Source: Apostichopus japonicus
Lineage: Eukaryota > Echinodermata > Holothuroidea > Aspidochirotida > Stichopodidae
Assembly (NCBI RefSeq): GCF_037975245.1
Contig: NC_092571.1
Span: 22,573,564 to 22,637,563, forward strand
Length of the DNA stretch: 64,000 nt
Direction: 5' to 3'
The notes beneath the pieces were generated by a model that did no database searches, was not told the origin of the DNA, and was given only the letters and a program-made list of their open reading frames with translations. A program made the position numbers and the translations under genes. Positions within the stretch are counted from its first letter, which is position 1; every line of letters begins with the position of its first letter. This document shows, piece after piece, positions 1 through 64,000 of the stretch.

Positions 1-100
1 AATTTATCTATGTAAGGCCTATAAATTGTTGTTTGTCGGGATTCGACAAGGAAGAAAAAATATGGAGAAATAGGAGAACGCTATCCATATTAGACTACTC

Positions 101-183
101 TGGTACGAGTGGATTTCGAACCCACGCGGACATTTGTCCATTGGAACTTAAGTCCAACGCCTTAACCACTCGGCCATCGTACC
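101..183 (-). tRNA. tRNA-Leu(UAA), unit a, T-stem variant
   Basis: This 83-nt gene has a 7-bp acceptor stem (GGTACGA/TCGTACC), discriminator A, anticodon loop CTTAAGT (anticodon TAA) and a long class II variable arm. It differs from the array consensus in the T arm: the 3' stem and loop end read AATCC instead of CCCC, giving one G-U pair and an altered last loop base. It probably still folds. Confidence 0.85.
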
Positions 184-462
184 AGCTACGACATAATACT
201 AGGCTGAAGTTTGCCAAAAAACAGCTAAAAAGATGGGTAAATGTATAATCTTAACTTTTGCTTCAAGGAACAACGTAGAAAAAGTAACTTAGTTATTTTC
301 TTTTTGTGTGAGAAATAATTCCATCACTGCTAGTTTAAGATTAAAATAACTTCGTTGTATTGAACGTATATATGTAGATCCTACAAATTGTTGTTTGTCG
401 GGATTCGACAAGAAAGAAAACGTAACGAGAAAAAGGAGCACGGTGTCCAAATAAGACTACTC

Positions 463-545
463 TGGTACGAGTGGGGTTCGAACCCACGCGGACATTTGTC
501 CATTGGAACTTAAGTCCAACGCCTTAACCACTCGGCCATCGTACC
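463..545 (-). tRNA. tRNA-Leu(UAA), unit b
   Basis: Consensus copy: acceptor, D, anticodon (TAA), variable and T arms all intact, with box A (TGGCCGAGTGG) and box B (GGTTCGAACCC) perfect. Spacing to the next copy is 371 bp. Confidence 0.95.
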
Positions 546-833
546 AGCTACGATATAAAACTTGGCTGAAGTTTGCCAAAAAAAGCCAACAAAAGGTAAA
601 ACAGATGGGTAAATGTATAAACTTAACTTTTGCATCAAGGAACAACGTAGAAAAGAAACTTAGTTAATTTCTTTTTGTGTGAGAAAAAATTCCATCACTG
701 CTAGTTTTTCGATTAAAATGACTTCGTTGTATTGAACTTATCTATGTAGGCCTATGAATTGTTGTATGTCGGTCTTCGACAAGAAAGAAAAAATATGGAG
801 AAAAAGGAGAACGGTGTCCATATAAGTCTACTC

Positions 834-916
834 TGGTACGAGTGGGGTTCGAACCCACGCGGACATTTGTCCATTGGAACTTAAGTCCAACGCCTTAACC
901 ACTCGGCCATCGTACC
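834..916 (-). tRNA. tRNA-Leu(UAA), unit c
   Basis: Consensus copy. The flanking spacer has hairpin loop GTCTT instead of GGATT. Nearly identical in gene and flanks to the copy at 8738. Confidence 0.95.
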
Positions 917-1195
917 AGCTACGCTATAAAACTTGGCTGAAGTTTGCCAATAAAATGTAAAACAGATGGGTAAATGTATAACCTTAACTTTTGCTTCAAG
1001 GAACAACGTAGAAAAAAGAAACTTACTTATTTTCTTTTTTTGTGAGAAATATTTCATCACTGCTAGTTTAAGATTAAAATAACTTCGTTGTATTGAATTT
1101 ATCTATGTAGGGTCTATAAATTGTTGTTTGTCGGGATTCGACAAGAAAGAAAAAATATGGAGAAATAGGAGAACGCTATCCATATTAGACTACTC

Positions 1196-1278
1196 TGGTA
1201 CGAGTGGGGTTCGAACCCACGCGGACATTTGTCCATTGGAACTTAAGTCCAACGCCTTAACCACTCGGCCATCGTACC
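1196..1278 (-). tRNA. tRNA-Leu(UAA), unit d
   Basis: Consensus copy. Its 5' flank (AATTGGATACAATTTGCC on the plus strand) matches the d and f units at 1925, 6179, 6907 and 9100. Confidence 0.95.
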
Positions 1279-1556
1279 AGCTACGATATAATAATTGGAT
1301 ACAATTTGCCAAAGAGCTAAAAAGATGGGAAAATGTAATTTAACATTTTCTTCAACGAACAACGTAGAAAAGGATAACTTAGTTATGTTTTTTTTTTGTG
1401 TGAGAAATATATATTTCACACTGTAAGTTTAAGATTGAAATAACTTCGTTGTATTGAACTTATCGATTTAAATCCTATAAATTGTTGTATGTCGGGATTC
1501 GACAAGGAAGAAAAAGGAAGGAGAAAAAGGAGAACGGTGTCCATAAAAGACTACTC

Positions 1557-1639
1557 TGGTACGAGTGGGGTTCGAACCCACGCGGACATTTGTCCATTGG
1601 AACTTAAGTCCAACGCCTTAACCACTCGGCCATCGTACC
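1557..1639 (-). tRNA. tRNA-Leu(UAA), unit e
   Basis: Consensus copy. A T4 run (AAAA on plus) lies only about 10 nt past the 3' end, a closer Pol III terminator than in most units. Same flanks as 2286, 6539, 7267 and, with slight change, 9461. Confidence 0.95.
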
Positions 1640-1924
1640 AGCTACGATATAATACTTGGCTGAAGTTTGCCAAAACACCAAAACAAGCTAAAACGGATGG
1701 GTAAATGTATAATCCTATCTTTTGCTTCAAGCAACAACGTAGAAAAAGAACTTAGTTATTTTCTTTTTGTATGAGAAATATTTCATCACTGCTAGTTTAA
1801 GATTAAAATAACTTCGTTGTATTTAATTTATCTATGTAAGGCCTATAAATTGTTGTTTGTCGGGATTCGACAAGGAAGAAAAAATAAGGAGAAATAGGAG
1901 AACGCTGTCCATATAAGACTACTC

Positions 1925-2007
1925 TGGTACGAGTGGGGTTCGAACCCACGCGGACATTTGTCCATTGGAACTTAAGTCCAACGCCTTAACCACTCGGCCA
2001 TCGTACC
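1925..2007 (-). tRNA. tRNA-Leu(UAA), unit f
   Basis: Consensus copy. With the next copy it forms the 729-bp f-e pair that recurs at 6179 and 6907. Confidence 0.95.
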
Positions 2008-2285
2008 AGCTACGATATAATAATTGGATACAATTTGCCAAAGAGCTAAAAAGATGGGAAAATGTAATTTAACATTTTCTTCAACGAACAACGTAGAAAA
2101 GGATAACTTAGTTATGTTTTTTTTTTGTGTGAGAAATATATATTTCACACTGTAAGTTTAAGATTGAAATAACTTCGTTGTATTGAACTTATCGATTTAA
2201 ATCCTATAAATTGTTGTATGTCGGGATTCGACAAGGAAGAAAAAGGAAGGAGAAAAAGGAGAACGGTGTCCATAAAAGACTACTC

Positions 2286-2368
2286 TGGTACGAGTGGGGT
2301 TCGAACCCACGCGGACATTTGTCCATTGGAACTTAAGTCCAACGCCTTAACCACTCGGCCATCGTACC
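2286..2368 (-). tRNA. tRNA-Leu(UAA), unit e, beside the LINE
   Basis: Consensus copy. Its upstream spacer (higher coordinates) is interrupted at 2534 by the LINE, about 166 bp from the tRNA 5' end. Confidence 0.95.
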
Positions 2369-2632
2369 AGCTACGATATAATACTTGGCTGAAGTTTGCC
2401 AAAACACCAAAACAAGCTAAAACGGATGGGTAAATGTATAATCCTATCTTTTGCTTCAAGCAACAACGTAGAAAAAGAACTTAGTTATTTTCTTTTTGTA
2501 TGAGAAATATTTCATCACTGCTAGTTTAAGATTAGTTTAGTTTAGTTTAGTAGAAAAAAGGATCAGGAGGGACACTTAAGTCCCCATCAAGGACCCTATA
2601 AAGAGAGGGAAAAAAACTGAAGACACAAACAC

Positions 2633-5581
2633 TCAGACCCGATTACAATGCTTAAAGTGCTTGTCCAAAGCATTCTTAAACCCATTGACACTACTTGCAA
2701 GTACAACTTTCTCAGGCAAACTATTCCACTCATTCACAACCCTATTAGAAAAAAAGTTATGCCGAATATTAATCCTACTATGCGACTTTTGAAGTTTAAG
2801 ACAATGACCTCTAGTACAACTACTGTTTGCAAACATGAAAAAGTCGGTAAAGGATAAATTGTCGAAACCATACACAATCTTGAAAACCTGGATCAAGTCC
2901 CCACGTAACCTCCTAAGCTCCAGTGTGGTGAGATTCAACAGTTGTAACCGCCTATAATAAGGAACCCTCTTTAAGGAACTAATCATCCTAGTAGCCCTCC
3001 TCTGGACCTTTTCAAGTACTTCCTTATCCTTAGCAAAATAAGGGTTCCAAGCCTGCACAGCATACTCCAGATGAGGCCTAACCAACTGCTTATAAAGCCT
3101 AACTACGATGTCCTCTTTCAGAAAACTGAAGTTCCTCTTGATCATACCTAAAACCCTATTACCTCTTTTAGCAGCTTCAAGACAATGTTTGGAAGGTTGC
3201 AGAGACGAGTCAATGTAGATACCTAGGTCTCTTTCAACAGAGACCTCCTGTAACTCCACACCATTTAGATTGTATGTAAACTTTTGGTTACTACTACCAA
3301 TGTGCATTACCTTACATTTATCAATATTAAAAAGCATTTGCCACCCCTGAGACCAGGAAAAAATCTTATCTAAATCCGCTTGAAATTTCTCAGAATCGCT
3401 TTTGGAAGAGACCTCAGAATACAATTTGGTGTCATCAGCAAACTTCTTAGCTGTACACAAAATATCTCCGTCGATGTCATTTATATAGGCAACAAACAAC
3501 AGGGGACCTAATACAGACCCTTGTGGAACCCCACTAGTAACGTTCTGCCAAGAAGAAGCACAGCCATTAATTACCACCCTCTGTTCCCTATTACCAAGCC
3601 AATTCCCGATCCAAGACAGTAAATTCCCTATGACACCCATGCTCTTCAGCCTAAGTAAAAGACGCTGGTGGGGAACTTTATCAAAGGCCTTCTGGAAATC
3701 CAGGAACACAACATCTACAGACATCTGCCTATTTAGTGAGCTTGTTACATCTTCCATAAACTCAAGGATATTAGTGAGACAAGACCTTTTTTGACAAAAG
3801 CCATGCTGAGACTCTCTGATCAAAGACTGACTGCTGAAGTGACAGACCAAAGACTTTTTAACAATAGACTCCATGACCTTACAAACTACACTAGTGAGAC
3901 TAACGGGCCTATAATTACAGGGCTTAGTCTTATCACCCTTCTTGAAAATTGGGGTAATATTAGCACATCTCCAGTCCCTAGGAACATAACCTTCATCCAT
4001 AAATTTACTAAAAATCAACGAGAGTGGAACGCAGAAATAGTGTGCAAGAGTCTTCAACAAATACGGATGGATTGCATCCGGTCCAGAAGCTTTAGAAACA
4101 TTTAGACGAAGCAGCTCCTTTAAGACAACGTCATCCGAAAATAAGACCGTATCCAGTTTAGGCCTATCACTGCCCCCCTGAAAATCTGGAATACTACTCG
4201 TATCTTCCCTTGTGAAAACCGACACAAAATAGTCGTTCAAAAGATCTGCAACATCCTGACTATCAGTAACTATCTTATCAGCCTGTGGTGCCCTAAGGGA
4301 AACAATTGCATCTTTAACTTTCTGCTTAGACCTGACATAAGAAAAGAAGGCCTTTGGGTTATCCTTAATTTTTAGGGCGATGCTTTTTTCGAAATTCAAT
4401 TTTGCATCAGAGACTAAGCATTCTACTTTCAGCTGATGAATTTTAAACTTGGCCAAAAGAGATTCAGATTTAGTCCTCCTAAACAACTTCCACATTCTAC
4501 GTTTTTGCCTAATTGCACATCTAACTTTCTTATTCATCCAGTGAGGCATACTGCTTTTACGACGACGATTCTTCCACGGAACATGATTTTCCATAATGAC
4601 CTTTAATTTATCAGCAAAACAAATCCAAGACTGAGAAGCACTCATATCACTAAACAAATTAATCCAATCTGTACCCTTTAGTAAAGTTTCAATTGCCTCT
4701 GTATCTGATCTCGAAAAATCAGGGACTTTTTCCTTGCTAATAGAACTTACGACCTTACAAACAACATCAAAAGCTAGTATATCATGATCACTAGTTCCTA
4801 GTTTTCCTAGACCGGTCAAATCAACAACATTGCTTGGATTAGAACTCAAAACAAGATCCAGGATGTTATCCCCCCTAGTAGGGAAAGTAACATGTTGATG
4901 TAAAAAGCAATCTTGCACAACATCTAGAAAATTACTACCTTTCCTACTACTAGAACCATCTATCCAATTAATGTCAGGAAAATTAAAGTCGCCCATTATA
5001 ACAACATCACCTTTAGCAGCCTTTCTAATTGAATCAAACAGCACGACATCATTATCATCGCTGCTGTTAGGAGAGCGGTAAACAACACCTACAGTGATAA
5101 CGTCCCTGGACCTCTTGGAGTTGTTTGTGGACAACTCGCACCAGACAGAATTAACAAAAGACCCTTGCAACTGAGATTTCTCAACACTTACAATGTCATC
5201 CCTAACATACAGTAAAACTCCCCCACCAACCCCATTATGAGTATCCCTTCTGTCCTGACGATACACAACATACCCCGGGTGAGAAACCTCAGCACTATCA
5301 ATGTCCTCCCTTAACCAAGACTCGGTGATACCAAACACATCCGGTTTCAGATCCTCGAGAAGCACAGTAAATTCAGCAAAATTTTTACGAATACTTCTAG
5401 CATTGGTAAAGACAATCTTCAGCCTATCCCTGAAACTATGTACCTTAGCATGCCTCCTAAAGTTAGAACTATGACTATCACTTATTTTGCTCTCAAAACG
5501 CCTATAATCGCCTCCACTAGGAACATAATCCTTATCCAAACTAATTCCTGACTTCATCGCCCCCCAATTTAGTTTAAACAT
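2633..5581 (-). CDS. LINE ORF2: AP endonuclease plus reverse transcriptase
   Basis: This uninterrupted 982-aa frame is the replication protein of a non-LTR retrotransposon. Residues about 54-270 form an apurinic endonuclease domain with the expected catalytic points: N60 (FTNARS), E87 (ITESWL), D198 and N200 (GDFN) and the SDH triad element near 264-266. The central reverse transcriptase has the fingers block TPIFKKGD and NYRPVSLTS, then QGSVLGPLLF and the catalytic FADD box near residue 714. The C-terminal part has LEYAVQAWNP and the thumb region typical of CR1/L2/Jockey elements. The ATG overlaps the ORF1 stop by 13 nt (ATGTTTAAACTAA), so ORF2 may be translated by reinitiation. No stop or frameshift is present, so this is a young copy, though the 5' truncation makes it non-autonomous as it stands. 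Confidence 0.93.
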   Translation of the reverse strand: MFKLNWGAMKSGISLDKDYVPSGGDYRRFESKISDSHSSNFRRHAKVHSFRDRLKIVFTNARSIRKNFAEFTVLLEDLKPDVFGITESWLREDIDSAEVSHPGYVVYRQDRRDTHNGVGGGVLLYVRDDIVSVEKSQLQGSFVNSVWCELSTNNSKRSRDVITVGVVYRSPNSSDDNDVVLFDSIRKAAKGDVVIMGDFNFPDINWIDGSSSRKGSNFLDVVQDCFLHQHVTFPTRGDNILDLVLSSNPSNVVDLTGLGKLGTSDHDILAFDVVCKVVSSISKEKVPDFSRSDTEAIETLLKGTDWINLFSDMSASQSWICFADKLKVIMENHVPWKNRRRKSSMPHWMNKKVRCAIRQKRRMWKLFRRTKSESLLAKFKIHQLKVECLVSDAKLNFEKSIALKIKDNPKAFFSYVRSKQKVKDAIVSLRAPQADKIVTDSQDVADLLNDYFVSVFTREDTSSIPDFQGGSDRPKLDTVLFSDDVVLKELLRLNVSKASGPDAIHPYLLKTLAHYFCVPLSLIFSKFMDEGYVPRDWRCANITPIFKKGDKTKPCNYRPVSLTSVVCKVMESIVKKSLVCHFSSQSLIRESQHGFCQKRSCLTNILEFMEDVTSSLNRQMSVDVVFLDFQKAFDKVPHQRLLLRLKSMGVIGNLLSWIGNWLGNREQRVVINGCASSWQNVTSGVPQGSVLGPLLFVAYINDIDGDILCTAKKFADDTKLYSEVSSKSDSEKFQADLDKIFSWSQGWQMLFNIDKCKVMHIGSSNQKFTYNLNGVELQEVSVERDLGIYIDSSLQPSKHCLEAAKRGNRVLGMIKRNFSFLKEDIVVRLYKQLVRPHLEYAVQAWNPYFAKDKEVLEKVQRRATRMISSLKRVPYYRRLQLLNLTTLELRRLRGDLIQVFKIVYGFDNLSFTDFFMFANSSCTRGHCLKLQKSHSRINIRHNFFSNRVVNEWNSLPEKVVLASSVNGFKNALDKHFKHCNRV

Positions 5582-6055
5582 AGCTGTTCAACAGAGTAAT
5601 TCACCATCCTACCAAACAACGAGGCCCCAGTATTAGCTAAGTGCAAACCATCCCTGGCGAACAGATCCCTTCTACCCTGGAAAGATGACCACATGTCAAC
5701 AAATGTGAAGCCGAAGTCGGCACACAAACTATACAATAAACCATTCAAAGTTACAATCTTTTCTGACAGAACCTTGCTGTCAAATCTTGGCAACAAACTG
5801 CATATGACAACTTTAGCCCGAGTTGATGCTAGTCGACACATCAATTCGTGGTACCTAGACTGAATAATGTTTTGCGACTCCTTCTGCACATTGTTAGTGC
5901 CTACCTGGACTACAACCACCTCCTCATCTGACACGATTTTGTTTACCCTGTTACTGACATCCTGGATTTTAGCACCTGGCAAACATACCCTGACCCTTTT
6001 TGCTTTATCCGCCCTGCAGAACTCTCGGTCTACATACCGTACTAATGAATCCCCA
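5569..6055 (-). pseudogene. LINE ORF1, 3' part: SGNH/GDSL esterase domain
   Basis: The open frame runs from the truncated 5' edge of the element to a stop at 5569, about 161 codons. It is recognisable as the SGNH-hydrolase (esterase) domain found in ORF1 of CR1 and L2 elements. The block I serine motif GDS is encoded at 6046-6054, the first complete codons after the break. Block III is QVGTNN and the catalytic Asp/His block is DGLHL near the C-terminus. The first methionine is at 5982, but it lies downstream of GDS and is not the original start. The N-terminal part of ORF1 is missing because of 5' truncation, so the protein is incomplete although all catalytic blocks survive. Confidence 0.88.
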
Positions 6056-6178
6056 ATTAAAATAACTTCGTTGTATTTAATTTATCTATGTAAGGCCTAT
6101 AAATTGTTGTTTGTCGGGATTCGACAAGGAAGAAAAAATAAGGAGAAATAGGAGAACGCTGTCCATATAAGACTACTC

Positions 6179-6261
6179 TGGTACGAGTGGGGTTCGAACC
6201 CACGCGGACATTTGTCCATTGGAACTTAAGTCCAACGCCTTAACCACTCGGCCATCGTACC
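6179..6261 (-). tRNA. tRNA-Leu(UAA), unit f, beside the LINE
   Basis: Consensus copy, the first tRNA after the LINE. Its 3' side spacer begins at the 6056 junction, about 120 bp away. Flanks match 1925 except for one base in a poly-T tract. Confidence 0.95.
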
Positions 6262-6538
6262 AGCTACGATATAATAATTGGATACAATTTGCCAAAGAGC
6301 TAAAAAGATGGGAAAATGTAATTTAACATTTTCTTCAACGAACAACGTAGAAAAGGATAACTTAGTTATGTTTTTTTTTGTGTGAGAAATATATATTTCA
6401 CACTGTAAGTTTAAGATTGAAATAACTTCGTTGTATTGAACTTATCGATTTAAATCCTATAAATTGTTGTATGTCGGGATTCGACAAGGAAGAAAAAGGA
6501 AGGAGAAAAAGGAGAACGGTGTCCATAAAAGACTACTC

Positions 6539-6621
6539 TGGTACGAGTGGGGTTCGAACCCACGCGGACATTTGTCCATTGGAACTTAAGTCCAACGCCT
6601 TAACCACTCGGCCATCGTACC
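6539..6621 (-). tRNA. tRNA-Leu(UAA), unit e
   Basis: Consensus copy with the close T4 run. Part of the first post-LINE f-e pair. Confidence 0.95.
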
Positions 6622-6906
6622 AGCTACGATATAATACTTGGCTGAAGTTTGCCAAAACACCAAAACAAGCTAAAACGGATGGGTAAATGTATAATCCTAT
6701 CTTTTGCTTCAAGCAACAACGTAGAAAAAGAACTTAGTTATTTTCTTTTTGTATGAGAAATATTTCATCACTGCTAGTTTAAGATTAAAATAACTTCGTT
6801 GTATTTAATTTATCTATGTAAGGCCTATAAATTGTTGTTTGTCGGGATTCGACAAGGAAGAAAAAATAAGGAGAAATAGGAGAACGCTGTCCATATAAGA
6901 CTACTC

Positions 6907-6989
6907 TGGTACGAGTGGGGTTCGAACCCACGCGGACATTTGTCCATTGGAACTTAAGTCCAACGCCTTAACCACTCGGCCATCGTACC
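6907..6989 (-). tRNA. tRNA-Leu(UAA), unit f
   Basis: Consensus copy. Its flanks are essentially identical to those at 6179, pointing to very recent duplication. Confidence 0.95.
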
Positions 6990-7266
6990 AGCTACGATAT
7001 AATAATTGGATACAATTTGCCAAAGAGCTAAAAAGATGGGAAAATGTAATTTAACATTTTCTTCAACGAACAACGTAGAAAAGGATAACTTAGTTATGTT
7101 TTTTTTTGTGTGAGAAATATATATTTCACACTGTAAGTTTAAGATTGAAATAACTTCGTTGTATTGAACTTATCGATTTAAATCCTATAAATTGTTGTAT
7201 GTCGGGATTCGACAAGGAAGAAAAAGGAAGGAGAAAAAGGAGAACGGTGTCCATAAAAGACTACTC

Positions 7267-7349
7267 TGGTACGAGTGGGGTTCGAACCCACGCGGACATT
7301 TGTCCATTGGAACTTAAGTCCAACGCCTTAACCACTCGGCCATCGTACC
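7267..7349 (-). tRNA. tRNA-Leu(UAA), unit e
   Basis: Consensus copy, second post-LINE f-e pair. Confidence 0.95.
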
Positions 7350-7634
7350 AGCTACGATATAATACTTGGCTGAAGTTTGCCAAAACACCAAAACAAGCTA
7401 AAACGGATGGGTAAATGTATAATCCTATCTTTTGCTTCAAGCAACAACGTAGAAAAAGAACTTAGTTATTTTCTTTTTGTATGAGAAATATTTCATCACT
7501 GCTAGTTTAAGATTAAAATAACTTCGTTGTATTTAATTTATCTATGTAAGGCCTATAAATTGTTGTTTGTCGGGATTCGACAAGGAAGAAAAAATAAGGA
7601 GAAATAGGAGAACGCTGTCCATATAAGACTACTC

Positions 7635-7717
7635 TGGTACGAGTGGGGTTCGAACCCACGCGGACATTTGTCCATTGGAACTTAAGTCCAACGCCTTAAC
7701 CACTCGGCCATCGTACC
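7635..7717 (-). tRNA. tRNA-Leu(UAA), f/a hybrid unit
   Basis: Consensus copy. The 3' flank is f-type and the 5' flank (CATAATACTTGGCTGAAG on plus) is a-type, marking an unequal crossover point between the f-e expansion and the next a-b-c-d-e block. Confidence 0.95.
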
Positions 7718-7997
7718 AGCTACGACATAATACTTGGCTGAAGTTTGCCAAAAAACAAGCTAAAATGATGGGTAAATGTATAATCTTAACTTTTGCTTCA
7801 AGGAACAACGTAGAAAAAGTAACTTAGTTATTTTCTTTTTGTGTGAGAAATAATTCCATCACTGCTAGTTTAAGATTAAAATAACTTCGTTGTATTGAAC
7901 GTATATATGTAGATCCTACAAATTGTTGTTTGTCGGTCTTCGACAAGAAAGAAAAAGTAACGAGAAAAAGGAGCACGGTGTCCAAATAAGACTACTC

Positions 7998-8080
7998 TGG
8001 TACGAGTGGGGTTCGAACCCACGCGGACATTTGTCCATTGGAACTTAAGTCCAACGCCTTAACCACTCGGCCATCGTACC
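7998..8080 (-). tRNA. tRNA-Leu(UAA), unit b
   Basis: Consensus copy. Gene and 5' flank match the unit at 463. Confidence 0.95.
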
Positions 8081-8368
8081 AGCTACGATATAAAACTTGG
8101 CTGAAGTTTGCCAAAAAAAGCCAACAAAAGGTAAAACAGATGGGTAAATGTATAAACTTAACTTTTGCATCAAGGAACAACGTAGAAAAGAAACTTAGTT
8201 AATTTCTTTTTGTGTGAGAAAAAATTCCATCACTGCTAGTTTTTCGATTAAAATGACTTCGTTGTATTGAACTTATCTATGTAGGCCTATGAATTGTTGT
8301 ATGTCGGTCTTCGACAAGAAAGAAAAAATATGGAGAAAAAGGAGAACGGTGTCCATATAAGTCTACAC

Positions 8369-8451
8369 TGGTACGAGTGGGGTTCGAACCCACGCGGACA
8401 TTTGTCCATTGGAACTTAAGTCCAACGCCTTAACCACTCGGCCATCGTACC
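8369..8451 (-). tRNA. tRNA-Leu(UAA), extra unit x
   Basis: Consensus copy absent from the first block. Its 3' flank is c-type and its 5' flank e-type. One base just outside the gene differs (CTACACTGG instead of CTACTCTGG). Confidence 0.95.
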
Positions 8452-8737
8452 AGCTACGATATAACACTTGGCTGAACTTTGCCAAAACGCCAAAACAAGC
8501 TAAAACAGATGGGTAAATGTATAATCCTATCTTTTGCTTCAAGCAACAACGTAGAAAAAGAAACTTAGTTAATTTCTTTTTGTATGAGAAAAAATTCATC
8601 ACTGCTAGTTTTTCGATTAAAATGACTTCGTTGTATTGAACTTATCTATGTAGGCCTATGAATTGTTGTATGTCGGTCTTCGACAAGAAAGAAAAAATAT
8701 GGAGAAAAAGGAGAACGGTGTCCATATAAGTCTACTC

Positions 8738-8820
8738 TGGTACGAGTGGGGTTCGAACCCACGCGGACATTTGTCCATTGGAACTTAAGTCCAACGCCTT
8801 AACCACTCGGCCATCGTACC
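8738..8820 (-). tRNA. tRNA-Leu(UAA), unit c
   Basis: Consensus copy equivalent to 834. Confidence 0.95.
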
Positions 8821-9099
8821 AGCTACGCTATAAAACTTGGCTGAAGTTTGCCAATAAAATGTAAAACAGATGGGTTAATGTATAACCTTAACTTTTGCTT
8901 CAAGGAACAACGTAGAAAAAAGAAACTTACTTATTTTCTTTTTTTGTGAGAAATATTTCATCACTGCTAGTTTAAGATTAAAATAACTTCGTTGTATTGA
9001 ATTTATCTATGTAGGGTCTATAAATTGTTGTTTGTCGGGATTCGACAAGAAAGAAAAAATATGGAGAAATAGGAGAACGCTATCCATATTAGACTACTC

Positions 9100-9182
9100 T
9101 GGTACGAGTGGGGTTCGAACCCACGCGGACATTTGTCCATTGGAACTTAAGTCCAACGCCTTAACCACTCGGCCATCGTACC
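9100..9182 (-). tRNA. tRNA-Leu(UAA), unit d
   Basis: Consensus copy equivalent to 1196. Confidence 0.95.
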
Positions 9183-9460
9183 AGCTACGATATAATAATT
9201 GGATACAATTTGCCAAAAAGCTAAAAAGATGGGAAAATGTAATTTAACATTTTCTTCAAGGAACAACGTAGAAAAGGATAACTTAGTTATGTTTTTTTTG
9301 TGTGTGAGAAATATATATTTCACACTGTAAGTTTAAGATTAAAATAACTTCGTTGTATTGAACTTATCGATTTAAATCCTATAAATTGTTGTATGTCGGG
9401 ATTCGACAAGGAAGAAAAAGTAACGAGAAAAAGGAGAACGGTGTCCATAAAAGACTACTC

Positions 9461-9543
9461 TGGTACGAGTGGGGTTCGAACCCACGCGGACATTTGTCCA
9501 TTGGAACTTAAGTCCAACGCCTTAACCACTCGGCCATCGTACC
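9461..9543 (-). tRNA. tRNA-Leu(UAA), unit e
   Basis: Consensus copy equivalent to 1557, with GTAACGAG instead of GGAAGGAG in the 3' spacer. Confidence 0.95.
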
Positions 9544-9829
9544 AGCTACGATATAATACTTGGCTGAAGTTTGCCAAAACACCAAAACAAGCTAAAACGG
9601 ATGGGTAAATGTATAATCCTATCTTTTGCTTCAAGCAACAACGTAGAAAAAGAAACTTAGTTATTTTCTTTTTGTATGAGAAATATTTCATCACTGCTAG
9701 TTTAAGATTAAAATAACTTCGTTGTATTTAATTTATCTATGTAAGGCCTATAAATTGTTGTTTGTCGGGATTCGACAAGGAAGAAAAAATAAGGAGAAAT
9801 AGGAGAACGCTGTCCATATAAGACTACTC

Positions 9830-9912
9830 TGGTACGAGTGGGGTTCGAACTAACGCGGACATTTGTCCATTGGAACTTAAGTCCAACGCCTTAACCACTC
9901 GGCCATCGTACC
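9830..9912 (-). pseudogene. tRNA-Leu(UAA) copy with broken T stem
   Basis: Two adjacent bases in the 5' strand of the T stem are changed (plus strand CGAACTAACG instead of CGAACCCACG), leaving two mismatched pairs and damaging box B. The acceptor, anticodon and variable arms are normal. It is likely non-functional or weakly transcribed. Confidence 0.75.
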
Positions 9913-10191
9913 AGCTACGACATAATACTTGGCTAAAGTTTGCCAAAAAACAGCTAAAAAGATGGGTAAATGCATAATCTTAACTTTTGCTTCAAGGAAC
10001 AACGTAGAAAAAGTAGCTTAGTTATTTTCTTTTTGTGTGAGAAATAATTCCATCACTGCTAGTTTAAGATTAAAATAACTTCGTTGTATTGAACGTATAT
10101 ATGTAGATCCTACAAATTGTTGTTTGTCGGTCTTCGACAAGAAAGAAAAAGTAACGAGAAAAAGGAGCACGGTGTCCAAATAAGACTACTC

Positions 10192-10274
10192 TGGTACGAG
10201 TGGGGTTCGAACCCACGCGGACATTTGTCCATTGGAACTTAAGTCCAACGCCTTAACCACTCGGCCATCGTAGC
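10192..10274 (-). pseudogene. tRNA-Leu(UAA) copy with acceptor mismatch
   Basis: The second base of the acceptor stem is changed (plus strand CGTAGC instead of CGTACC), giving a C-C mismatch at pair 2-71. The rest is consensus. The left flank is b-type and the right flank e-like, so the unit is a hybrid. Confidence 0.65.
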
Positions 10275-10561
10275 AGCTACGATATAACACTTGGCTGAAG
10301 TATGCCAAAACGCCAAAACAAGCTAAAACGGATGGGTAAATGTATAATCCTATCTTTTGCTTCAAGCAACAACGTAGAAAAAGAAACTTAGTTATTTTCT
10401 TTTTGTATGAGAAATATTTCCATCACTGCTAGTTTAAGATTAAAATAACTTCGTTGTATTGAATTTATCTATGTAGGGCCTATAAATTGTTGTTTGTCGG
10501 GATTCGACAAGAAAGAAAAAATAAGGAGAAATAGGAGAACGCTGTACATATTAGACTACTC

Positions 10562-10644
10562 TGGTACGAGTGGGGTTCGAACCCACGCGGACATTTGTCC
10601 ATTGGAACTTAAGTCCAACGCCTTAACCACTCGGCAATCGTACC
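10562..10644 (-). tRNA. tRNA-Leu(UAA), last recognisable unit z, position-9 variant
   Basis: Stems are intact; the only change is G to T at the unpaired position 9 between acceptor and D stems. Function is plausible. The spacer beyond it diverges from the array consensus. Confidence 0.8.
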
Positions 10645-10762
10645 AGCTACGATATAATACCTGGCTACAATTTACCAAAAAAACTAAAAAAGATTGGAAA
10701 ATGTACCTAAACCTTTCTCCGAGGAACAATGAAGAAAAGGAAAGTTGTCAAAAACTTTATTC

Positions 10763-10842
10763 TAATACAAGTGGGCTTCGAATTTACGCTGATATTTGTC
10801 CATTGGAACTTAAGACCATGGCCTTAATTCGTCTATAACATC
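10763..10842 (-). pseudogene. Decayed tRNA-Leu relic at array edge
   Basis: The stretch TTTGTCCATTGGAACTTAAG, covering the variable arm and anticodon, is kept, but the T arm, D arm and acceptor stem are heavily mutated (for example GTGGGCTTCGAATTTACGC for the T arm). It marks the eroded right boundary of the array. Confidence 0.8.
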
Positions 10843-11798
10843 GCTTCTAATAATAATAATAACGATAAAACAAAGATTTATCATGCGCACGTATCCACCC
10901 AGAGAAGGGCGCTCAAGGCACTCAAGCTTGTCGCATACGGTGAGTCTTAAGCCTCTTTTTTAAAGGAGGAGACACTCTGATCCATCTTGATTTCAAGTGG
11001 TTACATATTCCAAAATGGTGGTGCAGCGACTGACAAATCATTACTAATTCAGATCTATGTTATGGATGATTTTTGCAGACATTTTGATTAAAATATGTCA
11101 AAAACCAAAGTCTTGTTAGTTTTATATGAAATTAAGAGACTTGTCTTAAAATGTGAATAACATACGTACCTAAAACATATTTACTAGCGTAATTGGGCAT
11201 CTGCTGCATCTTTTTAATAGTGCTAATAGACCGGCTGATGTACACTCGTGCCCTGTTGCGATCTGGTTGGAAAAAAAAAAGAAATTAGCAGCAAAATAGA
11301 TCGTTATGATCACAATGTCTCGTAAAAGGCAGTCTTGTGTTATCTACAGGGCCTGATGTAAGAACTGGGATGAGAAGAATGAGAAAGGGATATAAAATCG
11401 TAACGCCCTTATAGACATGGCCAACGTAATACGTTTTCGTCTACGCACGTAGCCGCGCCTCACTTACGGCATGCACACAACACGAATATATTTACAGTTC
11501 ACTTTCACAATGATAGCAGATATATTTCACATCTCGTATTGTGACGAAATGTAGTGGAGTTATGGTCATCCGTAGCAAATCGGAGGGTGTGTGTGAAGGG
11601 GGATGGTGCTGGATTGGTACTGTGGTGACCTCACTTGACTTATACTTTGACCCTTGGAGCAAGCATAGGGTGGTCTCTCCTCTTTTGCTCGTAATTTTAC
11701 AGATTGAAGTATAACGTCGAGAGAAATGCGAAGTGATTATCTTATGTTTAAGTTAACATCGTGAGAAAGAGTCTCTAATATCAGTCGTTTAGACTTAC
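10843..11798. other. Spacer between tRNA array and sulfotransferase exon
   Basis: No gene, RNA or repeat family is recognised. The next sulfotransferase exon would be expected on the minus strand at lower coordinates, but no matching open segment with splice sites was found here. Confidence 0.5.
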
Positions 11799-13071
11799 TG
11801 CTTCTGGTCCACCAGTGTGGCTCTTTTAACACATTAATAATGTAAGGATGTTTCACTAGGCGATCCCAGATGTCGGTGGTTCCACATTTCGGCATTCCAA
11901 GGAGATAGAAATAAGGCAAGCATCTCATCGCATGTTCTGCATTAGACCAACAAAAACCTTGATACCCAGGTTGGAACCTCGGTGGAACGTTCTTAAACAC
12001 CTATCAGATCAAAGAAGATAAACTGCACATGTTCAAACTGTCTCAAGTATCATTCAAGTGATATCAGTTTAGCTATACCGAAATCGTTTGAACTATACCT
12101 CATGATATGTGCACATCAAAATTCTGTCCTTAACATAACTTAGTATAAATGGCACGCCATAGAAAAGTATAGTTATGATATATGTGAACATGAAAGCTTG
12201 TTGAAGGCGTCTGCTGTCCAAGTATTGATGATGGACGCGAGGGTCAACTAATTAATGAGATAGCAAGATGCTTCAAAGGTACCGATGTATTCGTTTTGGA
12301 AAACCAAAAAAGAAGAAGTTTAATACTTACCACAGGAGCTAACCGCCGCATCTCTTCAGAAATATTCCAATCTCTCGTGAAGTCGTCAACCAATTCAACA
12401 GTTTTCCCACCACCTTTTCCACGTTTACCCTTTCGACCACCCTTTCCTACATTTTGTTTGGTATCTATTTCTTTCTCCTCCTCCTCCTCCTCCTTTGCAG
12501 CTTTTCCTTCATCATTGCCATTCTGCAAGTAATCCTGCTCATCGTGCCGATGAGATTTCTCGTTACCCTCTTCTATATCGTCGAGCTCGTGCAAACGATG
12601 ATCATTTCCTCCATAGTACGTACTATCCCCAGCAGCTTCTCGCCGCTCGCTGTACTCAAAGGCAACGTCAATCAAATCTTCTTGCTCAACTTCATTCGAA
12701 TCTACTCCGATAGCTGATGTGTCTTGGTCGAGATCTGATTCCTGTTGGTCAGGACCGTTGCTGTAGTTCGGATAGTCTTGTTCATAGCCATCATTGGACG
12801 TTAGGTCATGAGAATCTTCTTCTTGATGGATGCCGTCGCCTTGGTAAACACTATTACCAACACTATTACCTATGATTTGCTGAGACTTCCTAACAATTTC
12901 TTCGACGTGAACCACGACGTCAGCGACCTTCAACTCGGCATGATGGTTTGGAGGAACATTAATTTCAGCAAATTCTTTCTCGGTTTTGTCATTTTCGTCA
13001 GAGTAGACAAAAGTCAGGTCTATGTAAATGACGATAATCACCAAGATAATAAGTCCCACCATTAATCTAAA
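11799..13071 (-). CDS. Carbohydrate sulfotransferase, two internal exons (GalNAc4S-6ST/CHST15-like), incomplete
   Basis: Two exons are supported. The first (13071 down to 12331) follows an acceptor (TCTTACATCCACAG) and encodes a hydrophobic segment beginning FRLMVGLIILV, a likely type II signal anchor. A long acidic lumenal stem (Glu/Asp-rich, a poly-Glu run, then a Lys/Gly/Arg patch) follows, and the exon ends RRLAPV before GTAAGT. The second (12000 to 11799) joins in phase 0. It encodes VPPRFQPGYQGFCW and the PAPS-binding loop GMPKCGTTDIWDRL, then KEPHWWTR, ending in phase 1 before GTAAGT. These motifs match Golgi sulfotransferases that sulfate chondroitin-type chains at GalNAc C6, with PAPS as donor. 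The 3'-phosphate binding region and the C-terminus are not found. They may lie beyond the tRNA array or be lost. A first exon with the start codon may lie above 13,074; otherwise ATG 13060-13062 is used. Confidence 0.8.
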
Positions 13072-13074
13072 CTG

Positions 13075-13969
13075 TGGATGTAAGAATAGAAAACAAAATG
13101 TTTTTCGTCTGCAAGTTCCAATAAGAACAGCTGTTTACTCAACCTGTCTGTATACCTGCAACTTCAGCTTGTAACATCAGACAGTCGGCATTGTGGATCA
13201 TATGGTCACATGCACTATAAACTATTTTACACTCTTGCTGGTTATAAACTGAATAGCATTTTGAGAATTATCATCGTTTTTGGGACAGGTTACCCCTTTT
13301 AACGTTGATTCCGAGGACACCATTAAAAGGATTGCTTTATGCATGACGATGATTGCTTAGCAAACTTATTGAAAATGTTTCTGAATCTTTAGGCGAAAAC
13401 CACATCCTAATAGCATGTTGAATCGCAAATACATGAAGTTTTCAAACTTTAGGGTAATTTATAAATGCATCTGGCAACAGTAGAATAGATGATATCATCA
13501 GGGCACTGCAGCTGAAATGTATTTGCTTTTCGTTTATATTTGTCAATCATTTATCCACAGAGGGAAAGAATATTTCTACTAGAAAGATACATTTTGATGA
13601 ATTTCATGAAGTACAGAGAACAAATAAACAAACATTTCAAATGTCTCTTTTTTTTCAAGGATAAATCAGTTGCCCAGATGACATCACAGCCCCCTGTTGT
13701 GATCCAACTTCCTGAAGTAATTGCTGGTTTAACCAGTAAAATTAGGTGACATTCAATCAACCATATCTTGATCTGTTGGGCAAGATATTGAGACTAATTT
13801 TTCAACTAGCCGAGGGGAATATTTCTCTCTTCAATATAAGCTACATATCGTTTGTCACCAGAAAATTCTTTCAGATACTTCTTAGCATCTATGTCCTCTA
13901 TGCCTACAGTCAAGAGGAAATGAACTGAATAATGAACAAACCAATTAACAAAGCAAGGCTTTCCTATTC
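13075..13969. other. Non-coding stretch between sulfotransferase and MITE
   Basis: No supported gene or repeat is seen. A 5' exon of the sulfotransferase could be here but cannot be picked from sequence alone. Confidence 0.4.
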
Positions 13970-13977
13970 CTCTAGAG

Positions 13978-14501
13978 CAGGGTTTCCCTAACTTTATCCC
14001 CACAAACCCCCTGTGGATATTAGAGTTGTCAACGAGCCCCAAACTTTTCGAGACACGATTTGAGTCATTATTATACCATAATACGCATACCAGTGCTTCA
14101 AAAAAGATCAAGTTCATCGTGTAATATTGTTATGGAAAAAAAAACAAGAGATGAACAAATATTTATTTGGAAACTTCAAGATCAGATCAGCTCTTTATCT
14201 TCACGACGTACTGTCATTCGTACACCAACTTCACCAAAGCCATGCGGCCTGTTTCTGTTTCATAATTCAGTAATTTATCACGTGCACGGAACGGTACTAT
14301 GGCACAATATGCGTATGGAACGCGAAAAGAGTTTGTCGATAGGTACGACTTTTGTACATTACTGTAAGTTATATGATATATCAGATTTTAGTTCAACAAA
14401 AAGTTCTCTAGTTTTGACTTTCAGAAATGTCTCACGAACCCCTGGGATGGACTCACGCACCCCCTGGGGATTCATGTACCCCTGCAGTTAGGGAACCCCT
14501 G
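13978..14501. mobile_element. hAT-type non-autonomous DNA transposon (MITE), 524 bp
   Basis: The terminal inverted repeats are CAGGGTTTCCCTAAC at the left and CAGGGGTTCCCTAAC (reverse complement) at the right, 14 of 15 matching. They are flanked by a perfect 8-bp duplication CTCTAGAG at 13970-13977 and 14502-14509. Terminal CAG and an 8-bp duplication are typical of hAT elements. A pyrimidine/CCCC-rich subterminal region is present at both ends. No transposase coding is seen; the 143-aa open frame across it is incidental. Confidence 0.9.
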
Positions 14502-14509
14502 CTCTAGAG

Positions 14510-16017
14510 GTTCGGCATCTTTCCGTCTCTAGCAATGATTCAGAAGATTCGGTGACCTGTCGTCCACCTCAAAACTCAGTGATATATTCAGGCATGGATA
14601 AAGGTCAAATTTCATCTCACAGGCGGGGTTAATGAAATTCAAAACTTTGTATATTGGGGAAAGTGTATAGGGTGAAGTTGATGTAGTGAGTGAAGAGAAT
14701 TCAGGCACATCGGCTAGGATTACTAGAGACTTGTTTATTTTCTAGTTTCGACGGATGTCTCAGCCATCGGTACTGGCAAAGTCCGGACCAGGCTACTAAA
14801 TGGGGAAGCTACCAGTTACTAAAGAACAGCTACTTCCGAAACTTTTTATGATGCAAACAAATGGTGCAGCAGATGTTTTAATTTCATACATTTGTAGCAC
14901 AACACACCACCCAGAGCAGTAGAGATGTAAAGTTAATATTCCCTTTTCTCAACAATAAACAAGAAGCAATACGATTTCTGTACTTAGATGACATCAACCG
15001 CATATTCAATGCTTGAATAACGCAGACCACATTAAAGGAGGACCATATTTTCCTTTAATTTGTAGAGCTATGCATCTCGAGGTTAGCTTTGATAATGTAT
15101 AGAAGGCTAACAGAGAGAACAATAACATGCACTTATTGTTTTAGAAAATGAAGGAAACAAGGAATATCGTTTTCCAGGATACTCAGGGAAGTCAAATACG
15201 TAGTACAGCCTGCCATCACGGTTATCACGGTTATCTTGCCATTATATCCTCAGTATCAATCACAGAAACGTATAGTTGTTTCATAATTTCCCACAATTTG
15301 ATGTATTAACTTTTGGACAATTTTTAGTTTCCCCTTTTTGTACTGAAGCAGCCTTCTTTCCCATTTTTTTTTATTTGAAAGTGCATTTTCACTTTTGTTG
15401 AAAAATTAAAGAAACTTGCAAATGAAATATGTCGCTTTGTTGGAAAATGTACAAAGTTAGAGATTTGTGGTACCGACGTGCACACAGGAACCTTTTGTTG
15501 GATAGTTGAGAGGTGATTATGTGATTTATACACTCAAATCAAAGTTGGAATGTCCTATGCAAAGTTCCCCCCCCCCACCCCTCCCACACCCTAAGATTGA
15601 ACCCTCGGGCGCCTCTGCTTATATGAAGACTCCTCCTGAACATGTGTGGATTAGCTCCAAGGTCAAAAGGACTTTGAACTTTGTTGGATTTTTAGCATGT
15701 TAAGACTTAGGTCGCCCACTACGGACGACCTGTGCATACCGATATACGAAAAAGCGTTCGCCTCTGTTTAAATTCCTGATTACGTCTGTCCAGCTGTTTC
15801 TAGAGTTGGACTGAATTTGGTGTATATATGCCTGTATTATATATATTTAAACTGTAGTCTTAACCTTGTTAATATATAATCCAGGTTATTATCCTGTAGA
15901 ACATTTAGAAAATGTAATATTAAAGAAATAATTGCATCATATTAATTAAAATATCATATAATTGATTTATTGTCGAAACGTTTAATTTGGTACAAAATTT
16001 TTCTTCTCTTTTCTTTC
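14510..16017. other. Intergenic, no gene recognised
   Basis: AT-rich sequence with a C-rich run near 15,567-15,590. No coding, RNA gene or repeat family is supported. Confidence 0.4.
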
Positions 16018-16116
16018 TTCAGGGAGTCTTCTACATTGTTAAGCTAATGTTTGCTTTATATTGTATATTTGCACGTGAAAAAAACAAAATAAATCAAATC
16101 AAATCAAATCAAATTA
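16018..16116 (+). mobile_element. 3' end of a retroposon with (AAATC)n tail
   Basis: A TGTATATTTGCACGTGAA segment is followed by an A-rich stretch and about four to five tandem AAATC units at 16,090-16,114. Short tandem tails of this form mark the 3' ends of CR1/L2/RTE-like LINEs or their SINEs. The left border and family are not determined. Confidence 0.5.
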
Positions 16117-19100
16117 TACCGACCAATAGCGTGTTGCAAACTGTGTACGTAAAACGAAGAACGTGTAACGTTGATTTTCTGCGCATAAGTAGTCCTACGT
16201 TATGTCTATATAAATGCATAGGCCTACACGTCTTTATGACGGAAATAATATAGAAACATAGGCAGAATTCCTATAAGACGGACAAAGAATCAACTTACCG
16301 GCTTTCTATGAATCGTTAGATACATTTTCTTTTCGCCATAGCATCAACTAATACGCTTTAAAGATTTGAACCGGATTTCGTGTAACTAGTACCGTACGTA
16401 ACACGTTACGGGTGGTCTTCAGTAACACACAACACCACAGTCTGTATATATAGTCCCTTAGCAGCTTATATGCGAATATGTACACAGTTATCTATCGAAT
16501 TGTGACTTCATACTTTAGTTAAGAGTTCAACCAAGAATTGGTTTCACGAAGGTGTTCATTCAAGCTTAGCAAAATCTATTATAAAATTTTCAAATTTCCT
16601 AACAAAAGATTGCTACCGTTGGGTGCATTCGAATGAGACGGATAATGACAAAAGGCCATCCTTTTATTTGTCCAAAGCTTGAAGAAGTGTTAACAATCGT
16701 AAAAGAAGGAACATTTTGGCTGAATGAAATGTCATGCTTACATATATTTTTGTGTGTGTTCCCTACTGAATATTGAATTCATAATTCAAAGGTTTAATAC
16801 ATGACCCCATGACTTCTTATATAAACCTAAGTTATAGTCTAAGTATGCCTCATAATGCAATATTTGACGTCCACAGTAAAAAAAAAATCGGGGGAGGACT
16901 AACACACACCCCTACCAAGGTGTCGTCTTTAATTACTCCAGGGCAGCCCCCACCTTTATAAAATCCTTTATTCACCTCTGGCCCTCCCATAAATGTTCAG
17001 GCCCCTATCTTAATCAGTCGGAGGAATTTTTAATTTATTATTACCATTTATTAGCACAATCTTGCATTTACAAATAAGTATATAGACCTTACTTACCATC
17101 TAATTATGACTGAGAATGCAAAACTAGACTACTAAATTTTTAAGTTTTTGTTTTCCTGGAGTAGGACCCAAAACTGGTTCAATGAACACAGGGCAGCACG
17201 CATCCTTGCTTCGCCTCTGTCCTATCCATAAAAGTCACTCCATAATGAACGGAAGGAGTCTGCCTTTTAATATCTTGACCAATCTTGATTTTTTTTTTCC
17301 CCCTCATATACACGATATACAGATAGGAAAATCCTCAGCTATTATCTAAACGTAATGTGTTCAAGCTATACAGTTCAGGAAATGCTCACCTATGATCTAC
17401 ACGTAAATTTTAAGGTCCAATCAACAGACCCTAATTTCAGATTACACTTATCGGTTGATTGTTCTTCGCGTGGAAGAAATCATAACGCGTGTTATGACCA
17501 ATAGGCTATAATATGACACTAACGGCGATCCATAGTCGAGTGACAGAGCAAACGTACCATACTCGTTATAAATATCATACAGGCCAATGATAATATATAT
17601 AGGAGAGGGATATATTGTATGAAGGTAGTTTGATGTATTGGTTGTATGGATGTGAAAGGAAGAAGCATTTGGCGATAGGGAGTAATGGTTGGGTGGTAAA
17701 ATGATGTGGATTGAGTGTTTGCCAGGAAGAGAGTTATTGGGTTACATTTTTTACGGTTTTATTTCATTTATTTTTTCCAGTTAATTATCTGCTCTTAGTT
17801 GTTCGTGACCCTCGGGGTGCATTTTTCTCTCAAACCTCAAACTCACTTTCTTGCACACTTCCAAAACACTTCTATATGGCTTAGATAAGACAATGATACC
17901 AACAACAACAACAAAAAGTAGATATGTTAACAAATTGTCAGAAAGTTTCAAAACACAAAATAATCGTTTTATTTATTTTGAGAAGAATCTTGTTTCTGCT
18001 TTACATTATATTCCGTGTAACTTGTGCAGATTAATGTTTCCTCTCCCTCCACTCCATCCACCCCTCTCCCTCTCTCCACATCTCTTTCTCTCGTACCCTC
18101 TCTATCTCTTCATAAACTCAGTTTCTAGTCAGCATGCTCTTTCATAAAACGAAAAACGAAAGAAATGTGGAAGTTCGATACTACAACTTTGTTGATTCTA
18201 CACTTTTTTTGGGCGGCAGTATAATTTCGAAAAGAGATATTTATTTATAATCCTATTAATTTCTTTATACTGTATTGTAAATATTATATTTTTGATTGTC
18301 AGCTAAACAATAACATGCCAGATTGCAACATTTTTTCCCACAAAAATATGAAGTTCATTATTAAAGTTGAGAAACACATTGCCTTCAAGAATAGAACTCC
18401 AAAGTCTCGCAGAAACAACTATAAAGCTTTGCAATGGAGTCTTGCTTATTTGCAATGATGAATTGGAAAATTAATATGACGAGTACATTATACTGTATAC
18501 ATTATATTGTCCGTGTATGAATTATGTAACAAACGTACTGTATTTCATGAATTATATCTGAATAAATGAGATGGGCCAAAAATGATTCTACGCTTTATCG
18601 AATTTCGACGACGCGTCCACAAACCTATATCGCTTCATTGATTGGTTACTGACTTACACACCACGTATAGTAAACATATGCTATGTCCCCTGCAGTGGAT
18701 TACCATAAACACAGCTTGAAAACATGTCATGTTGGGCAGGACGTCAACAATTCTAATCTTTGGAAAGAGTGGTTCTTCCGTATTGACAATTCACCCACTC
18801 AACCCCCTACCGGTGGACCCTACAACCACCAAATCCAAGGCTTTGCTTTTATTTATTCCCTCTTATAAATCACTCATTCACCCTTGGAGCAATTAACGGA
18901 CCACTTAATCACCTGTTGATTAACGTTAACAATTATAACAATAGAGTTAGATGATTAAAGCTTTGGGGTCGCTTCGGTTCCTTTTCAAAACTGAACAATA
19001 GTTTAATCACCATCTTTTAGCCAAGATCGATAGGTACAAGACCCTATATATGCCAAAGTTTCGCATTCGTATTTTCTTTAAATCCGGACGTTGGTATACC

Positions 19101-22100
19101 TCTCAATGCCTGACTGAGTGAATGTTCCTATTGTGATGATCATGACGGGCGTTAATAGCTCGACTGGGACCACGAGTCCACAGAATACAAAAGGTACAAG
19201 ACAATCAATCAAAGGAATCTGCCGCTTATTGTTTATCGACCCAACTAAAACCTTTAGAGACCCCGTAAAAAGAAAATTAATAGCCTGTCTGTGCTTGACA
19301 GCTAGGGAGGTGGAACAGTTAACAGAAGGAATCGATTTCATATGTTAAGAGACACAGATAACATATTACGCTGAAGGTATTACCACCATGGACCGCACAG
19401 GTTAATCTTGAACCGTTACGTCGGTATAGGGTTAGGGCCCCTTTACAGAACCTGAAACAATCTTAATTTAAAAACTAACAGTTTAAAGCAGAAACTACAA
19501 TTTTTTTAACATCCCGAAAACTTGTTCCGTCTGAAAATGACAAAGTTTCGATGAAACTGCCTATGTGAATAGCGCCATCTTATTAGACGTTTCGTCCGCT
19601 GCTTGTTTACGCCTTCGTTAGAAGACAGCAAGTTGTATGATTATTAAAGCTCATTCAGCCATCTTCATCTTTTCCTCGTGAGTGTCTTTCTCTTATCATC
19701 TTCTGTGAGCTGTGATAGATTAGGAGGTGTTTTTGTAGTTTCATCGGCAAGTCGAGTCAACCGAACAAGTAAGTTCTAACCGCGAGATACAAACAAAGAT
19801 CGCATTTCTTTAATTTTCTAAAATATCAGAAGATGTTTGTTGGTCGATTTAAAAAAAAACAGCAACGATCTGTTAAATTGAGGACGTCAGTGGAAAATAT
19901 ACACGTGAGTATTTTAAGTCACGTTTCATTGGTTACTGTATCGCTGGTCATCGCTTGTAACCTCAAGAATGTATAAAATATGATAATTTCAGTTGATTCC
20001 ATAAATGTTGTGTTTTACAAATAAGATTCTAATATTCTTTCCATAGTAGGCCCACTGTAAATTGAAGAAATTTTTTATGTAACTGCATAAAATTGTTAAC
20101 TTTGCCGAAAGTGGTAACAAAAGATGAATAATTAGAATATATACGTGTAGCCTATATAATACAGAGCTCATGAAAGGAAGCGCATTGACCCAACGTCAAT
20201 CTTGATAGCTTCGTCCCATTGTTGATATATAAAATGTTGTGATTTATTCATTTTTATGCAGATACATTACGCAACAGTCAAGTTGTGATGGCAATGTGAA
20301 CAACAGCTTTGCCTGTACTCAGTTGTGTTTCTTTAAAAATGAACTGATTTTATCATCTTGAATGGTCAATTGTGTGACTTTTTAGGGTATAGGATTTTAT
20401 TTTTAAGTTGTTAATGTGTGTGATGACTTCATCACAACTAAACAGTAATTTCAATTAACATGTAGAGGTTTTCACATTGTAACCAGTGACAAATAATGAA
20501 AAGCACAATGACCGTTTGAGGTGTTGGCAATATATGCCAACACAAAGATTGTTCAATGTACTCTGAATGAAATGAATAAATTAAAAAAAAATAACAGTTA
20601 ATTATGCATTTAGAATAATGTGTACAATTCCAGTAGCACATGAACGTAACGAAGAAGATTCATTGGAAAGCTCCCATGTAACTGCAGAATAAGGGACTGT
20701 TACTGCAAATGTCATAGGCGTGTTATGTAAATGCTATATTTTTATTATTGTATATTTTTTAATTTTATTATTTATGTATACCGAAAGACAACGCAAACCT
20801 CGACTCCGCGGAGTTATGTATATGCTTAAATTTACGATGTTTATATCTGCACATGATGGCTATATAGTGCATATATACACAGTACATATTATCTATAGCA
20901 TATAATATAATAAACAAATATGCTTTTGCTATTTTCCGTGATTTTAAGAAATAAACAAGCATTTGGTTTTCAAATTTTGAAATTAGCCAGTAGCAGTAAT
21001 TCTGTTAGATATTTAAATTCTATAGTTCACATGATGGTCACGTTTTATGTATTCATAAAAGTCCCAAGTCATAAACTAAACGCAAGAAAGGTATCATAAA
21101 ATTCCACGGATTTTTTTTTATTGATCTAACGTCATCAAAAGAGCTAAAACTTTTAACTATGGAATATAATCATTACTTCTTTCTCGTATATATATTCTCT
21201 CATACATGGAAGATAAATTTCCCGAAGTACCATTTGCTACCGTGCCAATTCACTGAACTTACGTATGTCACATTATCATATAGCCTAATTCCTCCATATG
21301 GTTGTCAAAAGACGGAAAACACTGCTACAAATACGCGTTTCCACTAAAGGTACCGTAATTAAAAACCAATGTAAATTAATCCTTAACTATACTAAGCAAA
21401 CTACGACCATTCGATATAATTTTGTTTGTGTAAACAAAGAATAGAATTTCTTTTGTCACGCATTCGTTTCCAAACCTTCACAATCTAAAGTAAACAGAAG
21501 ATATAGGGACAGAATATATAGTTTCATTCACAAAAGAGATTGGTATGGAACCAAATATAACCTATTTTAAGACCACAGGTTACCCAACTATACTACTCGC
21601 GAGGCGATAGAGGAGTTTCTTCTAACGGAGAGAGGTGGTAAAACTTCAGACATTTTCGCACGACAACGTATTTACCGATGCATGGGATGTGGTATTGTTA
21701 TAACATCCCTCATTGGAGCTTTCGAGTTCTAATTTACACTTAAGGTTAAATGGTGAGATTGAATTGATATAATTAGACAGGTTTCAATACAAATTCTACA
21801 TTATAAGTTAGACATGGCTTTTAAAGACACATGTTAATCCTGCATAAAAAATAAAACATGTACACGGCATATACAAATATAACATTAGAACATTTCAAAC
21901 ACCTAAACAAATGTAAGAAATGTACTCGGGAAAGCAAAATTGTAAACGAGTCACTTTATTTTCAGATTTTAAGGTCGAGTCGAGAGATTTTCCTGGCTCG
22001 AATCTTGCAAGTCACTGATTCTTATACTGTATAATCTCTATGGAGAAAATTACATATTAATTTGTTCGAGTCTTGAGTTTTGAAATTTAGTACGCCATAC

Positions 22101-22895
22101 ACAGTCTATAAACATATAAAGCAAACTTTGTGTTTTCAACATTGACGATTGTGAAAACGTGAATGGAAACATTTACAAAGACCTACGGAAATGATGTGAC
22201 GAAATTAAGGAGAGTATAAATAGGTTGAATATAAAAAGAATGATAAGGTTAATTTGGCAGCGTTGCTGTCTTGAATACTATAGCGTATAGGCTTTTGAAT
22301 TTGTACCCAATCATTAGTGCTAAAATAGACTGTGTGTATTGAAGATGATATGCTCGCCTCCCCTCCCCTCTCGAACTTCTGCCCCAGACCCCCCCCCCCC
22401 CTCCCCCGCAGTTTCACCACATTCATCTTTCGATATTGCGATATATACTTGCATAAGATGCAATACATATCTACGACGCAGATAATAGGCTGCATATATT
22501 ATTATCAACTTGTGAATAACCAAATTTTTCATACCCGGTTAATTCACACATCCCCATATATAGCCGTATTGTATGACAGTGTCTCTTGTACTGTCAGTTC
22601 TCTAACATCTTTACGGAATTATATTGCTTACTATATATTTATAAGTATGCAAAATAATTTTATATATTTTATCGATCTTCTGCCATGAAAGTACAGTCCT
22701 ATTTATAAAATCGATTTTTCTGGTTGGAGGCAATCGGAATTACGTTAAAGGAAGCGTCCGGATGGCATCCTTGCATATACGAATTAAAAACATGTCATGC
22801 AGCATTAGAGACCTTGCATTACTTCGAGAAGGTTTTAATGTACCGGAATACACATAACATGTGTAAGTTCTAGTGTAGGCTTCTGTGAATTATTT
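16117..22895. other. Long AT-rich intergenic region
   Basis: No gene is supported. Open frames are short, lack homology signatures and often overlap on both strands (for example 19,078-19,348). There is a pyrimidine run near 18,040-18,110 and a poly-C run near 22,388-22,410. Confidence 0.4.
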
Positions 22896-22897
22896 TG

Positions 22898-22930
22898 TAT
22901 ATTTGTATATATATATATATATATATATAT

Positions 22931-22986
<56 letters not shown>

Positions 22987-22995
22987 ATATACCGA
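22898..22995. repeat. (TA)n/(GT)n microsatellite
   Basis: Alternating TA dinucleotides, broken once by ACAAA, run into a short GT tract and then more TA-rich sequence. The TA part is self-complementary. Confidence 0.9.
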
Positions 22996-23304
22996 TATAT
23001 GTATATACAATAACACTTGGAAGGTCAGCATTCAAGAATACCAGAAGGTTAAATAATGGTCATAAATATTTTTAAATATTTTAAAACAAAACTTACGGTC
23101 GCCATTCAAAGGTCTATTCCTGTTAGGCCTACACTAATTTTGTTTTGAGTAAATCTGATGAATTGAGGGAATATTCAGGGACTAATTTTGAAATTTTGAT
23201 TTCATTTTAGTACACTCAAATTTGTAGAAGAAGGACAACTGATGACATTTAAATATATTTCGATCGATAACACCTGTAAGTGCAATTAATGTGCGTCTGC
23301 ACGC

Positions 23305-25638
23305 AGGTTTCGTACCTATTACTTCATGACCTTCATTGGCTACCTGTCAAACTGCGTATTGATTACAAGGTACTCCTGTTAACCTTTAAATGTATTCATG
23401 GTATTGCGCCACACTACTTGGGTGAACTTGTTCAAAGTTATACCCCAACTCGCCGTCTGCGCTCTAGCGCCCAATCATTGCTCTCTATGCAACCTGTGTC
23501 CACTAAATCTTATGGCGAGCGATCTTTCCAGTACTCCTCTATGGCGGGCCATCAGTCTCAAATCATGGGAGATCGACTTATACCGATTTAAATCGACATA
23601 TACCAGTTTCCTTCGACATATACCAGTTTCCTTCGACTTATACCAGTTTCATTCTACATATCATCGATTTAAATCGACATATACCAGTTTCCTTCGACAT
23701 ATCATCGATTTAAATCGACATATACCAGTTTCATTCTACATATCATCGATTTATTTTACTTATCATCGATTTAAATCGATGATAAGTAAAATAAATCGAT
23801 GATATGTCGAAGGAAACTGGTATATGTCGATTTAAATCGATGATATGTAGAATGAAACTGGTATATGTCAATTTAAATCGACATATCATCGATTTATTCT
23901 ACATATCATCGATTTATTTTACTTATCATCGATTTAAATCGATGATAAGTAAAATAAATCGATGATATGTCGAAGGAAACTGGTATATGTCGATTTAAAT
24001 CGATGATATGTAGAATGAAACTGGTAGAAGTCAATTTAAATCGACATATCATCGATTTATTCTACATATCATCGATTTATTTTACTTATCATCGATTTAA
24101 ATCGATGATATGTAAAATAAATCGATGATATGTCCATTTAAATCGACATCTACCAGTTTAAATCGATGATATGTCGAATTAAATCGGTAGAAGCCAATTT
24201 CCGTGGACTTATACCAGTTTCTAGCGTCTCAAATCGACATATACCTATTTAAATCGACATATCATCGATTTAGCTCATTAACATATTCCAAATCCCGATT
24301 TCGGTGATGATTGACATGTGAAGATACGTCACGTGAAGTCACCTGACAAGGCGGGCGAATAATTGAAAATAAACACGAGCACAGTGGAATGCATGATTTG
24401 AGCTTGAATACTGTAACTGTTAAACCCCATGGGTATATACTTAGCTACATTAAAACGTAACCTTACAGTAGGCCTCACTGCAGAACAATATCATCTTTGT
24501 TTATAGTGTAACTGGAGTAGGTAATTGCATCTGTGTACGTACTGTGGGCCTATTCAGTTGCATGTGTATTCCTATACTATAGCGCCACGTGTTCGAGTAG
24601 ACAAGCCCAGTTTGCATTGATATAATTGCACGTCATTGACATATCTGTTATTTCAGCCTTATTGTTACACCGACATCTTTTTGCAAGTAATTGTTCATAA
24701 TTACCATTGACATACTGTATAACCATGATGAACACCCTTTCTAGCTTCGTAATTTTGGAACTATTAAATTACTCGCCCGCCTTGTCAGGTGACTACACGT
24801 GATGTATCTCCACATGTCAATCATCACCGAAATCGGGATTTGGAATATGTTAATGAGCTAAATCGATGATATGTCGATTTAAATAGGTATATGTCAATTT
24901 GAGACGCTAGAAACTGGTATAAGTCCACGGAAATTGACTTCTACCGATTTAATTCGACATATCATCGATTTAAACTGGTAGATGTCGATTTAAAAGGACA
25001 TATCATCGATTTATTTTACATATCATCGATTTAAATCGATGATAAGTAAAATAAATCGATGATATGTAGAATAAATCGATGATATGTCGATTTAAATTGA
25101 CATATACCAGTTTCATTCTACATATCATCGATTTAAATCGACATATACCAGTTTCCTTCGACATATCATCGATTTATTTTACTTATCATCGATTTAAATC
25201 GATGATAAGTAAAATAAATCGATGATATGTAGAATGAAACTGGTATATGTCGATTTAAATCGATGATATGTCGAAGTAAACTGGTATATGTCGATTTAAA
25301 TCGATGATAAGTAAAATAAATCGATGATATGTCGAGGGAAACTGGTATATGTCGATTTAAATCGGTATAAGTCGATCTCCCATGATTTGAGACTGATGGC
25401 CCGCCATACTCCTCAACCCTCCTTTGGAATAAACTCCCACTCAACATAAAGAATGTCGTGTCTGTTAAGATGTTCAAAACTGTTTTGAAGACACACACCT
25501 GTTTTCATTGTCATAATTGTTATGTTTACTCTTATTGTATATTGTGTACATATCTTTCACTTTCTTTTGTACAGCGCGCCAAGACTTTATTGTAAGTTGC
25601 GCTATATAAGAACTGTTTATTATTTTTATTATTAATTA
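23305..25638 (+). mobile_element. L2/CR1-like LINE 3' fragment, split by a fold-back element
   Basis: The left piece (about 23,305-23,539) encodes the RT C-terminal end: LHWLPVKLRIDYKVLLLTFK, GIAPHYLGEL, YTPTRRLRS, YGERSFQYSS. After the insertion the same frame resumes at 25,407 as TLLWNKLPLNI and reaches a stop near 25,510. The 3' UTR ends with CGCTATATAAG and an ATT-rich tail to about 25,638. Joining ...CAGTACTCCTC to AACCC across the insertion restores the frame exactly, showing that the fold-back element landed in an older LINE copy. The 5' part of the LINE is missing. Confidence 0.85.
23540..25406. mobile_element. Fold-back (giant inverted repeat) element, 1.87 kb
   Basis: The outer ends are inverted copies: TATGGCGGGCCATCAGTCTC on the left matches GAGACTGATGGCCCGCCA(TA) on the right. 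The left arm (23,540-24,364) and right arm (24,766-25,406) are inverted repeats enclosing about 400 bp of single-copy sequence. Both arms hold tandem and inverted copies of short blocks (ATCGATTTAAATCGAT, CATATACCAGTTT, ACATATCATCGATTTA), so they fold within themselves as well. The flanking host LINE shows an 8-bp TACTCCTC duplication (23,532-23,539 and 25,407-25,414) if the ends are asymmetric by TA, or a 6-bp CTCCTC duplication if they are symmetric. No coding capacity is seen. The superfamily is not recognised. Confidence 0.9.
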
Positions 25639-25639
25639 T

Positions 25640-26684
25640 TCCTCTTACGTAACCAACAAGGCTCTGCAAATCTCGATGAGAAAGAAATGAACGACGGGGT
25701 CTCTAAGACCACCTTGGAAAATGACCGTTAATGACCATGCGTCAATGACGAAAGTATTTCATTGTGGTATATTTTATAACTTTCGTATAAGATTGTCACA
25801 TAGTCTTCCAATACCCTCCTAATAATATCTCTTATTTTAATTGCAATCACATAGAATGTTCAATATATAAATTTAAGTGAGTGACTTTTCAGTTTATATT
25901 GATCTCTTTACAGATCTATCTACGACGCCAAATGAGCGATCATCGTAAGCATTAACCGAGGAGTTGCCAACCTGCTGTGTAGATCAATTCAAGAGCTTTA
26001 CAATAACAGCCGTGTATAACTGTCCAATCATAATTAACAGTCATGTTATTATCGTTCCACGCGGGATGTCATAAACGGCGTTCGATAATGGAAGCTTTTC
26101 ATACTTTTTCTCGATCGATTTCAGTTTGCGATGATAGAATACACAGCTATTAATGGCAGCGAAGTTGTATGTTTACATGGTATTAAAGGATGTGTCGTAA
26201 CAGGAGCACACGAGAGTATCATTTTCAATATCTCATGTAGAAGTAATCTAGATATTGTATCAAATCAGAACCGAAACTAATGAAATGATAACCAGTAACA
26301 ACATAGAATTGTCAATAAAAGCAAACGAAGGAATACAATTTTTTTTATTGAATTCTCATCAAATATTTAATATCTTGCAAAATAACTTAACTTGATTCAG
26401 ATCTCGGTCAAAAAGACGGGAAAAACAACACAGCATATCAAAACAACAAGAATTAATGAAAGCTTAGGTATAGCACATAATAAGAATTCTGTAATAGGCA
26501 ATTCAGACAGAGTAAATCTCAACGTTGTAATAAAATATAACTAAGAACAACAGCAGCAATAATCAATGATCAATAACTATCTCCATCAGGTCTGGGTCGA
26601 TCATATGTTCACTAATTTGTTTTAAAGTATATAAACTTCTAATCTTTTAAGAACTTTTTGACTTAGAAGACTATAACATAAACA
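25640..26684. other. Upstream region of the GPCR gene
   Basis: AT-rich sequence with no gene recognised. It would contain the GPCR promoter and 5' UTR, but no clear core promoter element is identified. Confidence 0.4.
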
Positions 26685-29600
26685 ATGAATAACGCTTCCG
26701 ACTCCATGCCCACTGAAGAAATCAGTCCAATAGGGGCAGGGATATCACTGGTGGCTCTTCTGACCTTTGACATCGCTGGTAGCATCGTTTTAATGTTTTC
26801 ACTTTATCTTCATCTCCGAAAAGTGAAGGAGAGGCAACTAAACACGCGAACTGCTTTTCAGTTATTGTTGTATTTCACGATGATTGAGTTTGCATACAGT
26901 ACTTTTGTGGAAAGTATTTCAGTTGTGTGTTACCTCAACGCATCGTTCAATTTGACGATGTCTCGTGCTTTATGCTTATTTCAAGCTTGGGCTGGTTTAA
27001 CATTAACAGGCTCCGCTACATGGACTATGACTTTGCTAGCTGTTGAAAGGTTCTTATCTGGAACGAAACCAGTTTCTTCACAGGGACAAAAGAGAAGACG
27101 TGACCGATTATTTTATACTTGTTACACAGGTATTACCATTTCCGCGATATTAGCTGTCGTCCCGGTAACCAGAGAGGACAGCGTAACAATCTTCGATCCA
27201 TCGAGAGGTTTCTGCCATTTTAGTTACAGTGTCAACGATGATCCTCTCATGACGTCATTTTGTATATGCATAATCGTTTTGACCTTGATATTATTCCAAA
27301 TCCAATTTTATTCATTTGTGAACCTTTTATGTGAGGAACGCCAAACAGTGAAAGCAGTTAAGAATAAGATCAAACTTGACTATGAAGAACAGAATACATC
27401 AAGACATCAGAATCTAGCAATTTATCAAGAATATTGGTTATATCGAAGTAAACACCGGAGGACATTTGGAGGCAGACATGAATGGAACTTAACCGCCACC
27501 GTACTATCATTAGTCGTCTGGTTGTGGGTGTGTCTATTACTATTCCTGGTGAGTTTGGCTTGTCGATGTTATGATATAGGCCTAACTTGACTTGTTGTTG
27601 TTGTTGTTGATGTGATGATGGATAGAAATCGGTGGGGAGGAAACGGGGAAGAGAGGGAGAGGGGGAGGGGGACTACGGGAGATTTAAGGTAGGGAAGGGT
27701 GATTTTGCGTAGATAATTTGGCAACACGTATAAGTTGTGATCATTCTTGCAGACACTAGCAGGAAGTCAGACATATCTTATACTGTTGGCTGAAAACTTC
27801 ATCTCAAAATCTTGGTCAGAAATCTTCAGATATATTTGATTGAATTTTTATCCACATAAACCCTTCCGTACTCCAAGAAGTAGATAATAGTAGGTGTTTT
27901 GTCATGGTTTCATCATAAGAGACAATGTTCTAAAGCTGTTTTATTTGAATAATAATATTGCTGCTGATTTATTGTTTGTGCTACATTTGGAAGGTTTGCT
28001 TGATTTGAAATGTTAAGCTCAATTATTTCATTATTGATATCTCTTATTCGGTTTTTACCATAGACAGTCATAAAAATCTCCTCGATAAAAAATGATATTC
28101 GGAAGCGGTTAAATGACCTAGAAACTTTCTTAAATAATTAACTTTAGCCACCAGAACATTTCAAGTTTAAGTTTCACTGATTTTCTCTAAAAGACAGTGT
28201 TTTGTGATCTCCAAGCTGAAGTCAGCATGTGTATATACTTTTAATCACCCCTAAGTATAATTGTACCAACTGTCTTTCTTCATTCAAGATCGATTTATTC
28301 CTTTTATACTAACAGGTCTCATTAGTCAAATCTCAGTTAGGAGGAGAGGTTTCTCCACAGATCAGGTTTGCTGCCGTGAGCATGCTCTCCATTCATAACG
28401 CAATCAATCCCTTCCTGACGATCTTCATTTTCGCGCCATTTCGTCAAAGGGCATTACACTTCATAACGTGTGGGCGAATAGAATACAGCAGAGATGATTT
28501 CATACTAAGTAAATATCTAGAGCATGACGTCAACAGCAACAGCGAACCTAATTGGTGGAGAGTTGTTGAGCGCAACCAATGGGACGAGACCATACCTTCT
28601 GAGAGACACAGGAATGGGACGTACGTCTATGAGAATGACGTTACTGATGATGTAGATTCATATTATGAAAGTGAATACGAAAGCAATAGAAGTTACAGTC
28701 ATGATGGTTAGTGCACACTGCATATATGATTATACGAATGCATGAGAATGAATGAATGAATGAATGGATGGATGGATGGATGAATGAATGAATTAGTTTC
28801 GTGCAACTACTACATTTCTCACATAGTGGTATATTTGAACAAACTGTTGGCCATGAATCGCCTAATAAAGTAACTTGCCGTGAACATATTGTGTATGTAA
28901 TTTAGTCACTTTATAACTGTCGTGATTCACCGCTTCAGCGTTTAACCTGATAGAACAAACCAAAATGTTATTGTAGTGATTTTCATCAAAAAGTTATGTA
29001 AGAACCATTACGTCTATTACGTTATATTTTCCTTTCAGATGTAATGTCTGGTCGTTCTACGCAGTCAACGGTTCCATCAAGTGTTTACTATCTGAACGAT
29101 GACGGTGCGGTGGATGTAAGTAACGATTACCTTCTTTCGGTACCGGTTAACCGACCCGGAGCCGGTAGCGGAGAGATTGTTGAACGGATATTCATCCTCC
29201 ACGAATCTGCAAAGATTGGTAGCGATGGCAACGGGTTAATAAAGACTTCATCAGAATTAATAGGAGAGGACGTGTCAAATTCTCCGAAACTAAGAAAAGT
29301 TGTCCAAAGCTACAGGTTTCAAGAAATGTTGAAACGTAACCGTCGCGACCGGGAAGATATCTCTCCGCGATTATTTAAAGTAGTTCCACCAGATTCATCT
29401 TTACTGCAAAGTGAATATACTATGAGAGATGCAGATAGCAAGGTCACTAACGAAGGAAAGCAAAGTGCTACCTTTATTGAGTCTGTCCAAATGACACCTA
29501 AACTGAGGCGAATTGTTGAATCACCAGCTTTTAGAACCGCTGCGCTTCAGTCGGATTCTTTCGTTATAGATTCTGAATCGAGTTCGTCAAGCCCAGAACA

Positions 29601-31026
29601 TTTAAGGCGAAGTGGACCACATAAAGCTTCAAGAACGGAACAAGGCAATGTTACTAGTACCCCAAAGCTAAAGAGAATTGTACAATCTCAGAACTTTAAG
29701 CAATTTGTCATGAGGCAACAAGAAAATACAGAATCTTCGAAATTAACAAAGGGATCTAAGACACCTCATCTTATAACAGTGGTTGAATCGAGATCAAACC
29801 AAAATGGCGCTGTTGCTAGGGCCAAAAGTAGGAGGTCTGTTCTATCTCACAACGATGTAGAACTGTTAGAGTTATCCGATGAAAGCACACAATCAGTCGA
29901 TAGACAAATAAATACACCAGGAAAAAGGAGAAACATCGCTAAAAAGTCGCAAGAAAAAAGTCTCGAAGGTTTGAAGAGAAAAAATGTGCGAGCGAAATAC
30001 ATAAACAGCTTTCCACAAGAAACTGCTTTGCTTCAAGATGTTGGTGCTAAACCTCTCCAAATATTGGGTCTGTCACCAAAGTATAGCAAGAATAAACCGG
30101 AAGAAAACGGCTTATTTTCAAAAGGAGATGACAGACCAGAAATTCTGAACGCGCTTTTCCAAAAGGCATTGCTGGTCGGTAGTTCAACGAAAATAGTTGA
30201 TGTAGACGAATTGAACGAAACGACTGGTAGCAGTAGCGGAAGACTAGCAAAGGGATCACGTGATTCCTCTCATGGCCAGTCCATGGGCCGAAACAAATCT
30301 GACTCTTGGGGTAACGGCCTTGACGGAAAGGAAATTTTAATTGATGCAAAGTTTTCTGCAACTTCAACAGGAAGGGACAATAAGGAATATGTTAAAAATG
30401 CTACGAAAAGTGGAAAGGTAACTTTTCAGTTAGATGACGAGACACTCAAACAAAAAGAAAAATTAGACAGCGATCGGGTTGCAATGGACACCTCGGGAAA
30501 GTTGGGTAAGTCTTCAGCGACAAATATGGCTAATTTATCTCTGAAGGATGATGAAGGTGAATGTTTGGACGTTAAAGAAACATTTATGGGGAAAACAGAT
30601 AAGTTCGTCATGGATAAGAATGATTACAAGGAACAAACAGTTGACAAATTTGCTGACCAACTGAGTCAGGACTGTAATGTTCAAGGAGATGACTGGGTAA
30701 CATTTAGTCATGAAAACAGTGAAACGAGTATTTTACAAGATGAAGCAGTGCGTAGCCAAAGTAACAATTTTCAGGAAGAGGTTTCATTACCAAATAAAGC
30801 GTTTCCTGATCAGAAAACTGAATTACAAGAGAAAGTAGCAGAAGAAGATGAAACCGAAACTAGTTTTGATAGAGGAAGGGTTGACGTGGGCCTCAAGGGA
30901 AAAGCAGTAGAGACACTGGATGACAATAGCAACAGAACATCAATGAACGATAAGGGTAGTCGGGTGCCGGAGGTACCAAAGATTGTGATTAGCGAAGAAG
31001 GTTCAAATGGTATCGGGACAAGCTAA
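26685..31026 (+). CDS. Rhodopsin-like GPCR with very long cytoplasmic tail
   Basis: The coding exons are 26685-27548 (phase 0, before GTGAGT), 28316-28706 (phase 1, before GTTAGT) and 29039-31026, predicting 1080 aa. Residues 17-42, 57-83, 95-120, 144-162, 188-215 and 270-292 look like TM1-TM6; TM7 is near 303-325. Class A marks are C97 and C177 (likely disulfide), ERF at 121-123 in place of DRY, KP at 128-129 after TM3, and NP at 319-320 (INPFLTI) in place of NPxxY. N-glycosylation sequons are at N3, N85 and N89. The overall pattern recalls prostanoid-type receptors only weakly, so the ligand is unknown. From about residue 335 the protein is a hydrophilic Ser/Lys/Glu-rich tail with a repeated (S/T)PKL motif. 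If intron 2 is retained, a TAG inside the donor ends a 420-aa form. Confidence 0.85.
29281..29799 (+). repeat. Repeated (S/T)P-x-L-basic-x-V-V motif in the GPCR tail
   Basis: Five related peptides lie in the tail: SPKLRKVVQSYRF, SPRLFKVVPPDSS, TPKLRRIVESPAF, TPKLKRIVQSQNF and TPHLITVVESRSN, at about residues 500, 527, 571, 626 and 660. Each has Ser/Thr-Pro, then Leu, then a V-V/I-V pair, and most continue with Q/E-S. Spacing is irregular (27-55 residues), which suggests short linear binding motifs rather than a folded repeat. Confidence 0.8.
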
Positions 31027-31435
31027 TGCTAATAGACAAGGATTGACACGTGAAAGCCACAACAGGTGTAATAGAACAATGAATGATGACGTCACTAATC
31101 TGGAGGACACTGAAGGGGAACGTATAAAGGAGGATCTAACTGGTAATGGCGAATGCGATGAGGTTATGTTACCAGTTATTACATTAAACGAGTTTGGTAT
31201 TTCTGAATTGGGGGCCGAGAATTCTTCAATGGCAAATGAACTGAAGAAGGGTAAGTTTGGTCAAAACTACCATTTACCAAGTGTGGGTTACAAGGTGAAC
31301 TCGAATGGAAATGAGTGCTTAGAGAATAGCCCTATAAGGCATCAAGTGGATGTTTTCGTAGAGTCAGTTATACAGAACATTTTAAAAGAAAATGGCGAGA
31401 CTGATAATAATAACAAAGATGGCATTTTATCATAA
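31007..31435 (+). CDS. Possible frameshifted continuation of the GPCR tail
   Basis: A 142-aa open frame in the +1 frame overlaps the last 20 bases of the GPCR frame and ends with a stop at 31,433-31,435. Its composition (Glu, Asn, Asp, Lys-rich; VDVFVESVIQNILKENGE near the end) resembles the tail just upstream. It could be the true C-terminus separated by a one- or two-base indel in the assembly, a real frameshift allele, or a chance frame. No usable intron joins the two frames: the candidate GT...AG is only about 26 nt. Confidence 0.45.
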   Translation: MVSGQANANRQGLTRESHNRCNRTMNDDVTNLEDTEGERIKEDLTGNGECDEVMLPVITLNEFGISELGAENSSMANELKKGKFGQNYHLPSVGYKVNSNGNECLENSPIRHQVDVFVESVIQNILKENGETDNNNKDGILS

Positions 31436-33785
31436 TCTATGTTTCAAACAGGTGGATGGCATTGTAGGTAGGGGTTATTTGGGGGGGGGGGGAGGTGAGG
31501 AAAGGCATTTTAACCACATTCTTAGTGTGGGACGAGAGTAACCTCAGCATGAACATTGTAACACATAGGTTTTACCTGGAGGAGCTGGTGGGGGGGGGGG
31601 GGGTAGATGGTGGGGTTTCAAGCAGAGGACCATTGCCTTCTGCGTTCATTATCGGCTAGACTGATACTCTGTGAGCTTTAAAAGTTTCCCCGACTGATGT
31701 AGGTGGGTGCACAGACCTCACATGAAAGAGACAGAGGCGAATAAAACTGTTTATATAGGAGACATGGCATATATAAAAATTATATTAAAAAATTACAAAA
31801 AAAATGAAAAGATAAATCGACACAAGAACGATTTGATAAAATTCAAATAAATTTTATTTTTACTTTCTTCATCATATTATATTAAAAGTCATCTTATGAT
31901 ACAGATATTTATTGACCAATAATTTCTAGTCTTACCGGTCAAAATTAAAACTTTGATGTTGACCTCATCACACGGCTGAATATTTCTGTGAAATAAGAAG
32001 TGATCGAGGGCCAGCCCTAGTGAGATGCAGCATCAGAGATGAAGATGTCATTCCATCTTCTCAAAGAGGGGTGACTAATTTTATGATTTAAAAGGCAATA
32101 CCAATAAGGCACTCCAGTGTTTAAAGAGGCAGTGTTGTCCCATCGGTTCTAATGTGTGACATATCCACTGTTTAACAATCTCTGAATAGAAGTAACAGGA
32201 TCGCATGAAAGCGCTCACCCGCATGTGTGCACACCTGTTAAACTTGCATAATGACGCACTGGGTGATTGACTCGGTTCATGGTCCCACTTGTGCGGTTGC
32301 ACCAAATGAGAAACATGCTTTAGAAAAACAAATACATGTGGGTTGACTTGAAAAGAAGTCTGTTTCAATAATCACCAAAACAGCATCGTATATACTTATA
32401 TTGACCAACTCCTGGTACCGTTATGAACTGGCAGTCTTAGACTGCAGCTTGTCATATTTCGATATGACAGCACCCTTTGTTAATTTGTAGGTGTGGCTGG
32501 AGTGTCACATTAATTGACCCCAGCTCGATTGTAAAGAACATGACATGACCGAAGAATACCTGTCTTTTGTTTATTCTATCAAGAATTGTTTAAGTAACTC
32601 GGCCTACCGAATATGATGGACGTAAAGAGTGAAGTTTGTGACAAACAGACTCTGGATACAGCAACATGTGATGATTACATTTCTATGGTGTCATATCTCA
32701 CAATTTGTGCGACAACGACTACATTTCTGTGATGTCATCTCCCACATTTGGTGCGACACGATAAACACATAAAGTGTATCAGAGTATTTCTCTCCAGATG
32801 AGGGTATTTTAACATCTATGGCAAGAAATGAATTGTCAAATATAAAGAGGGTTTATTTCATTTTATTATTAAATATTAGTGTCACGCATTATCTGACTTA
32901 TGAAACAAACTTGACACATTTCGACATTTTTTATTAAAGTGTATTTTAGGTCAGGTGAAATTTTCAAACACGACCAGTGAAGTTTGAACTCAAAGGCATC
33001 TTTCAATTTCCAATAGCTTATGGTTTATAGGTCAATGCCGCACTCACTTCCCTCCGTTAGAAGTCAATATCATGTTCGAATTCTCCCTCATATCTTTCTA
33101 ACCACACCTACCCCCTCCCCTTCTCCAGCACACCCCTGGTTAGTATGTTGAGATCAGACACTCCAAAAGAAAAGTGTTCTTTTTCTCTTTTCCTTTTTCA
33201 GAAAGTACAAAAGAGAGTGGTTTTATACTTCTCAACTGATACATTTGTTAGTCAATCTCAGGGAATCAAGTAGTTTTTAAAGTTTGCATAGCAGTTTTTA
33301 AGGCTCTGGATTTGGTCTCTTTCAACATGCAATGTTTCCCGTGTACAGAAACCTGCTATACATCTTTGTACTTGTATAGCGATTTGCCCATTTGCATAAT
33401 ACTTTGTGATGCGATATTATATAAATAATTTGCAGAACCTCCATATTTCTATTTCCATCTATAATTTATTTCCTTATTTCTTATTTCCATTTCTTATTTT
33501 TTTTTTTTTTCAACCCTGTTATAACTGCTACACATCCCCTTTTCGTTCTTCCCTGGTGAGGAGGATCGGGAGGTCAAAGATAAAACAATCTTCCCCATCT
33601 ACATCCACAAAGTTGTTCAAAATAAAAAATATATGATCACGGCCCATCCCTCTAGAAGATATCACATTAAGGTCCCAAGATCCTCCTCAAGGTAACCATG
33701 AGATATGTTTTGACTGCCAAGTTTTTCTTTTCTTTTCTGCATAATTTGAGTGATTGTCAATATTTCACATCTTCCCGGGTCTTTT
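31436..33785. other. Intergenic between convergent GPCR and fumarase 3' ends
   Basis: Contains two poly-G runs (31,481-31,492 and 31,590-31,603), an AATAAA at 31,740-31,745 that could polyadenylate the GPCR transcript, and a two-copy imperfect repeat near 32,665-32,762. On the minus strand, AATAAA at 33,470-33,465 is a candidate poly(A) signal for the fumarase gene. No gene is recognised. Confidence 0.5.
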
Positions 33786-36700
33786 TCATTCCACTTGCCA
33801 TTTCTTGAAGAAGTCGTTCCCTTTGTCGTCGACCACGATGAAGGCCGGGAAGTCCTCAACCTCGACCCTCCAAACAGCTTCCATGCCGAACTCGGGATAT
33901 TCTAAGACCTCTACCTTTTTGATGCAGTTTTGAGCGAGAATCGCGGCAGGGCCTCCGATAGACCCCAAGTAAAATCCACCGTGTTTCTTGCAAGCACTCG
34001 TCACCTTCACGAAAGAAAAGAGAGAGAGATAGAGATGGATGGATGAGAGAAAATAGAGCGTGAAATATTTTTCCTAAATAATCTGAAATGTCTTTCTTAA
34101 CCAAATTAATTAAAAAAAAAATTGAAACCAGATACAGTCGAGTTATTTCAATAATGTTCTGCATAGGTAACAAGGGCTATGTTGATTGCTCTTTTGTCAA
34201 AAATGGAAAAATTTTGATGTTTACTCCTCAACAATACTGAAAATGTAGGTTTCACACCCGATAGTTATTATTAAATATTAATTGTTATTGTTAAAGAAAG
34301 TAGAATAGATAAGGTAGGCTATGCTAGGTCTTATCCTTTCTTACTCCAGAAATTTTTTGGGGGGTTTGCTCATTTTTCTTTTCATATTGTTATTATTATA
34401 ATTATCATACCACGAGAATGTAATATAACCCGTTGGTTAATTTACACCATTAGACCTCAACTTAAAACTCTTCACCATTCCAAGTTATAAATAAGAAAAG
34501 GACCTAATTGGTCATTTATAAAAGACAACAGTTGAGTTAGCAAAATGGCCATCTTTAGAATAAAACTACGAAAACAATTCCAAACCTGTCTGCTTCGGTT
34601 GCCCTTGGCGAGCATCACCATGGAACCACCAGCTGCTTGGAATTCATCCACGTATGAATCCATCCTACCGGCTGTGGTGGGACCAAAGGATCCAGAGGCG
34701 TACCCCTGTCAGACAAATACAAAAAATTATAATCATAATCATAAAAGAAGTAAGCTCTCTGGTAATAGGTAGTAATTTATCATATTAATTTTATTCAGTG
34801 ACTAAAACTGCAAATTAGAACAGAGATGACTTGTAGTATTATAATAGTCAGGTAAAGGAAGCTGATGGAATATTGTTAAAGATATGTTACCAGCAGGCCT
34901 GACGAGGGGTGGGGAGGGGAGGGGGCTAGTGAGGGGATACATACCAGGGACCCAGAGTCAATTAGGGGGTGTTGAAAAATAATGATGGGGACTGGGAATT
35001 ATGAAGTAAAGAATAATGTATTCTCATTTTCATAACATACTGAAGGTTAAAACTGAAGAGGTGTGTAAGGTGTGGGGAAGGTGATAAAATTGTCCCAAGG
35101 GCTTGTAATGACTCTTGTAGGCTGTAGCCTCTGAGTGGGGCTATAGCCCAGGAGATTGAGGCTAGCTAAGGGTCCCAAGAAAATATGGGATGAAGAATTA
35201 TGTCATATACAAATGAAAGAAAAATGAAGTCTTCAAATGGAGGTCCAGTGATGTAATTGTCGCCACGGCCTGATGCTGGAATGTGAACACCTACTCTTTG
35301 TATGATTAAGAGCATTCATGTGATCTGTACAATTAAATGATGGTCAAAATGGAAATATGTAATACAGACAGAACTGGCCTTTTGTTTCATATTTATTAAC
35401 CACTATTTGACTCATTTCTGGCTACTTCCTTTTGTCATTTCATCCATTTTTGTGGAAATTACAATCATTTTATTTATTTCCGAAAGATGGTCCACAACCT
35501 TAATAGCCCCTCTTCATATCCCTATCTCCCCCACTCCTTCTCCCCCCTTGCCCCTTCCCTCCCTCACGCCCTGGATCTTATGAACAAGCGAACCGAATCT
35601 TACTGTAGGAGTCTTGGCAGGACCAGCATAATACACAGGATGGTCTTTGATGTATTGTGGAAGGGAGCCCTCATCTTTCAACCTCTCTAGTAATTTTGCA
35701 TGTGCGATGTCCCTGGCAACGACTAGAGTCCCTGTTAGGCTGAGCCTGGTCTTGATCGGGTACTGAGACAAATTACGAAGAATTTCACTCATTGGTTGAT
35801 TGAGGTCAATCTGTAAAAAAAATTTAGAGAGATGTTTAAAATATTTTACACTTCTGGACAGAAATTCCTAGACCTCTGAGTTTGTTTTGATATCAAATCT
35901 GTCACTTTTATTTCTTTTGAAATCAAAGAATTCACAAAATAGAGAGAGAATGTTAAGGAAAGTGAGATTAATGGAAACAAAAGTTCCAAGTACTCTTCAT
36001 TAACGAATTAATGACAATAGAAGACAATGAAATCCATTGTCTGACATTTTTCTCTTCAGAATATATATATATATATATGTTATAACAAAAATCCACATTT
36101 ACTCCAAAGAAAATATTATTAGAGAAAACCAGAGAAATAAGATATGACTCATGATTGAAAAATAAGGAGTAAAGTTTTAGGACATATATTTTTGAACTAC
36201 TCCTTATTTGTCAATTATTAACCATATCTTATTTCTCTGGTTTTCTCTAATAATAATAGTAATAATATATATATATATATTTATATATATATGTATACAA
36301 TGTTGCCTATTGTATAAAAAAATGATGTTACTGAAATACAGAATATACTCCTGTTTGATATTGTGTATGATCTGGAATATATATTATATTCCTGTTTGAT
36401 ATTGTCCCATTCTTCGTTCCTTCAAGCAAAGTCATACCCTGCTTCCTGCTTGAAACTGAAGCAGCCACTTACGACTTACCTTGACAACATCTCCGCCGAG
36501 CTGGTCTTCTTCAACCTCTGGAAGGTACTTGATGGGGTTAGTCTCCAGCTGTTCCAAAAACACTCCGTCTTCTGTAATTTTACCTAAAGCCTTTGGCAAA
36601 TCGGTTTAAAAAGACAGAAAACCATTTTACTTATAGTGTTTGTTTTAATCAAGACAATTAATTTTAAACAAAGAAGAAGGACTGGTGCCAAATCGGTTTA

Positions 36701-39700
36701 AAAATACAGAATCCATTTTACTTATAGTCTTTGTTTTAATCAAGACAATTTACTTAGAACAAAGAAAGAAAGACTGGTGGAAAATCGGTTTAAAAGGACA
36801 GAATATGTTACTTTCACATGATTCACATACAATGTTTTACTCTCTGGGTTGCCATGGAAACTGGCAGAAGACCAAGACTGGCAGAAGACCAAGAGAGTAC
36901 AGTACAAGATATAGTTATATATAATACCATCCAACTTGTTTACCTTAATTTAAGTTTTTCTTTTACCATACCTTTTTTTGTTTTGCGCCTTGAGCACCCA
37001 GCAGGGCGGATATGTGCACATTATAAATCGCTATTATTATTATTACCTGTCGATCTGCTGAGCATGACACACCGATGCCCACAGGACACGAAGCACCATG
37101 TCTGGGCATCCGAACCACTCGGACATCGTGACAAAAGTATTTACCACCAAACTGAGCACCGATCCCCGTCCTCCGAGATAACTCGTGTATTTTCTCTTCC
37201 AATTCGATATCTCTGAATGCTCGACCAAATTCGTTACCTGAGCAGAAATATGAAGTTATTAAATTATAAAGGAGGAAAACCAGAAAGCCAACAGGCTTAG
37301 AGATGCCTTGCTACATTGTATATCAGAACCTTTATAATAATCCACAGACTTTGTCATCTGGGTCAGTGTAGGCTTCCAGGTGATTATAAAGGGGAATGCA
37401 ACCAATGTGTCTGAGCAAGCGTTTGTATGAACTGAATGGAATAGTTAGGTACTCACTATATAGCTAGCATATTTTTGAGTAAAATGTGCCAAAAAATTGC
37501 TTCAAAAAAAATCTTCAGCATCAATGGAATATTCTTAATTACTTCCATCTCGACCTCAGCAAAGATTCTTAACATGTGGGTTACCAGAAAAATGTCAAAA
37601 CAAAACATTACAAATTTAAAAATAGGGCACCAAATTGCATAGTAGCTCACACCAGATTTATCATTTTTGAGGAGCGTGTCTCAATGAATGAACATATTTG
37701 GCACCTAAATTTATACGCCAGCGGTTTTTCATAACTTGCCTGCCTCCAGACACTACTTGAAACAACTGAGTGTTGGGCTGACTTTGCATTCCGAGTAGTA
37801 TTACTGCTTTTACCTATTTTTGTGCAGTACGCACATAGAGCGTTAAGCCTTCATCGTTAAGCCTACATCTAATAATGTGTGTGTGCTAACAAAATGGACT
37901 TGATTTTCACGGTTAGTACGAGGGGAAGGACTATAAAGGTTGGTTTCTTCAAACTGGTACAACCTGCTGTCTATCTTATAAAAGTCTGGTGTTGATATCA
38001 AGTCAAAGTAGAATCTGGAGAGTAAAATTCACCTGATGTGGGTAACGTGTCTAAATATTTTGTGGATGCAAGTTTCACAGTTTTCAAAGTAAGTTCTGCC
38101 GACAGACCGCCGATTACGACCGACAGATGGTAGGGTGGACATGCTGCTGTCCCGAGGGTCTGAAACAGAGATGGATGAGAGATTTAAAAGCTATAAGCAA
38201 TAACTTTTGTTTTGTATAACCCTTAGATTGCTGATGACAACGCAAACCTTGTTAAAATTCGTGAAAAAACTGCTAATATTTGACTGAAATTAACAAACAT
38301 GCCCAGAATATGCTCACCTTTATTTTTTCGTCAACAAATTTCATCAGTTTCTCTGGATTCAAAAGTGCTTTCGTTTGCTGATAGAGAAACGTTTTATTTG
38401 CGGATCCACCTCCCTTGGCAAGGAATAGGAAGTCGTACTGATGTCCTGGGGTGGCGTAAAGTTCTATTTGTGCGGGTAGATTAGTTCCTGTGTTGGCTTC
38501 TTTATACATGTCAAGAGGTGCAACCTGATAATTGGGAAATGAAAAACAGCAAAACATTGGATCAAATTCTCACTCTTGGCGGGAAGAAAAAATTATTCCA
38601 CAGTAATTTACATATTCATGAAAGGAAATGTATATAACACCACTTAAGCAAGGCACATAGGTACCTGATTTACAGGTTTAGAGAACACAGCATTTGGGTA
38701 TAACCTGAAATCATAAAAAGTTTGAATAGTATAAACATGGTTGTGAAATCACAACTTTACTTTGCACTATCAAACTTATCACAAAGCTTCCTTTGCTAAA
38801 CCTTGTCTCCACTAAGACATTAATTCTGAGCCACAACATTTCAGAAAATTTCACAAATTTATATTGCAAGGTGATGGTAAGGTTACAGAATTGAGAGTTA
38901 CAAAGGTAAAACTGAGTTGAGTAAACTTAATGGAGAGAATTCTCAGTTCTAGAAGCTTGTGTGAAATTGGAGCCATTAAACATTTTTCTTACAAGCTACT
39001 TAATATGCAGGATCTGCAAATAGGATAATGTTGTTATACAGAATGAACCAAACAATACAATACTTAATAGTCAGTTAAATCTGGGATGGTAGAAAGCCAT
39101 ACATCTCTTGCCAAGGCATCCTAACAGTTTTTTAATACGTAGGAGGTACAGCTAAAATTTGTCAGCTAACAATTAAAACAAAGCTGCAAAAAAACTTACC
39201 TGTGAGTATCTAAGGTTAGTGTCACGATAAGTATTAAAAACACCTCTTGATATATGTTCTTCATCTCGTTCATCCGTCCAAACATTTTGACCTCTCTTCC
39301 CTGAAAATATGCAAATAGATCTTTTGTTTTAGAACACACGATATGTCCTAATGGAGAACACTTTCAAACTGCCTTAACAGATGTTGACAAGCACATCTTA
39401 ATCAATCAGTGAGTTGAATTATAAAGATAGGCCACATGGTCAAAACAAGTGGTCTGGTCTGCAAGTTAAATTCTAACAATGTGTCAGCATGGACGCATCT
39501 CCCAGTGTCTTAACAGGATGTTGAAACAAACTTATATGACACCTTAGGGTATGTCAAAAAGACAAACTGCAATGAATGGTACCATTTGTTACACATATAC
39601 AGCATTCTCTTACATCGACAGTCACAAACCCTAAGTACAAACTCAGAACTACTGAGCAACAAATTAATTTAAAAGCATTTCTGCCTTTCTGTGGAGCTTT

Positions 39701-41061
39701 TCAACATTGCTAGGAGTGACATCCTTATATTTCTGGCTATCCAATGATAAAATAAATTTCAATTCCTTTCCTTGAAACTGAAAAGAAAAATATTAAGAAT
39801 TCCTTTTGTTTGATGAGGCACATCCTTACCAATGACAATGGCTGTTCCTGTGTCCTGGCATCCTGGAAGCACCATCCCTGAAGCTATGTTGGCATTTTTT
39901 AAAAGTTCTAAAGCGACAAATTTATCGTTGCTTGAAGACTCTGGATCTTTTAGTATATTGCTGAGTTGCTGTTAACATTTTTCAAAACAAAATATGAAAA
40001 GATTTTTGACACATGTTTGTTAAAGATTGACTATGTGTAGGAAATTAACTTTTGATACATGTTAAATATACGTATTTTCATGAGTCGTGGTTAAATTTCA
40101 GTACTTTGCTTATATTTTTTTTAAATTCCCTTTTAAACATTGTATGCCTACCAGTCATAGAAGGCTGTACAGCTTAACACAGAACATGTACAAATTATGT
40201 AAATGCAGACACAATAATTACTCTGAATGTCCCCCAAAATGAGGAAGGTAAATATACTATTGTTAATTTCTTAGAACACCAAAACATTTCAATTAAGTTT
40301 AATAACCTAATGTCTATGTTTTATTCAACTTCAAATATTTACACATTAGCACACAAATATTTCTACATCCTGCTAATATAACAATTTTTTATTTACAATT
40401 TATTTTAGTTTCTAATCTGGAATGTCATCAAATAATTCTAGACAATCCTTCGATTGTGATAATTTTTTAACAACATTGGTGCATGGCAATCTCATAATGT
40501 TAGTGCATTTTTACACCAGATTAAAGAGGCATAGTGTACATACTCCACCACCTTTTCTTGCCCCTCACTCTTTTTTGCTATTACTTTTCTCTGTACTGAT
40601 ACAACTTGATACACATAGGTACCTGCAGATGTTTTGGGCGAAGCAAGTGTGCGATGTCAATCATTGCTTGTGAAGTTAACATCGTCAGGGCTTCTGGTTC
40701 CACTTTCAATATCTTTCGGCCTTGGACCTCTATGGTTGAAACATAGTCTCCTGTGTGGTTGTATGAGAAAAGGTAGACATTACTACAAATTATTTGGTGA
40801 AAAAAAAAATACATTCTTATCACATTGCTTTAAATCAGGAGCAAAGAAATTATTGGATATGAAAAATGTCACCATACCTGTGAGCTTCTTATATGGTGTT
40901 TCAACTTTGACATCTTTTTCAAACAATTCCTGATAAATAAATGGCTTGGTAGCAGCTGCTTGTGGTTTGGAAGCCTTTGTTCTAATCAGCTGATGGCAGA
41001 CATTCTGCGGGATACGCCACCCAAAGGAACAACCCACATTCCTGAAACTTGCTGACAACAT
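33786..41061 (-). CDS. Class I (4Fe-4S) fumarate hydratase, mitochondrial, 11 coding exons
   Basis: This enzyme hydrates fumarate to L-malate in the TCA cycle. Exons, in transcript order: 41061-40878, 40750-40623, 39968-39830, 39300-39200, 38524-38318, 38159-38033, 37237-37047, 36590-36480, 35810-35604, 34705-34586, 34004-33786. All junctions are GT/AG, the phases agree, and the sum is 577 aa plus stop. Residues 1-33 (Ser/Arg/Lys-rich, no acidic residue) look like a mitochondrial presequence. The rest follows bacterial FumA/FumB end to end. The three cluster cysteines are C141 (PGCQDTGT), C260 (AACPPYH) and C346 (GASCPVGIG). [27 protein letters not shown] and a C-terminal VDDKGNDFF also match. 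It is unrelated to class II fumarase (FH), the usual animal enzyme. ATG 41061 lies directly after an acceptor-like CAG, so a 5' non-coding exon is likely. Confidence 0.95.
36115..36254. repeat. Hairpin with perfect 32-bp arms (small MITE-like element)
   Basis: The arms 36,115-36,146 and 36,223-36,254 are exact reverse complements (core AGAGAAAACCAGAGAAATAA). Inside, ATAAGGAGTA and TACTCCTTAT extend the fold. It lies in fumarase intron 8 next to (TA)n microsatellites at both sides (36,061-36,078 and 36,266-36,292). Confidence 0.9.
36598..36805. repeat. Tandem duplication of about 92 bp in fumarase intron 7
   Basis: Two full copies and a partial third begin AAATCGGTTTAAAA at about 36,598, 36,691 and 36,783. 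The first copy abuts the exon 8 acceptor, so the acceptor polypyrimidine region is part of the duplicated sequence. Confidence 0.85.
36975..37046 (+). mobile_element. Retroposon 3' end with (ATT)n tail touching the exon 7 donor
   Basis: GCGCCTTGAGCACCCAGC, CACATTATAAATCGC and then (TAT)n is the typical 3' end of deuterostome L2/CR1-related SINEs and LINEs. The tail ends where exon 7 of the fumarase begins (37,047). The intron 7 donor therefore reads CAG|GTAATAATAAT and is built from the tail. The left border is not determined. Confidence 0.65.
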
Positions 41062-41987
41062 CTGACGTGGGAAAGAATTGGGAGTAAAATGTATAAGATA
41101 TTGTAACTGAACATTACAACATAAAAGGATGCAAAAAACTTCCATACTCTCATGGCAGACAGGCTAAGCCTTATGGGGTAATAAAATTGCTGTGATTCTT
41201 GTACAGCTTCTAAATGATTACTTTAGTGTCGAGTGTAACTGTAACGTTAGGAATTGCTGGCACTTAGGCACTAGGCTACAGTACGTAAAGTAGCATTGGG
41301 CATGGGCTGATATCACCAACACCCTACTGTTTATGAAAAACCTGTGGTATTAGGAGTACAACCTGTTGTCGGTTTGTGAAACCAATCACCTGTCCTACTT
41401 TCTACCCACCCCTTGAGCCAAGCCAACTAAGTAGTCTGCTTTGGCCTTGCTTTATTTTGACTCAAACTTAACTTTAGCAGAACTGGGCCTAACATAAACA
41501 GTAACATGATTTAGGCTTAACTTAGGTCCTACTCCTAAGCCTACCCTGGATATTGCAAGCATACTGCAGCATACCACGCAGTAAGTTGCGTAAACTATTT
41601 GGTTTTTTAACTGGAGAACATTAAAGAAAGCCTTCTCACTTTCCTACGGGCTTCGTGAAAGAAATCTCAACTTGTCACGGAGCAATGCGTAGCTCTGCTA
41701 GCAATCAAACCTGTTACCTATCCTGTTAACAGTTAATGTGACTGTCTCAACTATTGAGATCTATGGGACTTTGCTATGACTATGATGTATCTCCTATTAG
41801 TAAAACGGCTGATGTAATTAGTCTAACAATTAATGTCGAATACGGTTTAAAGATCATATGTAAATTACGTGGGGGTCAAACTTGAGATCTTGCGGGAAGA
41901 CTCTGTGTGAAGTCTTTCTTTGTCCGCGTGGTATACCGGTATATGTTTACATTTTCAGACAAAATTTGTTCAATATTTACGTCCAAC
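41062..41987. promoter_or_regulatory. Divergent promoter region between fumarase and RCC2
   Basis: The two start codons face away from each other with 926 bp between them. The segment must hold both 5' UTRs, a probable fumarase 5' non-coding exon (a CAG acceptor with pyrimidine tract precedes ATG 41061) and both start sites. No TATA box at a fixed distance is evident. The bidirectional nature is inferred from layout alone. Confidence 0.6.
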
Positions 41988-44900
41988 ATGCCGAAAGGAG
42001 TCAAAAGAGGAACAGGGGATTCGAAGGAGAAGAAAAAGTCCCGAAAGAGATCAAAGCATTCAGTAGAAAAATCATCGGAGCCAATGGAGAAAATTGTAAG
42101 ACCTTCGCGACTTTTCCGTACATTGCGAACTTAACTAAATTTTTGTTCAAAATTCCCAACTTTAAAAAACACGCAAATTTCACTTTATCGATACAAAGTC
42201 AGTCACATTGTTTTTTGGGTAAATGATACCTTAAATCATACTCAAATGTTACATTGATCGACGGTTGTGGTCATAATGAGGCAGTAGGTTGTAATTCTCG
42301 GTCAAAATTGTAGTGGAAAAAACATGGAATTATCCCGAGCACAAGAATTGTTTGTTATACTTAGCGTCATAGTACAGTCATTGTGTGTGATACATGTACT
42401 GTAGCGAGTACACAGTACGTACCATTCATTATGATCAATACTGTGTGAAAGCAATATGTACTTATGAACTTATGCAATGATTGGACTAGTACATTCGTGT
42501 AGCGTAATCACAATAGGCCTATCAGCTCGGCCTATAAATACGAGGTGCGAGAGTTGTAAAATGCAGGAAAGACAATATTAGATCCTTTGACAATTTTTGT
42601 TATCCATTTCATTCTTAAAAATAAATCTTATGAAATATTTCATAATGACAAGAAAGAAAATAACATATTTCTTTCTTTTAAGCATTGTTGTTCTTCCAAA
42701 ACATAAACTTCATCAAAAATATTCCAGTCAAATTTGTTGTTATGGCTGGCTAGAAATTAAGCAACTTTTTTGTATTTCCACGTAGAACTTTTTATCTCGC
42801 TCTTACAAATTAAAAATAACATTTTGACTGCATTTCTGACAGTTAGGAAGTACATTAATGTTGACATCCTGAATTTGGCAAAACCAAAGTTTAAGCAAAT
42901 TAATCACTGTAATTAGCTTAAAATATATCTTGAGAGTTTAAATGGTCAAGTAATATCAAACTAGCCATTTTGATACAAAAGTGTGTTTAATTCCCAGAAA
43001 TTAATTAAAAAATATCGTTATAAGGCCTTTTAGGTAATTAGTCCATTATCAATATACTGCATAAATGCTATGTGTCATATACATGATTAATTGAAAACCT
43101 GTTCACAAATCAGTCGTATGGAACAATGAAAGTTGATGTGCTTCTCGATCATGACAACTTGACTGGGGAAATGAGGAGTGGAAGGGAAGAGGGGGCAAAA
43201 CAAACTAGAAGCTAGATTTGTTTTGAGGAAGTGAGAAATGCACCTAGCCTTCACAAGATTCTAATGAGTAATACAGCTTGAATTTGTTTCATTGTAAATG
43301 TTAAAAAATATGCCAGCCCTTTGCATTTTTATCATTCTTATAGAAACCTTTTCCAAGGTCAGTGTCCCCCTCCCATCCGACCATTTTCCCATGCAAGGAA
43401 TTTGATCGAAAATTGGACATTCTACTTCTCGCTCAAAACTCTTAATTATGACATGGATAAAAAATATGACATGAAGCTAAATCCCATTTGGCCTTTTCTA
43501 GCAATGATACTTTACATCTAGCATTATATAGCTCATCGATTCTATCCACATACTTGCAGTGTGTATTAAAGTTTTATTTACCATGGTTTGTATCTCATTA
43601 GAGTATAATATTCTCAGCTATTATAGACAAGTTACTGTGCTACATAAATGTACAGTGGTATAATATACTGTACATACATACAGGTAGTGGTATGGCATAC
43701 TGTACATACATGTATACTTAAAAACCTATGATAGGGCTGAAGGTTTGTTTGTCAAGACATTTGATGGGGCATACATTTTACTGATAAGCCTTTGCAAAGA
43801 AACTGTCGTATTGTACTGTACAGTAGAATAATATGCATACTGTAAGGTTAACATGAAATGTTATCATATATTTCAGTGGAAAGAAATTGAGCATTTTCAG
43901 AATCAAGCTAAGTACTGTGCTTTGTTGGCTTTGAAAGTTTTATCCTAAATCCAAAATCCTAAACCTAAGTCTCTTACAATTGATTGAGGGTATTGTGTTA
44001 AAGGCAGGTGGCTTTAGTTCTCCCTTTAGCCCTTATTGTTCTCAGTGGTCTGTACAGGAGTTACATTGAGTAAGGACCTTGCTGGCTAAGATCTTGTTTC
44101 AGCATTTTGGCTAAGATCATTCATAGTATGGTTCCCTCTCTCATGATACGCAGTTGACAATGATCACCAAGTCACAGTTGGTGCAAGGGGACTGTAGGCA
44201 TACTATATATCTGTACAGTAATTTTTACTCAGCAGTTATGCTTGCAAAGATCACCAGTATGACTGAACTGCATTTTTAAATGTCTCTCTCTCTCTATGCA
44301 CATCTTTACTTCTTTAGAAAGTTTGACATTGAAAAAAGTATATAAAAGCAATAAGCATCATATTTGTCTGTCCAAAAGTCTGTCCAAGTCTGTCCAAAAA
44401 TTACTGTATAAAGAAAAAAATGTACATCCTCGACCCATCACTTTATATTCAAATATATTCAAATAAATTCCTTTTCATTCTTAAAATGATTTATTTCATA
44501 TGATTTGTTCTTCCACTTTGTATTGTGTCCTGAAACTTAAACTTTTGAAATACCGTAGAACTTTGAGGGAAATGTTCGGTAAAGACCAAGTGAGTGTGTA
44601 CAGTACAGTGGCTCTATTAGAACTACAGTACAGTATGCAATATGATATCTTTGAACTGCCAGTGCAGGTATGGGAAATAATTTGTTTACATACCACAGTT
44701 AACAGATGTTGCACGTACAGCAAAGTAGCATTGTAATATCTGGTTTCCAGGTAACCAGTTCATCATTTAAATATGCAAATGGGATTATAAATTGTAAAGG
44801 AAATTTTCTGGTTGCCCTTTTAGACAACATGGAATTTGCTATTTTAAGGTTGTCTCAACAACACAATTTGAGAATTGCATGGTCAACACTTACAGTACAC

Positions 44901-47900
44901 AGTAGTACATTTGTGTTATCGTGTACAGTAGTAACATCAATTTGTTGTTTGTTTGACAAACATAGGTCTTTGCTAGATTCTCAGACAGAATATTGAATTT
45001 AATGAACAGGTCACCAGACAGGAAAGGTCCATGGGACAGAAGGACCATTCGTGTACAAAAGAAGGACACTTGTACCTTGTGTACATCAATGGCGGTAGCG
45101 ATGAAGGCTTCAAACTGCTTCTGCCCACGTGCAATTCATTAAAAAAAAAATCGTTGCCACAAAATGCTGGTATAGCTATTGAGAAAAGTGAGAAAGAACA
45201 GATGTAGATATTTACAAGATACTGATGGGGATTGGTTAAAGTGAAGGTGGGAGTCCCTCTGCTTGGAAAGCTGCAAAAGATTCTACCATTTTGCATGTAC
45301 TGTAAATTTAAGATCTCTGATTCGAAGGAATTTTTGCAAAATGGGGGAAGGTGGATTGGGATATATATCCGTTCCTTTTAAGCGCCTATCTTGTCACAGA
45401 TTCGATACCCAGCTTGTGATTTAGACTCCCTACCTGCTGAATGGTACTTTACTAGTTTAAGCCCTGTTGGACAACGCAAAGCTGTACCGAAACAGTGCAA
45501 TTAAAGGGTGCAGTACAGATGGCCATCGTATCGCTTGAAACTTGGTGCCAATATTTGACGTTGTCATCGTAGAGGTATCATATTTTATAAGTGGCAGAGA
45601 AATTATGAACTATTGGACTGGAGGCTACTTGAACATTTAAACATTGTTATGTCCACTAGCACTAGTCTGTAATTCTGTTTATTGTTACTGTTAAAATAGT
45701 ACAGTAGTGTTTAAAGCAAATATTATTTTAATTTTGCACATTAAAAATGACATACTGTACCGTACAGTGTACAAGTGGCGAATCATATGTTCTGAACTGA
45801 AGGCACACTGAGGCAAAACTGTTATTTCAGTGAAGTTGATTCTTGGAACGGTTGCTATGGTATCATCAAAGAAACGTAAATATTAGTCACTGTGACTCAT
45901 TCATTATCGACTTTATTTTGGGAATTCTGAATGAAGAGATTGCAAACCACTTACAGTACAAAGTACAATACTATACAAGGGATAATTTAACCTAATTTTT
46001 AACGTTATGTGCTTTTATGCGGTTACAATATAAATATTATTTCAGTATAGATGAATGAGACAGGGATTGTAGTAAACAAGGATAACTGTTCAACAGTACA
46101 TTATTCTCTGTTTACACAGGTAGTGTACTTTGCATCCTTAAGTCAAAATGAGACATGTTTATTTACTGCTCTTTTTGCATACTCGCTTACCTGTTTGCCC
46201 ACAACCTCAGCACTCTTGCTCTACCATATCTAGAGTGAACTGGTATTTATGTAAATTTTTACTTAAGTTGTGGTAGTGGGGTAAAATAAAGTGCATATGA
46301 AAGTGAGATCAAAGGTCATATGAAGTTTATACTTGCCAAAAGTTGGAAAGATTCAAAACTATTTCCCAGAGACATTTGCAACCTACTGTAGGTTTAAGCA
46401 ATTCAGTTGTAAAGGAGTATAGTGTGGACAATAAACAATGCAGAAAATATGTCATCTTTACAGCATGATGACATAAAACATAGATTAAGCTTCCCCCCCC
46501 CTTCCCCTCCCTCATGTATATGACAAGTGATACAAGTTCCTTTGCAAATGTGAATTGACTTACAACCTCTCTGAATGAAGTTTCAGTTCTTTTCATACTG
46601 TTTAATTCTAACCATAACAATTTCTTACAATATTCACCTACTCACTCCCCCGCCCCTCCCCCTTCAAAGTTGAAGGTTTGCAGATTTGACGGCTCATCGC
46701 CTAGGGTAGCACGATAGCAGTAATAATTTACTCCATCCCTTTCTTACCTGCCTCCCTGACATATGCACTCTGGTCTTTCAACAAGTAACCTATAAAAACT
46801 GGAAACATGATTGCACTACAGCCTTAAGTAACCCCCCCACCCCCCGTGGTCACTAGCAACCCCCCTCATGTTCACAAGTAACCCCCCTCGTGTTTACTAG
46901 TAACCCCCTCATGGTCACTGCCTTCTTCCTTCCAAATCTACCAAGTGATTCCATTCGCCCATTTTACCAAGCAAATATAATATACAGTACTAATTATCAA
47001 ATAAAATCAAGTGTAGAGTCAATCCACTGGTTATAAATTGCACTGCACTGTAGAACTTTACTGTAGCGTAGATTCTGGTCATTTAAAATGAAGTGATACC
47101 ATTGCACAGTACTCCAAATTACCAGTGTGCCAACACTGCCAAGCGCACACTTTAATTCTTTCTTTTTTCCTTCTATACAGGAAACTTTAACATATACTTA
47201 AGTTGGCTCACATACCACAACGTCACATAAGGAAAGACATCCCCCATCCACTGAACAGAATTTTTTTCCAATCAGGGAGATCTTGTCATTTGTCCGTTCT
47301 AATCTAGACTGTTGAAATCAAACTGTTGTTGTTGTCATGGAGATAGTGGGCAGGCTATTAAAAGTAGGGAAATTCCCTGTTTTGTTTATTATAACTAGGG
47401 AGATTCCCTGTTTGTTTTGGCTGTTTGCCAATAGTTGTTTGGTTAAAAGATGAGAGTCTGAGAAAAAGGGAAGTTCCCCATTTCTTTTATTAGACATCTT
47501 TGATGGCAGTTTATTATCACAGTAGACGTGTAAATTGTGCAGTATGTTTTCTTGAGCTGGAAAAAGTGATTAAGCCTGATGTATTGGGGCAGTTAAATTA
47601 TTATGTTTGTGTACATTATTATTAATAGTCTCATTTAAAGTGTTTTAGCGCACATAATGTTTTCATGATGGACTGTACAGTGGGCTCTGCATTACGACTT
47701 GGGTCTTTCTTGTAGGCGGCAACATGTGTACAAGGGTGATGCAGGTTTTTCTGAGCTGTAGGCAAATGTTAATTAGTGAATTAAAGAGAAATTTGGCTTT
47801 TCTTCAAGAGATTATAATAATTATTTTCTTGCTAATAAACCATTATCTGTTAAAAACATCAAGTGGGCTGTTTTAGTAAAAGGTCAATTTGGAATGTTAT

Positions 47901-50900
47901 TGTTGATTCACAACTTGGGTAACTTTGGTAAAAAAAAAAAAAGCCACAGCCAAACACCAAACAAGCTCTGTAAGGTTGGAATTTGATTCAATTTTGCCAG
48001 TGAAGCATAACCTATACCCTTCAGTGTGTACATAGAGAACTGGTGTTTAGTAACCATGCCAACATACCATAATCTGCCTGACCTTTGGCTTTGCCCTACA
48101 TCATAATAAACCAAGAACAAGGAGGTGGATAGGTCTTTTTTGAAAAGTAGTGTGAACTTTTCCAGACGGAAAGGCTGTTTGCAAGGGTATGGATGTGTAC
48201 ATTACTCTATGTGGAGAGAAAACAGAACATAGTAATAGCCTAGATGGTACAGTATTAAAGGAACCAGTATCTTTATCCATGGGAGTTGTGGTCTTTTTTC
48301 TTATCTAAACAAGTTACAGTCAAGCAAATCATACCCAATGGAATTAATTCCCCTTGGTGTAACAGCGTCGGAAATACAAGGGGGCAGAGGGGGATTCCGC
48401 CCCCGTAATGTAAATAAGAGCCTCCGTAATATCCATTACGGGAGCGATTTTTTTTCAAGAAGTGTAAGAAATCGCCCTCGTAAAAATCTTGCCGTTTGCA
48501 AAATTGAAGGTCTTATTACCAGCTTGTAGATAAGATCAACTTTGAGCTTTGACTCGATCCTTTTTTCATTTCTAAAATCGCGGCGTGACTTACGTATTTT
48601 AGGCCTAAGCCTACCCAATGAATGAACTGTGTACAGAAATCTACAAAACATCGAGAGCTTTCCTATGTTGTAGCAATGGAGAATTTATTGAGAATGGTGA
48701 AGGCATCCCCTCCCCCCATCCATCATCAGTGCAACTACGATCTAATTGCCCTTTGAACAAAGTTTATCATGAAAACTGCAAAAACACCTACAGTACATGT
48801 AAATGTTTCACTGTTATGTTTGACTGTTGACAATATTATGGACAGACAGAAATGTACTACATTAGTTAGTAGAACTGTTATTGACTGTGCTTGGTATGGA
48901 TTTGACCACAAGTCACTGTTTCAAGATCTTACAAATATTATTAGTATATAATATATTTTTCGGGTCTTTTGTTTGGCAGGGAACATAACAGGAAATGTTG
49001 TGCCACTTGCCAAAGTGCCTGCTAGGCTGTTAAGTTACTGTTACATTAATAAAAATGTGCCTCCATACTCAACCCACTCTCCCACTCCTTCCCACACCCG
49101 CTCATTCCTCTCCTGTCCCAATACGAAATAACTGTCGACAAACATATATTTCATTGCACCAGTGGCGAGATATTTCTTGCCCAGCAAAAAGTCTATTGGC
49201 TTGCATCACCATGAAAGTAAATTCCGTGTGCCCTGGTCAGGCATATTCCTTACAGTTCAGTGGTAACCTTTTATATACTGTATATTTCATTCAGTAACAT
49301 GATGATATGTACAGTACTGTTTACAATAGAACTAGAACAGCTGGGTACACAGTGTAATGTATCTAGGGATACAGTACAAGGATTCTAAGGAAAACAACTC
49401 TAGCCTTAGCTTGGGGCTGAGATTTGAGAATGTTGAATGACATACTGTAAAGCAGTAACAGTAAGTTCAGTGTTCCTTTACTGCAAGTATATATAGTAAT
49501 ACTCAATAGAATGCTAATATATACAGGAATTTGATTCTAAACCTGAAAGAGAAAAAAAATCGGCCAGTCTGCATTGCAGTGCCGTTTTGTACACAAAGTG
49601 AAAAAGCACAGGTTGTTGACAGTACAAGTATAAACTGTACAATAAGAGTGTAGAGTAGAGTGTTTGAAATGATGAAGGTTAAATCAAATGGATGGTGTAA
49701 ATTGGTGTACAGTTATAATAATATAGGATTGTTGTTTGAATGTATCATCCTACATTAATTTTGAACATTTGAGATGGCGAGTGGATCGTATGTTGAGTCA
49801 CATGTACAGTACAGTACAATAATATAGGACATGCTGTTAGAATGTATCATGCTACATTAATATTACATTAATTGAGTCACATGTACTATACAGTAATAAT
49901 ATAGAATTACTATTAGAATGTATCATCCTACATTAATGTTGTGCTTTGGAGATGGCAAGTGGACTGTATGTTGAGTCACATGTACAGTACAGTAATTATA
50001 TAGGATTGCTGTTAGAATGTATCATCCTACATTAATGTTGAACACTTGAGATGGCCAGTGGACTGTATGTTGAGTCACATCTACAGTACTGTACAGTCAC
50101 ATTAACATTACTGTTTTAATGTATCATCGTACATTAATGTTGAGCATTGGAGTATACTGTACTGTACAGTTTACAGTGTACTGTACAGTTTGCTCTGTAA
50201 AACTCATACGGTATGTTCAGTAGGTTTACATGTTGTGTAAAGTTAAGAGTTGATTTTCCTGATCAACAAGAGTAAATTTGAAGGGTTATCTCATCTAAAT
50301 ACAGTATAATAACATACTGTGGTATTGATGTAAGGTCTCCTGATGTTGAGCATAGTAAAGTACTGTAAGTAATGTTCAGTGAAGACACATTCTGGCCTAT
50401 ACATGGGTATTTACTTCGTTCCCCACTTACCTAGGTTGTGGGGAGACAGGTAAGTGGGTCATATAAACCAGTATATAAGTTTTATAATATACATGTACAT
50501 AACATTCATGTATAGCACAGTATGTATCAAAAGTTCATTACACTGGTCAACAACCCATTGACACAAAGTACAATACACCCACCCCATCTTAAGATGTGTA
50601 TATGTATGTACTCGTTAAGCATCGACTACCATTCTGTTAATCATTCATGCATATATCATGTTCATGAATTAGAAATTAACATGGATTATTTGAAGTACTG
50701 CACAAGTACTTTAAATTGACACTGTATACATACATAATGAGTTGAGTTTAAAATGAATACCTGCACCACACATTTCAGTGTACAGTTATTGTATATAGCT
50801 CAATGACTGCGAGTTTACAAGGCATGTTATGTAGCCGCATACTTTTCCCAATGTCAGTGCTCCACAGTCCACACGAACTGGCAGACTTTGTACTACTATT

Positions 50901-53900
50901 CAACATTCCTTTAGTTGTACTTTTCAAATTCTGATATCATTTCATTGGCTGCTTTAGCACTCCACATGTATACATGCTTCTAGCCAAGGAGAAGCTTTTC
51001 CTACACATGTATGTGTGTGTCTGTACAGATCCACTGTGTGGTACTGTACTTACTGTAAAGTACCCCCTCTGTTACCTGTCTCTTGCACATGCTGTACTGT
51101 ATGCACACCTTTCTTCCCAGCTTACAACAGTTGGTAACATGCTCCCCTTTGACCTCTTCAGGTCGTTGCACTCTTCCCTTCCAAATTGCCTTTACCATTT
51201 AGGTTACAATGCGATCCTTGTGAGACTTTCCGTCAACTCCAATCTTCCATAAGTTACAGTAATGCATTCACTGTAGGGTCTCGTGCACCTGTCTTATCAT
51301 AGCTATGACACTATCATCGGCTCACTATAAAGCCTAAATGATTAAAGTAAAAATATCCATCCACATTATTTAACTACAGTCTGGACTTTTAAAGTCAGTA
51401 CATGAGCTTCATTACAGTAAGACTGTATATATATCCCAATTTATGAATTGTCAGTTATATACTTACAGTACAACTTGTTGATATTTTGAGATTTGAAATT
51501 TATATTTTTTCCCCCTCTTTCTCTTTCTTATCTTTCGCTACAGAAATTGAAACCGCATGCATTCGTCGGTGAGCTCCTGTTTTGCGGTGGGACAAACTGG
51601 GACATGACTGGCAGATGGAGGCTACCAAAGTCTGCCACAAGGGAAGGCAGTAAGTAAACTGCACCAAGTATAAGACATACTGAATCAATTCATTTACCTA
51701 TCTCATCATATTTTTTTTTCTGTTTCAAACTAATTTTAATATTATTATTATTATTATTATGATGATTATTATTATTAATATTATTAATTTTATTATGATT
51801 AATATTTTTATATATATATATATATACATACACACACTCATATGTGAGAAGGACTTTGAAGTGAAGTCTCTATATTTCAGTTGCACAGGGACTCTTTTGT
51901 GGGTTTTATCGTTTATAGTTCCAAACAACAAAAGTGCAGTTACAGTAGTAGCAGTTTTGAGTTGACATGTTAGTTCATCGAGGGAATAATTAATCGTTAT
52001 CGCATTTCAAAATACAAAATGGTCACATTGCTACCATGTTAGATGGCATTCAGATCTTTATTTCTTGCTCCTTTGGAATTTTTTTTGCTAAAGGTAAACC
52101 ACCAGCTGGAGGTAGAAATCTCTTGGGACCTCACAGACTCTCGGCTTTGAGTGGTATCAGAGTTCGCAACGTCATATCAGGACCCCACGCTAACCACAGT
52201 ATCATCATAACAGAGGAAGGAAAAGCCATGAGCTGGGGTGAGTTTTGGAATTTATAGAATATTAGGGTAAGCAAACAGGTCATTATTTGAAACCCTATGC
52301 AGGGATGATAAATCTTGAATGAGCAAAAGTTTTGGATATTGAGCGGTAAAGTTTCCTTGTGTCCTGAGTGCTGAGAGAACGGCAAGGCTCACCTATGTGC
52401 AATTTTGCAGGAAATGTTCCTGGCACTGCCAGTTGATGTTTTTATAAGACAGGCAAAGAATGTACTAGCAGCCCCTCACTACGTTTTCAAATGGTCAAGT
52501 GAAGCTGTGGGTGGTGGAATGAGAGGGGGTTGTCCTTGACCGGAAGTGACCTGTCGCTGAGGGTGCACAGTGCTAAGAATGGCTATAGTTCACTCTAAAA
52601 GGCAATATAGAAGAAGAGTGTTGAGGTTGTGAGTAGACAGGTTTTGCAAGAAAGTGAAGAAAATTCTTTGATTTCAGTTTCATCTGGATGAAATCTGTCG
52701 ACTCTGTTGACAGGAACAAAAGTCAGACTCGGAGCATATCGTTACAGACTTTGATTTCAGAATGCTTACTGGGAAATGGCCGCACCTCGGACTGCATAAT
52801 CGAACTACTCCTTATTACAGAGAGAAGACTTGCCATCTTTTTAATTTGGTTAAATTGCTATTTCATTGTTCCACAAAGTTTTATAAACACAGTGGAGTCT
52901 CATTCATCCAACTCATTGTTTCATTATTATCATCAATCTCTTGTTTTTTTTTTCACCCCCTCAGGGAGGAATGAGCAGGAGCAGCTGGGGCTCGGTCACG
53001 CAGAGAGGACGGATTCACCCACTCTGATTGAGACCCTTAAGAACAAACACATCATCAATGCTGCATGTGGTAGAACTCACTCGTTGTGTCTTACAGGTAC
53101 ACATTTAATATACTTGATACCATGCTTACTGACAGGGCAGATTTAAGCTTGAAAGGACATTTATAAAAAGTTCTTAATTTTTCAGAAGCTGGATATTGAT
53201 ATGCTATGTACCTCATGTTATTTTAATGGTCAAGTTATATCGAGGCTTATTCAGCTATGTGAAACAGAATTACACTGAAGCATGAGGTTGTGAGTAATGT
53301 CAGCGTCCTCATCATGAGGCTTGTCCTATATTCTGAAATACTGCCCTCGCATGAACATTTTGCAGCCATTCTTTCAAAGATAAATTACATGTTGAGGAAA
53401 ACATTCTATGCAAGAAATTTCTCGGTTCCATTTTATTGGTGATTCTACAAATTTGTCAAGAACCAGTGAGAAACAGTTCAGAATTCCTTCAAAATTTTCA
53501 GCTGTTGATAGTAGACCCAAAAATGTAAATAACCATTATAACAAAACAAAAACAAAGACCCATAAACAAATAAAATACATTTGGTAAATATTTTACTGCT
53601 ATGTAGCAGTATCTTGCAGAGGATTGTTTTTATCTTCACTGTTGTATCTTCAGTAACAGCAGTGTCTGATTGAAGCATCTATGGTAACATCGCTAAAATA
53701 TCCCACTGCTGCCACCACATGCACTCTTTACATCCAACTGCTCTGCCCACATTCAAGAAGTGAAAATTCTTCAGCTAAATGTATTAAAGGAAGGGAGTAG
53801 GTGTAAATAGCAAGGAGATAATATATCAGATATTTCTGATGACAAATTAGAGACTGCATAGCAATTTTCTTTCAGTCATCTTTTTTGGGGACAAAGAGCA

Positions 53901-56900
53901 ATAATATGTCATGGTCTTAAATGATGCTCTAATGTTGATGGAAAAGTGTAATAGGGGATCATTTGTTGTACAGAATATATATGGCAAATGGTTGATTTAA
54001 TGGATACTCAGAAACCTGTTTGGATGAAATTTGATTGAACTATGATGAATATACCAAAGTAACACCACACTACCAACTAAGTAAATGGTGACAAATAACT
54101 GGACACAACCAAGCCAGATTAAATTAGGACCACCAGGTTTTTGCAGTTTTGCGAGATATGCCAGGAGTAGTGATGGTAACAGCCTAAAGGTTTCAACATT
54201 GTGACCAAAATTAATTTCAGTGAAAATCAGGTCTCAGTATAGATGAGGTACTCGGTTGAATGAATTCTGTTGCTAACGATTGTTCCAGGGATACAGTACA
54301 TAAATTCTCAGTATAGATGAGGTATGTTAAAATTAATTCTGCTGCTAATGATTGTTCCAGGGATACAGTACATTAGGTCTCAGTATAGATGAGGTATGTT
54401 AAAATGAATTCTGTTGCTAATGATTGTTCCAGGGATACAGTACATAAGGTCTCAGTAAAGATGAGGTATTTTGGTTAAAAAGAATTCCGTTGCTAAGGAT
54501 TGTTCCAGGGATATCCTACCCATCAATCAACCTCTTATCTCATCCACAGATGAAGGTACTGTTTACTCGTTTGGAGACAACAGACTCGGTCAGCTAGGCA
54601 TAGGTTGTCAGAGTGCCTCTGTGGGGACCCCTTGCAAGGTAAAATGAGCCTCCTGGTTACCTTCCTTTGTCTCAAATCTATATCTATGTTTGCACATGAG
54701 TTTCAGTAGACTTGTTTGCTGGTTATATCTCTGTTCACTGTGCAAGTTTAGCAGCATGCAAACACTTCTAAATAGGTTTATAGTTGCATTCCTGGATGTG
54801 CGGACCATCTAACCTACCACTGCAATGACATTACGGTCACAGTACCGGTCATAGTACCAGTGCTGTGGCCGTCTGGAGGAAGGCGGTGGTACTTGAAGCA
54901 ATGAGGCTTAGCAATCAAGAGGCTCTGGGTTTGATACCCGGCCGGGCAATAGTAAGGTGGGTTTTCATCAAGGGGCAATCTACAGTTTTCCCATCTGAAA
55001 TGACTTTCTAAATTAAAAAGATTCCAAATTTTAGAGTTAAAATGTTTAATTGGAAGCCACTGGACGTGTAAGTTGTAATCCATAAACCCTTGCGGGTTTC
55101 TCCCACATTTTTGGTCGCTCAATAGATGTAAAGATATTTACCGATTAATATTATGATATTATTATATATACATTCAGGAGTGTGTACTTCTCAGTAAGGG
55201 AAATTGTTTTTGAAAGTGAAAATGTTCATGTTTGTGGAAGATTTTCGTGAACAAGATATTGTTTATCTAGCATAAACTGAAGTCCATTCTGTTAACCTCT
55301 TAAGCAGGAGTTCTCACTAAAAATTTCAGCCAAAGAGAAACATTGGTTGGAAAAGGCGAAAGGACCACCAGAAACAAAAACCTTATTGTACCTAGTTTAG
55401 GCAATGTCCTGGGTAGGCCGGTTGGTTGGGTGCTCACAGGTTGGCCCTTATGCTCCTGTATACCTGATTACTGAAATAGTTTTTGGGCAATTTTATTCTC
55501 ACCGGGCGGGACTGAAATATTTCACAGATCAGATGTGGTTGGAGAGCTTGAAATAATCTACAACTGTACGCCTCAGTACATTTATCAGGCATGAGCTTTT
55601 TCCGCGAATTTCGGGCATATCCATGATTTCTTTTCTACCTCAGGACAAAAACTATTATCCTAACACACTGTAGCATATGCAAACTGGAGCCTATACCGGC
55701 AATGTTTGCAAAGTTCCGTGATATTTTTTTACCCCAGGCTCATCCCTGATTTGTATGGAAGGTGGTCGTTAAAGCTGGATTAAATTCGCTCCTCTCTTAC
55801 CTGTCTCCCCTTCGTAACATAATGCACTTCCCTATCTACCAAAGCTTACATGGGTGGAATGTTTTAGCACTGAACCCCCTCTTCTGGGGCACCGCCCACT
55901 TACTCCTTCCGTATCAACCATTCAGAAGACTAACTTCATGTTTTTCAATTCTTTCTTCAAAGTGTTTCACTCAGTTTGCACTTGATCCTTTTTTGGTGAT
56001 CCTTTTTTTCGACTGGCCTCTGTCATGATGAAGATTAATTTTCTTTGTTTTCAGATCGACTACCACAGCTTTCCAATCGTACAGGTGGCCTGCGGTGGTG
56101 AGTTCAGTATGATACTGGACTGTAAGGGCAACCTGCACTCATTCGGATGTCAAGAATACAGTCAGCTCGGTGAGGACCAAATTACTCTTTAAGATCTGAA
56201 AATCTGAAAGTATAAGTAGGTCATTTTAGCCAGACGAAAGTGTTTTTTTAACGTGTCCAACTTGAAACGATCGCAGTTTAGCATGAATGAGACAACCCCG
56301 GGTGTAAATGTTCGTCTAAGGCAGTGTAGTCGTGTCGTTGCAACCGGCATCAACAAATAGTTTGGAAGCAGATGTCGTCTGACGAATTATGGAAAAAGGA
56401 TACCGCAAAATCTGAATGGAAAAGATTGCAAACTTAATGCTAGAAATGTTTGCCATTAGTTAATTTGTTACAATTTTTTGTTTTCATACAGTGTAATATC
56501 ATATTATTCTTTCTTTGTTTGTTTTTTGTTTGTTCTTATATTCAAATCTTTTGAAGTTTTAAGCCGACGTTGATTGTTCACCTTCCTTTCTTTAAAGGTA
56601 GAGTATGACACCGTCGTCATACTATCAACAATCCGACCCTTACTGTAGCTTTTAACTAACTCTCCAAACAAAAAGTGGAACGTGTGTCAAAAGTCAGCAC
56701 ACTTCATTTTTTTCATCTCTCGAATTTCTTTTCCTCAGGCCACAATAGCAACGGCAAATTTGCAGTGAAGGGTACCAAGACATCCTCTCAAAACGTCACG
56801 TCTCCCCGAAAGCTGGTCCTGTACGTCGAGAAGCAGAGAGACGGCCAGGTGAAGACTCTGGACAACATCGTCATGAAGGATGTGTCCTGCGGAGGAAATC

Positions 56901-59397
56901 ACACAGTGCGTTCATCCTCTGTTTCTATTCCTTTCTGAGAGTCTCACGATAAGGGGGGGCGGCGAAATTCATTCACTGTATTGTCACATTGTCGACTGAA
57001 GTTGGTTATTTTGTTGTTACTTTGCTTACAATATTTTTCTCTCTCTCTTCTCTTACACCGTCTTAAGGTTGCAATGGACATGCAGGCACGGATCTTCACG
57101 TGGGGCTTTGGCGGTTACGGTCGACTCGGCCACGGGGATCCACGAGACGAACCAGTGCCCAGAGCTTTGAAATTTTTCGAACCTTCGTTCTCAGGACGTG
57201 TAGCCGGTAAGATCCGCACCGGATCGTCTTATTCAATGGTGGTTGCGACAAATGGTGAGTTGTCTTCAGTTTCTGAGGGACTTGAATGTTGAACATGTTT
57301 ATTTGATCGAGTTGGTATAAAGTCTTATTCAATGGTGGTTGCAAAATCAGTGAGTTGTCTTCAATTTCTGGGGGACTTTTAAGTTGAACTTGTTATTGGG
57401 ATCAACTCGTCAAATTAAAGCTAAGAGAATCAGAAAGTTTCTCAGTTTTGGACTTTTTCAGTACGATGTATTTCAAATTGATCCCAGTGTTCTAGTCAAA
57501 AAGTAATTTGTGATCGGTTGTCTTCTTCTTTATTTACAGGTCAGCTTTACTTCTGGGGTCAAACCAAGTCGACCGGCGAGGCGACTATGTACCCGAAACC
57601 AATTCACGATCTGTCTGGCTGGAACATCAGGAGCGTTGGATGCAGGTGAGTTAGGAGAAGTCTGGGGTGTTTCTGTTGTGGGTTTGCCTTGGTGTGGGTG
57701 GTTGCCACTGTGTGGTTGCCACTTGGCATGTGTGGTTGTGTGGTTGCCACTTGGCTGTGTGGTTGCCACTTGGCATGTGAACTTTTATGCAGTAAAAGCT
57801 GCATAACATCACTGTCACTTTAAAAGTTCTGTTTATGTATTAATATTGACCACTTTAGTTGCAGGAGGATTAAAGGGATTTTTTTTATTGGGGAAAGGGG
57901 GGAGGGGGGGGAGGAAGAGGGGAGCAGATACCTGATATCATATGAGTATCTGGGTGTGCTAATTTTTTGTCTGTATTTCAAAACCGAGAGGGTGGTGGCC
58001 AATTGGCTAAGGCGTCGGACTCGTGATCCAAGGATTGCTGGTTCAATTCATGCCTAGTTCATTACGTTGTGTCCTTGGGCAAGATGCTTTATCTCACTTG
58101 CCTCTCTCCACCCAGGGGTTAAATGGGTACCTGTGAGGTAACTTGTCATTGGGCGCAGTATATAACTGCTGCCGACTGGAGGGATTGTCTCTGAGACAGG
58201 TTATCATTGACCCGGGGTAATATAACGTCTGTAAAGCGCTTTGAGACCTATCGCTGGTGTAAAGCATCATATACAAATCAAATATTATTATGATTATGAT
58301 GATTATTATTGTTATGCAGGAACAATGTGACCTTCATTCATGGTGTCGGTCAAAGTATATTTAAGAAGATGCAGTTTTAATATTATTGTTTTTGTTTTTC
58401 TTTCTTTGTTTTGTCCTTTTTAATCTACAGTAATAGCTCTATCGTAATCGCAGCAGACGACAGCGTCATCAGTTGGGGGCCTTCTCCGACCTACGGGGAG
58501 CTTGGATACGGTGAAAATGCCAGCCGTTCTTCCACCCACGCCCAGAAGGCCAAACCGCTGGAAGGTTGCCACGTGTACAAGGTGGCCTGCGGGATGGGAC
58601 ACACCCTCATGATTGCCCGAGACGTCTCAGAGGAGGACAAGGTCAAGTTATCTCACATCCCCATCTTTGACCCTAGACAGCCTCAGAGTATCCCAGGGAC
58701 CCCTTATATACCAAAGCCACCTCCCGTGGAAGAAAAGGAGGAGGAGGAGGAGAAGAAGGAGGAGAAAGAGGAGATCAAAGATGAAGAAACAACCTCAGAT
58801 GCTAAAAGTGCAACCAGCAACGATATGGAATCGTCTCACGCTGGCTCTGCTAACAGTGAAAATGAAGGGAATGCCACCAAGCAGGTGACAGATGGGACCA
58901 CCAGTACCCCAGAGGCTAGCAACACACCCAAGGAGGAGAAAGAGGCAGTTCAGACTAATTCGGGTGAGGTGAAAACAGAAAGCAAGGATGAAACGACGAA
59001 GACATCTTCCGACGACTCACCAGTGCTACCTCCTGCGGAAGCAGCTAAAGTGGAAACGAGCAATCAAGAACCAGAGGCTATCCAAACGGCTGTGATCGTT
59101 CCCAACCCTGTAAAATCCACGGATGACTCATTGCCAGTCATTGGAAATGGGTCCATGGCCCAAGCAGAACTACCGCCTCCCGCCAGCGAACCCCTGAACC
59201 TCACCATGGGCCAGGCAGGAGCAGCAGCGACCGAAGATGCCACAAAAACTGCAAACAATCTGCCTCCTCCACCTCCAATCTCAAACGCCCATCAAAATTC
59301 TTTGCCACAGATCGGAGCCTCGGAGGACGCCACCGCTAAAACGAAAAAACAAGAACCGGATAGGCAGTCCAGTAATGGAACAGTCCCTGCCATGTAG
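41988..59397 (+). CDS. RCC2: RCC2 (TD-60), RCC1-repeat protein, 10 exons
   Basis: RCC2 is a seven-bladed RCC1-like propeller of the inner centromere and midzone that regulates small GTPases in mitosis and cell spreading. Exons: 41988-42095, 51544-51649, 52094-52237, 52965-53096, 54550-54638, 56055-56169, 56739-56905, 57068-57254, 57540-57645, 58431-59397. All junctions are GT/AG, phases agree, and the total is 706 aa. The start MPKGVKRGTG opens a short basic N-terminus (KEKKKSRKRSK), likely nuclear targeting. Blade motifs include NLLGPHRLSALSG, AACGRTHSLCLT, FGDNRLGQLGIG, VACGGEFSMILDCKGNL, CGGNHTVAMD, FTWGFGGYGRLGHG and ISWGPSPTYGELGYG. After residue about 468 comes an extension of about 238 aa: a Pro stretch, an E/K run, then Ser/Thr/Glu/Ala/Pro-rich sequence. 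This is absent from vertebrate RCC2 (about 520 aa). Intron 1 is 9.4 kb. Confidence 0.95.
46829..46920. repeat. C-rich minisatellite, about 28-30 bp unit
   Basis: About three to four copies of AGTAACCCCCCTCATGTTCACT-like units with variable C-run length. Confidence 0.75.
49718..50190. repeat. Minisatellite, about 100-bp unit, five copies
   Basis: Each copy has AATGTATCATCCTACATTAAT, a GAGATGG...GTGGACTGTATG segment and GAGTCACATGTACAGTACAG. Copies start near 49,720, 49,818, 49,895, 49,994 and 50,098; the second has an internal deletion and the fifth is degraded. Confidence 0.85.
51740..51830. repeat. (ATT)n and (TA)n microsatellites in RCC2 intron 2
   Basis: ATT trinucleotides with ATG interruptions are followed by a TA dinucleotide run, directly downstream of exon 2. 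Confidence 0.85.
54230..54516. repeat. Minisatellite, about 70-80 bp unit, four copies, before RCC2 exon 5
   Basis: Each unit has TCTCAGTATAGATGAGGTA, then GAATTCTGTTGCTAA and GATTGTTCCAGGGATA. It ends about 34 bp upstream of exon 5, so the last copy supplies part of its acceptor region. Confidence 0.85.
54857..55165 (+). mobile_element. tRNA-derived SINE in RCC2 intron 5
   Basis: A Pol III-type head has an A-box-like GTGGCCGTCTGGAGG and a B box GGTTTGATACC, followed by a non-tRNA body and an AT-rich ATTAT tail. The family is not identified and target duplications were not resolved. Confidence 0.65.
57705..57780. repeat. TGTGGTTGCCACTTGGC minisatellite in RCC2 intron 9
   Basis: About four copies of a 20-30 bp GTGTGGTTGCCACTTGGC unit lie 60 bp past the exon 9 donor. 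Incidental open frames on both strands are produced by the repeat. Confidence 0.8.
57986..58318 (+). mobile_element. tRNA-derived SINE with L2-like tail in RCC2 intron 9
   Basis: The tRNA-like head has A box TGGCCAATTGGCTAAGG and B box GGTTCAATTCATGCC. The body contains CACTTGCCTCTCTCCACCCA and GGTTAAATGGGTACCTG, seen in many deuterostome SINE2 families. The 3' end has AAGCGCTTTGAGACC and an (ATT)n-like tail, which looks like the recognition end of an L2/CR1 LINE partner. Confidence 0.85.
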
Positions 59398-62300
59398 GTA
59401 TGAAACTTAAATAATAAAACAAAGTACCGGATAACAGTTACCAAAAAAAAAAGGGAACAACCTCAGAACAGCTACATACACCCAAAACAGAGAAACAAGT
59501 GGGGTGGGGGGGGGGAGCAACAATCTGTGGATATAAAATGTCCTTCTACTGAGGTGAAACTCAAAAACTAGTTGCCTTATTCACCAAGTTAGCTTACATC
59601 AATTTGAATGTCTTAAGTGTCCATGCAGACATGAAAGTTTTTGCTAGATACTTTTTGTTCCTATTTCGTATTTGTTTTTCTCTCTTTTTTCTTCCTTTTT
59701 TTCTCTCTCTTTGACAAGTGGACTTTTGTTGGCAGGTCCATGTTTTTCCTCTTGACTTGTAAGAGCATGGTACTGCAATTATTTATGTATAGATAGACAA
59801 TGGAAAGTTTACAAAAGCTACAGTTGATTAAACATTCTGTTCATCGATTAATGATGTAAATCCATTGTGTTTGTGAGACATTTATTTTGTACTAGTTTTG
59901 GCAGACACACCTTCTTGTGATATTCTCAGATAGCATTTATCAATACATGTCATCATGAAAAATGACTAAACTGGTGTCAGTAGTGGTAAAAGAAATGACT
60001 TTACTGGTGTCAGCTGTAGGATAATCTATCACTTCCTTTCATTAGATACTACTTTTTCTTTTCTGTTTTTTTTCCTTTCCTTTCCTTTTTTTCTTTTTTC
60101 CTCTCTCTCTCTCTCTATTGGAAGTTAAAAAGTGAAGGTTTTCTTTCAGGTGAAGATGTTGCATTGTTGAATAGTACCTCAACTCATAAGTCTCTATGTT
60201 TGTATTTAACTACCACCCAATTTTCTGGGTTTTTGTACAGTAAATTAAATCTCTTTTTTTTGGTCTTTTTTTGCCTTTTCAACTGTTTATATCTTTGAAA
60301 AAAAGTTTGGTTCAAGCAGGGACCAAATATTGTCAGTAAATACTTGTAAATAATTCATCTTAGGAAAATAAGTAAGAAGGATCTGTGTGTTTTGTATGAT
60401 AGTAAAAAAAAAAAAAAAAAATTGGGCTGTTCTTGAATCTCCTCTTGTGCAATGTTTCATACACAAGCAGATGCATCATATGCTTGTTAGTTATGAACAC
60501 ACAGCCAAAATTAATTGCCTCACATTCACTTTTGTTTTAGAATAAGTTATTTTGCTTCTTCTGTATGCTTTGAAATAGGACACAGAAAACAATATTCTGC
60601 CATCTGCCTGCTCAGTATCCAAGATTCGATTCTCACGCCTCACTGCTTCATTCTCAGAAGGTTTTTTTTTAAAGAAAGTGTTCACTTTCCTGTGTCCTGA
60701 ATTTTTGTAACAGTTTTACACCAGGTACTTACCATAAAAAGTTCGTTAACAGCAATTTGAAGATGGTGTCGGCGGTGGGGTATTTTTTTTCTTCAAAGAG
60801 ACTTGTTAATAACGAGCAACTGTTCAAAAGGCTGGTCATATCAGTCTTTGGACTAACAGTGAGTTAAAAAAGCAAAGGTCTGGAAAAGTGCTGAAAGCAA
60901 ATAAATGGAACAATACTATTAAGACAACAGCTGACTGTTGTTGAAAATAAGCCAAGATAAACTTGTTGCCAGGTGCTTATTTTCCATTGTCAGTGGGTAA
61001 CCTGTCGTAAGATATTCTCTTTATTACACATTTGTTCTGTTTCCGCTCCCAAAATGGTGTCAGGAACTCATAAGCTACATTTCCTTTTGTGTATGTAGAG
61101 TATGTAGAAGCAAAAGAACATGATTCTATTATCAGTTCTAAAGAATTTCTCACTCCTTTTAGTTACACGAAATCAGGAGAACATAAATGGCTACTTTTTC
61201 AGGTTCACTCTTTTTTGTCATAAATGTCCTAGCGATTACAAAGTGTAATGTTTCTACTATTTCCCTGAAGAGCAGCAGCTTTTCGTTGTTCCAGGGTACA
61301 AAAGTTTCACACAGGTGCCAAATATCGTGTACAGATATTGAAGAAATGACAACATAAAATACCACAAACCAAAAAAAAAGTCATGAAAAATTTCAGGTCA
61401 GCAGAAAATATTAAAGAAGAATTTGTCTTCTAGATATGTACTTTAAGCTTGTACCAGCTGGCTCTCTCCACCCACCACTCTCTCACTTTCTCTTGCTGTC
61501 TCTCTCGCTGTCTCTTTTGCTCTCTCCACGTCTGTTTCCACCTCTTACCTTTCTCTTACTGTCGCTCTCTCTCCGTCTGTAAAAAAAAAGTCCAAGAGGA
61601 GTGTACGAGTCTACCCATCAAGTCTTATGTCCAGTAAATGGTCATGATATTGTACAAGATAATGGACGCTACAGACGACCAAAAAAAATTAAAACATAAC
61701 AAAAAATGAGGCAAGACTGGTAAAATAGTCGTGAATTTTACACCTCAGGGAAGAAAAAAGTATAAGTTGCCTGTATCATTATTAAACAAGAAAAAGAGGC
61801 CTTAAAATAGTTTGCCTCGAGATGTCTTGTTATTTGTACTTAATTTTCAGACAGTTGCTTCATTTTTTCTCTCTTCTTGTTTTCATTTTTCTCTGACAGG
61901 TTTGTACTATTGCTAGGATTTCATAGTTTCATAAATTTATGGAAAAGTATGTCATTTCTTAAACTTACTTTTTAAGGAGGGAGGGGGGGGCGAAGGGGTG
62001 CCAAGGTGATCATGCTGCCACCCTCCTCGGACCACCAGTCTTACAATAAAAAATGTTAATAAGAAAGAAAAATACATTCTTTACATTGTGTCGGTTCATG
62101 GATCTTAAAAACAATAATATGTGTGGTTTTTGTAGTCATTGGAAAGTTTTGGTAGAAACTCATTGAACATTTACCAGAAAAGAAATGTAACAACACATGC
62201 TTCATTTATGCCTGTGAAGCTTTGTTTTATCCCCTTGAAGACAGTCAGTTCATTTAAATTTGTTATGAGAGCTTAAAATGCCAATACTTTGGTATACCAA

Positions 62301-63309
62301 AAATAAGTTGTGTGTATTATCGTTGGAGATGTTGACAGTCCTGGCTGGTTAGTTACTTAAATGTATATTTAAAGTAATCCTTAACCTTTAAACTTGTTCT
62401 TTTTTTCTTGGGGGGGGGGAGGGGGGTTGAGAGGGAAGGTGGGCGAAGTACTAGTTTTAAGGCAGTGTTATGTTGTTGTCTTTATCACGTATCAGAGTAC
62501 ATTACAATGGAATGAACCATATTTGTGCTAATTATTGTAGAAATCTTCGCACAGTTCTGTCCGAAATTGCATTTCATTTCTTGAAAGGAGTAACACACCA
62601 AAGGGCATTTAAAAGTGTAAAAAGAAGTCAGGAAGTTGTTCCGAAAATTTTATTCAAGTGATCTGTTTCTCTTAATTGATAAGTAAAGTCCATTGATAAG
62701 TAATTGATTAGTAACCGATTTTTCCATACTATTGATTTGTCTTCGATGTATTTATTTATTTGATTCATCAATTGATCAGCTTTTTGTAACTTATTGAAAT
62801 ATTTATTTCAAGTTCAATGGATGGAAATTGATCACTTTGTGATGATCCCCCCCCCCCAAATCCCCCATTGTAATTATTTAAAACTTTTGACCACCTGATC
62901 GAGACACACGCTAAAGATAATGCTAAGATTTGTGTTGTATTATAAGTTCTTTTGAGCCCGTCCCTGACACATTAAGCGTGACTTTAGTTTGCTATTTTCT
63001 TCCCAGCTAAAAAAAAGGTGTTTTTCTTTTTCCTTTTTGCTTATCTGATTTCTATACTAGTAGATTTTACTCCACAAATGGCAATGATCCAGGCATGAAA
63101 AGTTATTTGAACAAAGGACAGGATCAAATTGCCATGGTGACACTTTTTACATAGAAGAATTTTCTATAGCATTATGAATATGGTCTCTATGGGAACTCTA
63201 ATACCTAGTGACACAATGCCAGGTGGTTGAGGGGCGGGGGGGGGGGCGGGGGGAGCAAAGCCTACAGACAACACAATGCATATAAACAGTTGATCTCGTT
63301 GCGCTTGGG
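59398..63309 (+). other. RCC2: RCC2 3' UTR and downstream flank
   Basis: An AATAAA occurs 16 nt after the stop (59,413-59,418) but may be too close to act alone. Pyrimidine-rich runs (59,680-59,712; 60,056-60,118; 61,460-61,580), a 17-nt A-run near 60,405 and several poly-G runs are present. No other gene is recognised. Confidence 0.5.
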
Positions 63310-63319
63310 TGTGTCTTGC

Positions 63320-63498
63320 AATTACTCGCTTCACTGGGGTGGGGCTCACTTCACTGGGGTGGGGCTCGCAATTGCTCACTTCACTGTGGTGGGGCTCACA
63401 ATTGCTCGCTTCACTGGGGTGGGGCTCACTTCACTGTGGTGGGGCTCGCAATTGCTCGCTTCACTGTGGTGGGGCTCGCAATTGCTCGCTTCACGCAT
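63320..63498. repeat. GC-rich minisatellite (CTTCACTGKGGTGGGGCTC)
   Basis: About seven copies of CACTGGGGTGGGGCTC alternate with an optional GCAATTGCTC spacer, giving mixed periods of about 22 and 33 bp. Frames in all three phases are open across it, so the apparent ORFs are artefacts of the repeat. Confidence 0.9.
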
Positions 63499-64000
63499 CT
63501 TGTCCTTGCAGCCTATGACCCCATGTCAATAATTGTTACACTAAAGAAGATTAATCATGTGTCTTGTATAATTTGGAATATTTAACGTTTAATTGATCCT
63601 TGACGATTGTTGGAACAGTTTCCGATGTTGTGCAACTTACTCTTTGCATGGCACCTCCTCACGAAGAATTAAGATGTGCTAAAAAACGCGTCATCCACAT
63701 GATAACATAGTATACTCTTTCAGTTTAAAGCTCAAAACTTGGTCTGAAGTCAGTCACAGCAAATATGGGGGGGGGGGCTGGTTCTGTCCTCATATTGTGT
63801 TGTTGATTCTCCGTGGACTGATGACATCAGTTATAGACTAAGAACTGAATGTGTCAGTTAACGAAACTCAACCATGCATCGTACTAATCGTAGACCGGAG
63901 GATACTTAGGGTCAAAGTTAGTATCTTGTTTGGAAATCCTGCACGTACCATTCATTATAGTTGGAAGTGTTGTCCCTCTAACTGAATTAAATATTGCATA
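63499..64000. other. Right end of window, no gene recognised
   Basis: AT-rich sequence with a poly-G run at about 63,767-63,777. Nothing else is supported. Confidence 0.4.

What the first reader, a model, noticed from the sequence alone, without database searches (positions are those of the whole stretch)
23540..25406. Unclassified fold-back element built from nested palindromes
The 1.87-kb insertion has inverted arms of 825 and 641 bp, and each arm is made of tandem and inverted copies of a few short blocks around ATCGATTTAAATCGAT. One internal palindrome (23,740-23,807) has perfect 34-nt half-sites. The host LINE is interrupted cleanly and its frame shows a 6-8 bp duplication, so this is a mobile element and not an assembly fold. 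The ends (TATGGCGGGCC) are not ones I can assign to a superfamily.
Basis: partly seen in the sequence, partly recalled or inferred. Interest (0 to 1): 0.7.

Follow-up and report, generated by a model that had tools for sequence, protein, structure and literature searches.

The report
Fold-back transposon with IS3EU-type ends
This is a real, recently mobile piece of animal 'jumping DNA' whose two halves are long mirror images built from 20-base blocks; its ends and insertion footprints place it with a little-studied transposon group (IS3EU).

Summary
The element is 23540-25408 (1,869 bp), with arms of 825 and 641 bp and three perfect 70-bp palindromes. The same genome holds 609 matches to its 16-bp end (control 2). 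Of 29 copies with both ends resolved, 26 have perfect 6-bp target duplications, 2 have 7 bp, 1 is imperfect: not an assembly fold, and 6 bp, not 8.

About 18.5-kb elements in this genome that hold an rva_4 integrase-type domain have the same kind of ends; two of three sit in clear 6-bp duplications. One decayed rva_4 locus carries an end 87.5% identical to this family's. No intact partner for this family was found.

New evidence: insertions prefer G/C three bases outside the duplication (49/52 half-sites; 16/16 in a held-out set). The arm block carries that target (CTACATATCATC); extra internal ends abut it in 5 of 9 loci, 1-5 events. I infer that arms grow partly by self-insertion followed by use of alternative ends.

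Verdict: new variant of a known kind.

The parts
23534..23539 (.). target-site duplication CTCCTC, left copy
23540..23596 (+). constant outer end of the left arm (TATGGCGGGCCATCAG.., blocks K and J); first 40 bp 95-100% identical in the first set of copies, 86-100% in the second
23540..24364 (+). left inverted arm, 825 bp
23597..23738 (+). tandem array of 20/21-nt blocks (A, A, I, B, A, B, C), variable between copies
23739..23901 (+). 163-bp higher-order module 1 (DEdabcXG) with 70-bp perfect palindrome 23738-23807
23902..24064 (+). 163-bp higher-order module 2 with 70-bp perfect palindrome 23901-23970
24258..24364 (+). non-repetitive inner arm domain, 94-100% identical in full-length matches of the first set
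24365..24767 (.). core, 403 bp, 89-99% identical in full-length matches of the first set (76-86% in diverged copies L052, L055, L057); longest stop-to-stop frame 63 aa
24768..25408 (-). right inverted arm, 641 bp (inner domain 24768-24873)
25067..25229 (-). single 163-bp module of the right arm; 70-bp perfect palindrome 25161-25230
25352..25408 (-). constant outer end of the right arm (..GGCCCGCCATA)
25409..25414 (.). target-site duplication CTCCTC, right copy
23301..23539 (+). interrupted host frame, upstream piece (LINE by reading; no Pfam match); resumes at 25415
   Evidence: frame open across the empty site (..GERSFQYSSTLLWNKLPLNIKN..); 0 families

Best explanation
A non-autonomous, cut-and-paste DNA transposon with fold-back anatomy. 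It is moved in trans by an IS3EU-type (rva_4 / integrase-fold) transposase that acts on the 11-bp ends TATGGCGGGCC / GGCCCGCCATA and makes a 6-bp staggered insertion at sites with G/C three bases outside the duplication. Shown here: ends, 6-bp duplications, target preference, number of ends, arm grammar, nested ends, and TATGG..CCATA ends on rva_4-bearing elements of the same genome. Inferred: that such a transposase moves this family; that arms change length by gain and loss of 20-nt blocks and 163-bp modules; and that part of the growth comes from self-insertion into the target sequence that arm blocks carry (C TA CATATC AT C), followed by remobilisation with one outer and one nested end.
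For: Duplications: of 29 copies with both ends, 26 perfect 6 bp, 2 perfect 7 bp, 1 imperfect. A paper passage gives fungal IS3EU as '6 bp TSDs' ending 'TAYGG..CCRTA' (PMC12730594), another 'TA..TA termini. [quoted passage not shown] rva_4 (PF24764): 143 matches in this genome (150 of 224 candidates scored), 0 of 14 control genomes. The rva_4 element on C6 and C3 begins at TATGGTTGGCC where homology of the two copies starts; 3 inverted end pairs 18.4-18.7 kb apart on C3, C6, C12, each enclosing rva_4 hits, among 17 end matches (control 1), with duplications GCCGTC and ATAGTA, and GACGAC inside a GAC tract. Decayed relative L069: end 87.5% identical over 40 bp, a broken rva_4 piece 2.65 kb inside on the same strand, against 2.8 kb in L070. 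Target preference: G/C at -3/+8 in 49 of 52 half-sites (P 4.6e-17 on local GC), 16 of 16 in 8 held-out copies. Nested ends: TTCTACATATC|TATGG in 4 loci (L021, L027, L035, L036) and the other side, GATGATATG|TATGG, in L030, both with the whole hexamer as a 6-bp duplication predicts; the hexamer is 1.3% of element positions and 392 of 646 arm positions that fit the target pattern.
Against: No intact transposase-bearing partner with this family's own end was found. L069 is one locus; its right end was not found in 7.7 kb; with 609 ends and 143 rva_4 hits about one chance neighbour within 5 kb either side is expected genome-wide (my arithmetic), and only strand and spacing argue against that. The link of rva_4 to IS3EU is mine: the paper seen does not mention rva_4 (0 occurrences), and no transposase tree was made. 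The four CATATC|TATGG junctions are alike and could be one inherited event. Four other loci with extra ends do not fit CATATC: L028 (first set), L058 (GACTTA), L066 (composite join) and L068 (two right ends, both followed by TAGTGGT); L019's extra end is a tandem copy with flank. No nested copy keeps both duplication copies. In one search several diverged copies have poor or no matching duplications.
Confidence: 0.82

Rival explanations
1. It belongs to one of the superfamilies in which fold-back elements are already known (Mutator or P), and only resembles IS3EU at its ends.
For: A paper states that most fold-back elements seem to belong to Mutator, with exceptions such as Galileo (P) (PMC4079207 passages); the anatomy is very alike.
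Against: Mutator-like Tetris has 8-10 bp duplications; here 26 of 29 are exactly 6 bp. Ends match TAYGG..CCRTA and are of the kind seen on rva_4 elements in the same genome.
Confidence: 0.05
2. The palindromic arms are an assembly or sequencing artefact.
For: Long palindromes are hard to assemble; L019 has a tandem copy of a flank plus arm that could be a haplotype join.
Against: Arms differ by a ~163-bp module and point changes. Copies have distinct flanks, duplications and arm lengths of 443-1171 bp. 609 ends against 2 in the control.
Confidence: 0.02
3. Arm length changes come only from unequal exchange, replication slippage or template switching during gap repair; the nested ends are by-products of those and not self-insertions.
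For: Most differences are whole 20-nt blocks or 163-bp modules in tandem; the Galileo paper proposes repeat expansion and exchange for arm growth (PMC3573991 passages). Of 9 loci with extra ends (L019 apart), 4 do not abut CATATC, and the 5 that do may be few events.
Against: Both sides of the junction expected from insertion into CATATC occur, and this hexamer in context fits the independently found target pattern.
Confidence: 0.42
4. It is a member of the sea-urchin TU fold-back family (or its relative in this animal).
For: Recalled: TU elements have outer arms of short tandem repeats, a non-repetitive inner domain and a middle segment, as here.
Against: Recalled: TU has about 15-bp repeats and 8-bp duplications; neither is seen here. 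No TU sequence was available; the search on TU terms listed two papers, neither on TU.
Confidence: 0.08

Closest known systems
IS3EU / GingerRoot superfamily (IS3-like integrase-type DNA transposons)
   Same: TATGG..CCATA ends fit TAYGG..CCRTA; 6-bp duplications; rva_4-bearing elements with such ends in the same genome
   Different: This family has no transposase and has long repetitive palindromic arms. I saw no description of that for IS3EU: one paper of the library holds both 'IS3EU' and 'foldback', in unrelated places (PMC8268682); the wider one search listed 10 of 46 papers
Galileo (fold-back-like P element, Drosophila)
   Same: Long internally repetitive inverted arms; the two arms change length independently; structural dynamism (PMC3573991 passages)
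   Different: P superfamily; tandem repeat ~210 bp and in one subfamily only; here 20-nt blocks and 163-bp palindromic modules, 6-bp duplications
Tetris (fold-back, Drosophila virilis)
   Same: Modular arms with tandem repeats, several arm domains, non-autonomous, partner not found (PMC4079207 passages)
   Different: 8-10 bp duplications, suggested Mutator
TU elements (sea urchin) and Drosophila FB
   Same: Outer repetitive arm domain, inner unique domain, middle segment (recalled, not tested)
   Different: TU repeat unit and duplication length differ (recalled)

Membership tests
IS3EU superfamily | ends TAYGG..CCRTA (TA..TA) | tested here: met
   TATGGCGGGCC..GGCCCGCCATA in the window and the paired copies (a few with 1-2 changes); signature from passages
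IS3EU superfamily | 6-bp target-site duplication | tested here: met
   26 of 29 perfect 6 bp, 2 perfect 7 bp, 1 imperfect; 8 further copies chosen because they match; also 3 pairs at 5 of 6 and 3 with no match
IS3EU superfamily | own IS3-like DDE transposase | tested here: not met
   Longest stop-to-stop frame in the core 63 aa: non-autonomous. A candidate mobiliser class exists in the genome, but a partner with this family's full end was not proven
IS3EU superfamily | transposase groups with IS3EU in a tree | not tested
   No reference IS3EU proteins at hand; rva_4 named by Pfam only
Fold-back elements (structural class) | long inverted arms with internal tandem repeats around a middle segment | tested here: met
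Mutator fold-backs (Tetris, Tm1) | 8-10 bp duplication | tested here: not met
   value for Tetris; Tm1 seen in listings only
P superfamily (Galileo) | 7-8 bp duplication and P-type transposase (recalled) | tested here: not met
   26 of 29 are 6 bp; transposase not testable
Polinton/Maverick | 6-bp duplication with AG..CT-type ends (recalled) | tested here: not met
   duplication length fits but ends are TATGG..CCATA
TU elements of sea urchin | sequence identity to TU; 8-bp duplication (recalled) | tested here: inconclusive
   6 bp here; no TU sequence available

The most novel reading that the evidence does not exclude
Fold-back anatomy arose in a further superfamily (IS3EU), and the arms are self-targeting: arm blocks carry the transposase's preferred landing site, so copies insert into their own arms and are then remobilised with one outer and one nested end. 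This would build long palindromic arms, and even multi-element composites such as L066, by transposition and not only by repeat slippage.
Probability: 0.3. Interest if true: 0.65.

Novelty: new variant of a known kind. Interest (0 to 1): 0.48.

Why it matters
How fold-back transposons get their huge palindromic arms is an old question, and their superfamily is often unknown because they carry no transposase. Here ends, duplications and target preference give a superfamily, a set of modular copies of different arm length, and a concrete test: insertion into the element's own arm block. Arms made of satellite-like modules also bear on how satellite DNA and palindrome-driven rearrangements begin.

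Tried and rejected
Rfam: 126 matches at E up to 1, all below their gathering scores, mostly miRNA hairpin models as any long hairpin would give; rejected as RNA genes. Exact outer 30 bp in genome contigs and outer 20 bp in viral contigs: 0 hits each, collections of prokaryotes and viruses where little was to be expected. Hypothesis that arms within one element are homogenised: the inner 107 bp differs as much within an element (mean 2.0) as between elements (1.5-2.1), so no support. 3-kb copies (L056, L058) as possible autonomous forms: they look like ordinary members holding an inserted LINE-like fragment, by reading the frames; Pfam gave no match for the L056 frame. Right end of the large rva_4 element within 10.8 kb of its left end: not there; found 18.4-18.7 kb away by pattern search. 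L069 right end: not found in 7.7 kb. Cross-check by eye of the listed L069-like ends (about 100 of 171) against rva_4 hits: only L069 close; C16:42940949 lies 11 kb from an rva_4 hit, not followed. Solved structures: none for the rva_4 protein. The pattern TATGGCGGGCCGCGAA (possible other relatives) did not complete.

Rows dropped before counts: from the 29, L016 (no left end), L028 (no right end), L038/L039 (fragments), L041-L044 (segmental duplicates of L040's insertion), and one of two left ends of L019; from the 26 also L027, L025, L033. In one search, L049, L050 and L067 showed no matching duplication, L051, L055 and L057 matched 5 of 6, L058 has a matching outer pair, L062 repeats L040's site, and L063-L065 have one end only. 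The held-out set took 8 copies because their duplications match, so those are selected; their -3/+8 positions are not. On recheck I added the internal ends of the second set, which weaken the self-insertion reading; I lowered its probability from 0.35 to 0.30 and raised its rival from 0.40 to 0.42.

Full report
Observation. The insertion is real and runs 23540-25408. Aligned to its own reverse complement it gives a left arm of 825 bp and a right arm of 641 bp around a ~403-bp core. The arms are made of 20/21-nt blocks in both orientations. Perfect palindromes of 70 bp occur three times; the longest half in 500 base shuffles was 10 against 35 observed. The core has no stop-to-stop frame above 63 aa. 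The host frame is open across the empty site; that it is a LINE is read from the protein, and Pfam gave no match for the 79-aa piece.

Copies. In the window's own genome (671.6 Mb, 35 contigs) a DNA search gave 258 matches (40 of 610 candidates scored), and the 16-bp end, with up to one mismatch, 317 forward plus 292 reverse matches against 0 plus 2 for the reversed control. I fetched 36 stretches first, then 20 more. The 'first set' below is the window, L009-L037 and L040 (31 loci). There the outer 40 bp is 95-100% identical; the inner 107 bp 94-100% over full-length matches; the core 89-99% over full-length matches. The second set includes diverged copies with outer ends of 86-95% and cores of 76-86%. 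Arms range from 443 to 1171 bp where both limits are certain. Short core-less palindromes of 527-988 bp also occur with 6-bp duplications.

Arm grammar. Written in blocks (8 arms could not be parsed), most arms read: constant outer end (K, J), a variable run of A/B/C/I/H blocks, usually one to four copies of a 163-bp palindromic module (DEdabcXG), and a constant inner end (DFdYZWVUT). The window copy has two such modules on the left and one on the right. The two arms of one element mostly differ, and the inner domain shows no within-element homogenisation.

Duplications and target. Of 29 copies with both ends resolved, 26 have perfect 6-bp duplications, 2 perfect 7-bp and 1 is imperfect. This settles 6 against 8. 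At 26 sites G/C stands three bases outside the duplication in 49 of 52 half-sites (P 4.6e-17 against local flank GC 0.39) and at the first/last base of the duplication in 38 of 52. In 8 further copies, not used to find the pattern, it was 16 of 16 and 10 of 16. Of the two large rva_4 elements with clear duplications, one fits on both sides and one on one side.

Superfamily. Passages of PMC10045372 and PMC12730594 give IS3EU as TA..TA, in fungi TAYGG..CCRTA, with 6-bp duplications. The window element fits both. In this genome the integrase-type family rva_4 has 143 matches, none in 14 control genomes. Two copies of an rva_4 element (L070, L071; domain E 1e-72 in L070) share sequence that starts at TATGGTTGGCC. 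Pattern search gave 17 end matches (control 1), among them inverted pairs 18,357, 18,675 and 18,474 bp apart on C3, C6 and C12, each around rva_4 hits, with duplications GCCGTC, ATAGTA and, in a GAC tract, GACGAC. So rva_4 elements here have the same kind of ends and footprint as the fold-back family. That rva_4 is the IS3EU transposase is my inference.

Partner. One locus (L069) starts with an end 87.5% identical to the outer 40 bp, carries short traces of the arm blocks next to it, and has a broken rva_4 piece (E 8.4e-10) 2.65 kb inside on the same strand; in L070 the first rva_4 piece is 2.8 kb inside. Chance neighbours are possible at these copy numbers, and its right end was not found. 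An intact partner is therefore not shown.

Nested ends and a growth model. Six of the 31 first-set loci contain an extra copy of the outer end inside the element, not counting L019, where the extra end is part of a tandem copy that includes 28 bp of flank. In five of the six (L021, L027, L030, L035, L036) it abuts CATATC/GATATG, a hexamer at 1.3% of element positions. Four show TTCTACATATC|TATGG and L030 shows GATGATATG|TATGG: these are the two sides expected of an insertion into CTACATATCATC with a 6-bp duplication. In that context the site fits the target pattern at all four G/C positions, and CATATC makes up 392 of the 646 fitting positions in the terminal 430 nt of 31 sequences (one locus twice). 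Only one copy of the hexamer remains in each, as expected if a copy inserted into an arm and the product later moved using one outer and one nested end. The four alike junctions may be one event. Against the model: L028 does not fit, and in the second set the three loci with extra ends do not abut CATATC: L058 (GACTTA), L068 (two right ends, both followed by TAGTGGT) and L066. L066 is a three-part composite with one outer duplication (AGCACC): two unrelated modules with 59-bp and 83-bp perfect inverted repeats and a core-less member of this family, joined at TGGCGGGCC. This agrees with alternative end use but was not explained further.

Literature. Searches. One paper holds both 'IS3EU' and 'foldback', in unrelated places. 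I saw passages only of PMC10045372, PMC12730594, PMC4079207, PMC3573991 and PMC8268682; others only in listings. TU, FB, P and Polinton features quoted without a call are recalled. Repbase was not available, so this exact family may already be catalogued.

The animal is not named; a metazoan host is inferred from the genes and LINEs of the window.

Noticed in passing
window 4-2534 and 6056-10681: Two arrays of one ~361-369-bp tandem repeat (6.9 and 12.7 copies) stand on both sides of a minus-strand LINE with a GDSL-type ORF1 and an endonuclease-RT ORF2 (2633-6081): a LINE inside, or carrying, a tandem array.
   Followed up: no
L066:3431-5873: Composite of three palindromic modules sharing the TATGGCGGGCC end and one outer 6-bp duplication; two of the modules (starting GCGAATATTT and GCGAATTTC) are unrelated to the window element.
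   Followed up: partly
genome contig C17, mainly 15-26 Mb: By eye, a large share of the 143 rva_4 matches lie on one contig, C17; may mark a special region.
   Followed up: no
L040-L044 (C19 end, C20 start, C4 end): A 988-bp core-less member sits in segmental duplications (98.8-99.9% identical) within about 1 Mb of contig ends, with the same GCTGCC duplication in each; L062 on C4 shows the same site.
   Followed up: partly
L055-L058 (C2 30.8-31.3 Mb): Four copies share one target (CGCGAG, two with 5 of 6 on one side), so the host segment was probably duplicated; two hold an inserted LINE-like fragment (by reading; no Pfam match).
   Followed up: partly
L019 567-1244: 28 bp of flank plus an arm stand twice in tandem at the left end: local duplication or assembly of two haplotypes.
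   Followed up: partly
genome contigs C6, C3, C12 (L070, L071): Unusually large (~18.5 kb) rva_4 transposons with TATGG..CCATA ends; their other content was not examined.
   Followed up: partly
genome contig C5 16.39-16.65 Mb: A run of L069-like ends on one strand spaced about 40-85 kb apart, suggesting a local segmental duplication carrying one member.
   Followed up: no
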